DNA from: Comamonadaceae bacterium
Lineage (GTDB): Bacteria; Pseudomonadota; Gammaproteobacteria; Burkholderiales; Burkholderiaceae_C
Reading direction: 5' to 3'
Assembly (NCBI GenBank): GCA_947373105.1
Contig: CANBWK010000003.1
Span: forward strand, 1-64,000
Length of the DNA: 64,000 bases
The translations under genes were made by a program, and so were the position numbers. Below the pieces are notes generated by a model that had not been told where the DNA came from, did no database searches, and saw only the letters and a list, made by a program, of their open reading frames with translations. Positions 1-64,000 of this stretch are shown here, one piece after another; positions within the stretch are counted from its first letter, which is position 1, and each line of letters starts with the position of its first letter.

Positions 1-174
1 TAGACACAAGCGAACGATGCGCTAAATTCGATCGGTAAACTTCCACATTGTCGGGACATTTCTGCTTAGGTTGCCCTATCCTACATCTGATACTAAATTA
101 GTATTTTTAGTTTCCAACTGTGCAAGGAATGAAAGCGCTTTTAAATCTAGCTTCGTAAGCGGCTAGTCGGCGAT

Positions 175-1161
175 CTATTCGGACTTGATGCCCTGTTCCT
201 TGATGATGCGGCCCCACCTCGCATGGTCGCCTGCCAGCATGGTCCCCAGTTCCTCGGGCGTGCCGGCAAGCAGCTCATTCCCGCCTTTGGTCACTTCCTG
301 TTGGATGAAGGCTGGCTCCTTGAGGGCAACCTTCAGCGCAGCGCCAAGCTTGGCGACGATTGGCGGTGGAGTACCCGCAGGCGCCAGCAAACCAACCCAG
401 CCTTGCGCATCAAAGCCGCTAACTCCCTGTTCAGCCAAGGTAGGTACATTGGGAATCGCCGGCGAACGCTTTGTCGATGTCACACCGACAGCCTGGACTT
501 GCTTGTCCAGAATCAACCTTCCACCGCTTGAAACGCCGGTGATTGAGAGTGCCACACGGCCTGAAAGCAGGTCGGGCACAGCGAGCGCCGTACCCCGGTA
601 AGGAATGTGAACGATGTCCAGCTTAAGAGTGCTCTTGAGATACTCTCCTGTCAGGTTATGCATGCTGCCAGCACCGGTGCTCGCATAGCTCAGGGCCCCA
701 GGCGTTTGCCGCGCGCCTTTCACCAGATCAGCGAGACTTCCTATACCGGCCTGGTTGGAAGCGATGATGACCAGGGGCAAGTTGGCAATACTTCCAACTG
801 GGACGAACGACTTGAAAGGATCGTACGGGACGGCGCGAAGGTGGGGTGAAATCGTCAACGGACCCGAGTCGATCAGTCCGATTGTGTATCCGTCGGGATC
901 GGCCTTGGCTAACAATTCAGCCCCGAGCGTCTGGGCGGCACCGGGCCGGTTATCGATCACCACGGGCTGCCCCAATACCTTGGACAGTCCAGGCGCAAGG
1001 CCACGGGAAAGGATGTCAATTGACCCGCCGGGCGGATAGCCGATCAACAGCTTGATGGGTCTCGATGGCCAGTTATCGGCTGATTGCGCCGAGGTAACCG
1101 TCGGCATCACCGCCATGAGTGCCAACGACAGTAGCCCGGGCGTCAGTTTCAATCTATTCAT
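175..1161 (-). CDS. Bug/TctC-family tripartite tricarboxylate transporter substrate-binding protein
   Basis: Signal peptide followed by WPSRPIKLLIGYPPGGSIDILSRGLAPGLSKVLGQPVVIDNRPGA, the typical Bug family N-terminus. Confidence 0.93.
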   Translation of the reverse strand: MNRLKLTPGLLSLALMAVMPTVTSAQSADNWPSRPIKLLIGYPPGGSIDILSRGLAPGLSKVLGQPVVIDNRPGAAQTLGAELLAKADPDGYTIGLIDSGPLTISPHLRAVPYDPFKSFVPVGSIANLPLVIIASNQAGIGSLADLVKGARQTPGALSYASTGAGSMHNLTGEYLKSTLKLDIVHIPYRGTALAVPDLLSGRVALSITGVSSGGRLILDKQVQAVGVTSTKRSPAIPNVPTLAEQGVSGFDAQGWVGLLAPAGTPPPIVAKLGAALKVALKEPAFIQQEVTKGGNELLAGTPEELGTMLAGDHARWGRIIKEQGIKSE

Positions 1162-1583
1162 TTTGTCTCCTGGTAATTAACGAGAACTGGCGTTATCAAC
1201 GAAGTCCGCGACTCAAGCGACTGGCGTGCGCTGCTGCACACCCACCTGGTCAAATCGACGTCGGCGCCAACAAGTCTGGCCTTACCAAGGCCTGTGCAGC
1301 GGCAAAGCGAAGCGCCCGCTTGTAGCCAGCCTCTTCGACGAATGTGCCGTCGGCCACCACCATGCAGCGAGTGCGTTGTCCGTAAAGTCTATCCGCACGT
1401 TTTGACAGGCTTTGAATTAATCTGTTACGTCGCGCGTGAGACACAGTTCTGTTAGCTCACCAAGGTATTCCCTAGGCTACAGGAGCCTTTGAATCTCTAT
1501 ACTTATTTTCGACACAGGTAAGCGCCATTACGATCTTGTGCATTTGTCTGCTGTTTCAACATCAAAACTCAAGGAGACTTTTC

Positions 1584-2816
1584 ATGAGCTATTTTTCGAT
1601 TTCCTGCTTAAAACAGGGTTCATGGCGAAAACTTGCTTTGACACTGGCTTTGGCAGTGCCTGTTATTTCGAGCGCGGCAGAAGAAGAGGTTCCATTTTGG
1701 GCTATCGGCATGCCCAAAGATGGTCCAGGCAAAACGCTAGCTCCCGTGCCTTCCTACCCAATTCCCACCGCTGCAGATCAATTGCCTGTGGCCAAAATCA
1801 AACTGCCTCCGGGCTTCAAAGCCGAAGTCTGGGCTAGTAATATCTTGGACGCACGGGGCATGCGCCAGGGTGACAAGGGTACGGTCTTTGTGAGCTCTTT
1901 GTTTGTAGCGGGAAAAATCTACGCGGTGCAAGACCAAGGAGGCAAACGTGAAGTGAAAACCATTGCAAAAGACTTGTTCTTGCCCAACGGGATTGAGTTC
2001 CACAAAGGCTCCTTGTTTGTCGCAACCCCCAAAGAGATCACCCGCTACGATAACATCGAAGCAAATTTAGACAACCCTCCCAAACCCGTGATGATTTACG
2101 ACAAATTGCCGGGCCAAGTGCCTCACGGCTGGAAGTTCATCAAGATCGGCCCTGACGGAAAACTTTACGTACCCACAGGCGCACCTTGCAATATTTGCGA
2201 ACGTACCGACGGCTTCATGCAGATCGCAAAGATGAATCTGGACGGTAGCAACGTGGAAGTGGTGGCCAAAGGTGTTCGCAACACTGTCGGCTTTGACTTT
2301 GACCCCAAAACCGGTGACCTCTGGTACACCAACAATGGCCGCGACTGGTTGTCTGAAGACCTGCCCAATGACACACTGAACCGAGTGGGCAAACCCGGCA
2401 AGGATGATTTTGGCTACCCTTATTGCCACCAAGGCAATATGGCTGACCCGCAATATGGGTGGGGAAAGGATTGCAGCCAATTCACGCAACCAGCAGCGAT
2501 GACCGGCCCCCATGCAGGCACCTTGGGCATGCGTTTTTACACCGGCAAAATGTTCCCCGCCAAATACCGAAATGCCATCTTCATGGCACGCCATGGTCCT
2601 TGGAACCGCACCAAAAAATACGCGGCTGACATCATGGTGGCTTGGCCGGACGGCAAAGGCGGCATCGCCAAGATGGAACCCTTCTTGACCGGATTGGTTG
2701 AAAACAACGAGTACCTGGGACGCCCCGTTGATGTCCTGGTCTTGAAAGACGGCTCGATGCTGGTATCTGACGACCACAACGGCGCCATCTACCGCATCAG
2801 CTACAAAGGGACTTGA
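1584..2816 (+). CDS. PQQ-dependent sugar dehydrogenase (glucose/sorbosone dehydrogenase-like), exported
   Basis: Signal peptide, LPPGFKAEVWASN, NGIEFHKGSLFVA, GVRNTVGFDFDPKTGDLWYTNNGRDW, RHGPWNRTKK. The ATG at 1584 has an AAGGAG RBS; the listed 1536 start is longer. Confidence 0.87.
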   Translation: MSYFSISCLKQGSWRKLALTLALAVPVISSAAEEEVPFWAIGMPKDGPGKTLAPVPSYPIPTAADQLPVAKIKLPPGFKAEVWASNILDARGMRQGDKGTVFVSSLFVAGKIYAVQDQGGKREVKTIAKDLFLPNGIEFHKGSLFVATPKEITRYDNIEANLDNPPKPVMIYDKLPGQVPHGWKFIKIGPDGKLYVPTGAPCNICERTDGFMQIAKMNLDGSNVEVVAKGVRNTVGFDFDPKTGDLWYTNNGRDWLSEDLPNDTLNRVGKPGKDDFGYPYCHQGNMADPQYGWGKDCSQFTQPAAMTGPHAGTLGMRFYTGKMFPAKYRNAIFMARHGPWNRTKKYAADIMVAWPDGKGGIAKMEPFLTGLVENNEYLGRPVDVLVLKDGSMLVSDDHNGAIYRISYKGT

Positions 2817-3430
2817 TGCTCACAGACAGCATCGGACTCAGCCAGAGGGTTGCCCAATTTTGGGCAGCCCTCTGGCTTTGTATCCCCTGCTTTGTGCAGG
2901 CGCAAAGCGTCCCAGAACGATTCAAAGCCATCTGCCAAAGTTGTCATGGTGAAGGTGGGGTCAGCACCATAGCGTTAACGCCATCCTTGGCCGGCCAGCC
3001 TTCGTTCTATGCTGTGACTCAACTCTTCTTATTTCGGGAAGGACGGCGCAGTAACTTTTTGATGACGGCCATGGCCAAAGGCATGAGCGACAGTGATTTG
3101 CGCGCATTTTCAGAATACATTGGCAAGTTGCCATCGCCCCCGGCTACCTCCATGGAAGGACTGGTGGCACAACGCATGAGTCGAGGGGCTAACCTGGTCC
3201 AAGAACACCGTTGTGCATCGTGTCACGGTGCCGATTTTTCAGGGGGCAAACAAGTCGCACGGCTGGCTAATCAGCGTGAAGACTACTTGCTGCAAACCTT
3301 GATAGGGTTTCAATCGGGTGAACGGCTGGGCTACACCACCGCAATGAACGAAACTTTGGTCGGCATAACCGCTGAGGGTTTGCAAGACATTGCTTACTAC
3401 TTGGCGAATGCTCCGAGGGCTAAGCCTTGA
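2816..3430 (+). CDS. di-haem c-type cytochrome (cytochrome c4-like)
   Basis: Two CxxCH motifs (CQSCH, CASCH); signal peptide; TGATG overlap with the upstream dehydrogenase stop codon. Confidence 0.9.
   Translation: MLTDSIGLSQRVAQFWAALWLCIPCFVQAQSVPERFKAICQSCHGEGGVSTIALTPSLAGQPSFYAVTQLFLFREGRRSNFLMTAMAKGMSDSDLRAFSEYIGKLPSPPATSMEGLVAQRMSRGANLVQEHRCASCHGADFSGGKQVARLANQREDYLLQTLIGFQSGERLGYTTAMNETLVGITAEGLQDIAYYLANAPRAKP
2840..2877 (+). promoter_or_regulatory. 18-bp stem-loop (one G.T wobble) inside the cytochrome 5' coding region
   Basis: AGCCAGAGGGTTGCCCAA-TT-TTGGGCAGCCCTCTGGCT. Confidence 0.7.
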
Positions 3431-3621
3431 CGTATTGAGAATTAACTAATTCAACACAAAATCTTGAGAATATTTTTACTCGCATTGAAAAATATTGACA
3501 ATAAGTAAGACTTGCTGGATACGCTTTAGCCATTGCATATCTGAAAATCTAAATGCTTAGGCTCATTGATTATCGTCATTTCGAGTCATATTAGCTGGTA
3601 AGTATTCTCTAAAAAAATTAA

Positions 3622-5709
3622 ATGAAAAAAATTTATTGGATTAGTATCTTGTCTTTGCTTAGCGATGCGGTGCAAGCTCAAAATACCGAAGAAGTGACGG
3701 TGCAAAGCGGCAGACTTACACAAAAGCAATTTGATGCGCCAGCTTCGTTACGGGTGATTGAGGGGGGTGCGATCCGCGACGCTGGAGCGCAGATTAACTT
3801 GTCTGAAGTGTTGGCGCAGGCCCCCGGCGTGGTGGCACTAAACCGCAACAACTACGCCCAGGATGTGCAGATTTCGATCCGTGGCTTTGGCGCGCGATCG
3901 GCTTTTGGTTTGCGCGGCATCCGCCTAATCACTGATGGCATCCCGGCCACCACGCCAGATGGCCAAGGCCAAGCTTCCACAGTGAGCCTAACTTCGGCAG
4001 AACGCATTGAAGTGCTGACCGGACCCTTGGCCCAGCTGTATGGAAACTCCGCCGGTGGCGTGATTCAAACTTTTACCCGCGAAGCCGGTGCGCAGCCCGA
4101 AGCCCAAGTCTCAAGCAACATGGGCAATTACGGCTTGCGGCGCAACGACCTGCAACTCAGCGGTCGCTCGGGCAATGTGGGCATCGTGGCCGACTACAGC
4201 ACCTTTGACATTGAAGGATACAGAAAAAACAGCGCCGCGCAACGCAAGCAATTCAACGCAGTGGTCACAACGCAACTGCAAGACGCCACAAGGCTCAAAT
4301 TGATTGCAAATGTGTTTGATATGCCATTTGCGCAGGATCCGCTGGGCTTAACGGGCGCGCAATTAAAAGCGGATCCGACGCAGGCCGGAACAGGCGCGAT
4401 CACCAACCGAACTCGTAAATCGGTCAAGCAAAATCAGTTGGGTGCTGTCTTGGATCACAACTTCGGCAACGATGTAGAGATGCAGTGGCGTGCTTACACA
4501 GGCACACGGGACAATGCGCAATACCAAGCCAGCTCAAGTTGGGTTGGTCTCAGCCGCGATTTCAATGGTTTAGGCGGGCAGATCAAAGGTAAAGTTCGCG
4601 ACGCTGCTAACGGCCCGATGGACTGGGTGATCGGAGTTGATTTAGACCGGTCTTCAGAGCGACGCCAAGGCGGCGCTGCATTGGCTGGAGAAAAGTCAGG
4701 CGTACTGTCGAGTAATCAACTGAACCAAGCTTCCAACAACGACGCTTTTGGACAACTGAACTGGAACTGGATCGATGCCCAAAGGCAAAACCCTTATACC
4801 TTCACGGCTGGCGTTCGACGCAGTCAGGTGCAGTTGCAAAACACCGATGATCTGGGTACAGGTTCAGGCAAAGTTAATTACGCAGCCACCTCGCCGGTTT
4901 TGGGCGCGACTTGGCATGCATTAAATACCCTCAATGTGTATGCGAACTGGGGCCAGGGTTTTGAAACACCCACGCTGGCCGAAGCTGCTTACACCGTGCA
5001 AAGTAACGCCATTAAAAGCTTGTTCAACGCCAACCTGTTGGCTTCGCGCAGCCAGCACAGCGAAGCCGGTTTGAAATGGACGCCCACATCAGCGACCCGT
5101 GTGGATGCGGCTTTCTTCCATATCGCCACCGACAACGAGATCGTCACTCTGCTAAGTAGTGGCGGAAAGACGGCCTACAAAAATGCGGCCAAGACCCAGC
5201 GTGATGGCGCTGAGTTGGCTTTGAAAAATGACTGGACGCCGCAATGGCGAACGCAATTGTCCATGGCGTGGTTGCGCGCGGTCTATGCGTCTGATTTCAC
5301 ATCGGGCACCAATGCCATCACCTCGGGCAAGCGCATGCCCGGCATTCCCGATCAACAACTGTTTGCTTCAGTGCAGTGGGCCGACCAGGGTTTTGCATCC
5401 AAAGCCAATCCCAGAACGTTGGGTTGGTCGGCTTCTGCTGACTGGATCGCACGATCCAACCTTTGGGCCAACGATTTGAACACTGCCGATGCACGCGTGG
5501 CTGGCTTTGGGCAAGTCAATTTGCGAGTGCGGTATCGTCAAATGTTGGGCTCATTGCGAGCAGAATTGTGGGCAGGTATTGATAACGTGATGGACAAACA
5601 AACTGTGGGTTCGGTTATCGTCAATCAAGCAGCTGTCCAATATTTTGAGCCGGGGTTACCGCGCAACGCGATTTTAGGCGCATACCTGTCAATACCCCTT
5701 GGACCTTAA
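3622..5709 (+). CDS. pqqU: TonB-dependent receptor, PqqU/YncD-like (putative PQQ uptake)
   Basis: Plug-domain sequence NYAQDVQISIRGFGARSAFGLRGIRLITDGIPATTPDGQGQ...EVLTGPLAQLYGNSAGGVI resembles E. coli YncD as I remember it; lies between two PQQ-type dehydrogenase genes. Confidence 0.72.
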   Translation: MKKIYWISILSLLSDAVQAQNTEEVTVQSGRLTQKQFDAPASLRVIEGGAIRDAGAQINLSEVLAQAPGVVALNRNNYAQDVQISIRGFGARSAFGLRGIRLITDGIPATTPDGQGQASTVSLTSAERIEVLTGPLAQLYGNSAGGVIQTFTREAGAQPEAQVSSNMGNYGLRRNDLQLSGRSGNVGIVADYSTFDIEGYRKNSAAQRKQFNAVVTTQLQDATRLKLIANVFDMPFAQDPLGLTGAQLKADPTQAGTGAITNRTRKSVKQNQLGAVLDHNFGNDVEMQWRAYTGTRDNAQYQASSSWVGLSRDFNGLGGQIKGKVRDAANGPMDWVIGVDLDRSSERRQGGAALAGEKSGVLSSNQLNQASNNDAFGQLNWNWIDAQRQNPYTFTAGVRRSQVQLQNTDDLGTGSGKVNYAATSPVLGATWHALNTLNVYANWGQGFETPTLAEAAYTVQSNAIKSLFNANLLASRSQHSEAGLKWTPTSATRVDAAFFHIATDNEIVTLLSSGGKTAYKNAAKTQRDGAELALKNDWTPQWRTQLSMAWLRAVYASDFTSGTNAITSGKRMPGIPDQQLFASVQWADQGFASKANPRTLGWSASADWIARSNLWANDLNTADARVAGFGQVNLRVRYRQMLGSLRAELWAGIDNVMDKQTVGSVIVNQAAVQYFEPGLPRNAILGAYLSIPLGP

Positions 5710-6059
5710 TGCGTTCGCGTCGTGTCCCAAAGAATTGCATCAGCCATCAAAAAATAGAGCCCGCTAATCCATTAAGTATTTTTACGGCGGACGAGCATGC
5801 CAAAGGCATAGACATCGCTATTTTCCAAGCACTTGAAATACTTGTTTCCCTCACCACAACAAATATGGAAAACCAAAGAAACCAAGAGCTTTGAAATTGC
5901 AATTAGCTAAAGGCGGGGATTATTTGCTACTTTTTAAATTAATAATTATCTCCGAGTAAACTACATTTACTATTCATTACAGGGTAAACGCCAATCACTT
6001 TAGCGACTCCATATGCGTGTAATTTTGCTTCTAATGTAACCCTCTAGAAGGAGACATTT

Positions 6060-7295
6060 GTGAAACTTAAACCCTTTACCCACACACTACAAAAAACTAT
6101 GCTGGCATTCGGCTTGGTTATCTCGAGTGCATCTTTTGCGCAAGCCCCTGCAGCACCTCCTGCTTCGGCTATTCCTCCAACTTGGGCGCAAGGCAGGACA
6201 CCAGAACAAGTGGCGTTGAACTTGGTGCCTCATCCACCAGGCATGACTGCATTGCCTGATAATGAAATTCCTACTGACAAACTCAGAGTACCAGCTGGCT
6301 TCAAAGTTGAATTATGGGCAAGTGGAATGCCTAATGCGCGTTCCATGGTGCAGACTCCAAAAGGCACTCTGTTTGTTGGCACACGTTTTCCTGGTAACGT
6401 TTATGCAGTCATTGAAAAAGACGGCAAGCGCGAAGTCAAAACCATTGCTAAAGGTCTGCACCGCCCCAATGGTGTTGCATTCAAAGATGGTTCTTTGTAT
6501 GTGGCCGAGTTGTCTAGAATCATTCGCTACGACAACATCGAAGCCAACTTAGACAATCCGCCAGCACCTGTTGTGGTGTTTGACGCATTACCTAAAGACG
6601 AAGCCCATGGATGGAAATTCATGAAGCTCAGCCCTGATGGCAAATATTTGTATTTCCAAATTGGTACACCTGCCAACATCACCGTGCAGCCTGTGACCCA
6701 CGCTGTGATTGTTAGGTTAAACCTCAAAACCAATATTTTGGAAAGAGTTGCTGAAGGCGTTCGCAATAGCGTAGGCATGGACTTCCATCCTGTGACCAAA
6801 GAGTTGTGGTTTACCAATAATGGTCGTGACTGGGTAAATGATGATTTACCAAATGACACACTGCACCGCTTGACTCGAAAAGGCATGAACTTTGGCTATC
6901 CTTTCTGCCACCAAGGCGATTTGTTAGATCTGGATTTTGGCAAAGGCCGTTCTTGCGACGAATTCGACAAACCAGTTTTAAAGATTGGACCTCACGTTGC
7001 AGCTTTGGGCATGCGCTTTTATACCGGCAAACAGTTCCCAGCTGAATACACCAACAACATTGTCATAGCAGAACATGGTTCTTGGAACCGTACCAAGAAA
7101 ACTGGCTTTGATGTTGTGCGTGTAGCACTCGATGCCAAAGGCAATGTCACCAAGAAAGAAGTTTTTGTATCGGGCTGGGTGCAAGGCGAAGAATTTTGGG
7201 GTCGCCCAGCTGACGTCCATGTCATGAAAGACGGTTCTATGCTGGTGTCTGACGACGTAGCTGGAGCTATTTTTAGAATTTCTTATAGCAAATAA
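6060..7295 (+). CDS. PQQ-dependent sugar dehydrogenase (sorbosone dehydrogenase-like), paralogue of 1584-2816
   Basis: VPAGFKVELWASGMPNARSM, GVRNSVGMDFHPVTKELWFTNNGRDW, EHGSWNRTKK; GTG start with an AAGGAG RBS. Confidence 0.87.
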   Translation: MKLKPFTHTLQKTMLAFGLVISSASFAQAPAAPPASAIPPTWAQGRTPEQVALNLVPHPPGMTALPDNEIPTDKLRVPAGFKVELWASGMPNARSMVQTPKGTLFVGTRFPGNVYAVIEKDGKREVKTIAKGLHRPNGVAFKDGSLYVAELSRIIRYDNIEANLDNPPAPVVVFDALPKDEAHGWKFMKLSPDGKYLYFQIGTPANITVQPVTHAVIVRLNLKTNILERVAEGVRNSVGMDFHPVTKELWFTNNGRDWVNDDLPNDTLHRLTRKGMNFGYPFCHQGDLLDLDFGKGRSCDEFDKPVLKIGPHVAALGMRFYTGKQFPAEYTNNIVIAEHGSWNRTKKTGFDVVRVALDAKGNVTKKEVFVSGWVQGEEFWGRPADVHVMKDGSMLVSDDVAGAIFRISYSK

Positions 7296-7891
7296 TGTTT
7301 TTTCATATTTCAAAGGCCATTCAGGGAGTGGCCTTTTTTTTAACAAGTCTTTTAGCCATCCAAGCTTGGGCAGCGCCAGATGCTATTGCAGGAAAAGCTA
7401 AAGCCCAGGTCTGTTCTGCCTGCCATGGTGAAAACGGTATATCCACTGTTGCGGGAACCCCGCATTTGGCTGCGCAACCACCACTCTCAATCTTTTATCA
7501 ACTGCTTCAGTTCCGCGATCAACGTCGAAAAGGTGGCAGCATGGAAGCCATTGCTGCCACGTTGTCCGAACAAGATATGCGTGATATCGCTGAACATTAC
7601 AGTGCACAGACACCTCCCTCGCCTCTTGCTGGTGGCGATGCCACAAAAATTTCACAGGGTCAAAAAATTGCGCAGCAACAATATTGCTCGTCTTGCCACG
7701 GGGCTCAGTTGCAGGGACAAAAACATGTTCCGCGTCTATCCGGACAATCAACCGAATATTTCGTGACGCAGTTGCGCAACCTACGTTCTGGTGCGCGCGC
7801 TGATATGGATGGAACCATGGCAAGCGCTGCAAGAAGTCTGACAGATGAGGAAATTGAAGCTATGGCGACTTATGCGCGAAGCTTGCCTTGA
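7295..7891 (+). CDS. di-haem c-type cytochrome, paralogue of 2816-3430
   Basis: CSACH and CSSCH motifs; signal peptide; start overlaps the upstream stop (TAATG). Confidence 0.9.
   Translation: MFFHISKAIQGVAFFLTSLLAIQAWAAPDAIAGKAKAQVCSACHGENGISTVAGTPHLAAQPPLSIFYQLLQFRDQRRKGGSMEAIAATLSEQDMRDIAEHYSAQTPPSPLAGGDATKISQGQKIAQQQYCSSCHGAQLQGQKHVPRLSGQSTEYFVTQLRNLRSGARADMDGTMASAARSLTDEEIEAMATYARSLP
7312..7341 (+). terminator. intrinsic-terminator-like hairpin inside the cytochrome 5' coding region
   Basis: AAAGGCCA-TTCAGGGAG-TGGCCTTT with an uninterrupted run of eight T. Confidence 0.72.
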
Positions 7892-8146
7892 AAAACTTCT
7901 AGTAATGGCTGAGCTGAGTTTTTCTTGTCAGGCTTAAACATTCAAAAAAAGTCTAAATCATGTGATTGTTCAAAGCGGTCGCCTATAGGTCATAGTCCCT
8001 TAAAAGTCTCACCCATCTGCCCAAGCACTAAAACTGATTACACGCGGTATTCACGGTTTTCAATTCCGATGCTGTTCCATATGACAAGTTCTGTGTCCGC
8101 GCATGTAGATTCAAACTTTCTCCCTAACTGGATCGAGCCACACACC

Positions 8147-8248
8147 TAGCGCCTAATTTTTCGCGTGCAAAGTGACAGCGCCGAGTGCAAAATCTACAAA
8201 AGTGCTGGAAAAATTGTAATTTACAATTTTTGGTCAATTACACGAAAT
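8147..8248. repeat. ~100-bp direct repeat, copy A
   Basis: tagcgcctaatttttcgcgtgcaaagtgacagcg...cacgaaat, roughly 85% identical by eye to 12336-12438. Confidence 0.75.
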
Positions 8249-8314
8249 ATTACACGGTGGCTATTTTTAACTATAAGTTATTGATTTATATAGGTATTTT
8301 ACGAGCCTGGATTT

Positions 8315-8359
8315 CTGTTAATCCGTAGGTCCCTGGTTCGAGCCCAGGTCGAGGAGCCA
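8315..8359 (+). pseudogene. truncated tRNA-Asn(GTT) 3' end (anticodon loop to CCA)
   Basis: CTGTTAATCCGTAGGTCCCTGGTTCGAGCCCAGGTCGAGGAGCCA. The anticodon loop CTGTTAA, T-arm and CCA are present; the 5' half and the 5' side of the anticodon stem are absent. Confidence 0.75.
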
Positions 8360-8367
8360 ATAAATTC

Positions 8368-8401
8368 AAGGGGTTACATGCTTAAGCGTGTAGCCCCTTT
8401 T
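8368..8401 (+). terminator. intrinsic terminator downstream of the tRNA remnant
   Basis: AAGGGGTTACATGC-TTAA-GCGTGTAGCCCCTT followed by T residues (14 bp with two wobbles). Confidence 0.75.
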
Positions 8402-8500
8402 CATTTTTCCCACCGGATCAGCGATTTGTCCATCTGTACTGCTCAACATAAGCAGTTTTATGGCATCGATTCGCAAAAAGTGCGATGGTTTTTTCATCCC

Positions 8501-9586
8501 TTATTTAGGGAAGGGCTGAATTTGCTCAACAGCATCGCGCCCTATTCGAAAAGCCATTAAGTCCTCACCCAAAACTAGCGGGCCTGCGTAGGTGCGACGG
8601 GTCATTTCCAAAACATCCTTTTCAGTCACAGGCGGTATCTTGGCTGTACCAAGCAACACGAAGTGGTAAAACACTGCCAATTTAGGTTGCACCCTAGTGA
8701 ATACTTGACCCGCCTCTTCAGGTTTGGTGTGATGATCTAGGATGACTTGATAAACGGGGTCCTTGAGTAGTTCTGGCTGCACTGCGGCTACTTGATGAAT
8801 CAGCAGATCGACTCCGGCAGAATGTTTAATCAGATTTTCGCTGGGCTTAGTGTCACCAGACACCACAACAGAGCGTCCGTCGTAGTCAATGCGATAACCA
8901 AAGGCCGGTTTTAGCAAATCACCGTGATCAACTTCTATGGCAGTCACCTTCAGGCCATTACTTTGATAGACCACGGCTGCGTCGGCAACTTCGTTAGCCT
9001 GAACGGCAACATTTTCGGCTTTGAGGCCTTGATCGGCAATTCGTTGCTTGATGTCCCACTCGTAGGCTTTCTCCAAGTAGCCCATCATGGGGCGTGTACC
9101 CGCAGGTCCCCAAATACGGAAGGGACCCTTGCGCTGCGCATAAGCCGCCTCAAGCCATCCAGTTAACCAAAGATCAGGAATGCCAACGATGTGATCGGAA
9201 TGCAAATGCGTGATGAATACCGCATCAATGGCGCCAAGTTTGATCCCCAGTTGAAATAAGCGTTGTGTAACGCCGCGCCCACTGTCGATTAACAAATTCT
9301 GACCGCCAGCCTGCACTAAAACAGCTGGGCCGAATCGCCTCATGGTTGGCGGCGGTGATCCAGTTCCCAACAATGTGACACGAAATTCTTGATTTTGAAG
9401 GGGTGGGTGAATCGCTGTTGCGACTTGTGCTTGCACTGAAATCACCACAATCGAATTTAATATTATTAAACCAAGCAAGGATTTAAGTTGATGGCTCTTC
9501 AACGTAAAAAGGCGTCTCAACAGAGCTCTGCATGTCTGCTGAAATTGAACAAGTGACAAAATATTTTTCTTTAAAAAATTAAACAT
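8501..9586 (-). CDS. MBL-fold metallo-hydrolase (RNase Z / arylsulfatase-like family)
   Basis: THLHSDHIVGIPDLWLTGW metal-binding motif; VVSGDTKPS; DHHTKPEEA. Confidence 0.85.
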   Translation of the reverse strand: MFNFLKKNILSLVQFQQTCRALLRRLFTLKSHQLKSLLGLIILNSIVVISVQAQVATAIHPPLQNQEFRVTLLGTGSPPPTMRRFGPAVLVQAGGQNLLIDSGRGVTQRLFQLGIKLGAIDAVFITHLHSDHIVGIPDLWLTGWLEAAYAQRKGPFRIWGPAGTRPMMGYLEKAYEWDIKQRIADQGLKAENVAVQANEVADAAVVYQSNGLKVTAIEVDHGDLLKPAFGYRIDYDGRSVVVSGDTKPSENLIKHSAGVDLLIHQVAAVQPELLKDPVYQVILDHHTKPEEAGQVFTRVQPKLAVFYHFVLLGTAKIPPVTEKDVLEMTRRTYAGPLVLGEDLMAFRIGRDAVEQIQPFPK

Positions 9587-9620
9587 GTGTTGCCCAAATC
9601 AGATGCGTTGTTTAATGAAT

Positions 9621-10208
9621 TTAGACGAAGTGATTTGAAATTTCAGGATCAAATTGGCCATCTATCAGCACAAATAAAATTCTGCACATTGCACCAGATC
9701 GATTGGCCCAAGCGTGATTCGTCCCACGCTCTACCAAAAAGTCACCCGTCTTCATGAGGACCTCCTCATTGTCCAGTAGCAATGTAATTTCGCCTTCCAA
9801 AATTAATGCATAGTCCACCGATTGCGTCCGATGCATAAATGGGTGTTTGGCTTTTCCTGTTTGATTAGTAGAGGCGGTGTGTGTACCTAAGGCACTCCAG
9901 GCAATTTTGGTATCTTGTGCATCTATTTTGTCAAGCCAATCACCTTCGGGGCCAAATTCAATAATTCGCACGACGGATCCGTTTTTTGGCGGCTCAAGCT
10001 TTAAAGGCCGTGAGGTGGGATCGGGCTCATTGCCCACGAAAGCAGGCGTTTGATCTGTCATCCACAACTGAGTGAGGTGGTACCCTACTCTCTTAGGATT
10101 TGTATGGACTGAGGGCGCAAGTTGGTCCTCAGTCACAATAGAACGTCCCTGTTCATCGTGACCCGTCACGATCCTGCGAATGTATGTTCTTGGGCTTTTG
10201 TCGCTCAT
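9621..10208 (-). CDS. cupin-domain protein
   Basis: MHRTQSVDYALILEGEITLLLDNEEVLMKTGDFLVERGTNHAWANRSG; ATGA overlap with the upstream Bug gene if the start is MSDKSPRTY. Confidence 0.85.
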   Translation of the reverse strand: MSDKSPRTYIRRIVTGHDEQGRSIVTEDQLAPSVHTNPKRVGYHLTQLWMTDQTPAFVGNEPDPTSRPLKLEPPKNGSVVRIIEFGPEGDWLDKIDAQDTKIAWSALGTHTASTNQTGKAKHPFMHRTQSVDYALILEGEITLLLDNEEVLMKTGDFLVERGTNHAWANRSGAMCRILFVLIDGQFDPEISNHFV

Positions 10209-11179
10209 TGCGGTGACACTCCTGTTTCCTTCACAATCTTTCCCCACTTTGTGAGTTCAAGTTTTAAATAGTCATTGAAATACTGTGGACTTCCCGTCTG
10301 AGCCTCGAATCCAGCAGCATTCAATTTATCGCGAAAATCGGGTTGCCGTACTGCTTCATTGATGATGCCATTCAATCGATTAAGAACATCATTCGGTAAT
10401 TTCGTAGGCGCAAACAAGCCGACCCACGTATAGTCTTCAAAGTCAGAGAACCCAGATTCGGAAACAGTAGGAACGTTTGGCAAGGTATCTAGTCTCTTCA
10501 GGCTTGTCACTGCCAAGGCTTTTAATTTTCCGCTTTTAATCAATGGCACAGCCGGTGGCAATGCAACACTTGCTAACTGCACTTGGTTTGCCATGGTTGC
10601 ATTTAAAGCGGGTGCTGCACCTTGAAATGGTATGTGAACTGCATCAAGTTTACCTAGAACACGCAACACATGGTCACCCGTTAAATGTGGTGTACTGCCA
10701 ATGCCTGCAGAGCCATAAGAAACATTTTTTCCTTTGAAATTGCGAATAAATTCTTTCAAATCAGCAGAGGTTTCACTCGGATGGCTAACGATGATATTGG
10801 GACTAATGGCAATTAAACCAATGTGTGAAAAATCCTTGAGTGCGTCATAGCCTGGCTCTTTGTAAAGAGTTTGATTGACAGCCAAAGAACTGGTTGTGAC
10901 AAGCAACACATACCCATCGGGCGATTCCTTTGCAACAAATCGAGCTGCAATATTGCCACCAGCTCCAGCTCGATTTTCAACAATCACTGATTGACCTAAT
11001 TTGTCTTGCATAGCTTGCGCTAGGAGTCTGGCAATGATGTCTGCAGGACCACCAGGTGCAAATGCAACCACCAACTTAACTGGTTTAGTGGGCCATGCTT
11101 GAGTCTGCCCCCAAGATAATGGGGCAAAAAAAATGAATATGAAAAAAAGAAAAACTCTTTTACGACTGATAGTGATCAC
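10205..11179 (-). CDS. Bug/TctC-family substrate-binding protein
   Basis: WPTKPVKLVVAFAPGGPADIIARLLAQAMQDKLGQSVIVENRAGAGG. Confidence 0.93.
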   Translation of the reverse strand: MITISRKRVFLFFIFIFFAPLSWGQTQAWPTKPVKLVVAFAPGGPADIIARLLAQAMQDKLGQSVIVENRAGAGGNIAARFVAKESPDGYVLLVTTSSLAVNQTLYKEPGYDALKDFSHIGLIAISPNIIVSHPSETSADLKEFIRNFKGKNVSYGSAGIGSTPHLTGDHVLRVLGKLDAVHIPFQGAAPALNATMANQVQLASVALPPAVPLIKSGKLKALAVTSLKRLDTLPNVPTVSESGFSDFEDYTWVGLFAPTKLPNDVLNRLNGIINEAVRQPDFRDKLNAAGFEAQTGSPQYFNDYLKLELTKWGKIVKETGVSPQ

Positions 11180-11490
11180 ACTTACTCCATTTGAAAATTG
11201 ACGGCGAAGTTAATTCTAAAGAGATACAAAAACTGCATTCTCTGTTTCATCTAGTGAACCTCAAACAGAAAAAATTTCAATTAAGTTTAACCCTGTGTCC
11301 TTAAATTCCTATGAATATAGGTATCTCCCTAACTTAGTAGACATTTTTCATAACGCCTTGAGCAATGGGCCTGCCAGGTTGAATCAAACCTACCGATTTT
11401 GACTGCCCAAGAGCGGCGACCTGAAACCCTCATAGACACTTGAATTTTCTGCTTCAAGGATGGTCATTTGTTTTCGGTCCACCACCTGAA

Positions 11491-12120
11491 TCAGGTTAAG
11501 GGCGCACTTGCGTATTTTCTATACCCAGGTCTTAGCTCAATTTGTTTAAACCAACGGCTCAAATGTTGATACTCCTCACGCTCAATTGGCAAGTTAAACC
11601 ATCTAAAAGCAATCAAAGCCAAAGGCAAATCAGCAAGAGTGAAATGATCCCCTGCTACCCATGGTGTACTTTTAAGTTGGTAGTCGAGAATTTTTAAAAT
11701 TGAACTCATTTGAACTCTTGTTTTTTCAAGTTCCTGCAAATTACGTTCTTCAGGCTTGGTCCGAATCAAACCCCAGAACAAAGGTCGCATTACAGGCCAT
11801 GCGGTGGTGTTATACCAATCTAGCCATTGATCAATTTTGGCTGATTGATGTGAAGATTTTGGATAAAGAATATCTGTGACGTCATGCTTTTTTGAAAGAT
11901 ATCGCAAAATTGCATGCGACTCCCACAACACCAATTCATTGTCTTTAATGACAGGTACCAACCCGTTGGGATTCAATTGAAGATAAGACTGTGTTTTGTT
12001 AACACCAAATTGCATACCTGCATCGGTGCGTTCAAATGGAATTTTTAAGTCCTCGCACAACCAAAGAACTTTTTGAACATTGATTGAATTTAGTCGTCCC
12101 CAGATGTGTAAATTTTTCAT
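11491..12120 (-). CDS. glutathione S-transferase family protein
   Basis: N-terminal thioredoxin-like fold LNPNGLVPVIKDNELVLWESHAILRYL; C-terminal FTLADLPLA. Confidence 0.9.
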   Translation of the reverse strand: MKNLHIWGRLNSINVQKVLWLCEDLKIPFERTDAGMQFGVNKTQSYLQLNPNGLVPVIKDNELVLWESHAILRYLSKKHDVTDILYPKSSHQSAKIDQWLDWYNTTAWPVMRPLFWGLIRTKPEERNLQELEKTRVQMSSILKILDYQLKSTPWVAGDHFTLADLPLALIAFRWFNLPIEREEYQHLSRWFKQIELRPGYRKYASAPLT

Positions 12121-12335
12121 GCGATTTCATAGTCTTAAGTTTTTTATCATAACTGACACCTCCAAAATGTTGTTGAAAATCTTAGCGACACAATTTGATG
12201 CTCTGCTATGAGAGTGTCTAAATTGAAGGAATGCCAAACTAAATAGTCAGATAAAAAGGGAGTAGCCTGGTCGACGCTCAAATGCTTGTACGTCATCGGG
12301 TAACTTTTGCGCTCAACAAGTTCAAGCCCAGCATG

Positions 12336-12438
12336 TAGCGCCTAACTTTTCGCGTGCTAAGTGGCAGCGGTGAGTGCAAAATGTACGAAATTGCTGGAAA
12401 ATTGTGATTTGCAATTTTTTTGACCTTTTACACGAAAT
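12336..12438. repeat. ~100-bp direct repeat, copy B
   Basis: tagcgcctaacttttcgcgtgctaagtggcagcg...cacgaaat; ends about 16 bp before the likely TlpA ATG at 12455. Confidence 0.75.
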
Positions 12439-12454
12439 TCAGCTTGGGGTTTTT

Positions 12455-12955
12455 ATGCGCGTTAAATCCAGAAGAAATGCAATCCAAGCTGGCGCTATAG
12501 TAGCCTGCCTACCCTCCCTTGTTTTTTCCCAAAACAATAGCTCTGATCTCGGCTCCTCCATCCCATGGTCGCAGGCCAAGCTGCTCAATGATGAAGTACT
12601 ACAGTCATCTCAACTCAAAGGACAAGTTCTGGTGACTTACTTTTGGGCAAGTTGGTGCCCGTTTTGCGCCCAACAATCACCTGAAATTGAAAAGCTTTTT
12701 GTTAAGCACCAGAGCAAGGGGCTATTTGTGCTGGGTGTATCTGTTGACAAAGATCTATCAGCTGCAAAGATACATTTGCAAAAAAATCGATATAACTTTC
12801 CATCAACATGGCTAGACCCACAGTTGAAATCAGAACTTAAAAAACCATCCACTGTCCCAGTAGTCACGGTGCACGACAAGTTAGGTCTAATGGTGCAATA
12901 TGAAAAGGGGCAGATGTTTGCAGAAGATGTCCAAGCCTTGTCGCGCTGGATCTAA
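12455..12955 (+). CDS. TlpA-like thioredoxin-fold redox protein
   Basis: YFWASWCPFCAQQSPEIEKL (CxxC) with an upstream leader; the longer start at 12374 would lie inside the repeat. Confidence 0.85.
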   Translation: MRVKSRRNAIQAGAIVACLPSLVFSQNNSSDLGSSIPWSQAKLLNDEVLQSSQLKGQVLVTYFWASWCPFCAQQSPEIEKLFVKHQSKGLFVLGVSVDKDLSAAKIHLQKNRYNFPSTWLDPQLKSELKKPSTVPVVTVHDKLGLMVQYEKGQMFAEDVQALSRWI

Positions 12956-12985
12956 AAAGTCCACCAATAAAATCAGCAAAACTCT

Positions 12986-13645
12986 ATGCAAATCAACACA
13001 GATTTAACCCAGAGAATAGCAATTGCTTCTGTTGACTTGCCATGGCTTGCATCTCCACTCAAAGGTGTTGACAGAATAATGCTCGAGCGCGATGGTGATG
13101 AAGTCGCTCGCGCAACCAGCTTGGTGCGCTATGCGCCCAAATCAAGCTTCAGCCATCATCAGCACGACTTGGGAGAGGAATTCCTGGTGCTCGAGGGCGT
13201 GTTCTATGACGAGCATGGTCAATATCCTGCGGGCACTTACGTAAAGAATCCACCTCGCTCATCCCACACACCTTTTACAGACACAGGCTGCACCTTGTTT
13301 GTCAAACTCAGATACCTTGATCCAAAAGACACCGAACGGGTTGTGATCAACAGTCAATTGGCTGAATGGTTTGCTGGAATGGTGCCCGGTCTGACTGTTT
13401 TGCCACTGTCCTCATTTGGAACCACAAGCACGGCCTTGGTCCGCTGGGCGCCAGGCACTTATTTCAACCCCCACAGACATTTTGGTGGCGAAGAAATATT
13501 TGTCATCGACGGTGTGTTCGAGGATGAGCATGGGCGCTATCCCAAGGGGGCTTGGCTACGTAGTCCGCATATGAGCGCACACAAACCCTTTAGCGTTGAG
13601 GGTTGCACTATCTTGGTCAAGACTGGACACTTATTAGCAGACTAA
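12986..13645 (+). CDS. bicupin protein (ChrR-like anti-sigma/cupin fold)
   Basis: Two cupin repeats: SFSHHQHDLGEEFLVLEGVFYDEHGQYPAGTYVKNPP and YFNPHRHFGGEEIFVIDGVFEDEHGRYPKGAWLRSP. Confidence 0.82.
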   Translation: MQINTDLTQRIAIASVDLPWLASPLKGVDRIMLERDGDEVARATSLVRYAPKSSFSHHQHDLGEEFLVLEGVFYDEHGQYPAGTYVKNPPRSSHTPFTDTGCTLFVKLRYLDPKDTERVVINSQLAEWFAGMVPGLTVLPLSSFGTTSTALVRWAPGTYFNPHRHFGGEEIFVIDGVFEDEHGRYPKGAWLRSPHMSAHKPFSVEGCTILVKTGHLLAD

Positions 13646-13824
13646 TATTGGCCCTCAATAGTTAGAGCTTCGTTTCTCGCGCCTAACTTTTGGCCAGTCT
13701 TTGCTAAAAAAAACTATTGGATCACACGCTTATTGCAAGCACATAGGCTTATCCATAGACTTCGATTGGGTAAACTACGATCAATACCGACACAAACTTT
13801 CAATAGCAATAGATCATAAAGTTG

Positions 13825-14724
13825 TTAAGCCTTCACCAATTTACCCAGCCCTGTAATTGCCTCTTCAAAGTTATAAATTATTCGCACGCCCTTAGGTGCT
13901 CGCTTGACCTGCAACAAACCAGCTCCGCCTGCCCAGATCTGCGTACTCTGAGGTAGCAAACGCCTCAAATGCGCCAGCGTTGGCACAACATCGCGCAGGG
14001 GATACGAAAAACTGAATGTCAGCACAACAACATCGGCTTTGCAATCTGCGGCTGCCAACCTCAAACTGTTCAATGGCATATCGGTTCCAACGTTCACGAT
14101 GTAAGCACCCGCCTCAGCCATCACGGCCTCAACCATAAGCAAACCAAGCTGATGGCGCTCACCGGGCGGCAAAGCAAATAAGAAAACTGGAAAAGCACTT
14201 TTGGGTTTCGATTTGAGTGTTTCCGCAATCAAATAACGCTCGATCATTGAGGAACAAAGGTGTTCGTGATAAACATCAATTTCACCGCCAGCCCAGGCGT
14301 CTCCAATACCAATCATCAGTGGCGTGATCGTATTTTGGACAAAGTCCAACATCGTGCGTTTAGCACGTTGTTTGAGAAGCAAGGCTTTAAATGCCTCGCT
14401 ATCGGGGTGACCAAGTAGGTTTATCAAAGCATTGGTTGAGTCTGAGCGTTCCAACTCATGTTTGATTAGGTTCAGGTCCGCGGTAAGTCTTAAATTTTCG
14501 GCTGCTGTCTGAGGAACGACTTGACCAGGACGAAGCCCTGCTTCTAACAGGCGTTTGATTACCAAGAGCCTATCGACGGATTCGCTCGAATAAATGGCCT
14601 TGCCATTTACATCATATTGAGCAGGTGGAAAGCCGAATCGTTGGCGCCATTTTCGGAGTTGATCAATGCCAAAGCCCGTTCTAAGTTCGATTTCCGACTG
14701 TAAGACATAGGCATTTTCTGACAT
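13825..14724 (-). CDS. MerR-family regulator with C-terminal cobalamin-binding domain (CarH/LitR-like)
   Basis: N-terminal MerR wHTH (TGFGIDQLRKWRQRFGFP), W-x9-EH (WAGGEIDVYHEH), ExHxxG (ERHQLG), VGTDMPL. Confidence 0.83.
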   Translation of the reverse strand: MSENAYVLQSEIELRTGFGIDQLRKWRQRFGFPPAQYDVNGKAIYSSESVDRLLVIKRLLEAGLRPGQVVPQTAAENLRLTADLNLIKHELERSDSTNALINLLGHPDSEAFKALLLKQRAKRTMLDFVQNTITPLMIGIGDAWAGGEIDVYHEHLCSSMIERYLIAETLKSKPKSAFPVFLFALPPGERHQLGLLMVEAVMAEAGAYIVNVGTDMPLNSLRLAAADCKADVVVLTFSFSYPLRDVVPTLAHLRRLLPQSTQIWAGGAGLLQVKRAPKGVRIIYNFEEAITGLGKLVKA

Positions 14725-14754
14725 ATCCAGTCAGGGTAACAAAAAAAGAAACAT

Positions 14755-14774
14755 TTGTCCCCCCTGTTTTGTCC
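14755..14774. promoter_or_regulatory. candidate operator: TTGTCC direct repeat, 14-bp period
   Basis: TTGTCCcccctgttTTGTCC in the divergent regulator intergenic region. Confidence 0.35.
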
Positions 14775-14928
14775 TAGGTAAAAGTCTTAAATTATTGAGA
14801 CGCACAAGGAGAAGTAGATTTTCTTTTCTAAATCAGTCACTCAATAACAACGTCGCAATTTCACCAGAAAAATACAGCACCCAAGAGTCGATCAGTCAGT
14901 GTAAATTTTATTAAAGGCGGATCAGGCC

Positions 14929-15756
14929 ATGTTTGCAAAAAATTCAATGGACTTAAAATACAAATTTTTCGAAGACCATGGGGCTGTCAACTCCGATTAC
15001 CAATCCTCTATATTGTCAATCGTCGAATCACAGATCATTCCTCGTTTGCTGATAGCTGAGCGGGTTAAAAAACGGCATCTGAGCTTGGTCCCTTCATCCC
15101 CTGCATTGCCAACTCAAAAACAAATAGCGCTATTTGTAGATCTTTGCATATCAAAAGATCAGAAAGTTTCGCAAGCCTTTGTTGATGATTTTATTAAGAC
15201 AGGCTTGCACAAAGAAGACATCCTCTTAGACCTGATTGCCCCTGCGGCTCGGTACTTAGGATCGCAATGGGATGAAGACCATATGGATTTTTCTCAAGTG
15301 AATTTGGGATTTGTTCGACTTCATGCAATTACCAATGAGTTTAGATTTGCCTTCAAAGAGCGTCTGTCTGTCAAAGGTAAAGTCAATAAAGTGATGATCG
15401 CTACTGCACCTGGGTCTTTGCATATGCTTGGCGCAACTATCGTGGCTGATTTTTTTCGCCAAAAAGGATGGCAAGTTGAGGTTGCAATTTCATCTTCCTC
15501 GCATGAACTGGTTCAGACCGTCAGCAGTGAATGGTTTGATGTGATCGGATTGTCCATCAGCATTGAGCAACAACTTACGAATTTAGCAGATTTAATAGCG
15601 CAATTTAAATGCTCATCTCTCAATCCGCGCTTAGCGGTTTTGTTAGGTGGTCCAATTTTCGCAACAAAAGTATGGCGCCCTATTGACTTTGGTGCAGATG
15701 GCATTTGTGTAGATGCAAAACATGCCGTTGGCTTAGCTGAATCACTTCTACCTTAA
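14929..15756 (+). CDS. stand-alone B12-binding-domain protein (AerR/PpaA-like)
   Basis: LGSQWDEDHMDFSQVNLGFVRLHAI followed by a B12-type domain (SLHMLGATIVADFFRQKGWQVEVAISSS). Confidence 0.7.
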   Translation: MFAKNSMDLKYKFFEDHGAVNSDYQSSILSIVESQIIPRLLIAERVKKRHLSLVPSSPALPTQKQIALFVDLCISKDQKVSQAFVDDFIKTGLHKEDILLDLIAPAARYLGSQWDEDHMDFSQVNLGFVRLHAITNEFRFAFKERLSVKGKVNKVMIATAPGSLHMLGATIVADFFRQKGWQVEVAISSSSHELVQTVSSEWFDVIGLSISIEQQLTNLADLIAQFKCSSLNPRLAVLLGGPIFATKVWRPIDFGADGICVDAKHAVGLAESLLP

Positions 15757-15792
15757 TATTAAACTCAGCCAGTAGCCCGCTGCGCTTAGCCC

Positions 15793-15818
15793 CAGCCAGC
15801 TCTAGGCTGATCATTTTT
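15793..15818 (+). terminator. possible intrinsic terminator
   Basis: CAGCC-AGCTCTA-GGCTG followed by ATCATTTTT. Confidence 0.4.
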
Positions 15819-15835
15819 GAAAGACAAATTTAAAA

Positions 15836-16675
15836 ATGATATCAAACATATCAAAATTTGCTTTTTTATTGTTTATTTTTGTTTTAGAAAATATTATTCA
15901 AGCACAAACAGTTAGTTCAAGCCTTCACTCATCAAAAGCTATGGCACTTATTCCCGAAGGTACTTTTACAATGGGCTCCAACATAGGAGCAGACGACGAA
16001 AAACCGGCACATACGCGCAGTGTTAAATCTTTTTTTATCGATGAATTACCCATCACAAATGCTGAATTTGCTGAGTTTCTCAATAGCCAGGGCTTAAGAA
16101 ATCAACGAGGTGAAAACTTTTATGATGATGATGACAATGACGCAAGAATTCATTTGCATAATTTTAAATGGCAGGCTGATGATGGTTTTGCAACGCACCC
16201 TGTCAACGAAGTTAGTTGGGTGGGTGCTCGCGATTACTGCTATTGGTTAAAAAAGCGATTACCTACCGAAGAGGAATGGGAAAAATCAGCACGCGGAACA
16301 GATGAAAGAAAGTACCCCTGGGGGAATTCAAAGCCGAATAACAACAAGGCTCTTTATGGCGCAGGATTCAACTCATCAGCACCAGTTGATGCATTTCCAG
16401 AGGGAGCAAGCCCTTACGGTATTTTAGACATGGCCGGCAATCAATGGGAATGGGTTTCTAGCGCCTATAAACCCTACCCCTATAGATCCGACGATGGCAG
16501 AGAAAACCAAAATTCTGGTCCTATACGCTCCACTCGTGGTGGTGGGCATGACTCAAACGAGGAAGAAATAACAACAACCCAAAGAGGTAGAAATCTATCT
16601 CGAAATCCTAAAGCGGGTCATCACAACATTGGGTTTCGATGCGCACGATCCTCAAACCAGATTGAAAAAAACTAA
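15836..16675 (+). CDS. formylglycine-generating-enzyme/SUMF1-family protein
   Basis: IPEGTFTMGSN, HPVNEVSWVGARDYCYWLKKRLPTEEEWEKSARG, YGILDMAGNQWEWVSS, GFRCAR. Confidence 0.9.
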   Translation: MISNISKFAFLLFIFVLENIIQAQTVSSSLHSSKAMALIPEGTFTMGSNIGADDEKPAHTRSVKSFFIDELPITNAEFAEFLNSQGLRNQRGENFYDDDDNDARIHLHNFKWQADDGFATHPVNEVSWVGARDYCYWLKKRLPTEEEWEKSARGTDERKYPWGNSKPNNNKALYGAGFNSSAPVDAFPEGASPYGILDMAGNQWEWVSSAYKPYPYRSDDGRENQNSGPIRSTRGGGHDSNEEEITTTQRGRNLSRNPKAGHHNIGFRCARSSNQIEKN

Positions 16676-16744
16676 CATTGCGTGCACGGTATTTTTTTTA
16701 TATCATCCGCCAAATTTTGAAGTATTGAAAACGGGAGATTCTCT

Positions 16745-17020
16745 TTGATCGCTAACAGTCTTCCAATCATCTGGGTCGATGCCATTCTGCTTTTCACTGT
16801 GTTCGAGTGGCTCGTCTTGAGCTTTAGAAGCACCAAAACACAAAAAGGTTTGCGATTTGTCGACATCAGCGCAGGGCTTCTTCCTGGGTGGCTTTTGATG
16901 CTCTCTCTTCGATTTGCAGCGCCAGCTGAATTGTCAATCGAAGTGTTTATTTGCCTTTCCCTAGCCGGAATGGCGCACGCTTTGGATTTTTACCGTCGAT
17001 ACAAATATATCTCTGGCTGA
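16745..17020 (+). CDS. small hydrophobic membrane protein
   Basis: 91 aa with several hydrophobic segments. Confidence 0.55.
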   Translation: MIANSLPIIWVDAILLFTVFEWLVLSFRSTKTQKGLRFVDISAGLLPGWLLMLSLRFAAPAELSIEVFICLSLAGMAHALDFYRRYKYISG

Positions 17021-17196
17021 TCCAAGGATGCCTTGTGTTAACGCTGACATCAATTCACCACCACTATAGCTTTTAAGCTGCCAATTTTCGGTCGATATCA
17101 ACACCCCAAGCGCCGGAAACTTAATCACCCTGAATTGCACATTTCTTGATAGTATTCACTCTTGATGTCAGGTAATACTTACCTAGAGGAGTCATC

Positions 17197-18174
17197 ATGA
17201 AATTTCCTCGGCGATCATTGCTGCATATGGCCTTGGGGGCATCTGCTTTGTCGGCAATAAGCCGCATAGGCTGGGCGCAAAACTATCCTACACGGCCAGC
17301 TAAAATTTTGGTTGGTTTTGCTGCTGGTGGCGCCACCGACATCCAGGCGCGCTTGATGGGCCAATGGCTTTCGGAACGTCTTGGGCAACCCTACGTCATT
17401 GAAAACCGCGCAGGCGCAAGCGGCAACATTGCGACTGACGCAGTCGCTAAAGCCTCTCCTGATGGTTACACGCTCCTGCAAATCGTTACCCCTCATGCCA
17501 TCAATGCCGCCCTGTTTACCAATCTCAATTTTGACTTTATCAGGGACATAGCGCCAGTCATATGCGCTGCGCGACTGGCCTATGTCGTCGTGGTTCACCC
17601 TTCATTCCCGGCGAAGACGATGCAAGAGTTCATTGCATATGCCAGAGCCAATCCGGGCAAAATCAATTATGGTTCGGCTGGCCAAGGGACTCCGCAGAAC
17701 TTTGCTTGCGAACTTTTTAAGATGATGACCGGACTGAATCTGGTTCATGTGCCCTATAAAGGTGGCGCCCCTGCTATTGCAGATCTGATCGCTGGCCATG
17801 TACAGGTGGTTTTCGCTCCCGTGTCGGAATCCATTCAACAAATTAAAGCGGGAAAACTGCGCGCTCTTGCTGCCACGACAACGTCCCGTTTGAACGTATT
17901 GCCTGATGTGCCAACAGTGGGAGAGTTCGTTCCCGGCTATGAGGCCAGTGGTTTTGCTGGAATCGGAGTTCCAAAAAATACCCCCGTTGAAATTATCAAT
18001 ATGCTCAACAAAGAACTTAACTTGGGGCTTGCTGACAGTAAGGTTCAAGCTCGAATTACTGACCTTGGCGGAACCGTGCTGGGCGGTACGCCCGCTGAAT
18101 TTGGGGCCATCCTCTCCGAGGCCACAGACAAGTGGGCAAAGGTGATTAAGTTTGCTGGGATCAAGGTGGAATAG
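17197..18174 (+). CDS. Bug/TctC-family substrate-binding protein
   Basis: FPRRSLLHMALG leader (Tat-like), YPTRPAKILVGFAAGGATDIQARLMGQWLSERLGQPYVIENRAGASG. Confidence 0.93.
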   Translation: MKFPRRSLLHMALGASALSAISRIGWAQNYPTRPAKILVGFAAGGATDIQARLMGQWLSERLGQPYVIENRAGASGNIATDAVAKASPDGYTLLQIVTPHAINAALFTNLNFDFIRDIAPVICAARLAYVVVVHPSFPAKTMQEFIAYARANPGKINYGSAGQGTPQNFACELFKMMTGLNLVHVPYKGGAPAIADLIAGHVQVVFAPVSESIQQIKAGKLRALAATTTSRLNVLPDVPTVGEFVPGYEASGFAGIGVPKNTPVEIINMLNKELNLGLADSKVQARITDLGGTVLGGTPAEFGAILSEATDKWAKVIKFAGIKVE

Positions 18175-18175
18175 G

Positions 18176-19180
18176 TCAATCGACTTTAGCGCCTGAACGC
18201 CTCACGACCTCGGACAACCTTGGAATGTCCTTCGCCACCAATGCGGCCAACTCTTCAGGTTTGCCTCCGCCAGGCTCAAGCCCCATTTCAGCGAGGCGTT
18301 TGACGTTATCGGGTTGCTTCAAGATATCAGCCACATCACGCTGCAAGCGGTTGACTATGGCTGAAGGCGTGCCTGCTGGCGCAAACATGGCCTGCCAAGA
18401 ACTTAATTCAAAACCCTCAAGACCCGCTTCTTGAAGTGTGGGCAATTCAGGTGCGGCCTTGGAACGCTTGGCGGAAGTGACGGCCAGTCCAATCAATTTT
18501 TTACCTGCGATTTGCGGAATCGCCGTGTTGCTGTTTTCAAAACTAATCTGAATCGTACTGGCCAACAAATCCGCCATCATGGGGCCACTGCCTCGGTAGG
18601 GAACATGCTGCATTTGCGTACCTGTTGCCAGTTTGAACATCTCTCCAGAAATATGCTGTGATGTGCCATTGCCCGCTGAACCAAAAGAGTATTTATCAGG
18701 ATTGGCTTTGAGCAAGGCGATCAGCTCGGGCACACTTTTGACGTTCAAAGAGGGATGAACTACCAACACATTGGGCAGTGCGGCCAACAAGGTAATCGGT
18801 GCAAAATCCTTGATCGGGTCGTAGGCCAACTTGGGATAGAGAGACACATTCAAAGCATGTGAGCTGATCGTTCCACCACCCAGCGTATAGCCATCAGGCT
18901 TAGATTTAGCCAATTCTGCAGACCCCACAGATCCACCCTGCCCTGCCTTATTGTCCACCACCACCGATTGATTCAGTGACTTAGACAAACCTTGCGCCAC
19001 CATCCGACCCAACATATCGGTCGCACCTCCAGGGGCAAAGGGTACGATGTAGCGAAGGGGTTTGTTTGGCCAATCCTTAAGCGCATCTTTGGATGCATCC
19101 TGCGCCAAGGCGGATGGAGTGTGGGTTAGTGCGAGAGCAAACAGTGAGCAGAGTAACAAATGAATGGGGCGCATGAGCAT
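18176..19180 (-). CDS. Bug/TctC-family substrate-binding protein
   Basis: WPNKPLRYIVPFAPGGATDMLGRMVAQGLSKSLNQSVVVDNKAGQGG. Confidence 0.93.
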   Translation of the reverse strand: MLMRPIHLLLCSLFALALTHTPSALAQDASKDALKDWPNKPLRYIVPFAPGGATDMLGRMVAQGLSKSLNQSVVVDNKAGQGGSVGSAELAKSKPDGYTLGGGTISSHALNVSLYPKLAYDPIKDFAPITLLAALPNVLVVHPSLNVKSVPELIALLKANPDKYSFGSAGNGTSQHISGEMFKLATGTQMQHVPYRGSGPMMADLLASTIQISFENSNTAIPQIAGKKLIGLAVTSAKRSKAAPELPTLQEAGLEGFELSSWQAMFAPAGTPSAIVNRLQRDVADILKQPDNVKRLAEMGLEPGGGKPEELAALVAKDIPRLSEVVRRSGAKVD

Positions 19181-19327
19181 CTCCTAAAAGGGTTGATCAA
19201 CACATTCAACTATGCACCGTGATAATTAAGAACCGAAGGGTGTAAACCCTCTAAACCCTGCAAAAGGTGACTCCTATAATTATTTCACTGCATCTCGCAG
19301 TCAACCCGCCTTCTAAGGAGTTCATCG

Positions 19328-19843
19328 ATGACCTCGACCATCCGCTCAATCTTGTCCGCACTCGCAACCCTCGGCACTGGTATCTGTACCGTCGTTGTGA
19401 TGAGTTCATCGGCTAACGCACAACTCCTGCAGCACAAAGATTTGTCTGCCCCAATGGCCATCGCCATGGCGCAGACGGCATTGGAAACCTGCAAAACCAA
19501 TGGCTTTAACATTTCGGTAACCGTCGTCGGGCGCAATGGCGAGATCATTGTGCAAGTGCGCGGCGACAACACGGGGCCGCACACCATTGAAAACAGCATG
19601 CGCAAGGCCTACTCTTCGCGCACGTTTCGCAGCCCATCTGGTGAATTGGTAGCGCGACTGAAGGCAGATCCCACGTTCGCCTTGATACATTTGAATAACG
19701 TCATCGCCAATCAGGGCGGGCTACCGATCAAAGTAGGCGACGATACCATCGGTGGTATTGGAGCATCGGGTGCACCCAGCGGTGACAAGGATGAAGCGTG
19801 TGTCAAAGCGGGCATTGATAAAGTCGCTGACCAGCTCAAATAA
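19328..19843 (+). CDS. GlcG/HbpS family protein, exported
   Basis: AMAQTALETCKTNGFNISVTVVGRNGEIIVQVRGDNTGPHTIENSMRKAYSSRTFR; VGDDTIGGIGASGAPSGDKDEACVKAGIDKV. Confidence 0.85.
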   Translation: MTSTIRSILSALATLGTGICTVVVMSSSANAQLLQHKDLSAPMAIAMAQTALETCKTNGFNISVTVVGRNGEIIVQVRGDNTGPHTIENSMRKAYSSRTFRSPSGELVARLKADPTFALIHLNNVIANQGGLPIKVGDDTIGGIGASGAPSGDKDEACVKAGIDKVADQLK

Positions 19844-19858
19844 AGCAAATGCCTCGAC

Positions 19859-20121
19859 GCCTCGAGCGTGTCCATAGACGCCGATGACAACGTTTGGGTC
19901 TTGCACTGACCGCGCACACTGAAACCGGCGCAGCACAACAGTTTTTATACGTTGGCGCCGGCAAGGGAATCGCCATCCTCGACCGTAAGAGCCTCGACTT
20001 TTTGGGCATGATCGAAGTGCCGGGCCAACTCGGCGCCGGCCACCATATCGCCACCGATTTCAAGGGCAACCTCTCTATCGCCAAGACCGCAGCCGGCCTG
20101 CAAAAACGGGGGGTTATTTAA
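19859..20121 (+). pseudogene. remnant of an NHL/beta-propeller gene
   Basis: ASSVSIDADDNVWVLH*PRTL (in-frame TGA), then a different frame with FLYVGAGKGIAILDRKSLDFLGMIEVPGQLGAGHHIATDFKGNLSIAKTAAGLQKRG. Confidence 0.6.
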
Positions 20122-20216
20122 AGTTGTCACTTACGCGTCCACACAGCCACGTGAAATCCCCACTGGTAAAGTTCCTATTTGTGAAAGACACTGCTTTTCT
20201 GTTTGGAGGTAATTTC

Positions 20217-21752
20217 ATGATTTATTTGTCTTTTCACATACCGTCTTTGGGTCATACATGCTTCAAACTCGGAGCCCTCGCCCTTTTGTGGCCATTGACC
20301 AGCCTGGCTCAAAATACGGATGTATGCCGTGGATTTAGCACCTCGATATCGCTTCCCTCCGCACAGGTGCTGAGCGTTCAGTCACAGATGGCCGACGCTG
20401 GTAAAAACCTAAAATCTTTTTGCGAAATCAAAGTGGCGATCACCCCGGTGGCTGGCTCGCGAACCGTTGCAATCTATCGATTACCTTCCAATTGGAATGG
20501 CAAATTTCTGGGCATTGGTGGCGGTGGCTTTGCCGGCAATCTGTCAATTGCGGCGGCCCAACCTGGCTTGATGCGGGGCTATGCAGTGATGCAAAATGAC
20601 ATGGGCCACCCGAGCGAAAATGGCCTTGACCCCAGCTTTGCGGTACTGCCAAATGGACAAGCCAACACTCAAGGGATCATCGATTTTGGTCATCGCTCCA
20701 CCCATTTGTCTACTACTTTGGGGCAGCAGTTGGTCAAATCTTTTTACCAACAACCTCTCCAACGGTCTTATTGGCAGGGTTGTTCTACGGGTGGACGTCA
20801 AGGACTGGCAGAAATACAGCGCTACCCTCAAGACTATGACGGCGTGATTGCTGGGGCGCCTGTTTACACCCCTCTTGTTTATTCCAATGCCATTTTGCGC
20901 GTGCAAGCCTTTCATGCACAACCTGGTAGCAATTTGATACCTGCACATGTCCCATTGATACAAAAAGCCTTGCTAGCGGCTTGTGACGCAAAAGATGGCG
21001 TCGTTGACGGCATCCTCACCGATCCACGTGCATGCACTTGGAATCCTGCGCAATTGCAATGCAAAGGCACAACCGGTCCCGATTGCCTCACAGAGGCTCA
21101 GGTTAAAACTGTTCAACGCGTCTATGACGGCGTAAAAACAAAAGATGGTCGCTGGGCTGCCATGCCACTGATGCGTGGTGGTGAAGCCGACTGGGTCGTG
21201 CGCATGATCGGCACACCCGAGGTTCCAAGAGGGCGCAACTCAGTACTGGGTGCGCCCTTTGTGTCCCACATCGTCAAAGCCAACCCTGCTTATGACATCA
21301 TGTCCTACGACCCTGATCGGGACTTGGACGAAATTAGCACAGGAATTGCAGGGGAACATGTACACCAACAAAATGCAGACATTTCCAACTTTCTAGGTCG
21401 CGGCGGCAAGCTGTTACTTTGGCATGGATTTAACGATCCAGGACCCAGTCCATTATCAACAATCAATTATTTGGAAGCTGTGCAAGAAAAAGTGCCGACC
21501 CATGCCAATAGCGTCAAACTGTTTCTCGCACCGGGTGTGTTGCATTGCAGTGGCGGTCCTGGACCTGATCAATTTGACACTCTGAGTGCTATTGAAAAAT
21601 GGGTCGAAAGTGGCATAGCCCCCACCAGCATGTTAGCCACCAAAGCGAATGAAAAAATAAGTCGTCCGCTGTGTCCCTACCCTCAAGTAGCCCGCTACCA
21701 AGGTCAGGGAGACATACTCGAAGCGAAGAATTTTCAGTGCTCGGCACCCTGA
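20217..21752 (+). CDS. tannase/feruloyl esterase-family hydrolase
   Basis: YWQGCSTGGRQGLAEIQRYPQDYDGVIAGAP; CDAKDGVVDGILTDPRACTW; ATG at 20217 with GGAGG RBS. Confidence 0.9.
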   Translation: MIYLSFHIPSLGHTCFKLGALALLWPLTSLAQNTDVCRGFSTSISLPSAQVLSVQSQMADAGKNLKSFCEIKVAITPVAGSRTVAIYRLPSNWNGKFLGIGGGGFAGNLSIAAAQPGLMRGYAVMQNDMGHPSENGLDPSFAVLPNGQANTQGIIDFGHRSTHLSTTLGQQLVKSFYQQPLQRSYWQGCSTGGRQGLAEIQRYPQDYDGVIAGAPVYTPLVYSNAILRVQAFHAQPGSNLIPAHVPLIQKALLAACDAKDGVVDGILTDPRACTWNPAQLQCKGTTGPDCLTEAQVKTVQRVYDGVKTKDGRWAAMPLMRGGEADWVVRMIGTPEVPRGRNSVLGAPFVSHIVKANPAYDIMSYDPDRDLDEISTGIAGEHVHQQNADISNFLGRGGKLLLWHGFNDPGPSPLSTINYLEAVQEKVPTHANSVKLFLAPGVLHCSGGPGPDQFDTLSAIEKWVESGIAPTSMLATKANEKISRPLCPYPQVARYQGQGDILEAKNFQCSAP

Positions 21753-21783
21753 ATTTGCAAGCAAGCTCCAACGGCCATTAGTC

Positions 21784-21817
21784 ATGCGTTCAAAGTGCAA
21801 TCCCACTTTGAACGCAT
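21784..21817. terminator. perfect 14-bp inverted repeat between convergent genes (candidate bidirectional terminator)
   Basis: ATGCGTTCAAAGTG-CAATCC-CACTTTGAACGCAT; no clear T-run. Confidence 0.55.
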
Positions 21818-21833
21818 CCCGCCAAATCAGAAA

Positions 21834-23552
21834 TTATTTTGTACTGTCTTCAAGCGCCACGAAAGGTCCGGCTGCGTAAACGATGCGCCCACCCACCATG
21901 GTCAACTGCGAGACTATGGCGCCAATCTGATCGGTGGGTAAGCTAAGGTAGTCGCCGCTGAGCACCGCCAGATCGGCCAACTGGCCTACAGCGAGTTCCC
22001 CGCGCGTAAGCTCTTCAAAACTGAACCATGCGCTGCCTTGGGTATACAGACGCAGCGCCTCCATGCGTGTCGGAAGTTCTTCAGGCGCACGCATGGCGAG
22101 GCCAGAGATGGTTTTACCATCGAGCATCCATTGCAGTGATACAAAGGGGTTCGGCACCATCACGCGGTGCGCGTCAGTCCCCCCGCCAAGCGGCAGTTGC
22201 AGCCGCAATGCGCTGACCATCGGAGGCACGAGCCGCGCGGCTTCTGAGCCGCGCTGACCCAGAAAGGCCTCTCCGCGAAAATAAAATGCGTTTTGCATCA
22301 GCCAACCTAGACCCAGGGACTTCATTCGCTGAAGTGTTTCAAGCGATGCGTCATTGAGATGCGCAATGGACCAACGCAGTTTGGCGATGGGGGTTTCAGC
22401 GTTGACACGCGCCAGGGCGTCAAGCAGATGATGCACGGGACGGTCGTTGTGCCAGTGGAACGTTGCTGTCATGCCGCGCGATGCAGCCCAAAGAAGCACC
22501 TCATGAAGTTGCTCTTTTTGCTCGCCGCTGGGATTGTCGTTATTGTAAAAGCCCCAGGTGATATTCTCGCCAATGCCATTGAAACGCAACCACTCATCAC
22601 CGGAGCCCATCGGCCGCGTCTGAGTAAGAACCTTGAAGTCTTCAAGTTCGTGGTTGCGGCGCGGTGCGCTCAGGCTATAGCGTACGCGCACAGTCAGCGC
22701 ACGGTCGCGCCACAGCTGAAACAACGGATCGTAGTCCGCTATCTCAATGTTGTACCCGCCCGGATCACTCACGCCCGTGATACCCATGGCGTTGAGTGCA
22801 CGAAAAAATCTGCGCGTGCCCATGAGCCGTTGCGCGAAGGTCGGAGCGGGCAGCAGGTTAAAGAGATCACTGATGGCACGGTTGTCGGCAGCGAGCCAGC
22901 CGGTCGGCTTGTACTCTTGATCGCGCTCAGGGATCAGGCGCGTTGACCATTCGGCGCTACCGGCAATGCCCAGCGCGGCAGCACCGCTAGGGTCAAGCAG
23001 TACATGGGTATACAGCAACTGAATGTAAACGCGGTGATTAGGCGCAGCGGCGGCAATTTCAGCCTGTGTTGGACGTCGGTCTTCACGGAACTGGCGAGGC
23101 GTCCAGCCCCCTGCTACCACCAGCCATGAGCCGCGCGGTGCGGTCTTGGCCGCAACGCTTAGGCGCTCCATCGCTTCTTTCAATGAACGTACACCCAGCC
23201 ACTGGACCTCGGTGCTGTAGCCCAGGCCTGCGCGGATGGCGTGGATGTGAGAATCGATGAGACCCGGAATGACCGTGCGGCCACCGAGATCAATGACCCG
23301 AGTTGAGGGGCCTGCTAAGGCGCTGATGCTCAGCGCATCGCCGATTGCTGCAATTTTTCCGTCACGAACAGCCAACGCCTGCACTGGCTGGCTGTCATAG
23401 ACGACCAGCTTGCCATTGATGAGGATAGTGTCTGGCGCAGCCACTGCAATCTGCGCTTGGACGCTGCCAATTCCGATCAGTGCACAAAGAAAAATAGCAA
23501 CGACGCAGATGCGCGAGACGGCGACCCACTTTACAGGCGACGCATAATACAT
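21834..23552 (-). CDS. amidohydrolase-family protein (YtcJ-like)
   Basis: TVIPGLIDSHIHAIRAGLG, ATFHWHNDRPVHHLLDAL, GGGTDAHRVMVPNPFVSLQWMLDG. Confidence 0.88.
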   Translation of the reverse strand: MYYASPVKWVAVSRICVVAIFLCALIGIGSVQAQIAVAAPDTILINGKLVVYDSQPVQALAVRDGKIAAIGDALSISALAGPSTRVIDLGGRTVIPGLIDSHIHAIRAGLGYSTEVQWLGVRSLKEAMERLSVAAKTAPRGSWLVVAGGWTPRQFREDRRPTQAEIAAAAPNHRVYIQLLYTHVLLDPSGAAALGIAGSAEWSTRLIPERDQEYKPTGWLAADNRAISDLFNLLPAPTFAQRLMGTRRFFRALNAMGITGVSDPGGYNIEIADYDPLFQLWRDRALTVRVRYSLSAPRRNHELEDFKVLTQTRPMGSGDEWLRFNGIGENITWGFYNNDNPSGEQKEQLHEVLLWAASRGMTATFHWHNDRPVHHLLDALARVNAETPIAKLRWSIAHLNDASLETLQRMKSLGLGWLMQNAFYFRGEAFLGQRGSEAARLVPPMVSALRLQLPLGGGTDAHRVMVPNPFVSLQWMLDGKTISGLAMRAPEELPTRMEALRLYTQGSAWFSFEELTRGELAVGQLADLAVLSGDYLSLPTDQIGAIVSQLTMVGGRIVYAAGPFVALEDSTK

Positions 23553-23947
23553 TCAGTTTCGATGTACATGGCCGTGGCGCCTGGCGGCGTGCGGCGAGTG
23601 GTCTTGGTCTGTTGGTAGCCAGGTTTGACGCAGGACATTTGTACATCATCCGGTAGGACATCCTTATGAATGTGACCGCGGTAAAGCCCGAGCACGTTAG
23701 ATTTCAACACCACCGGCTTGCCTTTTTTAGGCTGCAGTATCACCTGCGCATCAAACACTGCCGAACCGCGCGCATCACGCACAAAGCCGAAGTAAGCGGG
23801 CCCCTCGCCTTTGACGTCTTTGGCCGCATCGTAGTCGTCTCCGCCGGCGATGACAGGTGTTGCAGTTGCAAAAGCGACCAAGGTAAGCAAAATTGAATGA
23901 ATCAACATAGAGATATTTGCCCTCATAAAACGATAACTAGCGAACAA
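23531..23947 (-). CDS. small exported protein with carboxypeptidase-regulatory-like fold
   Basis: Signal peptide; FGFVRDARGSAVFDAQVILQPKKGKPVVLKSNVLGLYRGHI. Confidence 0.6.
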   Translation of the reverse strand: MFASYRFMRANISMLIHSILLTLVAFATATPVIAGGDDYDAAKDVKGEGPAYFGFVRDARGSAVFDAQVILQPKKGKPVVLKSNVLGLYRGHIHKDVLPDDVQMSCVKPGYQQTKTTRRTPPGATAMYIETECIMRRL

Positions 23948-23957
23948 GCTGCCTCCA

Positions 23958-24326
23958 TTACCAACGCCAATAAAACTTCAATGAATAGATCAGTACTGGA
24001 AGCAATAGCAAGGGTACGACCCACGCCAGCGCAAGGGGAATTTTGCTACGGATTTTCTCAGGTAACAGAGAAACGATGCCACCCATAACTGCCGCGCCAA
24101 GCGACGAACTGGCAAGCCATCCGTACCAATACATGGCCGGGCCTTCGTCACGCCGTGCCGGCGCGTAGCCCAGATCGATGCGGTCGGTCCCAGGATGGTA
24201 AGTAAACAGTGGCAATGCCGCAATGTCACAGATCACATAAAGGATGGCAAAAAAGATGCCAAATATCAATGTGAAAGTGCCCCAGCGCGAAGGCGTCGGC
24301 ATTGAAGTATCGGTAGTCATATTCAT
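23958..24326 (-). CDS. small integral membrane protein
   Basis: Three hydrophobic segments; ATGA-type overlap with the upstream gene. Confidence 0.6.
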   Translation of the reverse strand: MNMTTDTSMPTPSRWGTFTLIFGIFFAILYVICDIAALPLFTYHPGTDRIDLGYAPARRDEGPAMYWYGWLASSSLGAAVMGGIVSLLPEKIRSKIPLALAWVVPLLLLPVLIYSLKFYWRW

Positions 24327-24826
24327 AGCCCAAAGCCGCGAACGTTATTGACAATGTGGCCGGCCAGAAACGTGTACCAGCAAATTGCGGCGAGCACGAT
24401 GGTCAGCCATTTGCGCGCACTGTCATAAGCTTTGTTGTGTGCGTTCTTCCACAGATACCAGTAAAACGGCAGCAAACCAAGGCCGATGGAGCTGAAATGC
24501 TCTTTCAACTCAAAGGCACCGAGCGTCTTGTAAAAACCTTCTTGTTCAATCGGAATGCGCACGTAGATGCGGTACTTGGCGTAAATCCAGCCGCCAAAGA
24601 AGAAAGCGAGAACCCACAACAGGCATACGGCGGCGGCATAACTGGGGGCCGACACCGAGCGAAAACGCCTGACAAAACCGTCAGTAGATCCTATGCGCGG
24701 CGGGACGAGTAAGGCCACGGCCTGATGCGTGAGTGCACCAAGCAGTGCAACTGCTAGCAAAGCATGGGCGGTGAACAGGATGGTCCAAAACGTGTTGACT
24801 GAGATGTAGTCGAACAGAAAATCCAT
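24323..24826 (-). CDS. integral membrane protein with His in or near predicted TM segments
   Basis: FWTILFTAHALLAVALLGALTHQAVALL, FYKTLGAFELKEHFSSIGLGLL, IVLAAICWYTFLAGHIVNN. Confidence 0.65.
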   Translation of the reverse strand: MDFLFDYISVNTFWTILFTAHALLAVALLGALTHQAVALLVPPRIGSTDGFVRRFRSVSAPSYAAAVCLLWVLAFFFGGWIYAKYRIYVRIPIEQEGFYKTLGAFELKEHFSSIGLGLLPFYWYLWKNAHNKAYDSARKWLTIVLAAICWYTFLAGHIVNNVRGFGL

Positions 24827-24847
24827 CTCGCTTCTCCGATTGCAAAG

Positions 24848-24876
24848 GGCGGCGCGAAGGGATTATTCGCGCCGCC
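24848..24876 (-). promoter_or_regulatory. intercistronic GC-rich stem-loop, 11 bp perfect
   Basis: minus strand: GGCGGCGCGAA-TAATCCC-TTCGCGCCGCC, 7 nt after the propeller gene stop. Confidence 0.65.
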
Positions 24877-24882
24877 GAAATA

Positions 24883-27030
24883 TCACTTCGCCAACGGGTC
24901 TGGCCTGATCTGGAAATGTGCGGCCAATGGCTTGGAGCCTTTACCGCCTTCAATCAGCCAAGGCGTACGGTCACCGTTTGCTGCCCACAGGCCTCGGCCT
25001 TTCCAGCCGGCATTCGGATCATCAATGCGGCCGTCAAATCCTTTGGCATAGAAGCCCAGAGGATAGGGGACACGTATCGAAACCATCTTACCGTCCTTGC
25101 CGAGAGCGACCAGCCCGTCCATCAGATTAGCGGTTGACATCGGAATGTCATCCCCCATTCCGAAGGTGTTGTGCTGATCGACCCAAGAGTAGTAGCTCGA
25201 CTCAGCGCTGTTTTCGCCAATGCCTTTAAAGCCAGGCCCTGGATACTGATGGAAGGCCCAGCCCTCAGGGCAATGGTCGCCGGTAGCATTGGGGCCGTTG
25301 AGAGGGCCTTTACACAGGCGGCGGTCAAATACGCCCATGTGGCCGCTGGCGAGCGAAAGCCAGACGCGGCCTTGTTTGTCAATATCGCCGCCGCGTGGGC
25401 CAAAGCCAGGGAGCGGAACGTTGTATTGCTCAGCGAGCGACTTGTGCGGGTTCTTCGTTGGATCGATGCGAACAATCGAGCCTGGATTACCGCGAATTGC
25501 ACCCCATATCGAACCATCTGTCGGGCTCGGCATGACCGCGTAGAACGTGGGTCCAATACGCATGTCCTTGCCCGGTTCCTGAGGCTTACCAGGTTCGGTG
25601 TACTCGTCACGTTGGCCGTTGCCGTTGGTGTCCATCACCAACGCGGTCCACCCCTGCGACTTCTCAATGTCGCCGGTCTCGTCCAGCATCTTGGTGTTGA
25701 TCCAGCCAACATTGCCGCCACCGCCGCCTGTACTCGCCCAGACAGTCTCGTTGGCATCGTAGCCAAACTGCAGGTGATGCGAGCCGAAGCAAGTCTGATA
25801 GGCCGTGTACTTCTGTGTCTTAGGATCGTACATCGTCACGCGGCGATTGGTGCTGTTGAGCGGAAACTCGACGGCCGAAGGATGGCTAGACCCTTTTTTG
25901 CAGAAATCGGGGTTGTCCGGCTTGTGGCCCGTCGCGGCAAGCCAGATACGGCCTTTGCGGTCGAACATTGAGTTGTGGTTGTTGGCCCTGCTGTTCCAGA
26001 TGTTTTCTTCGCCCCAATAGGCCGAAGGTTGCAGAATCTTGATCGAGCCCGCGTTCCCTGGGCCAAGCGCCAACGGCATGTCGGGTGTCGTAGGCAGTAC
26101 GAAATTCGTTGCGACATTTTTGATCGGGTCAAGGATCGGCATATCGTCGCAAGCATGTTCGCATTGACCATAAACAGGTCCGTAGGCGTTAACCGTGGGA
26201 TAGCGGCGGTCGCTGGCAATCAAATCATGCAGATACTGTTTGTCATTGTGCCAGTCACGCAAAGTGACCACGATGTTACGCTCAACACCTTGTGGCCGCA
26301 CTGGTTTGGTATGGGGCAACTCACCTTTAGCGACACGCTCGGTCCAGTCGGCAAGATACTTGAAGGGGAGACCGCCCATCTGTCCTGCGGCCTGAAGAAT
26401 CATGTTTTCACCAGCCTGTCCAGACTGAATGCGTCGGATCCATGCGTCCTTATGGGTCTTGCCATCAAGGTGGAATTTCGGAATCGTGCGCGTCGCAAGC
26501 TGCCCCAACTGGTGACAGCCAACGCAACCGTTGTTCTTCATCAGATTGAGATAGTCGGTGAGCTTGAAGTTCTGGGGCGCTTCCTTGCTGCCGAACACAC
26601 TGGCCTCGGGGATTTTCATCATCGAATACCAATACTGCGCCGGATAGTAGTGTGCAGCGGCCTTTTGATTTGGCGCGGTCACGGCTTTCAGATTCAGTTG
26701 CTTGCCCGGAACACTCTTGACCTTTGGAGAGTCCACCAGACCGTAGCCACGCACCCAAATGTTGTAACTGGCTTTTGGCAGGTCAGGGATGACATAACGC
26801 CCCTTATCGTCGGTAACAACGATACGTATGAAACGCACCGGAAGATCTCGTGTTTCCGCAATCACCCAGACACCAGCCTCCGGCCCCTTAGACCCTGTGA
26901 CGACGCCGCCAATATCGTCTTCGTCAATGGAGACTGCTGTCACTTGCTGTGCTTGCGCCAAGTTAGGTGCATACAAGCTCGTCACGGCAATAGCCATTGC
27001 AGCCATGCCAGCCAATAAGATCTTACGCAT
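24883..27030 (-). CDS. exported beta-propeller (Vgb-like) protein with carboxypeptidase-regulatory domain and one c-type haem site
   Basis: Signal peptide; VTDDKGRYVIPDLPKASYNIWVRGYGL; MKNNGCVGCHQLGQLATR (CxxCH); propeller-like GRIWLAATGH, GSIWGAIRGNPGSIVRIDP, GRVWLSLASGHMGVFD. Confidence 0.72.
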   Translation of the reverse strand: MRKILLAGMAAMAIAVTSLYAPNLAQAQQVTAVSIDEDDIGGVVTGSKGPEAGVWVIAETRDLPVRFIRIVVTDDKGRYVIPDLPKASYNIWVRGYGLVDSPKVKSVPGKQLNLKAVTAPNQKAAAHYYPAQYWYSMMKIPEASVFGSKEAPQNFKLTDYLNLMKNNGCVGCHQLGQLATRTIPKFHLDGKTHKDAWIRRIQSGQAGENMILQAAGQMGGLPFKYLADWTERVAKGELPHTKPVRPQGVERNIVVTLRDWHNDKQYLHDLIASDRRYPTVNAYGPVYGQCEHACDDMPILDPIKNVATNFVLPTTPDMPLALGPGNAGSIKILQPSAYWGEENIWNSRANNHNSMFDRKGRIWLAATGHKPDNPDFCKKGSSHPSAVEFPLNSTNRRVTMYDPKTQKYTAYQTCFGSHHLQFGYDANETVWASTGGGGGNVGWINTKMLDETGDIEKSQGWTALVMDTNGNGQRDEYTEPGKPQEPGKDMRIGPTFYAVMPSPTDGSIWGAIRGNPGSIVRIDPTKNPHKSLAEQYNVPLPGFGPRGGDIDKQGRVWLSLASGHMGVFDRRLCKGPLNGPNATGDHCPEGWAFHQYPGPGFKGIGENSAESSYYSWVDQHNTFGMGDDIPMSTANLMDGLVALGKDGKMVSIRVPYPLGFYAKGFDGRIDDPNAGWKGRGLWAANGDRTPWLIEGGKGSKPLAAHFQIRPDPLAK

Positions 27031-27379
27031 TGTCTTGTCCTTTTGTTATAAATAGATTCAGTTTTGGAATATGCATTTTTTACTCGGAATCTCTGAGTCG
27101 ACTCACTTGCTATCAGTCAAACAACTGTCACCCCACGCTGGTAACTTTGAAGCATTGCGAATCACGTGATTTATTTAACAACATCGCATCTTATCGAAAT
27201 TAACAGTTCATGCTGAGATACTCCATCAGAGTAAACCCTTTAGTCCCCTTCTGCTGCCGTCACAAAGTCAAATCACTCAATGGGCGGATTCAAAAGTGAA
27301 TTTTCAACGCTTCCAAGTTTCAAATAACAAAAAATGTAGCTGATTTTTTAAATTTTCAACTATGTCGGTTATTGAAATA

Positions 27380-28849
27380 TCACCAACCTCGCTTAAGTCG
27401 ATCACTGTTTACCCACGTCGCATGAAAACCTGGAGGCACTTTGTTCGGGAGAATAATTTGCGCCATCGGACCGCCCCCAAAGTTGCGCGCGTCGAATACT
27501 TGTAACTCCGAACGTTTTTCTCGGGCGTTCCATACAAAACTCACCAAATAACCATGATCCTCGCTTTGTGGATTGTCCGCAGGCGCGAACGGTGCTTCAC
27601 TGTAAAAGAAGTCTCGACCTTCGCTCCAGGCTTGGGCAACTCCTTTCTGAAGATCGTACTTGATCAGACCAGCAAAGCGAGGTTGTTTGTAGCTCTCTCG
27701 AACCATGGTGATGTTGTATGAGTAACGGGTCTTGAAGCCCATATAACTCGAATTGATCATCGGGAACTCTGAACAGAAAACGTCATCCACAATGCGCTCG
27801 GTTGTTTTTCCTGTTGAAAGATTAAAACGCCATTCGTAGTAAAGAAAATCTCTGTACATAATTGACCACATCTTGGCAAACTTTTCGGCCTCAATGTTGC
27901 CGGCCAAGTCACGAGGTATGCGAAACGGAGTGCCTATCATGACGATCTCATCGCCCTCCTCCCACGCATTGGCGACATGCAACATATAGTTGGGTTTTGC
28001 CTCAAACCATTTGATCGCCTCCGGTTTGCCATACCGAGGAACCACCGCAAAACGTGATGGCATCTGCGCGTGAAACTTGAGCTTGTGTCGCCCTGCTGCC
28101 AATGCATCTTGATCGTAAAAGAGCGGAAAATCATGCAGCACAGTGAAATTCTCAGTTACAGCCATGTCGTGCGGCAATCGCGGACCAGGAAGTTCAACAG
28201 GAATCTTGTGCTTGAGCTTGCCATCACGCCCGATGACTCCGTAGTGCATGTAAGGAGCAGTCTTGCCATAGTCAAAAAACAAGAGATCACCCGTACGCTC
28301 ATCAACCTTGGAATGAGCTGAAGCATGAAGATCAGGCGCACCCTCAAAGCTGGCTGTTCCCAAAGTCTCTAATGTAAATGGGTCTACGTGGTACATGCCC
28401 CCAGCCAGGTACCACATGGTTAGAAGCTTTCCGTTGTGAAACACCACATCTGTGTTGGAAGTATTCTTGAGCGGCATATCGGGTCGGTCTGCCCTTGGCG
28501 CTTCCTGAAGACCCTGCCAAAGAGCGTGACCGGCGTTGACCTCTTCTTTGAAAGGGCTAGTCTGAATCCAGCGGTTTTTGTAGCGCACTTTTCCCTTCTC
28601 AAAGTAGGCTGCGTGGATCATCCCGTCACCGTCGTACCAGTGGTAACGCCCCTCTGCAGCAAATTTTCGGTTAGGTCCGTTGCGAAAGTACGCACCATTC
28701 AGGTCTTCAGGAACTTTACCAATTACTTCCAGGTTAGAGATGTCCAATTCCTCTATGACCGGCTCAAATGCCCCTGTGATAACAGGAGGTAAGTCCACTA
28801 TGCGATCGAAGGCATCACTCATATTCATGTTCGTTGTAATTGTTGTCAT
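27380..28849 (-). CDS. carotenoid oxygenase / RPE65-family dioxygenase (lignostilbene-type candidates)
   Basis: GAYFRNGPNRKF, HWYDGDGMIHA; candidate iron-ligand His in LHASAHSK, LPHDMAVT, YMLHVANAWEEGDEIV and GFHATWV. Confidence 0.9.
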   Translation of the reverse strand: MTTITTNMNMSDAFDRIVDLPPVITGAFEPVIEELDISNLEVIGKVPEDLNGAYFRNGPNRKFAAEGRYHWYDGDGMIHAAYFEKGKVRYKNRWIQTSPFKEEVNAGHALWQGLQEAPRADRPDMPLKNTSNTDVVFHNGKLLTMWYLAGGMYHVDPFTLETLGTASFEGAPDLHASAHSKVDERTGDLLFFDYGKTAPYMHYGVIGRDGKLKHKIPVELPGPRLPHDMAVTENFTVLHDFPLFYDQDALAAGRHKLKFHAQMPSRFAVVPRYGKPEAIKWFEAKPNYMLHVANAWEEGDEIVMIGTPFRIPRDLAGNIEAEKFAKMWSIMYRDFLYYEWRFNLSTGKTTERIVDDVFCSEFPMINSSYMGFKTRYSYNITMVRESYKQPRFAGLIKYDLQKGVAQAWSEGRDFFYSEAPFAPADNPQSEDHGYLVSFVWNAREKRSELQVFDARNFGGGPMAQIILPNKVPPGFHATWVNSDRLKRGW

Positions 28850-28859
28850 TTCAAGCTCT

Positions 28860-29888
28860 TTATGAGGCTAAAGCACTGGGCGACGCCTTTGGATGGAAGG
28901 AAACGGATCGAGGATGAAGTTCACCGCTGCAATTCGAACAAAGCACTTTGATCTTGAGATCTGAACCGCATGCGCTGTGGAATTTTTTATTGGCTTGCCC
29001 GTTAGTAAAAAGCCATGAATCAGCCCACTGCTCAAGCGCGATCGTGAGTCGAAATACATCACGACTTCGGGGGGTAAGCCTGTAGTTAAAACTCCGCGCA
29101 TCATTCTTCGAACGATTCTTGGAAAGAAAACCGGACTTCACTAGCAAAGTGAGTCGTTGAGACAAAATGTTGGATGAAATACCAATCACTTGCTGAATGC
29201 TGTCAAAACTGCAGCACCCTCTAAGTACCGAACTCAATATCAAATGCATCCATCGATCTGCGGTCATAAAAGCGATGTGATGGCCAGCCTGAGTAGGATT
29301 GATGTCCGTCTTCTTAATGGCCCAACGCTTGGCAGGCGAAAGCGGCAAGAAAAGTTTTGGCTTTGTAAAGGGTGTACTTTCATATTTGACATCATTTGGC
29401 CCGACTTCTAATTGACATTCACCACAAGAAAAAACCGGCAGCATTGGTTGCCCGCAATCATGATGAACCAGTTTGGACGGGTGGCTTGGTCCAGCATCAC
29501 CTGCCCATTTGCGGGTCCAACTCCAAACCATCAAGGCCCAAGGGTACAACCCCATTCCACAGGGCGTTAGTCGATAGCCTCCACGAGACACATCAAAGAT
29601 TCCATTGTTAACCAATCCTTTAAGTCGTTGACTCAAAGTCTGTCTTGGAATAGTTAAGCGGAATTGAAACTCTTCGAATTTGTGGATGCCCAAAAAGGCC
29701 TCTCGGAGTATGCGTTGTGTCCACCAATCTCCAATTGCATCCAGGGCGCGGGTAAGCGATGCGCCATGACTCGGCTGAGCAAGACCTTGGTTATCCCGAG
29801 TTTCTTGCTCACAACGGGCAGTCCGTTGGACAACAGATGACAGGTCAACACCTGTAATGAGAATGGTCATGGTCGCTCTAGAACCCAT
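28860..29888 (-). CDS. tandem HxlR-type winged-helix regulator with two putative zinc ribbons
   Basis: Two HxlR-like units (IGDWWTQRILREAFLGIHKFEEFQ...; TADRWMHLILSSVLRGCCSFDSIQ...), each followed by H-x2-C-x9-C-x2-C. Confidence 0.75.
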   Translation of the reverse strand: MGSRATMTILITGVDLSSVVQRTARCEQETRDNQGLAQPSHGASLTRALDAIGDWWTQRILREAFLGIHKFEEFQFRLTIPRQTLSQRLKGLVNNGIFDVSRGGYRLTPCGMGLYPWALMVWSWTRKWAGDAGPSHPSKLVHHDCGQPMLPVFSCGECQLEVGPNDVKYESTPFTKPKLFLPLSPAKRWAIKKTDINPTQAGHHIAFMTADRWMHLILSSVLRGCCSFDSIQQVIGISSNILSQRLTLLVKSGFLSKNRSKNDARSFNYRLTPRSRDVFRLTIALEQWADSWLFTNGQANKKFHSACGSDLKIKVLCSNCSGELHPRSVSFHPKASPSALAS

Positions 29889-29893
29889 TTTGT

Positions 29894-29939
29894 TTGCATT
29901 ACTTAAATTAATAATATTAGAATGAGTCTAATAATGCAA
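29894..29939. promoter_or_regulatory. nested inverted repeats in a divergent promoter region
   Basis: TTGCATTA ... TAATGCAA (outer) and ATTAGA-ATGAG-TCTAAT (inner). Confidence 0.5.
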
Positions 29940-29985
29940 GCCAATTTAGCCTGCACAAAAATACGAGCCTGCTTAGGCTTGAGCG

Positions 29986-31716
29986 TTGGAGACACAATTG
30001 ATACTTGTGCCACAAGAAAAGATTGCCGCTTTTACCGAATCTGGGTGGTGGGGCGCTCTCACTCTGGATGACTACTTCCGGGCCAACACGGCAAGGTTTA
30101 ATCACCGCGTTGCCGTAGTCGATGCGCCAAACCGCGAGGCCTTTACTGATGGTGCACCTCGAAGCCTGAGTTGGATTGATCTGGAAAAAGAGGTCACTCA
30201 GCTTTGCCGCGTACTGGTGCAAGATGGTCTCACAAAAGATGACATCATTATTATGCAGTTGCCTAATTGCGTTGAGCAATTTGTAGTCTACATGTCCTGC
30301 GCCCGTCTTGGCGTCATCGTCACGCCTCTGCCCATTCAATACCGCAAGCATGAGTTAAAACATGTGCTTTCGAGAACAAGCGCAAAGGCGGTCATCACCT
30401 GTAGACGTATCGGCAATCACGCACACGCAGACATGTTCAGCGCCTTGGGGGCAGAACTGCCTCATCAACTCTCTGTCTACGCATTCTCTATGCCCGGCGG
30501 TGTATTGCCAGAGGGCGCGCAAGCGCTAGATCTGCGAATGTCTCTGGCTGTTGATGGATCTCAACTGGACGATTACCTCAGCCATAGCCAAGTGAGCGCA
30601 AATGACGTCTTCAGCATTTGCTGGACATCCGGCACAGAGGCTATGCCTAAGGGTGTACCTCGAAGTCACAACGAATGGCTGGTGCTAGGGCCCACTGCTA
30701 TTGAAAGCGCCAACCTGAGTCAAGGCAGCCGAATGCTCTGCCCATTTCCACTGGTCAATATGGCTGGGATTTCTGTAGGCCTTTGCGCTTGGCTCATGTT
30801 GGGTGGAACGGTGGTGCAACATCAGCCCTTCAACCTTGAGGTGTTCCTCGGGCAACTTCGCGAGGAGCGCATCGATTACACCATTGCTGCCCCAGCAATC
30901 CTAGCGCAGTTGTTGCACAAAGAGGATCTGGTAAAGGGAATTGACTTCGTAAAACTCAACACGATAGGCTCAGGTTCAGCGCCCCTTTCACCTTGGTTGG
31001 TTGCAGGTTTTAAGGATCGCTTTGGCGTGGACATCGTTAACCACTTCGGCTCTAACGAAGGGGCCAGCCTCACCACAAGCCCTAAGGACGTGCCCGACCC
31101 CAGTAACCGTGCTCGATACTTCCCCCGCCCAGGTGCGCAGGGGATTAAATGGCATGTCTCCACTACACGCAAAGTATCCACGCGCTTGGTTGATTTGGAC
31201 ACTGGAATGGACATTACGTCCCCAGGTCAAGTAGGCGAGCTGCGTTATGCAGGCGCTACGATTTTCAGTGGTTACTTCAATGATCCCGAGTTGACCAGCA
31301 ATGCTTTTGACGATAAAGGTTTTTACAAAACTGGGGACTTGTTTGAACTCGGAGGTGAAAACAATGAGTTCTACCGATATGCAGGTAGATCCAAAGATGT
31401 GGTCATCCGGGGCGGCATGAACATTTCCTCAGAGGAGGTTGAGAACCTCATTTTGGCCCACCCTCAGGTCTCAGAGATTGCAGTCGTTGGCTATCCTGAC
31501 GAAGCAATGGGTGAGCGCTTGTGCGCGTGCATTGTGCCTCATCTCGGCGAGAAACTTACCCTTGAGGAATTAAAGAAATTTTTACTCAACCATCAGCAAG
31601 TTGCTTTTTACAAGATTCCCGAGCGGCTTTTGCTAATGGAAAAACTACCTCGCAACCCTGTTGGCAAGATTCTTAAGCGAATATTGCGTGAGCAGGTTCA
31701 GACCTATGTTCAATGA
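29986..31716 (+). CDS. AMP-dependent acyl-CoA synthetase/ligase
   Basis: CWTSGTEAMPKGVPRSHNEW; YRYAGRSKDVVIRGGMNISSEEVENLI; RNPVGKILKRILRE; likely TTG start. Confidence 0.9.
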   Translation: METQLILVPQEKIAAFTESGWWGALTLDDYFRANTARFNHRVAVVDAPNREAFTDGAPRSLSWIDLEKEVTQLCRVLVQDGLTKDDIIIMQLPNCVEQFVVYMSCARLGVIVTPLPIQYRKHELKHVLSRTSAKAVITCRRIGNHAHADMFSALGAELPHQLSVYAFSMPGGVLPEGAQALDLRMSLAVDGSQLDDYLSHSQVSANDVFSICWTSGTEAMPKGVPRSHNEWLVLGPTAIESANLSQGSRMLCPFPLVNMAGISVGLCAWLMLGGTVVQHQPFNLEVFLGQLREERIDYTIAAPAILAQLLHKEDLVKGIDFVKLNTIGSGSAPLSPWLVAGFKDRFGVDIVNHFGSNEGASLTTSPKDVPDPSNRARYFPRPGAQGIKWHVSTTRKVSTRLVDLDTGMDITSPGQVGELRYAGATIFSGYFNDPELTSNAFDDKGFYKTGDLFELGGENNEFYRYAGRSKDVVIRGGMNISSEEVENLILAHPQVSEIAVVGYPDEAMGERLCACIVPHLGEKLTLEELKKFLLNHQQVAFYKIPERLLLMEKLPRNPVGKILKRILREQVQTYVQ

Positions 31717-31731
31717 ATTCAATGTAATTTT

Positions 31732-32430
31732 ATGAATCGACCTACACTCCTCCTGCTTCCTGGCACGCTTAACGACGAGGCCGTGTGGAAAGCTCAGACA
31801 GATCAACTTGAAGTCAACATTTGCGTGGCGGATCTCACACAGCAAAATACCATTGCCTCCATGGCCGAGCATGCTATTGCATCCATGCATTCCGGTCCTT
31901 TTTTTATGGCTGGTTTTTCTTTAGGAGGATATGTTGCACTCGAAATAATGCGCCGCGCGAGTAGCCGCATCAAAGGCTTGGCACTCATAAGCACCTCGGC
32001 TCGACCCGAACTGATTGCAGGTCGAGCAGGCCGCGAAGAGATGATGGCGTTGGCGCAAAAAGACTTTTCGCAACTCACGTCAAAATTAATCCAATTCATG
32101 TTGCCCGCCACTCGGTATTCGGACGTCAACTTGGTTACAGATATCCAAGCCATGATGGATCGAGTGGGTGCTGATGCATTCGTTCGTCAGTCACAAGCAG
32201 TCATGGACCGCGCTGATAGCCGCGATATTCTGACTTTAATTCGTTGCCCTACTCTCATTATTTCAGGAAAAAATGACAAAGTAGCTGCACCCAAATTCAG
32301 TGAAGAAATGGCAAATGCCATACCGTTAGCTGAACTGCATTTTCTTGAAGAAACGGGGCATATGGCACCCATGGAGCGCCCAAACGAGGTCACGAAATTG
32401 TTGAAGGCCTGGCTTGAAAAAATTAATTGA
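31732..32430 (+). CDS. alpha/beta hydrolase
   Basis: MAGFSLGGYVALEIMRR nucleophile elbow; HFLEETGHMAPMERP. Confidence 0.88.
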   Translation: MNRPTLLLLPGTLNDEAVWKAQTDQLEVNICVADLTQQNTIASMAEHAIASMHSGPFFMAGFSLGGYVALEIMRRASSRIKGLALISTSARPELIAGRAGREEMMALAQKDFSQLTSKLIQFMLPATRYSDVNLVTDIQAMMDRVGADAFVRQSQAVMDRADSRDILTLIRCPTLIISGKNDKVAAPKFSEEMANAIPLAELHFLEETGHMAPMERPNEVTKLLKAWLEKIN

Positions 32431-32451
32431 AATAATGACTGGAGACATGAA

Positions 32452-33435
32452 ATGACAAAACTCTTTAAGACTTCACAGCAATGTTTTGCCACACTCTTTT
32501 TCGGATTCCTATTTTGCGCCGCCCAAGCGCAGGGCTTTGCTGACAAACCAGTACGCGTTATTACCCCCTTTGGGGCTGGCAATACGCTTGACGCCGCGCT
32601 CCGAGTGATGGGTGAAAAATTCAAGGAAAGTACGGGGCAATCCTTAATTATAGAAAACAAAGCGGGTGGCTCTGGATTCATCGCCGCCCAGGCTGCAGCC
32701 AGTGCTGCGCCAGATGGCTACACACTTCTTCTCGGTGGAACAGGCTTGATGACGATCAATCCACACATCTTTTCAAAAGTCCCCTATGACGTGGAAAAAA
32801 GCTACAAACCTGTGAGTAATTTCCTCGGCTCAGCTTTGGTATTTGCGGTGCATGCATCGGTCCCAGCAGAGAACCTGTCTGAGTTCATTGCCCTGACAAA
32901 AGCAAATCCGGGCAAGGGCACTTTCGCCTCCTACACGGCTGGTAACGCCTCACACTTTTCCGGGGTCATTCTGAATAAACGTGCTGGGATCGATTTACTG
33001 CACATCCCTTTTAATGGCACACCAGCCGCTACGACAAACCTTCTTAGCGGGCAGGTGCAGTCAGCATTTTTACCTTTGCTGTCGATCAAACAGCACATGG
33101 ATTCAGGGAAAGTTAAGGTTCTCGCTATTACTGGGGACGTGCGCTCCCCTCTTGCCCCCACCGTACCTACATTCAAAGAACTAGGCTACCCAGACCTGAA
33201 TTTGTATGTCTGGGCGGCACTTTTTGCGCCAGCAGGTACGCCGGATACAGTGGTTCAAAAGCTGTCTCTAGAGATCAATAAAGCACTCAAAACGACTGAG
33301 GTGATTGAGAAATTCAAGGCTATGGATTTCACACCTCTTCCATCAAGCCCCGAAGAATTGTCCACATTTGTGCGTAATGATTCAAGACGGTGGGCGGAGG
33401 CAGTCAAACTGTCCGGTTTTAAAGCCTCAGAATAG
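32452..33435 (+). CDS. Bug/TctC-family substrate-binding protein
   Basis: FADKPVRVITPFGAGNTLDAALRVMGEKFKESTGQSLIIENKAGGSG. Confidence 0.93.
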   Translation: MTKLFKTSQQCFATLFFGFLFCAAQAQGFADKPVRVITPFGAGNTLDAALRVMGEKFKESTGQSLIIENKAGGSGFIAAQAAASAAPDGYTLLLGGTGLMTINPHIFSKVPYDVEKSYKPVSNFLGSALVFAVHASVPAENLSEFIALTKANPGKGTFASYTAGNASHFSGVILNKRAGIDLLHIPFNGTPAATTNLLSGQVQSAFLPLLSIKQHMDSGKVKVLAITGDVRSPLAPTVPTFKELGYPDLNLYVWAALFAPAGTPDTVVQKLSLEINKALKTTEVIEKFKAMDFTPLPSSPEELSTFVRNDSRRWAEAVKLSGFKASE

Positions 33436-33659
33436 AGTGTTAATGGGAAATTGAACAACTATGAACAAACTTTGCTCCAATTTTTTCATCATTTATATCA
33501 ACCCACTAATTCCTTGATTGAGTACATATCGACCTACGGAGACACAGTCTACTAAGTGACAGTTTGATTCAATAGTCTGATGAATACTGATTTTGAACTT
33601 GGGAAGGTTGAAGAACATATTCTTCAGGTTATTTTTAACATCAGTTTTATACATCTACC

Positions 33660-34385
33660 TTGAGCGCACTCTTGAATCTTCTGAATGAATTAGCCCCTTA
33701 CGGCATACTTCGTGCGGGCATGAATCTCGGCAATACACTTTTCACACGCCAAGATAATTCAGGTCAATTGCATGGTGTCAGTGTTGATTTAATGTCAGAG
33801 TTGGCTAAGCGTTTAAGCGTTCCACTTGAGTTCGTAACCTTTGCCCAACCGGGACAAGTGGCTGATGCATCGACAAAAGACGCTTGGGATGTCGCCATTC
33901 TGGCCATTGAGAAGACCAGGGCACAAACCATTTCATTCTCTCCCGCCATGACTGAGATTGAAGCAGGGTACGTCGTGCATCAAAATTCTGCTCTATTGCT
34001 TACTGAACATGTAGATGCCAAAGGGGTAAAAATTGCCGCACCAGAAAAAGCTGGCTATGAACTGTTTTTGACGGGTTCGCTGAAAAACGCGTCAATTGTT
34101 CGCACCCCCAACTTTGCAAGTTCACTGGAAATTTTCAACGAAAAAAAAGTTGATGCTCTAGCAGGCCTGAAACCCAACCTCATTGAATCAATGCACATGC
34201 TTCAAGATGCGAGATTATTGGATGAAAAATTCATGACGGTCAACCATGGTTTCGCAATGCCACTCGGTCGAGACGTTGCAAATGCGTATTTACAGAATTT
34301 TGTTAAAGAATTGATCTCATCCGGATTTATTTCTCGCTCTATTGAAACCCATCAAATTAAGGGGCTAACCGCAATCAAAGCATGA
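33660..34385 (+). CDS. solute-binding protein family 3-like protein, apparently leaderless
   Basis: YGILRAGMNLGNTLFT...GVSVDLMSELAKRLSVPLEFVTF, WDVAILAIEKTRAQTISFSPAMTEIEAGYVV; no signal peptide; TTG start. Confidence 0.75.
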   Translation: MSALLNLLNELAPYGILRAGMNLGNTLFTRQDNSGQLHGVSVDLMSELAKRLSVPLEFVTFAQPGQVADASTKDAWDVAILAIEKTRAQTISFSPAMTEIEAGYVVHQNSALLLTEHVDAKGVKIAAPEKAGYELFLTGSLKNASIVRTPNFASSLEIFNEKKVDALAGLKPNLIESMHMLQDARLLDEKFMTVNHGFAMPLGRDVANAYLQNFVKELISSGFISRSIETHQIKGLTAIKA

Positions 34386-34421
34386 GTCGTCCATTTCAAT
34401 TAATCAACTTCAATTTTTACC

Positions 34422-35120
34422 ATGATCAAGTTTTACTTTAATGCCGCCCCAAATCCAGCCAAAGTAGCTCTGCTACTCGAAGAGCTCGGACTTCCTTACG
34501 AAACCATTCCTGTGGACACCCGTAAGGGAGAACAGCACGAGCCGAATTTCACCAAGATCAACCCGAACGCCAAGGTACCAGCCATCATTGATGGCGATGC
34601 CGTTGTATTTGACAGCAACGCCATCCTTCTTTACCTTGCAGACAAAGAAAACAAGTTTGTACCTGATAAATTGCAAAACGCTTCACGTGGTGAGATGCTC
34701 TCTTGGCTGATGTTTATTGCCAGCGGTATTGGACCCTACTCTGGCCAAGCTGTTCACTTCCGAGTTGCAGCACCAGAGCCTAAAGAATATGCAATGAATC
34801 GCTATGACTTCGAAGCCAATAGGCACTGGAAAATCATTGACGATCAACTGGCTTCACATCACTACATGCTGGGCGAGAACTACAGCATTGTCGATATGGC
34901 TCTGTGGGGTTGGGCACGTCTGGCACCGTTTGTTCTGGGTGGTGAAGATACTTGGACAAAACTGCCTAACGTCAAGCGCCTGCTCGACGAGCTCAATGAA
35001 CGGCCCGCGGCAAAGCGCGTCGAAGTTTTGCGGACGTCATTTCAATGGAAAACCGAAATGGACGATGAAGCAAGGCGCGCGATGTTCCCTCAAAATGAAC
35101 GACTCAAAAAGCCAGCCTAA
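34422..35120 (+). CDS. glutathione S-transferase
   Basis: MIKFYFNAAPNPAKVALLLEELGLPYETIPVDTRKGEQHEPNFTKINPNAKVPAIID; YSIVDMALWGW. Confidence 0.92.
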   Translation: MIKFYFNAAPNPAKVALLLEELGLPYETIPVDTRKGEQHEPNFTKINPNAKVPAIIDGDAVVFDSNAILLYLADKENKFVPDKLQNASRGEMLSWLMFIASGIGPYSGQAVHFRVAAPEPKEYAMNRYDFEANRHWKIIDDQLASHHYMLGENYSIVDMALWGWARLAPFVLGGEDTWTKLPNVKRLLDELNERPAAKRVEVLRTSFQWKTEMDDEARRAMFPQNERLKKPA

Positions 35121-35132
35121 CCGCGTTGCAGA

Positions 35133-36152
35133 CTAATTCAAACCCTTGATGGCCTCGGCAAACAACGCGTTCTGGTCCTTGAGATACTGCTTGTAATCTT
35201 CGGGATTCAGTAACTTGATTTCTGCACCAAATAATTTCAAATTCCCTGAAATTTGTGTGTTGTATTTCTCAACTGTTTTCTGAGCAGCCACATAAATTTG
35301 ATCAATCACTTCTTTGGGTGTTCCTTTGGGGGCAGAGATACCGTAGTAGGCTGGGCCAGCGATCTTGTAGCCTAACTCTCTCAGGGTTGGAACATCCGGC
35401 AAGGACTTCAATCTCTGGAGACTGAAAACAGCCAGAGGTCTTAAAGCACCGGATTCCACTTGAGGCTGCACTGCACCAACGGCCGCGGATGACAATTGAA
35501 CGTGTCCGCCGAGCAAAGAAGTAATGGCGGGCCCACTACCCTTTTCCGGAATATGGGTCCATTTGATACCTGCTTCTTTGCTGAAAATTTCGGCTAACAA
35601 ATGGGTAATGCCCATTGCACCAGAGGTCGTGTAGTTGATTTTTTCAGGATTCAACTTCGAATAATCGACCAATTCCTTGAGCGTTTTCCAGGGTGCATTC
35701 TTTGCAACCACGAGCATCATTCCGCCTTCAGAAAGGCTCGCAACGGGTTCAAAAGAGTCCAACGAGTACTTGATTTCTTTATTGGCCAGTGGCACCACTA
35801 CAATGGACCCAGGCGACGTACCGACAAGCGTTGTTCCATCGGGTTTACTGAGGGCAACAGAACCAGCGCCTATGCCACCACCGGCACCCGGTTTAAAGTT
35901 CAACACCACAGACTGCCCAAGAAATTCTCCCATTCGATCGGCAAAAGGCCTGATCATGTTGTCCGTATCTCCTGGCGCAAATGGGATCACTATTTGTATG
36001 GGCTTCGTAGGAAATTTTTCGGCAGTCAGCGCTAAGGGGCTTATCAGCATCAAAGGTAAGAATGCACACAAGGCTAACGATCCCGGTGAATGTTTTAGCC
36101 ATTTTTTCGGACTGCAAAGATCACGAAAATTATCGATAAAGACTTGATTCAT
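35133..36152 (-). CDS. Bug/TctC-family substrate-binding protein
   Basis: FPTKPIQIVIPFAPGDTDNMIRPFADRMGEFLGQSVVLNFKPGAGGG. Confidence 0.9.
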   Translation of the reverse strand: MNQVFIDNFRDLCSPKKWLKHSPGSLALCAFLPLMLISPLALTAEKFPTKPIQIVIPFAPGDTDNMIRPFADRMGEFLGQSVVLNFKPGAGGGIGAGSVALSKPDGTTLVGTSPGSIVVVPLANKEIKYSLDSFEPVASLSEGGMMLVVAKNAPWKTLKELVDYSKLNPEKINYTTSGAMGITHLLAEIFSKEAGIKWTHIPEKGSGPAITSLLGGHVQLSSAAVGAVQPQVESGALRPLAVFSLQRLKSLPDVPTLRELGYKIAGPAYYGISAPKGTPKEVIDQIYVAAQKTVEKYNTQISGNLKLFGAEIKLLNPEDYKQYLKDQNALFAEAIKGLN

Positions 36153-36168
36153 TTTTTTCTCCTGCTGA

Positions 36169-36978
36169 TTAATCGCATTTTGCTGTCATGCCGCCATCGA
36201 CAATCAGCTCCGTACCTGTAATGAATCTGGCTTCATCAGAAGCCAAAAAAAGTGCCGCATTTGCGGTATCACGACCATCACCCATAAATGGCATCGGAAT
36301 ACGTGCTTGTCTGCGCTTCAAAAGCGCTTGCAAATCCCCTGCACTTTGGGTTTTAGCCAGAACGGCATCAACCAATGGGGTGTGCAACTGGCCGGGCAAA
36401 ATAGAATTTATTCGAATGCCTTTCTGGGCATATTCAACGGCAACAACGCGACCAAACTGTATGACGCCGGCTTTAGAAACGGCATAGCCTACTTGGGGTG
36501 CACCGCTGAAACGTATCCCGGAAATCGAGGCAATATTCACAATCGCGCCTGAACCTTTTTTCTCCATCACTGGAATCACATATTTGCAGGTCAAAAATAC
36601 GGACTTCAAATTCAAATCGATTTGGGCATCAAATAAAGCCTCCGACAAGGCAACCGGCCCCCCTGGTGCAGGCCCCCCAACATTGTTGACAAGAATATCA
36701 ATGCCTCCATACTGGGCTAAACAAGCATGGACCAAGGCTTGAACAGATTCTGCTTGGGTGACATCGGCAACATAAGGTGTGAAATCGCCCCCAAACTCAC
36801 GGATCAAACTCTGGGTCTCGGTCATCGCATCCGGATTAATGTCCACAGCGAACACTTTTGCACCCTCCTGAGCGAAACGCACGGCAATAGCCCGGCCATT
36901 ACCCCAACCAGGACCAACGCAACCAGCGCCAGTAATGATTGCCACTTTGTTTTCTAATCTGCGTTCGGGTGCATACAT
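36169..36978 (-). CDS. short-chain dehydrogenase/reductase
   Basis: VAIITGAGCVGPGWGNGRAIAVRFAQEG, NNVGG, YAVSKAGVIQFGR. Confidence 0.92.
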   Translation of the reverse strand: MYAPERRLENKVAIITGAGCVGPGWGNGRAIAVRFAQEGAKVFAVDINPDAMTETQSLIREFGGDFTPYVADVTQAESVQALVHACLAQYGGIDILVNNVGGPAPGGPVALSEALFDAQIDLNLKSVFLTCKYVIPVMEKKGSGAIVNIASISGIRFSGAPQVGYAVSKAGVIQFGRVVAVEYAQKGIRINSILPGQLHTPLVDAVLAKTQSAGDLQALLKRRQARIPMPFMGDGRDTANAALFLASDEARFITGTELIVDGGMTAKCD

Positions 36979-36999
36979 GAATTTTTAATCTTCCTGTGT

Positions 37000-37794
37000 T
37001 TAAGGCGTAGCGGAGGTCAAACCACCATCCACCACAATACTCTGAGCGGTGATGTAACGACTTTCGTCACTGGCCAAGAAAACCACTGCATTGGCAATAT
37101 CCCAGGCATCTCCCATGTAACCTGCCGGCACTTGCTTATGACGATGTGCAACAAACGCCTCGAACTGCCCGCCTGCATATTTGTCAGCCAAACGTTTAAC
37201 CAATGGGGTAAAAACCAAACCGGGCACGACACAATTCAAACGGATGCCCTTGTTTGCGTAGAGCACCGCCGTGGTTTTCGTCAACTGCATCAAGGCCGCC
37301 TTAGCAGCTGCATAAGCGACCTGCGGTTTACCCACGTAGCGCAAACCCGCAACCGAGGAGATACTGATGACCGATCCGTATCCTTGCTTTTCCATAACCG
37401 GAAGTACCGACTTCATCGTCAGGAAAGCCGTCTTCACGTTCAAATCCATTTGTCCATCCCAAGTGTCTTCGCTCATCTCAACAGGGCCGCCAGGCTCGGA
37501 TTGCCCAACGTTATTGACCAAAATGTCAATACGACCAAATTTTTCTAGGCAGGCATCCACCATGGATTGAACTTCTTGTGCTTGGGTCACGTCTGCCGTG
37601 GTGACATAGGCTGTACCGCCTTCATCTTGGATAATTTTTTGCGTGACTTTGGCAGCATCAAGATCACGATCAACCCCAAAAATGGTTGCTCCCTGGCGCG
37701 CGAGTAAAACCGTAATCGCCTTGCCATTGCCCCAACCTTCGCCTTTTGTACCGCAGCCAGTGACCAAAGCAACTTTTCCGTCGAGTCTGAACAC
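37000..37794 (-). CDS. short-chain dehydrogenase/reductase (paralogue of the previous)
   Basis: VALVTGCGTKGEGWGNGKAITVLLARQG, NNVGQ, YAAAKAALMQLTK. Confidence 0.92.
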   Translation of the reverse strand: MFRLDGKVALVTGCGTKGEGWGNGKAITVLLARQGATIFGVDRDLDAAKVTQKIIQDEGGTAYVTTADVTQAQEVQSMVDACLEKFGRIDILVNNVGQSEPGGPVEMSEDTWDGQMDLNVKTAFLTMKSVLPVMEKQGYGSVISISSVAGLRYVGKPQVAYAAAKAALMQLTKTTAVLYANKGIRLNCVVPGLVFTPLVKRLADKYAGGQFEAFVAHRHKQVPAGYMGDAWDIANAVVFLASDESRYITAQSIVVDGGLTSATP

Positions 37795-37945
37795 AATATC
37801 TCCTTTAAGGTCAGTGCCACAGCTATTGTCGACCTGAGATGGTTTTTGTGCAAGCAGCTACCGTGATGGCAGGACCACATGCATAACAACTGCAGAGTTT
37901 TTAATCTAGATCAAAGGGAACAAATAGATGGGGGTTATTCTTAAG

Positions 37946-37957
37946 TCCGTGCACGGA
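37946..37957. promoter_or_regulatory. 12-bp perfect palindrome upstream of the ncRNA candidate
   Basis: TCCGTGCACGGA. Confidence 0.4.
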
Positions 37958-38134
37958 GTTGAGGATAAATCCCGACCACCGACACAAATTTGGGGGGGCT
38001 TGGAAACAAGCCGAAGCTTGGCCTCCGAGGAGGCCGACTAAGATGAGGACGAAGCTCAGACCGATTTGGAATTGAAAAACCCAATTGGGGTTCCTCACAC
38101 AGCCCGCCATTTCGTTTGAAATGGCGGGCTTCTT
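37958..38134 (+). ncRNA. candidate structured small RNA ending at an intrinsic terminator
   Basis: Stem-loops GGCTTG-GAAA-CAAGCC (37997-38012), GGCCTC-CGAG-GAGGCC (38020-38035), TGAGGA...TCCTCA (38044-38097), then the terminator at 38102-38134; no ORF; divergent intergenic region. The 5' end is not determined. Confidence 0.55.
38102..38134 (+). terminator. strong intrinsic terminator
   Basis: GCCCGCCATTTC-GTTT-GAAATGGCGGGC-TTCTT (12 bp perfect). Confidence 0.85.
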
Positions 38135-38198
38135 CATTGCACTAAGCCACCTGTGCAGCAAAAAGGCTGAGGCTAGCTCATAATGGACCTCTTGCCCT

Positions 38199-38957
38199 TT
38201 GGAGATATTCAGCATGATTGAAGAAAACATTGATATCCAAACCGCCAATGGTTCAATGAACACATTCGTCGTCTTTCCAGAGGAAGATGGCCCTCATCCC
38301 ATCGTCTTTTTTTACATGGACGCACCCGGAAAACGTGAAGAGTTACACGACATGGCCAGAAGGCTTGCCAGCGTCGGTTATTTTGTTGTTTTACCCAACC
38401 TCTATTACCGACGTAGTCGCGACTTTTATCTCAAGGAACGTACACCTGAGGCTCTAGAAGTCATGTTCAGCCATATGGGTTCGTTAAACGCCAGCACCAC
38501 GCAAATAGACACGCAAGCTATGCTCAATTTTGTTGATCGCCATGCTATGGCAGATCAGTCGCGTATTGGTGCAGTCGGCTATTGCATGAGCGGCCCTTTC
38601 GTCATGTGGGCTGGCGCACAATTTCAAGACAGGTTCCAATGCATTGCCTCCATTCATGGGGCCAACATGGCAAGTGACGAGCCAGACTCGCCCCATCTCA
38701 TGGCGTCCAAATTGAAATGCGAGTGCTACTTTGCATGTGCAGAAATTGACAAATGGGCACCGCCTGCAGATATCCAAAAATTGGAAACTTCACTTTTGGC
38801 GTCCAAAGTGAATCACCGAATCGAATGGTATCCCCAAGTGGAGCATGGCTTTGTTTTTCCCAAACGAGAAGGTATTTACAACGCCCCTGCAGCTGAACGT
38901 CATTGGGAGCGCTTATTCAGTCTGTTTGACCGAAATTTGAACCGTAATCAAGGGTAA
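38199..38957 (+). CDS. dienelactone hydrolase family protein
   Basis: IVFFYMDAPGKREELHDMARRLASVGYFVVLPNLYYR; IGAVGYCMSGPFVMWAGAQ; VEHGFVFP. Confidence 0.9.
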   Translation: MEIFSMIEENIDIQTANGSMNTFVVFPEEDGPHPIVFFYMDAPGKREELHDMARRLASVGYFVVLPNLYYRRSRDFYLKERTPEALEVMFSHMGSLNASTTQIDTQAMLNFVDRHAMADQSRIGAVGYCMSGPFVMWAGAQFQDRFQCIASIHGANMASDEPDSPHLMASKLKCECYFACAEIDKWAPPADIQKLETSLLASKVNHRIEWYPQVEHGFVFPKREGIYNAPAAERHWERLFSLFDRNLNRNQG

Positions 38958-40222
38958 CGGGGAATTTCAAGTGCCTCGTAAAGAGGCACAATTTCTTGTC
39001 GAATGCGTGAAAAATAATGCGCATAGATCAAGCTCGCGAAAAGTCCTAGGCTGGCACAAAGTGATAATGCTTGGGGGCTTCCCAAGCCATGTGCCAACCA
39101 GCCGGAAAATAAAGACCCCAAGGGCGTCATTCCCAAAAAAGACATCACATACAGTGCGGCCACCCTGCCCCGCAATTCATCTGGCACGATGCTTTGAAGC
39201 ACGGTGTTGGTTGCTGCTGCCGTCAGCATCATGCCAAGTCCCGAAATGAAAAGCAGTGGCAAAGCCAACCACAAAGAAGTGGCCAAAGAAAATGCAATTA
39301 AGGCCACACTGGAAATGCCTGCACTCCAGCCCATCACCTTGAATAAACCGCGAATACTTGACCGCGATGCCAAATAAAGCATGCCACACACGGCGCCCAT
39401 CCCTGACGCGCTGTACAGCAGTCCCAAAGTTTGCGAGTCTCCATGAAAACGTTCGCTGGCAAACCAAGGCATCAAAGAGCTATACGACTGCAAACTGAAG
39501 CTGCTGATGGCCAAGAGCACCAGTGCACAGCGACTCGGAAAGAACCCGTAGGCATGCACCAGCCCAGCCATCAATTGACGCGCCATTCCTGTTGTGGCTT
39601 TTTTGCGAACAAGAACGCCGATATGGGTAGCGTGCAAGGCAACCAGCACGGCAAAGCGCATCAGACAATTCATGACAAAACTCCAGATTTCGCCAAAGCT
39701 TGCAGTGATTAACCCACCGATCATCGGACCGATGAAGCGAGCGCCATTCATCACTGTGGCATTCAAAGCGATGGCATTCGTAAGCGCCTGTCGATCGGGT
39801 AAGAGCTTGGCGACCAAGGCTTGACGGGCTGGCGCATCAAATGCATTGCCAATGCCTAAAACCAAATTGCCCAGAACGATATGCCAAGCTTGTATCTGGT
39901 CGGTAGCGATCAAAATCAACATCACCAGAGATTGAGACATTGCCAAGATGTTGGTGGCATACAAGACTCGCCGAACATCCAGACGATCAATTAACACCCC
40001 GGCAAAGGGTGTGATGAGCAACAAAGGAATTTGCAGGGTAAAAGCCGATAGCCCCAGCATCAAAGTGGAGCCCGACAATCTAAAAACCAGCCAACTTGTG
40101 GCTACCAGTTGAATCCAATTGCCAATTTGTGAGGTGCCTTGTCCAATCAAAAACAAACGAAAGTTGCGGTGCTGAAGGGCACGCAGACTGTTCGGAAGTT
40201 TCATAAAGCCAATCCTGGGCAA
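38948..40222 (-). CDS. MFS transporter (EntS-like)
   Basis: LRALQHRNFRLFLIGQGTSQIGNWIQLVATSWLVFRLSGS; GNAFDAPARQALVAKLLP. Confidence 0.92.
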   Translation of the reverse strand: MPRIGFMKLPNSLRALQHRNFRLFLIGQGTSQIGNWIQLVATSWLVFRLSGSTLMLGLSAFTLQIPLLLITPFAGVLIDRLDVRRVLYATNILAMSQSLVMLILIATDQIQAWHIVLGNLVLGIGNAFDAPARQALVAKLLPDRQALTNAIALNATVMNGARFIGPMIGGLITASFGEIWSFVMNCLMRFAVLVALHATHIGVLVRKKATTGMARQLMAGLVHAYGFFPSRCALVLLAISSFSLQSYSSLMPWFASERFHGDSQTLGLLYSASGMGAVCGMLYLASRSSIRGLFKVMGWSAGISSVALIAFSLATSLWLALPLLFISGLGMMLTAAATNTVLQSIVPDELRGRVAALYVMSFLGMTPLGSLFSGWLAHGLGSPQALSLCASLGLFASLIYAHYFSRIRQEIVPLYEALEIPRYP

Positions 40223-40378
40223 AAGACGTTGGGGAATATCCTCATTTTAGGGGTGCCGACAGACCGCAAACTCAAGCGAGCCTGAGAAATACGCGGTTGC
40301 CTGTCTCCCTTTGGACTGACCTTCAAGAGAATCTGTCTATTAATAAGGTCTCAATATCAATTTGGAAAGTTTTAAACC

Positions 40379-40810
40379 ATGGCCTCTATATGGCAAAAAC
40401 CCGTCTCGGTCGAGATCCTGATGGCCAATCACCACAATACCGCACCCGGCACTTTGGGAATCGAATTTATTGAAGTAGGCGAAGATTTTTTACGGGCACG
40501 CGTCCCGGTGGATCACCGCACCCGCCAGCCCTATGGCATCTTGCACGGTGGTGTTTCTGTGGTTTTGGCTGAAACCTTGGGGTCTTGTGGGGCTGCCTAC
40601 TCAGTGCCACCTGGACACCGTGCTGTGGGTTTGGACATCAATGCCAACCACATCAAAGCCACCAGCTCGGGTTGGGTCACTGGGATTGCCCGACCCGTCC
40701 ACAGAGGTCGAACCACCCATGTATGGCACATTGATCTGCACAATGATGCCGGTGAATTAACATGCGTTTCACGCATAACCATGGCAATTTTGGCGCCTAA
40801 AACAGATTAA
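40379..40810 (+). CDS. hotdog-fold thioesterase (PaaI/YbgC-like)
   Basis: LGIEFIEVGEDFLRARVPVDHRTRQPYGILHGGVSVVLAETLGSCGAAY. Confidence 0.9.
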   Translation: MASIWQKPVSVEILMANHHNTAPGTLGIEFIEVGEDFLRARVPVDHRTRQPYGILHGGVSVVLAETLGSCGAAYSVPPGHRAVGLDINANHIKATSSGWVTGIARPVHRGRTTHVWHIDLHNDAGELTCVSRITMAILAPKTD

Positions 40811-40956
40811 CTCAGTGGTTCAATCAAAACTTGATCCAACCCCAAGCTTTGAATGCATTCTGGTTGAAATCCGTATTGTTTTTTAAATTTAAACCGTGTT
40901 TAATGAATTGACTTCACGTGTTTTTTAACTTGTCCTGAAGATCCTAGGAGAGCAAT

Positions 40957-42780
40957 TTGCAAGCTACCGACACCCGCGACCCGGATTATTTTCATAAAGT
41001 GGTTGACTGTCAGTGGGCTTGCCCCGCTCATACCCCAGTTCCGGAGTACATCCGCTTGATTGGACAAGGAAAGTACACCGATGCCTACATGGTCAACTGG
41101 ACGTCTAATGTGTTCCCTGGTATTTTGGGGCGAACCTGTGACCGCCCTTGCGAACCGGCTTGCCGAAGATCTCGCGTCGAAGAAAACAATGGTGAAAAAC
41201 CTGAGCCGGTGGCAATATGCCGCCTCAAACGCGTTGCGGCAGACTTCAAAGATGACATCACAGACCGAATGCCCACGATTGCTTCGTTCAATGGCAAAAG
41301 AGTAGTTTGTATTGGCGCTGGCCCCGCATCACTGACCGTTGCAAGAGACTTGGCACCACTGGGTTATCACGTGACCATTTTTGATGGCGAGAAAAAAGCC
41401 GGTGGTTTCATTCGATCGCAAATTCCGAAATTCAGATTACCTGAAACCGTGATTGACGAAGAAACAGGCTACATCCTGGACATGGGTGTTGATTTCAAAA
41501 GCGGTCACCGCATCGACTCCATGAAGTCCTTGATGGGCATGGGTTTTGATGCCATTTTTGTCGGCAGTGGCGCCCCTAGAGGAAGAAACTTGGATATCCC
41601 AGGAAGAGAACAAGCCAAATCAAATATCCACATAGGTATCGATTGGTTGGCTTCTGTTTCTTTTGGGCACATTACAGAGGTGGGGGAAAAAGTGATTGTC
41701 TTGGGCGGCGGTAACACAGCCATGGACTGCTGCAGATCAGCCTTAAGACTCGGCAGCAGCGATGTCAAAGTCATCGTACGTAGCGGCTTTGAGGAAATGA
41801 AAGCGTCTCCATGGGAAAAAGAAGATGCCATTCATGAAGGCATTCCCATCATCAACTTCCATGTCCCCAAAACATTTGAGCATGTGAATGGAAAATTAAA
41901 GGGTATGACTTTCGAGGTTGTGAAGGCGATCGTAGATGAAAAGGGACGACGCAAACTGGTCCCCACGGGTGAGCCCGATGCCTTCTTTGAATGTGACACC
42001 GTTTTATTGGCCGTCGGTCAAGAAAATGCATTCCAGTGGATTGAAAATGATTGCGGCATTCAAATGAATGAGTGGGGAATGCCTGAACTGAATGAAAAGA
42101 CATTTCAATCTTCTGTAGACAACATCTATTTTGGTGGCGATGCCGCATGGGGACCCAAAAACATCATCACGGCAGTGGCCCATGGCCACGAGGCAGCGGT
42201 CTCCATCGACCTCTTCCTGAAGCAACAAGATGTGGCCATTCGTCCTGACCCATTGACGAATCTCATGTCACAGAAAATGGGAATTCACGAGTGGAGTTAC
42301 CACAACGACGTCTCCAACGATACGCGTTTTAAAGTGCCATGGGCAAATGCAGAAAAAGCATTGGCAAGTATTCGCATTGAAGTTGAATTGGGTTTTGATG
42401 CTGCAACCGCTTTCAAGGAAGCCCACCGGTGTCTTAACTGTGATGTTCAAACTGTATTTACAACGGAAACATGCATCGAGTGCGATGCCTGTGTTGATAT
42501 CTGCCCCATGGACAGTCTTACGATCACCAAAATTGGAGAGGAGTCAGATTTGCGAGGCAGACTTAAAGCACCCGCTACCAACCTCAGCCAAGATTTGTTT
42601 GTCTCAACGACCCTGAAATCAGGACGCATCATGGTCAAAGACGAAGACGTTTGCCTGCACTGTGGGCTGTGCGCAGAACGCTGTCCGACCGGTGCGTGGG
42701 ACATGCAAAAGTTTCTGCTGAACACAGCGAAAGCAGGCGAGTCCAAGCCAAGCATCTCTAACACCATAGGAATTACATGA
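40957..42780 (+). CDS. GltD-like FAD/NAD(P) oxidoreductase fused to a 2x[4Fe-4S] ferredoxin domain
   Basis: GRTCDRPCEPACRRSRVEE, VVCIGAGPASLTVARDLAPLGYHVTIFD, VIVLGGGNTAMDCCRSALRLG, CIECDACVDICPMDSL, CLHCGLCAERCPTGAW. Confidence 0.9.
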   Translation: MQATDTRDPDYFHKVVDCQWACPAHTPVPEYIRLIGQGKYTDAYMVNWTSNVFPGILGRTCDRPCEPACRRSRVEENNGEKPEPVAICRLKRVAADFKDDITDRMPTIASFNGKRVVCIGAGPASLTVARDLAPLGYHVTIFDGEKKAGGFIRSQIPKFRLPETVIDEETGYILDMGVDFKSGHRIDSMKSLMGMGFDAIFVGSGAPRGRNLDIPGREQAKSNIHIGIDWLASVSFGHITEVGEKVIVLGGGNTAMDCCRSALRLGSSDVKVIVRSGFEEMKASPWEKEDAIHEGIPIINFHVPKTFEHVNGKLKGMTFEVVKAIVDEKGRRKLVPTGEPDAFFECDTVLLAVGQENAFQWIENDCGIQMNEWGMPELNEKTFQSSVDNIYFGGDAAWGPKNIITAVAHGHEAAVSIDLFLKQQDVAIRPDPLTNLMSQKMGIHEWSYHNDVSNDTRFKVPWANAEKALASIRIEVELGFDAATAFKEAHRCLNCDVQTVFTTETCIECDACVDICPMDSLTITKIGEESDLRGRLKAPATNLSQDLFVSTTLKSGRIMVKDEDVCLHCGLCAERCPTGAWDMQKFLLNTAKAGESKPSISNTIGIT

Positions 42781-44624
42781 AAAATACAGTGGCTGTAAAT
42801 GATTTTGTAATTAAATTTGCGAATGTCAACGGGTCAGGTTCAGCTTCTGCCAATGAGTTATTTGCTAAATCGATTTTGCGCATGGGTGTCCCCGTCAGCC
42901 CGCGAAATATTTTTCCAAGCAATATCCAAGGACTTCCGACCTGGTACGAGGTCAGGGTTTCTGAAAAAGGCTATCTAGGCCGCAGAGGTGGCATCGACAT
43001 GATGGTGGCAATGAACCCTCAAACTTGGGATGCCGATATTGCCGAAATTTCACAAGGTGGCTATATTTTTTATGACTCGACTCGACCCATTCCTGCCTCG
43101 AAATTCCGTGAAGATCTCTGTGTCATTGGCGTGCCGCTGACAGAAATAAGCAACGCCAATTACACCGATCCACGACAGCGCCAGCTCTTCAAGAATATCA
43201 TTTACATTGGCGCACTTTCGGTACTTCTGAATGTCGATCCTCAAGAAATTACGAAACTTTTTGCAGAGCAATACAAAGGCAAAGAACAACTGCTGAATTC
43301 GAATGTCCGAGCCCTCAATTTGGGCCGCGATTATGTGCTCGAACACCTGCCTCACCCTATTGGTTTACAAGTCAAACATGCAGACTGTGTTGGCAATCAA
43401 ATATTTACAGACGGCAACAGTGCGGCTGCGCTGGGCTGCGTTTTCGGTGGCGCTACAGTAGCTGCCTGGTATCCCATCACGCCGTCGTCTTCTGTGGCTG
43501 AAGCCTTTCAAAAGTACTGCGAAAAATACAGGATCGATCCGAGTACACGGCAAAATCAATTCGCGATTGTTCAAGCAGAAGACGAGTTGGCATCTATTGG
43601 CATGGTTGTCGGTGCAGGTTGGAATGGTGCGCGTGCATTTACAACGACATCAGGGCCAGGCGTATCGCTTATGACTGAGTTCATCGGATTGGCCTATTTC
43701 GCGGAAATCCCGATCACCATCATCAATGTGCAGCGAGGCGGTCCTTCTACCGGCATGCCTACCCGAACCCAGCAAGCAGACTTGATTTCTTGTGCCTATG
43801 CATCTCACGGCGACACCAAGCATATCTTGCTGCTCCCGATGGATCCTTATGAGTGCTTTGAGCATTCGGCCACAGCCCTGGACTTGGCTGACCGCTTACA
43901 AACACCTGTCTTTGTCATGACAGATTTGGACATTGGCATGAACCAACGCTTGTGTGCACCTTTTGAATGGGATCCTGATCGTCAATTTGATCTAGGCAAA
44001 GTCATGACAGCGGAAGAACTCGAGGCAGGTAAAGACTTTGGTCGCTATAAAGATGTTGATGGTGACGGTATACCTTGGCGCACACTTCCTGGCACACACC
44101 CCACCAAAGGCAGTTTTTTCACAAGAGGAACAACGCGCGACCCCTATGCGAGATATTCCGAACGTGGGCCCGACTACATCTACAACATGGAACGCTTGGT
44201 TCGCAAATTCAAAACAGCGGCGCACATCGTCCCGCAGCCCATTTTGAGACCAGCACCCGAAAAAACGCCTTACGGTGTCATTTATTTCGGCTCCACAACG
44301 CCCGCAATGGACGAGGCATTTGATGTTCTGAATACAGAGAATTTGTGGCTGGATGGTTTGCGTTTAAGAGCATTCCCTTTTCCTGACGCCGTTGCCGACT
44401 TTATCCATGCACACAAACAGGTTTTTGTAGTTGAGCAAAACAGGGATGCTCAAATGCACACGCTATTGGCGACTGAACTCGAATTAGACGGTACTGCCTT
44501 GATCAAAATTTTGCACTATGACGGTACACCCATCACGGCTAGATTCATAGTGGATGCGATTCGCACACATGTGAACAGAATAGAACAACGTCAATCCCAA
44601 GCTCATCAGGAAATTACGGCATGA
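42777..44624 (+). CDS. 2-oxoacid:acceptor oxidoreductase, gamma-alpha fusion subunit (KorA-like)
   Basis: GSGSASANELFAKSILRMGVPVSPRNIFPSNIQGLPTWYEVRVSEKGYLGRRGGIDMMVAMN; AWYPITPSSSVAEAF; GPGVSLMTEFIGLAYFAEIPITIINVQRGGPSTGMPTRTQQADL. Confidence 0.92.
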   Translation: MKNTVAVNDFVIKFANVNGSGSASANELFAKSILRMGVPVSPRNIFPSNIQGLPTWYEVRVSEKGYLGRRGGIDMMVAMNPQTWDADIAEISQGGYIFYDSTRPIPASKFREDLCVIGVPLTEISNANYTDPRQRQLFKNIIYIGALSVLLNVDPQEITKLFAEQYKGKEQLLNSNVRALNLGRDYVLEHLPHPIGLQVKHADCVGNQIFTDGNSAAALGCVFGGATVAAWYPITPSSSVAEAFQKYCEKYRIDPSTRQNQFAIVQAEDELASIGMVVGAGWNGARAFTTTSGPGVSLMTEFIGLAYFAEIPITIINVQRGGPSTGMPTRTQQADLISCAYASHGDTKHILLLPMDPYECFEHSATALDLADRLQTPVFVMTDLDIGMNQRLCAPFEWDPDRQFDLGKVMTAEELEAGKDFGRYKDVDGDGIPWRTLPGTHPTKGSFFTRGTTRDPYARYSERGPDYIYNMERLVRKFKTAAHIVPQPILRPAPEKTPYGVIYFGSTTPAMDEAFDVLNTENLWLDGLRLRAFPFPDAVADFIHAHKQVFVVEQNRDAQMHTLLATELELDGTALIKILHYDGTPITARFIVDAIRTHVNRIEQRQSQAHQEITA

Positions 44625-45676
44625 CTTACATCACCAAACCTGCATTGCACCATCCGACGTTGGGGTTAAACAAAGTAGGTTACACCCGAAGAGACTATGA
44701 GGGTCGTGTTTCCACTTTATGCGCCGGATGCGGGCACGACTCCATTTCGGCAGCCATTATTCAAGCCTGTTGGGAGCTTGACATAGAGCCTCACCGGGTT
44801 GCCAAGCTTTCTGGCATTGGGTGCAGCTCGAAAACACCTGATTATTTTTTAGGTGCCTCACACGGTTTCAATACTGTGCATGGACGCATGCCCTCGGTAC
44901 TCACTGGGGCCAACCTGGCTAACCGCGACCTGCTTTATTTAGGCGTTTCTGGTGACGGCGACTCTGCATCCATCGGTCTGGGACAATTTGCCAACGCCAT
45001 GCGCAGAGGGGTTCGCATGGCCTATATTGTTGAAAACAATGGCGTTTACGGCCTAACCAAAGGACAGTTTTCGGCGACAGCAGACAAAGGATCTAAAAGC
45101 AAAAAAGGGGCTGTCAATAATGACAGCCCCATTGACTTGGTTGGATTGGCTCTCCAATTAGGCGCTACTTATGTCGCACGAGGATTTTCAGGCGATAAAG
45201 AACAACTCGTACCCCTGATCAAAGGTGCCATTGGCCATGGTGGGGCTGCGTTCATTGATGTCATCAGTCCCTGTGTCGCGTTCAATAATCACAGCGGCAG
45301 CACCAAAAGCTACGACTACGTGCGCGAACACAATGAGTCGGTCAGTCGCATTGACTTCATCCCCAAACGTTCAGAAATCACCGCAGATTATGCGGAAGGT
45401 GACACGATTGAAGTAGAGCAACATGACGGTACCTTTTTGAAATTACGCAAACTCAATAGCGATTACGACCCCTGTAACCGCTATGCCGCATTGAACTACA
45501 TGAATGAGCACCATGAGCGAGGCGAGGTTGTGACCGGACTGTTGTACTTGGACCCGCTAGCCCTTGATTTGCATGCCTCCCTGAACACAAGTCACAAACC
45601 ACTGAATACATTGCGTGAAAGAGACTTGTGCCCAGGCAATGCATCTCTTGCAAAAATCAATGCCTCATTGCGTTAG
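44621..45676 (+). CDS. 2-oxoacid:acceptor oxidoreductase, beta (TPP-binding) subunit (KorB-like)
   Basis: LCAGCGHDSISAAIIQACWELDIEPHRVAKLSGIGCSSKTPDYF; VSGDGDSASIGLGQFANAMRRGVRMAYIVENNGVYGLTKGQFS. Confidence 0.92.
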   Translation: MTYITKPALHHPTLGLNKVGYTRRDYEGRVSTLCAGCGHDSISAAIIQACWELDIEPHRVAKLSGIGCSSKTPDYFLGASHGFNTVHGRMPSVLTGANLANRDLLYLGVSGDGDSASIGLGQFANAMRRGVRMAYIVENNGVYGLTKGQFSATADKGSKSKKGAVNNDSPIDLVGLALQLGATYVARGFSGDKEQLVPLIKGAIGHGGAAFIDVISPCVAFNNHSGSTKSYDYVREHNESVSRIDFIPKRSEITADYAEGDTIEVEQHDGTFLKLRKLNSDYDPCNRYAALNYMNEHHERGEVVTGLLYLDPLALDLHASLNTSHKPLNTLRERDLCPGNASLAKINASLR

Positions 45677-46342
45677 TTGAGCCAGTTTTTCTAATAAGAA
45701 CAGCTCTGACCGCTGACTTGCTAATGCAGCACTTGGCGCATGAAAGGATCCGCGCATATCGCAATTGAAACCATGGCCCGCAGGGTAAAGGTTGATTTGC
45801 GCATGAGGACAAGCCGCAGAGATTTTTCTCACATCAACTATAGGAATATGAGTGTCCGTTTCCCCAAAATGCATGAGCAAGGGGATGGAGGGAACTTGCG
45901 CTAAATGACCCGCCACATTGGTTCCATAATAAATGACTGCTGCATCAATGGCCAGTTTGCTTGATGCCAACCACGCGAGCGTTCCACCCCAGCAAAATCC
46001 CATAACCGCAATTTTCAGTTTCTGCTTTAAACCCCACGCTACAACAGCCTCAATGTCTAAAAGAGCCCTCTCATCACCTATCTGCTCCTTGCGAGACCGG
46101 CCAACATCGATGTCTTCTGCGGTATAGCCCAATGACTGCTGCCCTTCAACTCTGTCGAAAAGGGCAGGTGAAATGGCCAACCAACCTTGTGCGGCCAATT
46201 GATTACACACCGATTCCATATGTTCATTGACGCCAAAAATTTCTTGTAAAACCACAACCATGCCAGCAGGAGGCGTTGACGGGTATTGAAGATACGCATT
46301 GAAGTGATGGCCATCAGCAGCCTGTAATTGAATCCAATCCAT
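45665..46342 (-). CDS. dienelactone hydrolase family protein
   Basis: GMVVVLQEIFGVNEHMESVCNQLAAQGWLAISPALFDR; IAVMGFCWGGTLAWLAS; YPAGHGFNCD; ATG at 46342 overlaps the upstream AKR stop. Confidence 0.92.
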   Translation of the reverse strand: MDWIQLQAADGHHFNAYLQYPSTPPAGMVVVLQEIFGVNEHMESVCNQLAAQGWLAISPALFDRVEGQQSLGYTAEDIDVGRSRKEQIGDERALLDIEAVVAWGLKQKLKIAVMGFCWGGTLAWLASSKLAIDAAVIYYGTNVAGHLAQVPSIPLLMHFGETDTHIPIVDVRKISAACPHAQINLYPAGHGFNCDMRGSFHAPSAALASQRSELFLLEKLAQLTQ

Positions 46343-47457
46343 CAATGTGCAGCCAAACTTGGCGCTCCAGCTTTGGCTCTTTCCATACATTCAAATTCAT
46401 GAACCTTTTCTGGTCGCAGTGTCCTATAGGGTGGCGCGACGCAACGGTCCTCGTCAACCAGTGTGATTCTGTCAATTTCCCTTAAATCATCTGGTGTAAA
46501 ACGAATGGACAATGCTTTGATGTTCTCCCTCAAATGCTCAGGTTTGTCCGCACCCGCAATGACCGTGAAGGTGGCGGGCCTGGACAGCAGCCAAGCCAAC
46601 GACATTTGCGCCAATGTCCATCCGCGATCTTGAGAAAATGCTTGCAACTTCTCTGCAACACTCCAATTTCGATCAGATTGCCATGCTTGGGTGTTTGGAT
46701 TTTTATCTTGGCGGGTACCCGCAAGGATGGCCCCTCGTTTATGAACACCCGAAAGTAGCCCTGATGCAAGTGGAAAATAATGGGTCATTCCGATGCCGTA
46801 TTTCACACAAAACGGCTCAAACCGCTTTTCAATGTCTCGGTACAACAAGTTGTAATGGTCTTGCGCAGAAATAAAATGAGAAAGGCTATTTTCCTTGGCG
46901 CAAAAGTAAGCTTCACAAAGCTCCCAAGCAAACATATTGGAAGCGCCTATGTACCGCACCTTTCCCGCTTTCACCAAATCGTCGAGTGCCCGAAGGGTTT
47001 CTTCTATCGGTGTTGAGTGATCTGGCCAGTGAAGCTGGTAAAGATCGATGTAATCAGTCTTCAATCGCTTGAGACTGGCTTCGCATGCATTGATGATGGC
47101 CATGCGAGAGGCACCCACATCGTTGGCACCATCTCCCATTCGATTACCGAACTTTGTCGCAATCAGCGCGCTGTCGCGTTTACTGCCCTTCAACGCGACG
47201 CCCAGAGCCTCCTCCGAGCGACCGATACCGTAACTGTTAGAGGTATCAAAGTAATTGATACCCAACGCCAAGGCCTGGTCCACCACTTGGTGAACCGCAT
47301 CTTGGTTCACAAAACCACCAAAGGCAAAGCAACCGACGCCCATGGCGGAGGCCTTCAAACCCGATCGACCTACATTGCGGTAAGACATACCATGACTTTG
47401 CTCCTTAGGCATCAATCCAATGGCGGTCACACGTTGACTCATGTCTTGAGAATTCAT
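46342..47457 (-). CDS. aldo/keto reductase
   Basis: MGVGCFAFGG, ALGINYFDTSNSYGIGRSEEALGVALKG, DYIDLYQLHWPDHSTPIEETLRALDDLVKAGKVRYIGASN. Confidence 0.93.
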   Translation of the reverse strand: MNSQDMSQRVTAIGLMPKEQSHGMSYRNVGRSGLKASAMGVGCFAFGGFVNQDAVHQVVDQALALGINYFDTSNSYGIGRSEEALGVALKGSKRDSALIATKFGNRMGDGANDVGASRMAIINACEASLKRLKTDYIDLYQLHWPDHSTPIEETLRALDDLVKAGKVRYIGASNMFAWELCEAYFCAKENSLSHFISAQDHYNLLYRDIEKRFEPFCVKYGIGMTHYFPLASGLLSGVHKRGAILAGTRQDKNPNTQAWQSDRNWSVAEKLQAFSQDRGWTLAQMSLAWLLSRPATFTVIAGADKPEHLRENIKALSIRFTPDDLREIDRITLVDEDRCVAPPYRTLRPEKVHEFECMERAKAGAPSLAAH

Positions 47458-47459
47458 TT

Positions 47460-48464
47460 TTATGCGTCCATTTTGATGCCAGCATCTTTGATCACAGGCG
47501 CCCAACGGGCGCGATCGGCCAACACCTTTTTATGAAATTCACCCGGGGTTCCACCCACAGGCACCAGGCCCATCTTGTGCAAAACCTCAACAACAGAAGC
47601 TGACGCAAGGGCCTCCGTCACGATAGCCGCATAATCGTTAGCAATGCTGGCAGGCGTTCCGGCTTTGGCATACAAACCAAAAGAGGTTACAGCCACGTAG
47701 CCGGGATAACCCAACTCCGTGAGTGTCGGTATTTCGGGGGCAAGAGGAGACCTTTTTTCACTGGCGTGGGCCAAAATTTTTAATTTGCCAGAGCGATGAC
47801 TTTCCAAATAATCCGGAAGAATAGATCCACTCGCCGGTATCTGATTGCCCAACAGATCTGCCAGCAAAGGAGAGCCTCCTCGATAAGGGACGGAGATCAA
47901 AGGCAGGTTTAATTGCTTACCAAGTTGATGAATGACCAGTGCCCCCATACTGACGGGACTCGGCACACCGATAGAGCCGCGCTTGGGATCTCTCCTCACA
48001 GAATCAAAATATTCAGATAAGTTGTTGACACCCGACAAAGGGTTGACGGTAAATGCCATCGGTGCCGAAGCACACTCCACAACGGGCGCCAATTCCTTCT
48101 CGTAGTCAAAAGTGGGTTTGGTTGCAAACAACGGCAATAGTGATACTGCCGAATTCGGTGCCATCATCAGGTATGAGCCATCGGGGTCAAAATTTCGCAG
48201 ATGCTGAATAGCGACAAGCCCGCCCGCACCGGATTTAGACTCCACGACAACCGTTCGCCCTAACTTGGCACGCATACGATCACCCAGAAGGCGCGCCAGC
48301 GTATCGGAGGACGTGCCAGGTGGTACGGTGAGAATAATTGTGAGGGGTTTGCTGCTTTGCCCCAGAACGATAGCAGGCGCCGCCAACGCAGTGGAAGCCA
48401 TCCCGACAGAAGCCATAAAACGTCGTTTACTTAGATCGAACATGCCGTATCTCCTGATCACCAT
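47460..48464 (-). CDS. Bug/TctC-family substrate-binding protein, Tat-like leader
   Basis: SKRRFMASVGMASTALAAPAIVLGQ; LTIILTVPPGTSSDTLARLLGDRMRAKLGRTVVVESKSGAGG. Confidence 0.9.
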   Translation of the reverse strand: MVIRRYGMFDLSKRRFMASVGMASTALAAPAIVLGQSSKPLTIILTVPPGTSSDTLARLLGDRMRAKLGRTVVVESKSGAGGLVAIQHLRNFDPDGSYLMMAPNSAVSLLPLFATKPTFDYEKELAPVVECASAPMAFTVNPLSGVNNLSEYFDSVRRDPKRGSIGVPSPVSMGALVIHQLGKQLNLPLISVPYRGGSPLLADLLGNQIPASGSILPDYLESHRSGKLKILAHASEKRSPLAPEIPTLTELGYPGYVAVTSFGLYAKAGTPASIANDYAAIVTEALASASVVEVLHKMGLVPVGGTPGEFHKKVLADRARWAPVIKDAGIKMDA

Positions 48465-48579
48465 GAAGCCGAATGGCTCTGTGGTTCTGGTTGAAATTAA
48501 AAAACGTTTTCACATTTACTGCAACTGAAAAGAAAAAGGCCACCGTTAAACTCGGGTTAACTGCTAAAGGACAATTGCA

Positions 48580-49476
48580 ATGAACCTTAGACAAATGGAA
48601 GTCTTCAGATCCGTCATGTTCTCCGGTGGGGTCAATAGCGCCGCCGAGTTACTGCATGTATCACCTCCGGCGATCAGTAAGGTACTTAGCCAAGCAGCAA
48701 AAACAAGTGGGCTTATTCTGTTTGAACGGGTCAAAGGGCGCTTGATTCCAACGCCAGAGGCTCATCAGCTTTATGAGGAAATCAATCGACTTTGGACAGG
48801 TGTAGAACGTGTTCGCGATTTGAACAACGAACTTGCAAGCGGTACCCATGCCACATTACGCCTCGTCTGCTCAGCAAGCCTAGCTCCCTACCTTGTTTCA
48901 CGAACTGTTGCGAAACTGTACGAAAAATTTCCCCGTTTGCAATGCCGCGTGCAAGTTGTGTCTCCCGACATGATTAACACTACTTTGCTGGATCGAACTA
49001 CCCACCTTGGCATCGCACTGGCGCCACACGAACACCCCAATTTAGCAACCATCAAAAGTTACCAATGTGGATTAGCCTGTGTGGTGCGTAGTGATCATAA
49101 GCTCGCCAGGAAAGCAATCATCAGCCCCAAGGATCTTATAGGTGAGCGGATTATCTATTCCCCTGAATCCACGCAATTTGGTCAGACGCTGCGGCGAGCC
49201 TTTGGCGAATTTGGATCCAAGATGCATAAAGATTTTGAATGCACAAGCTCAACAACCGCATGCTGGTTTGCGCAAGCAGGCGTGGGGGTTGCAGTCGTTG
49301 ACCAACTCGCCATTGCAGGAGGACTGTTAGCTGGACTGGAAGTGCGGCCCTTTAAGTCTTTGGAAAAGTTGCAAGTCCGGTTAATTCGAAACCAGTTCAG
49401 GCCCATGTCTGTCGTGGAGTCGGCTTTCGTCCATTATTTCGACATGATTTGGTCTGAAGCTTTGAATTTTGAATGA
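48580..49476 (+). CDS. LysR-family transcriptional regulator
   Basis: MNLRQMEVFRSVMFSGGVNSAAELLHVSPPAISKVLSQAAKTSGLILFERVKGRLIPT. Confidence 0.93.
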   Translation: MNLRQMEVFRSVMFSGGVNSAAELLHVSPPAISKVLSQAAKTSGLILFERVKGRLIPTPEAHQLYEEINRLWTGVERVRDLNNELASGTHATLRLVCSASLAPYLVSRTVAKLYEKFPRLQCRVQVVSPDMINTTLLDRTTHLGIALAPHEHPNLATIKSYQCGLACVVRSDHKLARKAIISPKDLIGERIIYSPESTQFGQTLRRAFGEFGSKMHKDFECTSSTTACWFAQAGVGVAVVDQLAIAGGLLAGLEVRPFKSLEKLQVRLIRNQFRPMSVVESAFVHYFDMIWSEALNFE

Positions 49477-49544
49477 TTTCAAAAACAGATAGCCGCAGAA
49501 AGATATATATTGACCCCCTGTCCATCCCATTGAAAGTTCTGACC

Positions 49545-50519
49545 ATGGCTATTTCTCGCCGGATTTTCATGACTGCAACAGCGACTTGCGTAGCCACACC
49601 GTCATGGAGTCAAAGTACGTCCAACTTTCCCAGCCGCCCTGTCAAGATTGTTCCTTTTGGAACTGCAGGTGGGCCAATTGATACCTTGGCACGCATCTAT
49701 GGTGATAAATTACAGCAGCGCTGGGGGCAGTCTTTGGTGATTGAGACCCGACCTGGCGCCAGCGGCATCATTGCCGCCGATTACGTGGCAAAGGCCCCTG
49801 CTGACGGCTACACGGTGATGATGACCATGCCCCTGACACACGTTAATCAAGCCATTTTGCAAGCCAAACTGCCTTACGATCCCGTTAAAAGCTTCACACC
49901 CCTAAGCATGCTCGCCGTTGGTGGTCCCATGTTGGTGGCGCGAGCCAATGCGCCTTACAACAATCTCAAAGAGTTTGTGGAGTTTGCCAAGAAAAAAGGC
50001 AGCCTCACCTATGGCACTTGGGGCAATGGATCGTCAGCACATTTATTCGGTGAACTTTTAGCCCAACAAACTGGGACCAAAATGATCCACGCCGCCTACA
50101 AAGCAGAAGCCGCAGCGCACAGCGACTTGTTTGGAGATTTGCTTGATTTTGCGTGGTCCAACCCTTCTACGGCCCGCGTCCAAGTGCAAGGCGGGAAAAT
50201 GAAGGTTCTAGCTGTCGCAGGAACACGCAGAGTTTCAACGATGCCCAATGTCCCGACATTTGCAGAGCAAGGCTTCAAAGGCTTTGATGTGGACAGCTGG
50301 ATTGGCATGTACGCGCCTGCTAATTTGCCCCCTGAATTGCAAAACACTTGGGTCACCGCCTTGCGCGAAATCACGGCCATGCCTGACATTCAAGCGCGCT
50401 TGGTAAGTTATGGCTTTGAGCCTTTAGGCAACACACCTGCCCAGTTCATGGAGGTATTCAAAGCCGACTTCCCACGGGTTTCCGAATTGATCAAAGCCGC
50501 CGGTGTGACCGCGCCTTAA
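49545..50519 (+). CDS. Bug/TctC-family substrate-binding protein, Tat-like leader
   Basis: AISRRIFMTATATCVATPSWSQ; FPSRPVKIVPFGTAGGPIDTLARIYGDKLQQRWGQSLVIETRPGASG. Confidence 0.92.
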   Translation: MAISRRIFMTATATCVATPSWSQSTSNFPSRPVKIVPFGTAGGPIDTLARIYGDKLQQRWGQSLVIETRPGASGIIAADYVAKAPADGYTVMMTMPLTHVNQAILQAKLPYDPVKSFTPLSMLAVGGPMLVARANAPYNNLKEFVEFAKKKGSLTYGTWGNGSSAHLFGELLAQQTGTKMIHAAYKAEAAAHSDLFGDLLDFAWSNPSTARVQVQGGKMKVLAVAGTRRVSTMPNVPTFAEQGFKGFDVDSWIGMYAPANLPPELQNTWVTALREITAMPDIQARLVSYGFEPLGNTPAQFMEVFKADFPRVSELIKAAGVTAP

Positions 50520-50529
50520 GACACTCATT

Positions 50530-51750
50530 ATGAAAACATCTGCATTTCGCATGGACCCGACTCACATGGACACAGGCACAGCCTACGGACGCGCAGAACC
50601 CACATCCAAACTGGAGTTGGCTCAAGTCGGAAAAGGCACTCCAATGGGAGAGTTGATGCGTCGCTACTGGCATCCAATTGGTATGTGCAGTGATGCCAAC
50701 AGCACGCCCCGCAAAGTGCGTGTTCTGGGTGAAGACCTGATTTTATTCCGCGACACTTCGGGTCGGCCCGGCTTGGTCTACCCGCATTGCGCCCACCGCG
50801 GTGCTTCATTGTTCTATGGCAAAGTAGAAGCGGAAGGCATTCGTTGCTGTTACCACGGATGGTTATTTGATGTCCAAGGCCACTGCAAAAATCAACCCTG
50901 CGAACCCGAGGGCGGCAAGGATCGCCACAATGTACGCCAACCTTGGTACCCCCTACAGGAACTTTACGGGCTGATCTGGGTCTACATGGGGCCCCCTGAA
51001 AAAAAACCAGTCTTGCCACGTTACGAATGCCTTGAAACCCTCGAGGAAGGTGAGTTTCTTGAAGCCAATGACCACAGCATCGGCGGGGGTGGCCCCCAAA
51101 TCATTCCCTGCAATTGGCTGCAACATTACGAAAACTTGGTCGACCCTTTCCATGTGGTGATCTTGCATTCGTCTTTCAGTGGAACGCAATTTGTAGAGCA
51201 AATGGCCGTGATGCCCCAAGTGACATGGGACACTCAAGAATACAGTGTGCGGACCCTGTCATTGCGTCAACTTCCTGATGGAAAAACCCTGCGCAGAATC
51301 AGCGAAGCGGGACTGCCCACTTTGCGCGTCATTCCAAGTCCCCGCATTGGTCGGTATGGCATGGTCGAATCTCTTGGATGGGTGCTGCCCATAGACGACC
51401 ATTCATTTCGGATTTACGTGGTCGGTCGTGTCAAGGAGGCAGGAGAATTGGTCAAAATGCGATCCCGATTGAATGGCAAACTATGGGAAGAACTGAGCGA
51501 ACAAGAGCATCAACAGTTTCCAGGAGACTATGAAGCCATGGTCAGTCAGGGGCCTATCGCCAAACACTCTGAAGAGTACTTGGGAACCACTGACGAAGGC
51601 ATTGCACAGCTCAGACGTTTGCTAAAAAAGCAATTGCAACGCATAGCAGACGGACTGGATCCAGCGGGCGTCAGTTTCGATTCAGACGCCAAGCCGGTGA
51701 AGTTTTCAGCGGGTAACTTTTTAGAGACAAATTCAAAAAATAGCGCCTGA
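50530..51750 (+). CDS. Rieske non-haem iron aromatic oxygenase, alpha subunit
   Basis: Rieske CAHRGASLFYGKVEAEGIRCCYHGWLFD; mononuclear Fe site NWLQHYENLVDPFHVVILH. Confidence 0.92.
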   Translation: MKTSAFRMDPTHMDTGTAYGRAEPTSKLELAQVGKGTPMGELMRRYWHPIGMCSDANSTPRKVRVLGEDLILFRDTSGRPGLVYPHCAHRGASLFYGKVEAEGIRCCYHGWLFDVQGHCKNQPCEPEGGKDRHNVRQPWYPLQELYGLIWVYMGPPEKKPVLPRYECLETLEEGEFLEANDHSIGGGGPQIIPCNWLQHYENLVDPFHVVILHSSFSGTQFVEQMAVMPQVTWDTQEYSVRTLSLRQLPDGKTLRRISEAGLPTLRVIPSPRIGRYGMVESLGWVLPIDDHSFRIYVVGRVKEAGELVKMRSRLNGKLWEELSEQEHQQFPGDYEAMVSQGPIAKHSEEYLGTTDEGIAQLRRLLKKQLQRIADGLDPAGVSFDSDAKPVKFSAGNFLETNSKNSA

Positions 51751-51757
51751 TCGAAGG

Positions 51758-52651
51758 TCAAGGCGATGGCATCACTTCCTGCAACAGCCAATTTTCAAAT
51801 TCAATGATCTTTTGCGATTTTTCTTTTGTATCTGAAAAAGAAATGTAGTAACCGCCCTTTGTCGCCACGCTGAAATCAAATGGGGCGGCCAACAATCCAC
51901 TGGCCAAGTCCTCTTGCACAAAAGCCATCAAACCCATCATCACGCCCAGTCCGTTGGCTGCTGCTTGGTAAGCTAAGGCCGCATTTTCAAACTTAAGCCC
52001 TTCGCGCCCATCGATAAAGTCAACCTTCGCTTCACGCAACCAGGTTGACCAATCATGGGGGCGATTCATTGAGCACAATCGATCATGAAACCGCAGATCA
52101 TCGGGTTTGTTCAATGGTTTTTTGCCTTTCAAAAGTCCCGGAGAACACACAGGAATTAAGGTTTCCTCAAACAACAATTTAAATCCTGACTGCTCGGGGG
52201 GAACGGGTTCAGAGTGGATGCTGATGTCAATATCTTCAGTACGGTAATTCACACGCTGATGGGATGTCGTTATTTGGACTTCTGTATCAGGATAGCGGGC
52301 ATGAAATCTTGCCAATCGCGGCATCAACCATCGAATGGCGAATGTAGGGGGCAACTTAATACGAAGAAGTCGATCTTCTTGCCTGGGCATCAACTGCCTT
52401 GTGCTGCGATCAATGCCATCAAAGATGTCACGCATGGCGACGAAATAAGTTTGTCCCTGAGCAGTCAATTCAATGCTATGCCGACCTCTGGCAAACAACT
52501 TCAAACCCAGCCAAGCTTCTAAATTTGCGATTTGACGACTGACGGCCCCTTGTGTCACAAACAGCTCCTCCGCCGCTTTGGTAAAGCTCAAAGAGCGAGA
52601 CACGGCTTCGAAAGCACGCAGGGCGTTCAAGGGGGGAATTTTACGGGTCAC
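51758..52651 (-). CDS. LysR-family regulator (GcvA-like)
   Basis: IPPLNALRAFEAVSRSLSFTKAAEELFVTQGAVSRQIANLEAWLGLKLFARG. Confidence 0.94.
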   Translation of the reverse strand: MTRKIPPLNALRAFEAVSRSLSFTKAAEELFVTQGAVSRQIANLEAWLGLKLFARGRHSIELTAQGQTYFVAMRDIFDGIDRSTRQLMPRQEDRLLRIKLPPTFAIRWLMPRLARFHARYPDTEVQITTSHQRVNYRTEDIDISIHSEPVPPEQSGFKLLFEETLIPVCSPGLLKGKKPLNKPDDLRFHDRLCSMNRPHDWSTWLREAKVDFIDGREGLKFENAALAYQAAANGLGVMMGLMAFVQEDLASGLLAAPFDFSVATKGGYYISFSDTKEKSQKIIEFENWLLQEVMPSP

Positions 52652-52756
52652 AGCATTAAGGAATGATTTTTTCTCATTTCATTATGCGTTAATTTTGATT
52701 GCAACTTTATGCATTCTTGCAATAATGCATGAGACAAATACCACTGGAGACGAGAG

Positions 52757-53728
52757 ATGAATAAACGGCATATCTTTGCAATCTTGGCCTTGCTCTGCAT
52801 GTCAGCTGGCACTTCGGCGCAAACCAGCAGTAACTACCCGAATCAACCTATTCGGCTGATGGTACCGTGGCCCGCAGGCGGCGGCGTTGACACCACTGCC
52901 CGCATGATTGCTGAGCCATTGGGCAAACGCTTGGGTCAATCCATCGTCATTGAGAACAAGGGCGGCGCAGGCGGGAACATCGGGACCGAAATCGCAGCAC
53001 GCGCAAAACCAGATGGCTACAACTTACTGATGGGCTCCATCACACCCAATGCGATCAATGTGCACCTTTACCCCAAGTTGCCCTTCGATTTGATCAAGGA
53101 CTTCACGCCCATCACTTTCATTTCATCTTTGCCCATATTTTTGGTTGTTCCCGCCAATTCACCGATCAAATCGGTGGCAGATTTACTGACATTCGCTAAG
53201 GCCAACCCTGGCAAGGTGACTTACGGCTCAGCAGGCGTCGGATCCTCTCAACATTTGGCGGCGGTGCAATTTATGGGCGCCACAAAAATAGACATGTTGC
53301 ACGTGCCCTATAAAGGCACCGCACCAGCAGAGGCCGACTTGATGGCCGGTCACATTTCAGTGATGTTCGACACCGCCACAGCCATCCCCTTCATCAACGG
53401 GGGCAAACTCAAGGCCTTGGGCGTGATGTCCAAAAAACGCAACCCTGCACTGCCCAATGTACCGACGTTGGATGAAGCTGGCTTAAACGATCTGTATGCG
53501 TCATCCTGGTACGGACTCATGGGGCCAGCAGGAATGCCTGCAGGCATTGTGAACAAACTCAATGCGGAATTGAATGATGCGCTGCATTCCCCTGAAGTAC
53601 AAAAACGCATGTACGACTTGGGTGCAGAAATCGGCGGCGGAACACCCGCAGAATTTGCCAACTTCATTCAATCTGAAATTGCTCGTTATGCCGACATCGT
53701 CAAACGGTCTGGCGCTAAATTCGAGTAA
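52757..53728 (+). CDS. Bug/TctC-family substrate-binding protein
   Basis: YPNQPIRLMVPWPAGGGVDTTARMIAEPLGKRLGQSIVIENKGGAGG. Confidence 0.94.
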   Translation: MNKRHIFAILALLCMSAGTSAQTSSNYPNQPIRLMVPWPAGGGVDTTARMIAEPLGKRLGQSIVIENKGGAGGNIGTEIAARAKPDGYNLLMGSITPNAINVHLYPKLPFDLIKDFTPITFISSLPIFLVVPANSPIKSVADLLTFAKANPGKVTYGSAGVGSSQHLAAVQFMGATKIDMLHVPYKGTAPAEADLMAGHISVMFDTATAIPFINGGKLKALGVMSKKRNPALPNVPTLDEAGLNDLYASSWYGLMGPAGMPAGIVNKLNAELNDALHSPEVQKRMYDLGAEIGGGTPAEFANFIQSEIARYADIVKRSGAKFE

Positions 53729-53733
53729 AAGCC

Positions 53734-55158
53734 ATGCAGCAAACCCAATCCAAGGCACAAGTCCAGACCTTGTTTGAAAAAATATGGCAGACCCATGTGG
53801 TGATGCAGCGCGACGACGGGGCCTGCCTGATGTATGTCGATCGACATTTGATACAGGATGGATCAGCCCCAGCATTTGAAATGCTCCACCAACGTCAGCT
53901 CAAGACACGCGTACCTTCCAAGGCATTTGGAACCCCAGACCATTACATCCCGACGCTCGGAAGGGACCTAACGACGATCCAAGACCCTGAAAAAAGAGCC
54001 ATGGCGCAGGCCTTGGAAGACGATTGCGAAAGCCACGATATTCCTTTTTTTGGACTTCAGGATGCCAGGCAAGGCATCATTCACGTGATCGCACCCGAGC
54101 AGGGTCTTAGCCAGCCGGGTCAGCTGCTGGTTTGCGGCGACAGTCATACCGCCACACATGGCGCATTTGGCGCCCTCGCCTTCGGCATTGGCGCCTCTGA
54201 AGTTGCACATGTTCTTGCGACACAAACGGTCTGGCAAAGAAAACCTTTAACGCTGCGCATCAACATCGAAGGCAAATTAGGGAAAGGCGTCACAGCCAAA
54301 GACATCATCCTCGCCATCATCGGCAAGATCGGTGCAGCGGGAGCCGTGGGGCATGTCATCGAATACACAGGTGAGACCATTCGCCATCTGTCAATGCAGG
54401 AACGCATGACCGTGTGCAATATGTCCATAGAAGCGGGTGGGCGTGCGGGCATGATCGCCCCCGATTCAAAAACGATTGAATGGCTTAAGGACAAGCCCTA
54501 TGCGCCAGCAGGCCCCGACTGGGATTTGGCATTGAAAAAATGGCGCGGTCTTTTCAGTGATCCTGACGCTGTTTTCGACAAAGTGGTTGAAATGCGGGCA
54601 GAGGAAATTTCTCCCATGGTGACATGGGGTAATAGTCCAGAAGATGTATTGCCGATCACTGGCGCTGTCCCGTTTCCGGCTGATGCCTCAAGCGCTCTCA
54701 AACGCCAAGCCATAGAAAATACGCAGTTGTATATGAACCTGACTCCAGGTCAAAAACTAACTGAGATCGCAATTGACCACGTGTTCATTGGCTCTTGCAC
54801 CAATGGCCGGATAGAAGATCTTCGGTCAGCCGCCGCCGTAGCAAAAAACCGCCATGTGGCCAAGGGCGTGCAAGCATGGGTGGTACCCGGCTCAGGGTTG
54901 GTTAAAAGGCAAGCCGAACAAGAGGGGTTGCATCAGGTGTTTATAAACGCAGGATTTCAATGGCGAGAACCTGGTTGCTCAATGTGCCTTGGCACCAATG
55001 GCGACCAAGTGCTGGCCGGACAGCGATGTGCGTCGACATCCAATCGTAACTTTGTGGGACGCCAAGGACCTGGCTCAAGAACGCACCTGATGAGCCCCGC
55101 GATGGCCGCTGCAGCCGCAGTGACCGGTCGATTAACCGATGTGCGCGATCTGATTTGA
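53734..55158 (+). CDS. leuC: 3-isopropylmalate dehydratase large subunit-like (aconitase superfamily)
   Basis: VCGDSHTATHGAFGALAFGIGASEVAHVLATQT; FIGSCTNGRIEDLRSAA; EPGCSMCLGTNGD. Confidence 0.92.
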   Translation: MQQTQSKAQVQTLFEKIWQTHVVMQRDDGACLMYVDRHLIQDGSAPAFEMLHQRQLKTRVPSKAFGTPDHYIPTLGRDLTTIQDPEKRAMAQALEDDCESHDIPFFGLQDARQGIIHVIAPEQGLSQPGQLLVCGDSHTATHGAFGALAFGIGASEVAHVLATQTVWQRKPLTLRINIEGKLGKGVTAKDIILAIIGKIGAAGAVGHVIEYTGETIRHLSMQERMTVCNMSIEAGGRAGMIAPDSKTIEWLKDKPYAPAGPDWDLALKKWRGLFSDPDAVFDKVVEMRAEEISPMVTWGNSPEDVLPITGAVPFPADASSALKRQAIENTQLYMNLTPGQKLTEIAIDHVFIGSCTNGRIEDLRSAAAVAKNRHVAKGVQAWVVPGSGLVKRQAEQEGLHQVFINAGFQWREPGCSMCLGTNGDQVLAGQRCASTSNRNFVGRQGPGSRTHLMSPAMAAAAAVTGRLTDVRDLI

Positions 55159-55159
55159 G

Positions 55160-55759
55160 ATGTACATTATGGAAAAATTCAAAACGCTTCAAAGTGTGAT
55201 GATGCCCTTGGACAAGGTCAACATTGACACCGATCAAATTTTGCCTGCCAGGTATCTCCAAAAACCCCGAGCCAACAACTTTGGGGAGTATTTGTTCAAA
55301 GATGTTCGTCACGACAGCAATGGGGCACTCAAACCGGAATTTGTGCTCAATCAAGCCCAATACGTCAATGCCAAAATCATGCTTGCCAAGGATAATTTTG
55401 GATGTGGCTCATCACGCGAGCATGCGGTATGGGCTATTTATGACGCAGGCTTTAGAGCCGTGATTGCACCTAGTTTTGGGGATATTTTTTTCAACAATGC
55501 CCTCAAAAATGGACTGCTTCCGATCCGACTTAGCACATCCAATGTTGTCACACTGTTCAACTTAACCCAACAAAATTCTGCATCTCGGGTTGTCATAGAT
55601 CTGGCTGCGCAAACTGTGTTGGCCAGCCCTGATTTCAGCGCTTCCTTTGAGATCGATTCATTCTCCAAGCAATGCTTTCTGGAGGGACTTGATGAATTGG
55701 GCTACACACTGAGTCTGCTTCCCCAAATTGAAGCTTTTGAAAAAACGCTGATTTCCTAA
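55160..55759 (+). CDS. leuD: 3-isopropylmalate dehydratase small subunit-like
   Basis: PLDKVNIDTDQILPARYLQ; NFGCGSSREHAVWAIYDAGFRAVIAPSFGDIFFNNALKNGLLPI. Confidence 0.92.
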   Translation: MYIMEKFKTLQSVMMPLDKVNIDTDQILPARYLQKPRANNFGEYLFKDVRHDSNGALKPEFVLNQAQYVNAKIMLAKDNFGCGSSREHAVWAIYDAGFRAVIAPSFGDIFFNNALKNGLLPIRLSTSNVVTLFNLTQQNSASRVVIDLAAQTVLASPDFSASFEIDSFSKQCFLEGLDELGYTLSLLPQIEAFEKTLIS

Positions 55760-55786
55760 TTTGTTAACTTATCAAAAATCAACACC

Positions 55787-56863
55787 ATGAAAATTGCAGT
55801 CATGCCCGGCGACGGAATCGGACAAGAAGTCACAGACCAAGCCGTCAAGGTCCTCAAGGCGGTGGTCGGAAACCATCCGATGGAGTTGGTCTACGCCCCT
55901 GTGGGTCAAGCAGGTGTCGATGCAGCAGGTGATCCATTGCCTCTGCAAACCCGTGAAATTGCCGACAAAGCTGAAGCCATTTTGTTTGGCTCTGCTGGGG
56001 TGCCCGGAGATGAAGCCATTGAGTACAACATGCGACCTGGGGCCAGTTTATTGAGGCTGAGAAAGCAGCTCAATCTCTTTGCTAATTTTCGTCCTGCGTT
56101 CTTATTTCCAGAACTGATTGGGGCGTCCACCCTTAAACCAGAAGTGGTAGAGGGTTTGGACATCATGATCTTGAGAGAACTCACAGGCGATATCTATTTT
56201 GGCGAGCCAAGAGGCGTTCATACCTTACCCAACGGCGAAAGAGAGGCTTTCAACACCATGCGGTACAGCGAATCAGAAATTCGCAGGATAGGCCATGTGG
56301 CATTTCAAACGGCCCGCTTGCGTCACCACAAGGTGTGCTCCGTGGACAAGGCCAATGTATTGGAAACCATGCAATTGTGGCGCGAAGTCATGACCGAGGT
56401 GGGTCGCGAATACCCGGACGTGGAACTCAGCCACCTTTTTGTAGATGCGGCCGCCATGCAACTGATGCGCGCACCCAAGCAATTTGATGTGATGGTCACA
56501 GGTAATATTTTTGGCGACATTCTCTCGGATGCAGCGGCCATGCTGACCGGCTCGATTGGCATGTTGCCTTCGGCATCTCTATCAACAGGGAACAAAGGGC
56601 TTTACGAACCGGTCCATGGCACAGCCCCTGATATTGCAGGTCAGAATTTGGCCAATCCACTGGCTTCCATTCTGTCCATGGCCATGATGCTGCGCCTGAG
56701 CTTTCACCAGCCTGAATTGGCCCTCAAAGTCGAACGCGCAGTTCAACATGTTCTGGCTGATGGCCTGAGAACAGGGGATATTTACCAGCCTGGATGCGAA
56801 CAAGTCGGCACCCGGGAAATGGGAAATGCTGTTGTGAAGGCGCTCGCGCGATTGCCTAGATAA
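55787..56863 (+). CDS. leuB: 3-isopropylmalate dehydrogenase-like
   Basis: [101 protein letters not shown]. Confidence 0.92.
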
Positions 56864-56931
56864 AGCCCAGACGAAGACATTAGGGATTACCTTATATAGA
56901 GATGTCAATAAATGAATCATCATGATAAAAC

Positions 56932-57750
56932 ATGAAGACGCATGAACTTTTTGACATTCAAGATCAGGTAGTGGCCATCACTGGTGCCGCCAGCGGGATT
57001 GGGCTGGCCTACGCAGAAGTCATGGCAGTGAATGGCGCGAAGGTCAACTTGATTGATGTTGACGAGAAGGCACTGCTTGAAGCCGTGCTGTGGCTCCAAG
57101 AAAAAGGGGCGAATGTACATGGTGAATTAGCGGATGTAACGGAGTCGAGCACCTTGCAAAAGGCCTTCAACTCCATCATGGAACGCCATGGGAAGCTGGA
57201 TATTGTTTTTGCCAACGCGGGCATTAGCGGTGGCCCGGGGTTTCTTAAAGGCAATGGAGAACGCAATCCTGCAGGGGAAGTTGAGAATCTCTCCCTTGAT
57301 GTCTGGGAAAAGGTTTTTGCGACCAATGTCACTTCCATCTTGCGTACGTTGCAAATAGTTGCTCCACATATGAAACGACAGGGCCACGGTCGCGTAATCG
57401 TCACCAGTTCGATTTCAGCCTCAATGCCGGAGTCATTGGTCAGCTCTATTTATGCCATCTCTAAAGGAACCGTAGGCCATATGGTTCGGCAATATGCGTT
57501 CGAGCTTGCAAAGTACAACATTCTTGTCAATGCCATCGCACCAGGACCGGTTGTGACAAACATTGGCGGTGGACGCCTGAAATTTGAGGAGTCGCGCAAG
57601 CCTTTTGAAGAATCTGCGCCACTGGGCAAAATAGCCCGCACGTCAGACCTTCAGGGGGCCGCTTTGTTTTTGGCATCTGCTGCTTCAAGTATGGTGACAG
57701 GTACACAAATCGTGATCGATGGCGGTAGAACACTTGGCAAAGCGAATTAA
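56932..57750 (+). CDS. short-chain dehydrogenase/reductase
   Basis: VAITGAASGIGLAYAEVMAVNGAKV; FANAGISGG; YAISKGTVGHMVRQ. Confidence 0.93.
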   Translation: MKTHELFDIQDQVVAITGAASGIGLAYAEVMAVNGAKVNLIDVDEKALLEAVLWLQEKGANVHGELADVTESSTLQKAFNSIMERHGKLDIVFANAGISGGPGFLKGNGERNPAGEVENLSLDVWEKVFATNVTSILRTLQIVAPHMKRQGHGRVIVTSSISASMPESLVSSIYAISKGTVGHMVRQYAFELAKYNILVNAIAPGPVVTNIGGGRLKFEESRKPFEESAPLGKIARTSDLQGAALFLASAASSMVTGTQIVIDGGRTLGKAN

Positions 57751-57753
57751 GGG

Positions 57754-58239
57754 ATGACGGATCTTGCTTCACCAATCACCCCCTTGGCACGTGATTCACT
57801 TGCTCTTTTGGTGACCAGTCTCGCAGCTCGTTTAAACCGAGGCGCGACAGCTTATTACCAGCAGCACTTCGGCATTGGGATGGCTGAATTCCGGATTGTT
57901 CTTGCACTGGGACAGGAAAATGGACTGAATATCGGTGCCCTTGCTACGGTTGCAGAAGTAGACAAAGCAGCGGCCAGTCGAGGGTTACGCACACTTGAAC
58001 AACGTGGACTGGTTGAGCTGTTGCAGACCAGCTCTCGTGGGCGTGCGGCAATTGCTCAACTGACCATCCAAGGGCGGTCATTTGAATTTGATATTCGTAA
58101 GTCTGCCCAGCGCCGAGAGAACAAATTAACCGTCGTGTTCAGCGCAACTGAACTTGAATTCGCCAATGATTTTCTTTATAAATTAACAGGTCAAGTTGCC
58201 ATCATGAACAAGACCATTGCCGGTGAACATCCGTGTTGA
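57754..58239 (+). CDS. MarR-family regulator
   Basis: GIGMAEFRIVLALGQENGLNIGALATVAEVDKAAASRGLRTLEQRGLVELLQTSSRGRAAIAQLT. Confidence 0.9.
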   Translation: MTDLASPITPLARDSLALLVTSLAARLNRGATAYYQQHFGIGMAEFRIVLALGQENGLNIGALATVAEVDKAAASRGLRTLEQRGLVELLQTSSRGRAAIAQLTIQGRSFEFDIRKSAQRRENKLTVVFSATELEFANDFLYKLTGQVAIMNKTIAGEHPC

Positions 58240-58290
58240 TTTGGAATCCTCCAAGCCACGGTCTTTTTTGAACTACGTCAGGAGATCATC

Positions 58291-59253
58291 ATGAAAAATA
58301 TGTCATTTAAGCGCCGAGCCCTGCTCTGCTTGACCGTTGCAAGCTCGATGTTCTTGGGACACGCAATGGCACAAACTAAGCCATTGATTACTGTCAACGC
58401 TGGCTTTGTTCCTGTGACAGATGTCGCTGCGCTGTATCTGGGAGAGGAAGTTGGCATTTTCAAAAAACATGGATTAACACTCAAAGCCAACATCGCCTCA
58501 ACAGGTGCAGTGCCTGCGGTCATGAGTGGTGAATATCATTTTGGTTTCACAGCTTTGGTGAACGTATTACAAGCGCGGGATAAAGGCCTTCCCTTGAAGA
58601 TCATTGCTGCGGGCTCCAGTTCAACGGGTGTCGCAGGAGCGGATGTCACAATGATTCATGCCAGCCCCAAAAGCGGCATCAAGTCAGCCAAGGACCTTGA
58701 AGGCAAAACGGCCAGCGTCAATGCGCTGAACGGTTTGCTTCAGATGCTAGGAAAGGCCGCTGTGAAAGCTGATGGGGGCGACCCCAGCAAGGTTCGGTTT
58801 ATTGAGCTAGGTTTTGCGGAAGCGCTTGCCGCATTGCAGGCAGGTAAAATCGATGCCATGGTTGGCGCGGAACCCTTCGGGACAGCAGCTATCGCTGCGG
58901 GACTGCCACCCATAGCATCGCCTTACCAAGCCATGACATCCAAAAGCCTCATGACTTCTACATACTTCACAAGCGAACAACAAATCAAGGCCAATCCAGA
59001 ATTATTCAAAGATTTGAGAGCGGCCATCAATGAGTCACTGGAATATGCGCAGAAGAACCCGGATGCAATCCGCAAACAATTGCCCAAGTTCACAAAATTA
59101 GGACCTGATGTCGCGGCCAAACTAATATTGCCAAGTTACCTTTCAGCCATTCCACGCGAATCCGTAGAAATGTTCTCCAAAACAGGCCAAGAATTTGGCA
59201 TGTTGACCAAGCCCGCAGTGTATGACGACGTTGTTTGGAATGGACAGAAATAA
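58291..59253 (+). CDS. ABC transporter substrate-binding protein (SsuA/ThiY/NMT1-like)
   Basis: Signal peptide; VTDVAALYLGEEVGIFKKHGLTLKANIASTGAVPAVMSGEYHFGFTALVNVLQARDKGLPLKIIA. Confidence 0.92.
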   Translation: MKNMSFKRRALLCLTVASSMFLGHAMAQTKPLITVNAGFVPVTDVAALYLGEEVGIFKKHGLTLKANIASTGAVPAVMSGEYHFGFTALVNVLQARDKGLPLKIIAAGSSSTGVAGADVTMIHASPKSGIKSAKDLEGKTASVNALNGLLQMLGKAAVKADGGDPSKVRFIELGFAEALAALQAGKIDAMVGAEPFGTAAIAAGLPPIASPYQAMTSKSLMTSTYFTSEQQIKANPELFKDLRAAINESLEYAQKNPDAIRKQLPKFTKLGPDVAAKLILPSYLSAIPRESVEMFSKTGQEFGMLTKPAVYDDVVWNGQK

Positions 59254-59256
59254 AAC

Positions 59257-60039
59257 ATGCTCACAGGCTTTGTTGAGAGGCTTGGCGGACTCTTAGGGAT
59301 TCTCTTGCTTGCAAGCGTTTGGGAGCTCGCTCCCCGCATTGGATTGATCAACCGTGATTTTTTTCCGCCACTGATCATCGTTTTATCCAAACTGCTTGAA
59401 ATGATTGCAACGCAAGAGTTTTGGGCCTACTGTCTCAGCACATTACGCACCTGGTCCTTGGGGTTGGTCATTGCCTCTGTGTCAGGTGTAATTGTGGGCT
59501 TGTTCATTGGTTTGACGCCTGGTGCCCGAAAGTACACCCACTCAACGATTGAGTTCCTGCGTCCTATTCCTTCGGTGGCCCTTATTCCTGGGGTTATATT
59601 GCTCTTTGGCTCACGCTATCAATCAGGCGTTGTGCTGATCACATACGCAGCTTTTTGGCAAGTTCTTTTGCAAATGCTGTACGGACTTAATGATATTGAT
59701 ACCGTAGCACGCGATACAGCACGCTCATTTCGCTTTAGTCGCTGGGGTTTTATAAGGCATGTGGCGTGGCCGACATTGTTGCCCTTTCTTTTTACCGGAA
59801 TGCGATTGGCAGCCGCCATGGCGCTTGTACTTGCGGTAACCGCCGAAATGGTGATTGGCAGTCATGGGCTGGGCCGAGGCATCGTCGTGGCTCAAACCTC
59901 CAATGCAACCGCAGAAGCTTACGCCCTGGTTTTGGTGGCTGGCTTGATGGGAGTGGCCATCAACTTGGCGGCCCGTGTGATCGAAACCAAGATACTCAGT
60001 TGGCACCCTAGCGTTCGGGTAATGAAGGCCCCGCAATGA
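59257..60039 (+). CDS. ABC transporter permease (SsuC/TauC-like)
   Basis: FLRPIPSVALIPGVILLFG; DTARSFRFSRWGFIRHVAWPTLLPFLFTGMRLAAAMALVLAVTAEM. Confidence 0.92.
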   Translation: MLTGFVERLGGLLGILLLASVWELAPRIGLINRDFFPPLIIVLSKLLEMIATQEFWAYCLSTLRTWSLGLVIASVSGVIVGLFIGLTPGARKYTHSTIEFLRPIPSVALIPGVILLFGSRYQSGVVLITYAAFWQVLLQMLYGLNDIDTVARDTARSFRFSRWGFIRHVAWPTLLPFLFTGMRLAAAMALVLAVTAEMVIGSHGLGRGIVVAQTSNATAEAYALVLVAGLMGVAINLAARVIETKILSWHPSVRVMKAPQ

Positions 60040-60815
60040 TCAAATTCTTCATGCGCAAACTTTTAATTGAACTGACACTGCCCGTGATCTTGTTCACAGC
60101 ACTTTACATGCTGAGTTCGAGCTCGAAGAATTTTTATTTCCCCCCACTTTCAACCGTCCTAAAGCAATTTGACGCCTTGTGGCTTGGCCCACGATTTTTT
60201 GCCGACGTACTTCCAAGTCTTCGTCGCTTGATGGTGGGGTACTTATTTTCATGCGTTGCAGGCATCGGTTTAGGTATTCCTATTGGTATTTATCCCACTT
60301 TGCGCCGTGCAGTGGAACCGATGTTGGAGTTCTTCCGTGCTATTCCTCCAGTTGCCATGATCCCGCTGCTGATTGTCAGCATGGGATTTGGCGACAGCAT
60401 GAAGATAACCATCATTGCGGCTGGTGCAATCTGGCCCATACTCCTCAATACCGTGGAAGGCGTTAAGGCCGCCGACTCGGTGCTTGACGACACTTGTCGC
60501 GTCTACAAAATAAGTGGTTTTGCGCGTTTAAGGCACTTTTTAATTCCCGGCGCGTCGCCTCAAATTATCGTGGGCATGCGACTGGGTTTGTCAATTGGCA
60601 TCGTATTGATGGTCATTAGCGAAATGTTTGCAGCATTCGATGGATTGGGAGCTGCGATCATTTATTTTCAGCGAAGTTATGAAATTCCTTCCATGTGGAG
60701 CGGCGTTTTAATGCTTGGGATTTTTGGATTTACCCTCTCCATTGTGTTCATACAGTTCGAACGCCAAGTACTCAAGTGGTACTACGGCATGCGCGAGCTT
60801 GACCGGAAAAATTAA
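60036..60815 (+). CDS. ABC transporter permease (second)
   Basis: FFRAIPPVAMIPLLIVSMGFGDSMKI; GASPQIIVGMRLGLSIGIVLMVISEM. Confidence 0.92.
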   Translation: MIKFFMRKLLIELTLPVILFTALYMLSSSSKNFYFPPLSTVLKQFDALWLGPRFFADVLPSLRRLMVGYLFSCVAGIGLGIPIGIYPTLRRAVEPMLEFFRAIPPVAMIPLLIVSMGFGDSMKITIIAAGAIWPILLNTVEGVKAADSVLDDTCRVYKISGFARLRHFLIPGASPQIIVGMRLGLSIGIVLMVISEMFAAFDGLGAAIIYFQRSYEIPSMWSGVLMLGIFGFTLSIVFIQFERQVLKWYYGMRELDRKN

Positions 60816-60818
60816 ATC

Positions 60819-61607
60819 ATGGCACATGAAATGGCATTGGTTTCAGTCAATCACCTCAATAAAGTTTTTGAGTCCAAGGAAAGGCGTGTTGAAGCGATCG
60901 GTGATTTGAGTTTCGACGTGCTTCAAGGGGACTTCACCTGCATTGTCGGTCCATCCGGTGCGGGTAAAACAACCCTTTTGAAATGCTTAGCTGGACTGCT
61001 AGCTCCAACCCGCGGAACCGTCTTGGTAAACGGACACGAAGTCACCTCCCCCCCTGAAGAAATGGCCGTCGTTTTTCAGGAATACGGACGCAGTCTGTTC
61101 CCTTGGAAAACAGTACGACAAAATGTCGAGTTGCCACTTCGCGAGCGCAAACTCCCTAAAGCACAAATCACCCGATTAACTGATAACGCGCTGGAAGCTG
61201 TTGCGCTACATGGTGTCGAAGACTCTTATCCCTGGCAACTTTCAGGTGGCATGCAGCAGCGTGTTGCCATTGCTCGTGCTGTAGCCTATCAATCCAAAGT
61301 CATGGTGCTGGACGAGCCCTTTGCGGCCGTAGATGCCCAGACCCGGGCTGACTTAGAGGACCTCATGCTTCGCTTGTGGTCAGAGCTAGGGCTGACTGTT
61401 ATTTTTGTTACGCACGATATCGATGAAGCTGTTTACTTAGGTCAACGCGTATTGGTTCTTTCAGCGTCACCCACAAAAATATTGGATGACGTGCGCATTG
61501 ATATTCCGGGTCCACGAACACAGGCACTGACACGGATTGAACCTCAATTTTCCGAATTGCGAACCCGGGTCTATGCCGGCATTCAGCGGGCAAAGTCAGG
61601 CTCATAG
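60819..61607 (+). CDS. ABC transporter ATP-binding protein (SsuB/TauB-like)
   Basis: Walker A GPSGAGKTTLLK; signature LSGGMQQRVAIARA; Walker B VMVLDEPFAAVD. Confidence 0.95.
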   Translation: MAHEMALVSVNHLNKVFESKERRVEAIGDLSFDVLQGDFTCIVGPSGAGKTTLLKCLAGLLAPTRGTVLVNGHEVTSPPEEMAVVFQEYGRSLFPWKTVRQNVELPLRERKLPKAQITRLTDNALEAVALHGVEDSYPWQLSGGMQQRVAIARAVAYQSKVMVLDEPFAAVDAQTRADLEDLMLRLWSELGLTVIFVTHDIDEAVYLGQRVLVLSASPTKILDDVRIDIPGPRTQALTRIEPQFSELRTRVYAGIQRAKSGS

Positions 61608-61635
61608 GCGTCATCAAGAATTGGGGATTGATGCT

Positions 61636-62871
61636 CTAAACATCGATTGCGCCATGGGCCAGTAAAGGACGCACCCCGCCGAGAAGCCATTGCATCAATG
61701 CCTTGACCGGAAGAATCTCATGACCAAAGGGCAAAATGCCGGCGCCTCTGAAAAACAAGCCTTTGTCCAATTCACCCTTCAAGGCGTGAGCCAATTGTTT
61801 GTCAATACAAAATTGTCCTACCCCAGCATTGCCGTCACGCAAGCCGCAATGCTTCAAACAATCAAATGACATCGTGCATTTATTTTTGATGTGTGCCACT
61901 TGCTTTAACTTGTCTTCAAGTCGCAGGTATTTCTTCAACCAAGGAGTCAGCACTGCGCGTGCTGGCAAACCAGCCACACTGATAAATTCAACCAAATCCG
62001 AGGGCTTGGCTTTTGCTAAAACTTGCTTAAAGCCCATCGCCGCATCACACTCTTGCGTGGTTGCAAACGCTGTACCCAATTGGACAGCAGTAACGCCTAA
62101 ATTTTGTAGCTTTTGAATATCTTCCATGCAATGAATTCCGCCGGCAGCAATCAGTGGAATTTGACCTTCTATGCCCATGGTTCGGAAAAATTCAAGAATT
62201 TGAGGCACAGCAACATCAAAATTAAATCGTTCGTCGTGCAAGTCCTCTAATTTGGCAGCGCCTAAGTGCCCCCCCGCCAAACCCGGATGCTCCAACACAA
62301 TTGCATCTGGCAAACGGCCTTTCTTTTCCCATTTTTTGACCACCAGTTGAACACCTCTTGCATCCGACAAAATAGGAATCAAAGCAACACCAAAATTTTT
62401 GACCACCAAGTCGGGCAAGTCCAAGGGCAGGCCAGCGCCAACCACCACGGCATCGGCACCACTGGTCACAGATTGAGAAACATAGGCCTCATAACTTGTC
62501 AATGCTTTCATGATGTTGACAGCCACCAGTCCATGGCCAGAAGCGATATCTTTGGCTTTTTGAATTTCTCTGTCCAATGCAACCAAATTGGCGGCGTTGA
62601 TGCGATCCCCCGCATCAAGCTCTTTATCTAGATGACCCGTCTGCGCCATCAAATCGGGGTGCAGTCGACGCAAATCAACGGAAGAAATGGTACCGACCGC
62701 CCCCAATCCAGCCACAGCGCCCGCCAATCCTCCGGCTGAAACGCCAACACCCATCCCACCCTGAACAACAGGAAGCAGCTCTTTACCCGCAAGCCTCCAA
62801 GTCTTGAGACCAGACTGCTTCGAAAGTTGTGTCAACTCATCGACAATGGAATATCCCGCATGCATAAGCAA
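61636..62871 (-). CDS. nitronate monooxygenase / 2-nitropropane dioxygenase-like flavoprotein
   Basis: PVVQGGMGVGVSAGGLAGAVAGLGAVGTIS; IPLIAAGGIHCMEDIQKLQNLGVTAVQLGTAFATTQECDA. Confidence 0.88.
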   Translation of the reverse strand: MLMHAGYSIVDELTQLSKQSGLKTWRLAGKELLPVVQGGMGVGVSAGGLAGAVAGLGAVGTISSVDLRRLHPDLMAQTGHLDKELDAGDRINAANLVALDREIQKAKDIASGHGLVAVNIMKALTSYEAYVSQSVTSGADAVVVGAGLPLDLPDLVVKNFGVALIPILSDARGVQLVVKKWEKKGRLPDAIVLEHPGLAGGHLGAAKLEDLHDERFNFDVAVPQILEFFRTMGIEGQIPLIAAGGIHCMEDIQKLQNLGVTAVQLGTAFATTQECDAAMGFKQVLAKAKPSDLVEFISVAGLPARAVLTPWLKKYLRLEDKLKQVAHIKNKCTMSFDCLKHCGLRDGNAGVGQFCIDKQLAHALKGELDKGLFFRGAGILPFGHEILPVKALMQWLLGGVRPLLAHGAIDV

Positions 62872-62929
62872 ATCCTCTGAAACAACAGAGAATGCTAAGC
62901 CAAACTCAAGCGTGGGGGCTTAACCCAGA

Positions 62930-64000
62930 TCAGGGAATGGGCAGTAAACGCTGGGAAAATGAGCGATCAAAAATTCCTTCGGCAATCCGGTTCTTCAGAA
63001 TTTCAATCGATCCCCCCGCAATCATCCAACCCCGTGTTCGGCGCACGCAATACTCCACCAAGCATTCCTGGCTGAAACCAGTCCCACCCATGATCTGCAT
63101 GGCTTCGTTGGCCACTTCCCAACCGGCCACATTGCAAGCGAGTTTGGCCATCGCGGTACTTTGCGCTGAAGGCAAACCATGCTCGCCCTCGAGCGCGGCG
63201 CGGTACAACAGCAATTGGGCCTGTTCAAGCTTCATGAACATGTCGGCAAACTTCCATTGCAGGCCTTGGAATTCACACAGTTCACGGCCAAATTGCTTGC
63301 GGACCATTGCATGTTCGCGCGCCACATTGAAAGCATGACGCCCCAAAGCCAAGGCTCTTGAGGCATTGCCCAAACGCTCCACGTTGAAACCTGAGATTTG
63401 TTTTTTAAAACCTCCGGGGCCCAACAAAAGGTTTTCGATCGGAATGCGGCATTCATCAAAAAACAGCGGCGACCACCTTTCGCCATTCATGAAATTAGAA
63501 GGTTCCCCGACTTGAAATCCCGGAGTTCCTTTCTCAATCAAAACAGATCCAATTCCGCCCACACCGGGGCCAAAACGAACATAGATCAAGAAAAGTTCGG
63601 CATCCGGACTGTGTGTTGAAAAGACCTTGCTTCCATTGATGACGTAATGGTCTCCGTCGCGCCTTGCACTGGTTTTGAGTTCGGTGACCGCTGAGCCGGC
63701 ATCGGGTTCACTCATGCCCAAAGAAATCAATTTTTGACCTGCTAGGATGTTTGGCAAAAAACGGGCTTTTTGCTCGGGTGTGGCGTATTCGACAAAAGTA
63801 CGAACAGGCCCGAAGTTGCCCGCCTGAACAATGTCAGCGCTTTTAGGGCAAACCAAGGCCACTTGCTGAATAGCCAACACTGCGTGCATCAGAGTGCCTC
63901 CTTGGCCGCCATCGTTTTCTGAAAAGGCAATTCCCAGTAAACCTTGCTCAGCCAGCGAGGCCGCAGTGCCCCAAGGGTATTGGGAGTCATGCGCTCTTGC
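62930..64000 (-). CDS. acyl-CoA dehydrogenase (5' end runs off the window)
   Basis: LISLGMSEPDAGSAVTELKTSARRDGDHYVINGSKVF; QIMGGTGFSQECLVEYCVRRTRGWMIAGGSIEILKNRIAEGIF; the frame continues through the window end (...LLGIAFSENDGGQGGTL). Confidence 0.93.
   Translation of the reverse strand, partial: ARAHDSQYPWGTAASLAEQGLLGIAFSENDGGQGGTLMHAVLAIQQVALVCPKSADIVQAGNFGPVRTFVEYATPEQKARFLPNILAGQKLISLGMSEPDAGSAVTELKTSARRDGDHYVINGSKVFSTHSPDAELFLIYVRFGPGVGGIGSVLIEKGTPGFQVGEPSNFMNGERWSPLFFDECRIPIENLLLGPGGFKKQISGFNVERLGNASRALALGRHAFNVAREHAMVRKQFGRELCEFQGLQWKFADMFMKLEQAQLLLYRAALEGEHGLPSAQSTAMAKLACNVAGWEVANEAMQIMGGTGFSQECLVEYCVRRTRGWMIAGGSIEILKNRIAEGIFDRSFSQRLLPIP

Follow-up and report, generated by a model that had tools for sequence, protein, structure and literature searches.

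Two cytochrome genes in the genome of a Comamonadaceae bacterium both begin with a strong RNA hairpin, located at the same place with respect to the dehydrogenase gene that precedes them. The question arises as to why two hairpins unrelated in sequence should occupy the same position, and what they do to the expression of the genes on either side. The window, i.e., the whole 64-kb stretch of DNA analyzed here, carries two paralogous gene pairs, in each of which a GSDH-like dehydrogenase gene (PF07995) has a diheme cytochrome c gene downstream of it, as identified with Pfam models.

Organization of the two gene pairs

The features of the region are as follows:

1584–2816, + strand: dehydrogenase 1, GSDH-like, periplasmic, probably PQQ-dependent (PF07995, E 2.6e-11; stop codon TGA at 2814–2816)
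2816–3430, + strand: diheme cytochrome c 1 (PF13442 and PF00034; signal peptide MLTDSIGLSQRVAQFWAALWLCIPCFVQAQ)
2840–2877, + strand: copy 1 hairpin, 17 bp, loop of 4, within signal-peptide codons, weak U-tract
3622–5709, + strand: TonB-dependent receptor, PqqU-like, between the two operons (best NCBIfam model PqqU)
6060–7295, + strand: dehydrogenase 2, paralogue, 52% identical (PF07995, E 8.1e-14)
7295–7891, + strand: diheme cytochrome c 2 (PF13442 and PF00034)
7312–7336, + strand: copy 2 hairpin, 11 bp, loop of 3, within signal-peptide codons
7334–7341, + strand: T8 (U-tract) of the intrinsic-terminator-like element of copy 2

In both pairs, the stop codon of the dehydrogenase is overlapped by the ATG of the cytochrome (TGATG at 2814–2818 and TAATG at 7293–7297), from which co-transcription of the two genes can be inferred. 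Upon inspecting the sequence, a Shine-Dalgarno-like AAGGGA was found ahead of the cytochrome ATG in copy 1 and none ahead of that in copy 2, which suggests that the second cytochrome may be translated via re-initiation by ribosomes coming off the dehydrogenase.

The receptor encoded at 3622–5709 scored 437 bits against the model for the PQQ importer PqqU, which is below the cut-off of 1200. In the genome, which is 94.6% complete, no pqqE was detected above the cut-off and no match to pqqC was obtained, the control for the latter search being uninformative. A locus for PQQ scavenging is likely (cf. PMC12124388). Further downstream, at about 8315–8359, lies a tRNA-like 3' fragment (GTTAATCCGTAGGTCCCTGGTTCGAGCCCAGG..), 45 nt of which recur unchanged close to the end of contig C84. 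No complete tRNA was detected in the window by ARAGORN, and this fragment may be the remnant of an integration site.

The two hairpins of the window

The first-pass annotation of this DNA placed hairpins at 2840–2877 and 7312–7341, beginning 17–24 nt into cytochrome reading frames that overlap the dehydrogenase stop codons. Refolding yielded the same hairpins at both junctions, 24 nt (copy 1) and 17 nt (copy 2) from the A of the ATG, and both are strong in comparison with shuffled sequences. Copy 1, to which 18-bp arms had been attributed, consists of 17 perfect pairs including one G-U, with a loop of 4 and the tail UUUGUAUCC; it is indeed devoid of a clear U-tract (tail UUUGUAUC) and therefore lacks this feature of intrinsic terminators. 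The 50-nt segment has a folding energy of -37.5 kcal/mol, its shuffles averaging -14.5 (z -8.1), and no other hairpin on either strand of the window is as strong. Copy 2 has a loop of 3 and 11 pairs if the A-U pairs formed with the T-run are counted, or 8 without them, the T-run extending through 7341, in agreement with the 8-bp arms and eight T previously described. Its 38-nt segment has an energy of -15.1 kcal/mol (z -4.4), and in the scan of the window no other hairpin with a dG of -11 or below has as T-rich a tail. Copy 2 thus carries the U-tract of an intrinsic terminator, in the form of a conserved U8, and a stable GC-containing stem-loop is present on the transcript strand in both copies. 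An Rfam covariance-model search of positions 1–9000 returned nothing up to E 1.

Since no start codon further down leaves room for a complete signal peptide ahead of the CxxCH motif in either copy, both hairpins lie inside coding sequence, as had been claimed. The possibility that the start of the cytochrome was misannotated, the true start being located 3' of the hairpin, is excluded for the window copies on the same grounds.

Recurrence and position of the hairpin in related genomes

The search for homologous loci covered 90 genomes of the genus, 201 of the family, and named GTDB genomes, among them Limnohabitans, Polynucleobacter, Rhodoferax, Variovorax, and some Alphaproteobacteria. A reading frame with a CxxCH motif was present within about 900 nt downstream of 184 of the 209 dehydrogenase hits. 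Removing the duplicates left 170 junctions forming 18 clusters (single linkage, 70% identity), and 235 close co-directional junctions taken from up to 10 kb of flanking DNA at the same loci, in which the genes were called by a simple longest-ORF caller, served as controls. The region from -10 to +110 around the dehydrogenase stop was analyzed with a compact-hairpin scorer against dinucleotide shuffles, giving p-values with a floor of about 0.01–0.02. This scorer replaced a free-window local-fold scan, whose long windows picked up unspecific folds where the DNA was GC-rich.

Hairpins with p ≤ 0.02 were found at 50% of the 170 dehydrogenase-cytochrome junctions vs. 6.8% of the 235 controls, and the median energy of the best hairpin was -18.0 vs. 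-6.9 kcal/mol. The Mann-Whitney p-value of this comparison (7e-27) is too small because related sequences are not independent; when one junction per cluster was retained, 11 of 18 had a hairpin. Below 60% GC, the proportion was 72%, vs. 4% in the controls. When 70-nt windows spanning -365 to +545 were scored, only those centred on +20 and +55 showed the excess, apart from a weak shoulder reaching about +125, and hairpins were detected in about 0–3% of the windows in the upstream coding region. The median start of the hairpin is +23 from the dehydrogenase stop, or +17 in the case of hairpins with a U-tract. No significant hairpin was found at 66 of the 170 junctions (about 39%), which belong mostly to GC-rich genomes of Variovorax, Ramlibacter, and similar organisms and to one Limnohabitans-type subfamily (L010, L018, and relatives) with bulged or weak stems.

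Hairpins of unrelated sequence recur at one place across the subfamilies. Those of the copy 1 type have the stem AGCCAGAGGG..CCCTCTGGCT and those of the copy 2 type AAGGCCATT..GTGGCCTTTTTT; a further type located within the signal peptide has GGGGTGGCC..GGCCCCCCTTTTTT, and others, such as GGCACCCGC..GCGGGTGCCTTTTTTT and GGGGCCTC..GAGGCCCC, are intergenic. The stems of copy 1 and its relatives are highly stable (-24 to -38 kcal/mol), the U-tract being absent in copy 1 and most of its subfamily, while some elements of the survey look like strong canonical terminators with U6–8. In L049–L054, several junctions carry two tandem hairpins, e.g., GATACAGGC..GCCTGTATC, then CGGGGCCTC..GAGGCCCCG, located after the dehydrogenase stop and ahead of the cytochrome start.

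The first-pass annotation had suggested that the position is under selection, and this is strongly supported by the survey: the hairpins recur beyond chance in comparison with the controls, and most subfamilies show one of unrelated sequence just past the dehydrogenase stop. The reference point has to be corrected, however. The inside of the cytochrome gene had been taken as the anchor, whereas in several relatives the hairpin precedes the cytochrome start, as in L041–L048, where canonical terminators are intergenic and located at an equal distance from the dehydrogenase stop. The fact that intergenic hairpins, with the cytochrome start lying 3' of them, are found at a similar distance from this stop indicates that the element is anchored to the 3' end of the dehydrogenase gene. 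In the subfamilies of the window, the cytochrome gene overlaps this dehydrogenase element.

Junctions of another kind were also considered. Quinoproteins of the XoxF/alcohol-dehydrogenase type (TIGR03075) from the same bacterial family (L209–L258) that precede a cytochrome also have strong hairpins close behind the stop, mostly intergenic, with p ≤ 0.05 in 16 of 22 cases; when no cytochrome follows, the count is 12 of 28. The hairpin may thus be common more generally among abundant periplasmic dehydrogenases, the cytochrome case being its clearest form.

Selection on the signal-peptide codons

The coding sequences were compared with a synonymous-codon null in which the codons were redrawn from the usage of the locus itself. 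Among the cytochromes with embedded hairpins, a set preselected for a significant hairpin, 54% were at p ≤ 0.01; among all the 122 cytochromes starting within 10 nt of the dehydrogenase stop, the proportion was 29%. The signal peptides of the dehydrogenases themselves gave 0% at 0.01 and 4% at 0.05 under the same null. Copies 1 and 2 are both at the floor of this test (p 0.003).

In all 19 aligned members of the copy 2 subfamily, the hairpin extends from +17/18 to +40/41 relative to the dehydrogenase stop, and at least five T are invariant. The stem covaries between Limnohabitans-like and Polynucleobacter relatives: pairing is preserved in 92% of the cells, and two pairs have changed on both sides (G-C to A-U, and U-A to C-G). 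The covariation score was 0.219 vs. 0.147, and none of 500 shuffles scored as high, although the relatedness of the sequences inflates this control. In the comparison between the Limnohabitans-like and Polynucleobacter groups, the nine hairpin codons show 74% amino acid identity, with 75% identical codons where the amino acid matches; the signal peptide outside the hairpin shows an amino acid identity of 9–16%, and in the mature cytochrome, where amino acid identity is 66%, the proportion of identical codons is no more than 36%. The signal peptide of this subfamily is therefore conserved only where it encodes the hairpin. The codons concerned (7313–7339 in the window, alignment A2) specify KAIxGVAFF, a conserved amino acid motif of copy-2-type cytochromes. 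This motif seems to be imposed by the RNA hairpin, in which case RNA structure would constrain the protein sequence. The close subfamily of copy 1 comprises eight aligned members with one compensatory pair (G-C to A-U), and its sequences are too similar for a covariation test. Where the cytochrome frame starts ahead of the hairpin, as in the subfamilies of the window, the signal-peptide codons are shaped to encode it.

Terminator features and strand asymmetry

A U-tract, defined as at least 6 T in 8, follows 45 of the 104 significant hairpins vs. none of the 30 significant control hairpins, and it is present in 15 of the 16 significant copy-2-type members. An A-rich 5' flank occurs in just 3 of the 104, so that the hairpins are terminator-like on the mRNA strand only. 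A comparison of the stability of the significant hairpins on the two strands (+ more stable in 68 cases, - in 5) was set aside as evidence, since it was on the + strand that they had been selected. A significant hairpin with a U-tract was found after the dehydrogenase at 44 of 164 loci and after the cytochrome at 1 of 164; the terminator that one would expect to close the operon is thus placed ahead of the cytochrome instead.

Proposed mechanism and alternative explanations

We consider it reasonably probable that the hairpin acts as a leaky terminator and/or a 3'-end protector of the dehydrogenase message, keeping the cytochrome below the dehydrogenase. This is the best available mechanism, and it is favored by the U-tracts on the mRNA strand, the lack of a U-tract terminator after the cytochrome, and the intergenic canonical terminators of some relatives. 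The hairpin, which typically starts about 10–30 nt past the dehydrogenase stop, would be clear of a ribosome positioned on the stop or the overlapping ATG. Most transcripts would end at the hairpin or be trimmed to it, yielding abundant dehydrogenase, and the cytochrome would be carried by readthrough or uncleaved transcripts only. Copy 2, with its U-tract, would be a partial, leaky intrinsic terminator, and copy 1 either a weak terminator or a stabiliser blocking exonucleases. Since copy 1 and most of its subfamily have no U-tract, the terminator reading is weak there, and the role of copy 1 may be protective. What the sequences show is the hairpin itself, its position, the selection on synonymous codons, the covariation of the copy 2 type, the strand asymmetry, and the lack of a terminator after the cytochrome; that the hairpin terminates or protects, how efficiently it does so, and which protein ratio results are what we infer from them.

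Among the alternatives, a pure 3'-end stabiliser, through which transcription runs while the cytochrome part decays first and the dehydrogenase segment is protected as in puf, deserves some credit although we think it rather unlikely. It fits the very stable stems without U-tracts of copy 1 and its relatives, and the puf hairpin is documented (PMC10253847), but it requires none of the U-tracts present on the mRNA strand in nearly half of the significant hairpins and in nearly all those of the copy 2 type. These tracts are also left unexplained by a translational device, in which the hairpin would slow ribosomes in the signal-peptide region for the sake of secretion or tune the initiation of the cytochrome. 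That the window hairpins are in signal-peptide codons just beyond the initiation footprint is in line with such a device; in other subfamilies, however, the hairpin comes before the cytochrome start, its distance from the dehydrogenase stop being unchanged, and the signal peptides of the dehydrogenases have none, which makes this explanation improbable.

A full terminator followed by a separate cytochrome promoter, i.e., two independent transcription units, would account for the elements resembling strong canonical terminators with U6–8. It is very improbable, since a promoter inside the dehydrogenase gene would be needed in the window and in many relatives, where the cytochrome ATG is 5' of the hairpin, and only a few tens of nucleotides separate the terminator from the start in the intergenic cases. 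As to whether the hairpins are due to chance, are a side effect of GC-rich Ala/Leu codons in the signal peptide, or represent a DNA palindrome (operator), GC-rich signal peptides can fold by chance, and no significant hairpin was found at 66 of the 170 junctions. We give this hardly any credence in view of the synonymous-codon null and the dehydrogenase signal-peptide control, along with the control junctions, the compensatory and G-U changes, the directional T-tract, and the unrelated sequences between subfamilies. The DNA operator in particular was rejected because the sequences are unrelated between subfamilies while pairing is kept by G-U and compensatory changes.

Within the leaky-terminator reading, very efficient termination at copy 2 would call for an additional mechanism, such as coupled translation, for any cytochrome to be made. 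A ribosome re-initiating at the overlapping ATG might melt the signal-peptide hairpin and thus license the transcription of its own gene. It is a speculative and unlikely idea that the hairpin is such a translation-gated terminator without a leader peptide, a design which would then have evolved more than once in operons for periplasmic dehydrogenases and cytochromes, the unrelated XoxF-type operons among them. If so, the output of cytochrome would sense the translation (or secretion) of the pair.

At these junctions, a selected RNA element is imposed on protein-coding sequence. The data suggest a simple, repeatedly evolved means of fixing the enzyme-to-cytochrome stoichiometry in periplasmic oxidation operons, and terminator-like hairpins within coding sequences are not necessarily false positives.

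Comparison with known systems

No described dehydrogenase-cytochrome hairpin was found in the literature searched, most subscription journals being outside this search, and an earlier description is possible. The intercistronic hairpin of the Rhodobacter puf mRNA (pufBA-LMX) has been reported to be a segmental mRNA-stability element (PMC10253847). In both systems, a hairpin lies at the 3' end of the upstream gene of a polycistronic unit (presumed here from the gene overlap), follows an abundant upstream product, and would set the upstream/downstream ratio of components of an electron-transfer complex. Here, however, U-tracts are present in many cases, the downstream coding sequence may itself contain the hairpin, and the genes bear no relation to puf. 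Partial termination between the genes of an operon has been found to lower downstream expression at the ioTTS of Methanococcus maripaludis (PMC10450193), which resembles the partial termination and reduced downstream expression proposed here, but the present element is bacterial, consists of a hairpin with a U-tract, keeps a fixed position relative to the dehydrogenase stop, and in many cases overlaps the next coding sequence.

Intrinsic terminators internal to ORFs have been described in Escherichia coli (e.g., in ispU), where premature RNA 3' ends occur along with ORF-internal ones having a 6-bp stem and eight U (PMC7815308). The stem-loop with U8 internal to the transcript is common to both cases; single genes are involved in E. 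coli, whereas here the position is conserved across divergent operons while the sequence changes. Lastly, in ribosome-controlled attenuators such as that of the pil1 leader peptide of S. gallolyticus (PMC3894217), a terminator is melted by the ribosome, and a terminator hairpin in the path of the ribosome could likewise be melted here. The separate short leader frame of such attenuators is absent from the junctions described here, however, and it is the structural cytochrome gene itself that crosses the hairpin.

Follow-up and report, generated by a model that had tools for sequence, protein, structure and literature searches.

The window, the whole stretch of 64,000 nucleotides that was analyzed, contains a predicted small RNA of ~189 nt on the plus strand (37948–38136). 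Comparison with homologous sequences places it in an RNA family that has a covarying fold (hairpins P1–P4 and a pseudoknot), a promoter box at a fixed spacing and a terminator. Transcription, control by oxygen and action in trans are features that we infer for the family. It is likely that this is a new and uncatalogued family within one Burkholderiales family, the members of which are CRP/FNR-activated, trans-acting, free-standing, non-coding structured small RNAs of ~185–190 nt. The initial annotation had proposed an independent small RNA that ends at a terminator of its own, and the homologues, the covariation, the conserved promoter and the conserved terminator all support this.

The hairpins and terminator are present at 37949–38130, where they are part of a complete transcription unit. 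Two hairpins reported initially, GGCTTG-GAAA-CAAGCC and GGCCTC-CGAG-GAGGCC, are found exactly, at 37997–38012 and 38020–38035, respectively. The plus-strand terminator, originally placed at 38102–38134 with 12 bp, is also there: its stem has 13 pairs (AGCCCGCCATTTC-gttt-GAAATGGCGGGCT, 38101–38130) and is followed by TTCTTC. The TGAGGA...TCCTCA arm required more care, as TCCTCA lies at 38092–38097 but TGAGGA occurs twice, at 37960 and 38044, and comparative data identify the copy at 38044 as the conserved partner. The span first given (37958–38134) was also adjusted, since its 5′ edge is ~10 nt inside the predicted transcript. Region 37940–38140 has a folding energy of −80.7 kcal/mol compared to −59.3 ± 4.8 for shuffled sequences (z = −4.5), and is more stable than all 200 shuffles. 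Of 3192 segments of equal length (64 kb, 20-nt steps), only nine contain a set of three distinct perfect stems of ≥6 bp, and two of these nine are the RNA locus. As the minus strand of the locus gives an equally good folding score, folding energy alone cannot fix the strand. Instead, the strand is fixed as plus by the U-run, the promoter and the homologues.

Besides the window copy, 11 strong homologues and a weak one were found in other Burkholderiales. A covariance model built from the window sequence alone (R1) and used to search 300 genomes of the family gave one locus, L079 (38 bits, E = 7e-9), which scores far above the next match and has a gene context unrelated to that of the window. 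L079 is an intergenic locus flanked by FtsH and CBS-domain genes and carries a terminator of its own. Within the genus of L079, blastn with this locus led to L087, and a model from these two sequences and the window (R2) retrieved seven further members, L091–L097, in seven more genomes with 31–80 bits. R2 scores the window copy at 138.7 bits, a value to be read with the model having been built partly from the window. In a later model (R3), the P3 pairs are about two columns off and some power is lost; it recovers all ten members and adds L119, a second copy in genome G139, and the weak L128 (genome G513, 34 bits). In addition, blastn with L093 identified a copy on a plasmid of Variovorax boronicumulans EBFNA2 (NZ_CP138497.1, ~523055–523245; R2 score, 43 bits), where it sits in a gap left unannotated within a stress island. 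G139 (L119, L117) and G513 (L128, L126) each carry two copies of the RNA, and in G139 the gene right after either copy has the same BON-type start.

There was no convincing match in 398 genomes of the order outside the Burkholderiales family. Similarly, blastn of the window region against 101 relatives and the 398 genomes of the order returned only chance or terminator-only matches, and blastn with the window against plasmids and phages gave no match. R2 matches below 26 bits (L098–L107), as well as L118, were rejected as they resemble coding DNA without the conserved core. Between 7 and 150 first-look candidates were scored per genome, so that prevalences are lower bounds and, because of this limited number, absence is not proof.

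The 12 strong members share an RNA of ~185 nt with P1–P4, the pseudoknot and a GC-rich terminator. In the window, P1 is a predicted 5′ hairpin with internal loops (37949–37985) that overlaps a competing fold; L079, L087 and L091 each fold with an equivalent hairpin. P2 (GGCUUG-GAAA-CAAGCC, 37997–38012), for which L079 has GCUUGGCAACAAGC, is followed by P3 (UUGGCCUC-CGAG-GAGGCCGA, 38018–38037), a covarying helix. P4 is a long hairpin (38042–38099) and is divided into two helices, both of which covary: a basal helix in which UGAGGA (38044–38049) pairs with UCCUCA (38092–38097), and an upper helix beginning with 38061–38065 paired to 38084–38088. The intrinsic terminator, P5 (38101–38136), is a GC-rich hairpin with a T-run. 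It lies directly 3′ of P4 in all members, window copy included, and keeps this position across the homologues. Single sequences taken from the predicted start mostly fold on their own into the 5′ hairpin, P2, P3, P4 and the terminator. A long hairpin at 37930–37973 seen in single-sequence folds was dropped, as it largely overlies the conserved promoter.

Covariation among homologues, a check that the initial annotation had set, was found. With an alignment fitted to the model, RNAalifold gives 33 pairs, 26 of which have double changes. In a MAFFT alignment, which is not structure-fitted, 89.6% of cells are paired for the named structure and pseudoknot, compared to 36–52% when the partners are slid. 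Here, with the P3 pairs at their correct columns, double changes are present in 16 of 27 pairs, while shuffled alignments give 8.3 ± 1.6 and none of 500 reaches 16. A chance cluster of hairpins is refuted by the covariation and the promoter conservation across genera.

The pseudoknot is formed by UGAGG before P2 and CCUCA inside P4, and was absent from every search model. It covaries, as UGAGG/CCUCA is replaced by UGGGG/CCCCA in L091 and by CGGGG/CCCCG in L096. In the window, the 5′ strand is UGGGG (37991–37995) and the 3′ strand, placed inside P4 by comparative data, is CUCA (38055–38058). The window copy retains P2, P3, P4 and four of the five pseudoknot pairs, and nothing in its sequence suggests decay. 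A short alternative hairpin, GGAUG/CAUCC (alignment columns 60–74; window 38041–38055), has partial support: it is conserved in most members, with 84% of its cells paired, and would exclude the base of P4. The two structures may possibly constitute a conformational switch.

Because the pseudoknot covaries, something more than a simple antisense RNA is suggested. One alternative is that the RNA is mainly a folded object, acting as a protein-binding scaffold or decoy or as a catalyst with no antisense pairing, in which the pseudoknot packs P2, P3 and P4 compactly. We regard this as a serious possibility, although not as the likely answer: the pseudoknot and four covarying helices speak for it, as does the position of most conserved letters in or beside helices, but neither a protein nor a reaction is pointed to. 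In particular, binding to CsrA is unlikely since there are too few GGA motifs, with 39 seen and 50.4 expected from dinucleotide shuffles, and a CsrA/RsmA decoy was rejected. Separately, the 16-mer CCGATTTGGAATTGAA (38061–38076) has an exact match on the antisense strand that lies, in many congeners, a short way before the start of a conserved gene. It was set aside as an antisense target, as roughly one match of this kind per genome is the BLAST expectation and the own-genome matches listed did not include it; the match is probably due to chance.

A CRP/FNR-type (FixK-type) palindrome, TTAATCTAGATCAA, precedes the RNA on the plus strand (37901–37914). Its consensus in the 12 strong members is a 14-bp sequence, TTG(A/C)GC-N2-G(A/C)TCAA. 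TTG-N8-CAA is found at the same place in 11 of the 12 and the window has TTA-N8-CAA, so that the window copy fits the promoter layout of the family with one half-site letter off (TTA for TTG). The frequency of TTGN8CAA in these loci is ~0.0007 per position and therefore, its recurrence at one position in 11 of the 12 members is not chance. The palindrome is followed by a −10-like hexamer, TATTCT (37936–37941), which begins 35 nt after the palindrome does and places the predicted transcription start at ~37948. This spacing is 35–36 nt in all 12 strong members: it is 35 nt in 8 of the first 10, with the others shifted by one nt, and 36 nt in members with CACACT and in the Variovorax copy.

Class II activators bind about 41 nt before the transcription start, and in the 12 members the centre of the palindrome precedes the predicted start by ~41 nt, which is the placement for class II activation. 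The ends of the palindrome fit the published FixK2 box, TTGA/C and T/GCAA (PMC9104804). A sigma70-consensus scan found no promoter at the locus, which is expected if an activator is needed. A CRP-family palindrome alone does not mean oxygen, as other CRP/FNR-family regulators read similar boxes. In the proposed mechanism, an oxygen-responsive activator of the CRP/FNR family (FNR, ANR or FixK-like) would bind ~41 nt before the start and, in a class II arrangement, would switch the RNA on when oxygen falls. Control may differ or be weak in the window copy because its left half-site is TTA and its neighbours, an SDR gene and a hydrolase gene, are not stress genes.

These neighbours are divergent, as described initially, with the SDR gene at 37000–37794 (minus strand) and the dienelactone hydrolase gene at 38214–38957 (plus strand). 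Two congeners, G125 and G047, keep the pair, and the G125 proteins are 95% and 97% identical to those of the window. Their intergenic region is only ~130 bp long, with the CATAAT box of the hydrolase gene likewise at its end. Alignment with both shows an extra segment of ~290 bp in the window (37866–38153, edges uncertain by ~10 bp) that has no counterpart at this empty site, and what is missing is just the promoter, the RNA and the terminator. It is probable from this comparison that the whole unit was inserted between the two genes in the lineage of the window. A deletion in an ancestor shared by G125 and G047 is the less likely alternative: insertion is simpler because 90 further genomes of the genus gave no match to the RNA (7 to 150 candidates scored per genome), G125 and G047 giving no match with 150 candidates scored in each.

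The density of palindromes and the insertion relative to two congeners would also fit a palindromic repeat element (REP or MITE). Such an element, or a chance grouping of hairpins, is extremely unlikely given that there are no copies elsewhere in the window's own genome, that no terminal repeats were seen, and that covariation and promoter conservation extend across genera.

The initial annotation also raised an attenuated leader of the hydrolase gene. An attenuated or otherwise regulatory leader would fit the position of the terminator, which lies upstream of that gene on the same strand. This proposal did not hold up and is very unlikely. A conserved −10-like box of the hydrolase gene, CATAAT (38179–38184, plus strand), comes after the terminator and is kept before the gene in orthologous loci without the RNA (L032, L033, L034 and L063). 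Congeners have the hydrolase gene but not the RNA. Furthermore, homologous RNAs precede different and unrelated genes, often on the opposite strand, and the conserved fold has no helix overlapping the terminator stem. The favoured small RNA would not be expected to regulate the SDR or hydrolase gene in cis. A further alternative, that the transcript is the mRNA of a small protein with its AUG at 38043–38045, draws on the presence of GAUGAAG at the same place in most members. It is highly improbable, however, as the AUG is ACG in L079 and L097 and GUG in L093, and the length differences between members are not multiples of three.

Most homologues adjoin Usp, CBS, BON, Hsp20, FtsH, LonC or HPF genes, named by Pfam or from deposited annotation. 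These neighbours include FtsH, CBS and Usp (L108); an HPF-like S30AE protein, a Cpn60 fragment and CBS (L109); a Crp/Fnr regulator, CBS, Usp and a sensor kinase (L111); BON, CBS, Hsp20 and Cpn60 (L113); phosphoribosyltransferases and LonC (L114); Usp (L092); several Usp together with Hsp20 and BON (L120); and a cation P-type ATPase (L110). At L112 and L115, Pfam revealed no clear stress gene among the neighbours. Judged by annotation, the neighbours shared by most homologues are gene types of low-oxygen or stress islands. Similar types (universal stress, BON domain) are found in the lxa locus of Burkholderia cenocepacia (BCAM0275–BCAM0323), which is induced by low oxygen, and the accessible parts of the lxa literature report no such RNA (PMC6127331, PMC3759415).

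The initial annotation had suggested cmscan against Rfam, and no family in Rfam 15 was matched by any locus scanned, at either gathering or permissive thresholds. The betaproteobacterial toxic small RNA (RF02278), named there as one candidate, gave no match up to E = 10 in 37700–38400, and nine homologue loci, scanned up to E = 1, did not match it either. RF02278 is likewise a small RNA of betaproteobacteria and takes the form of a double hairpin in Burkholderia cenocepacia (PMC5688073), whereas the new family has five stems and a pseudoknot. The best sub-threshold match was Bp2_287 (RF02424), with 20.7 bits against a gathering threshold of 70, and this match rests on a generic GCCCGC terminator only. 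FnrS of Escherichia coli, which is FNR-activated, is likewise an intergenic small RNA, and the present one has a predicted CRP/FNR-family activator and an intrinsic terminator. Unlike FnrS, the new RNA is longer, pseudoknotted and from a different clade, and cmscan gave no FnrS match at the thresholds used. No such RNA family was described in the literature covered, which was mostly outside subscription journals. The family and fold appear to be new, while the kind, a regulated small RNA, is known; the comparison here with Burkholderiales-1, a motif put forward as a structured RNA of this order and carrying no Rfam number, is by name alone (PMC2864571).

In the favoured reading, the RNA would end at P5 and act in trans in a low-oxygen or stress-survival response, through either base-pairing to mRNAs or contact with a protein. 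Against it, neither a target nor an Hfq site or seed was found for the family, and the conserved residues are mostly paired, which is unusual for a simple antisense RNA. These paired residues and the pseudoknot make us lean towards a folded, possibly protein-binding RNA. More tentatively, the family may be a new class of pseudoknotted, non-antisense RNA for low-oxygen survival that binds or modifies a stress-island protein or a ribosome component, and whose promoter, RNA and terminator form a self-contained cassette that moves between sites in the genome.

Most of what is known about oxygen-regulated small RNAs comes from gamma-proteobacteria, and a structured RNA family with its own predicted regulator site is now seen in Burkholderiales. 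It recurs in Usp/CBS/BON/Hsp20 islands, a kind linked to oxygen-free survival in Burkholderia. The unit escapes both gene annotation, as in the Variovorax gap, and Rfam, and the predicted inducer makes the RNA directly testable.

Elsewhere in the window, about nine genes read by eye as TctC/Bug-type solute-binding-like are present, an unusually high number for 64 kb (regions 175–1161, 10205–11179, 17197–19180, 32452–33435, 35133–36152, 47460–50519 and 52757–53728). Also by eye, two divergent genes at 13825–15756 resemble B12-binding regulators, one of them of the MerR type.
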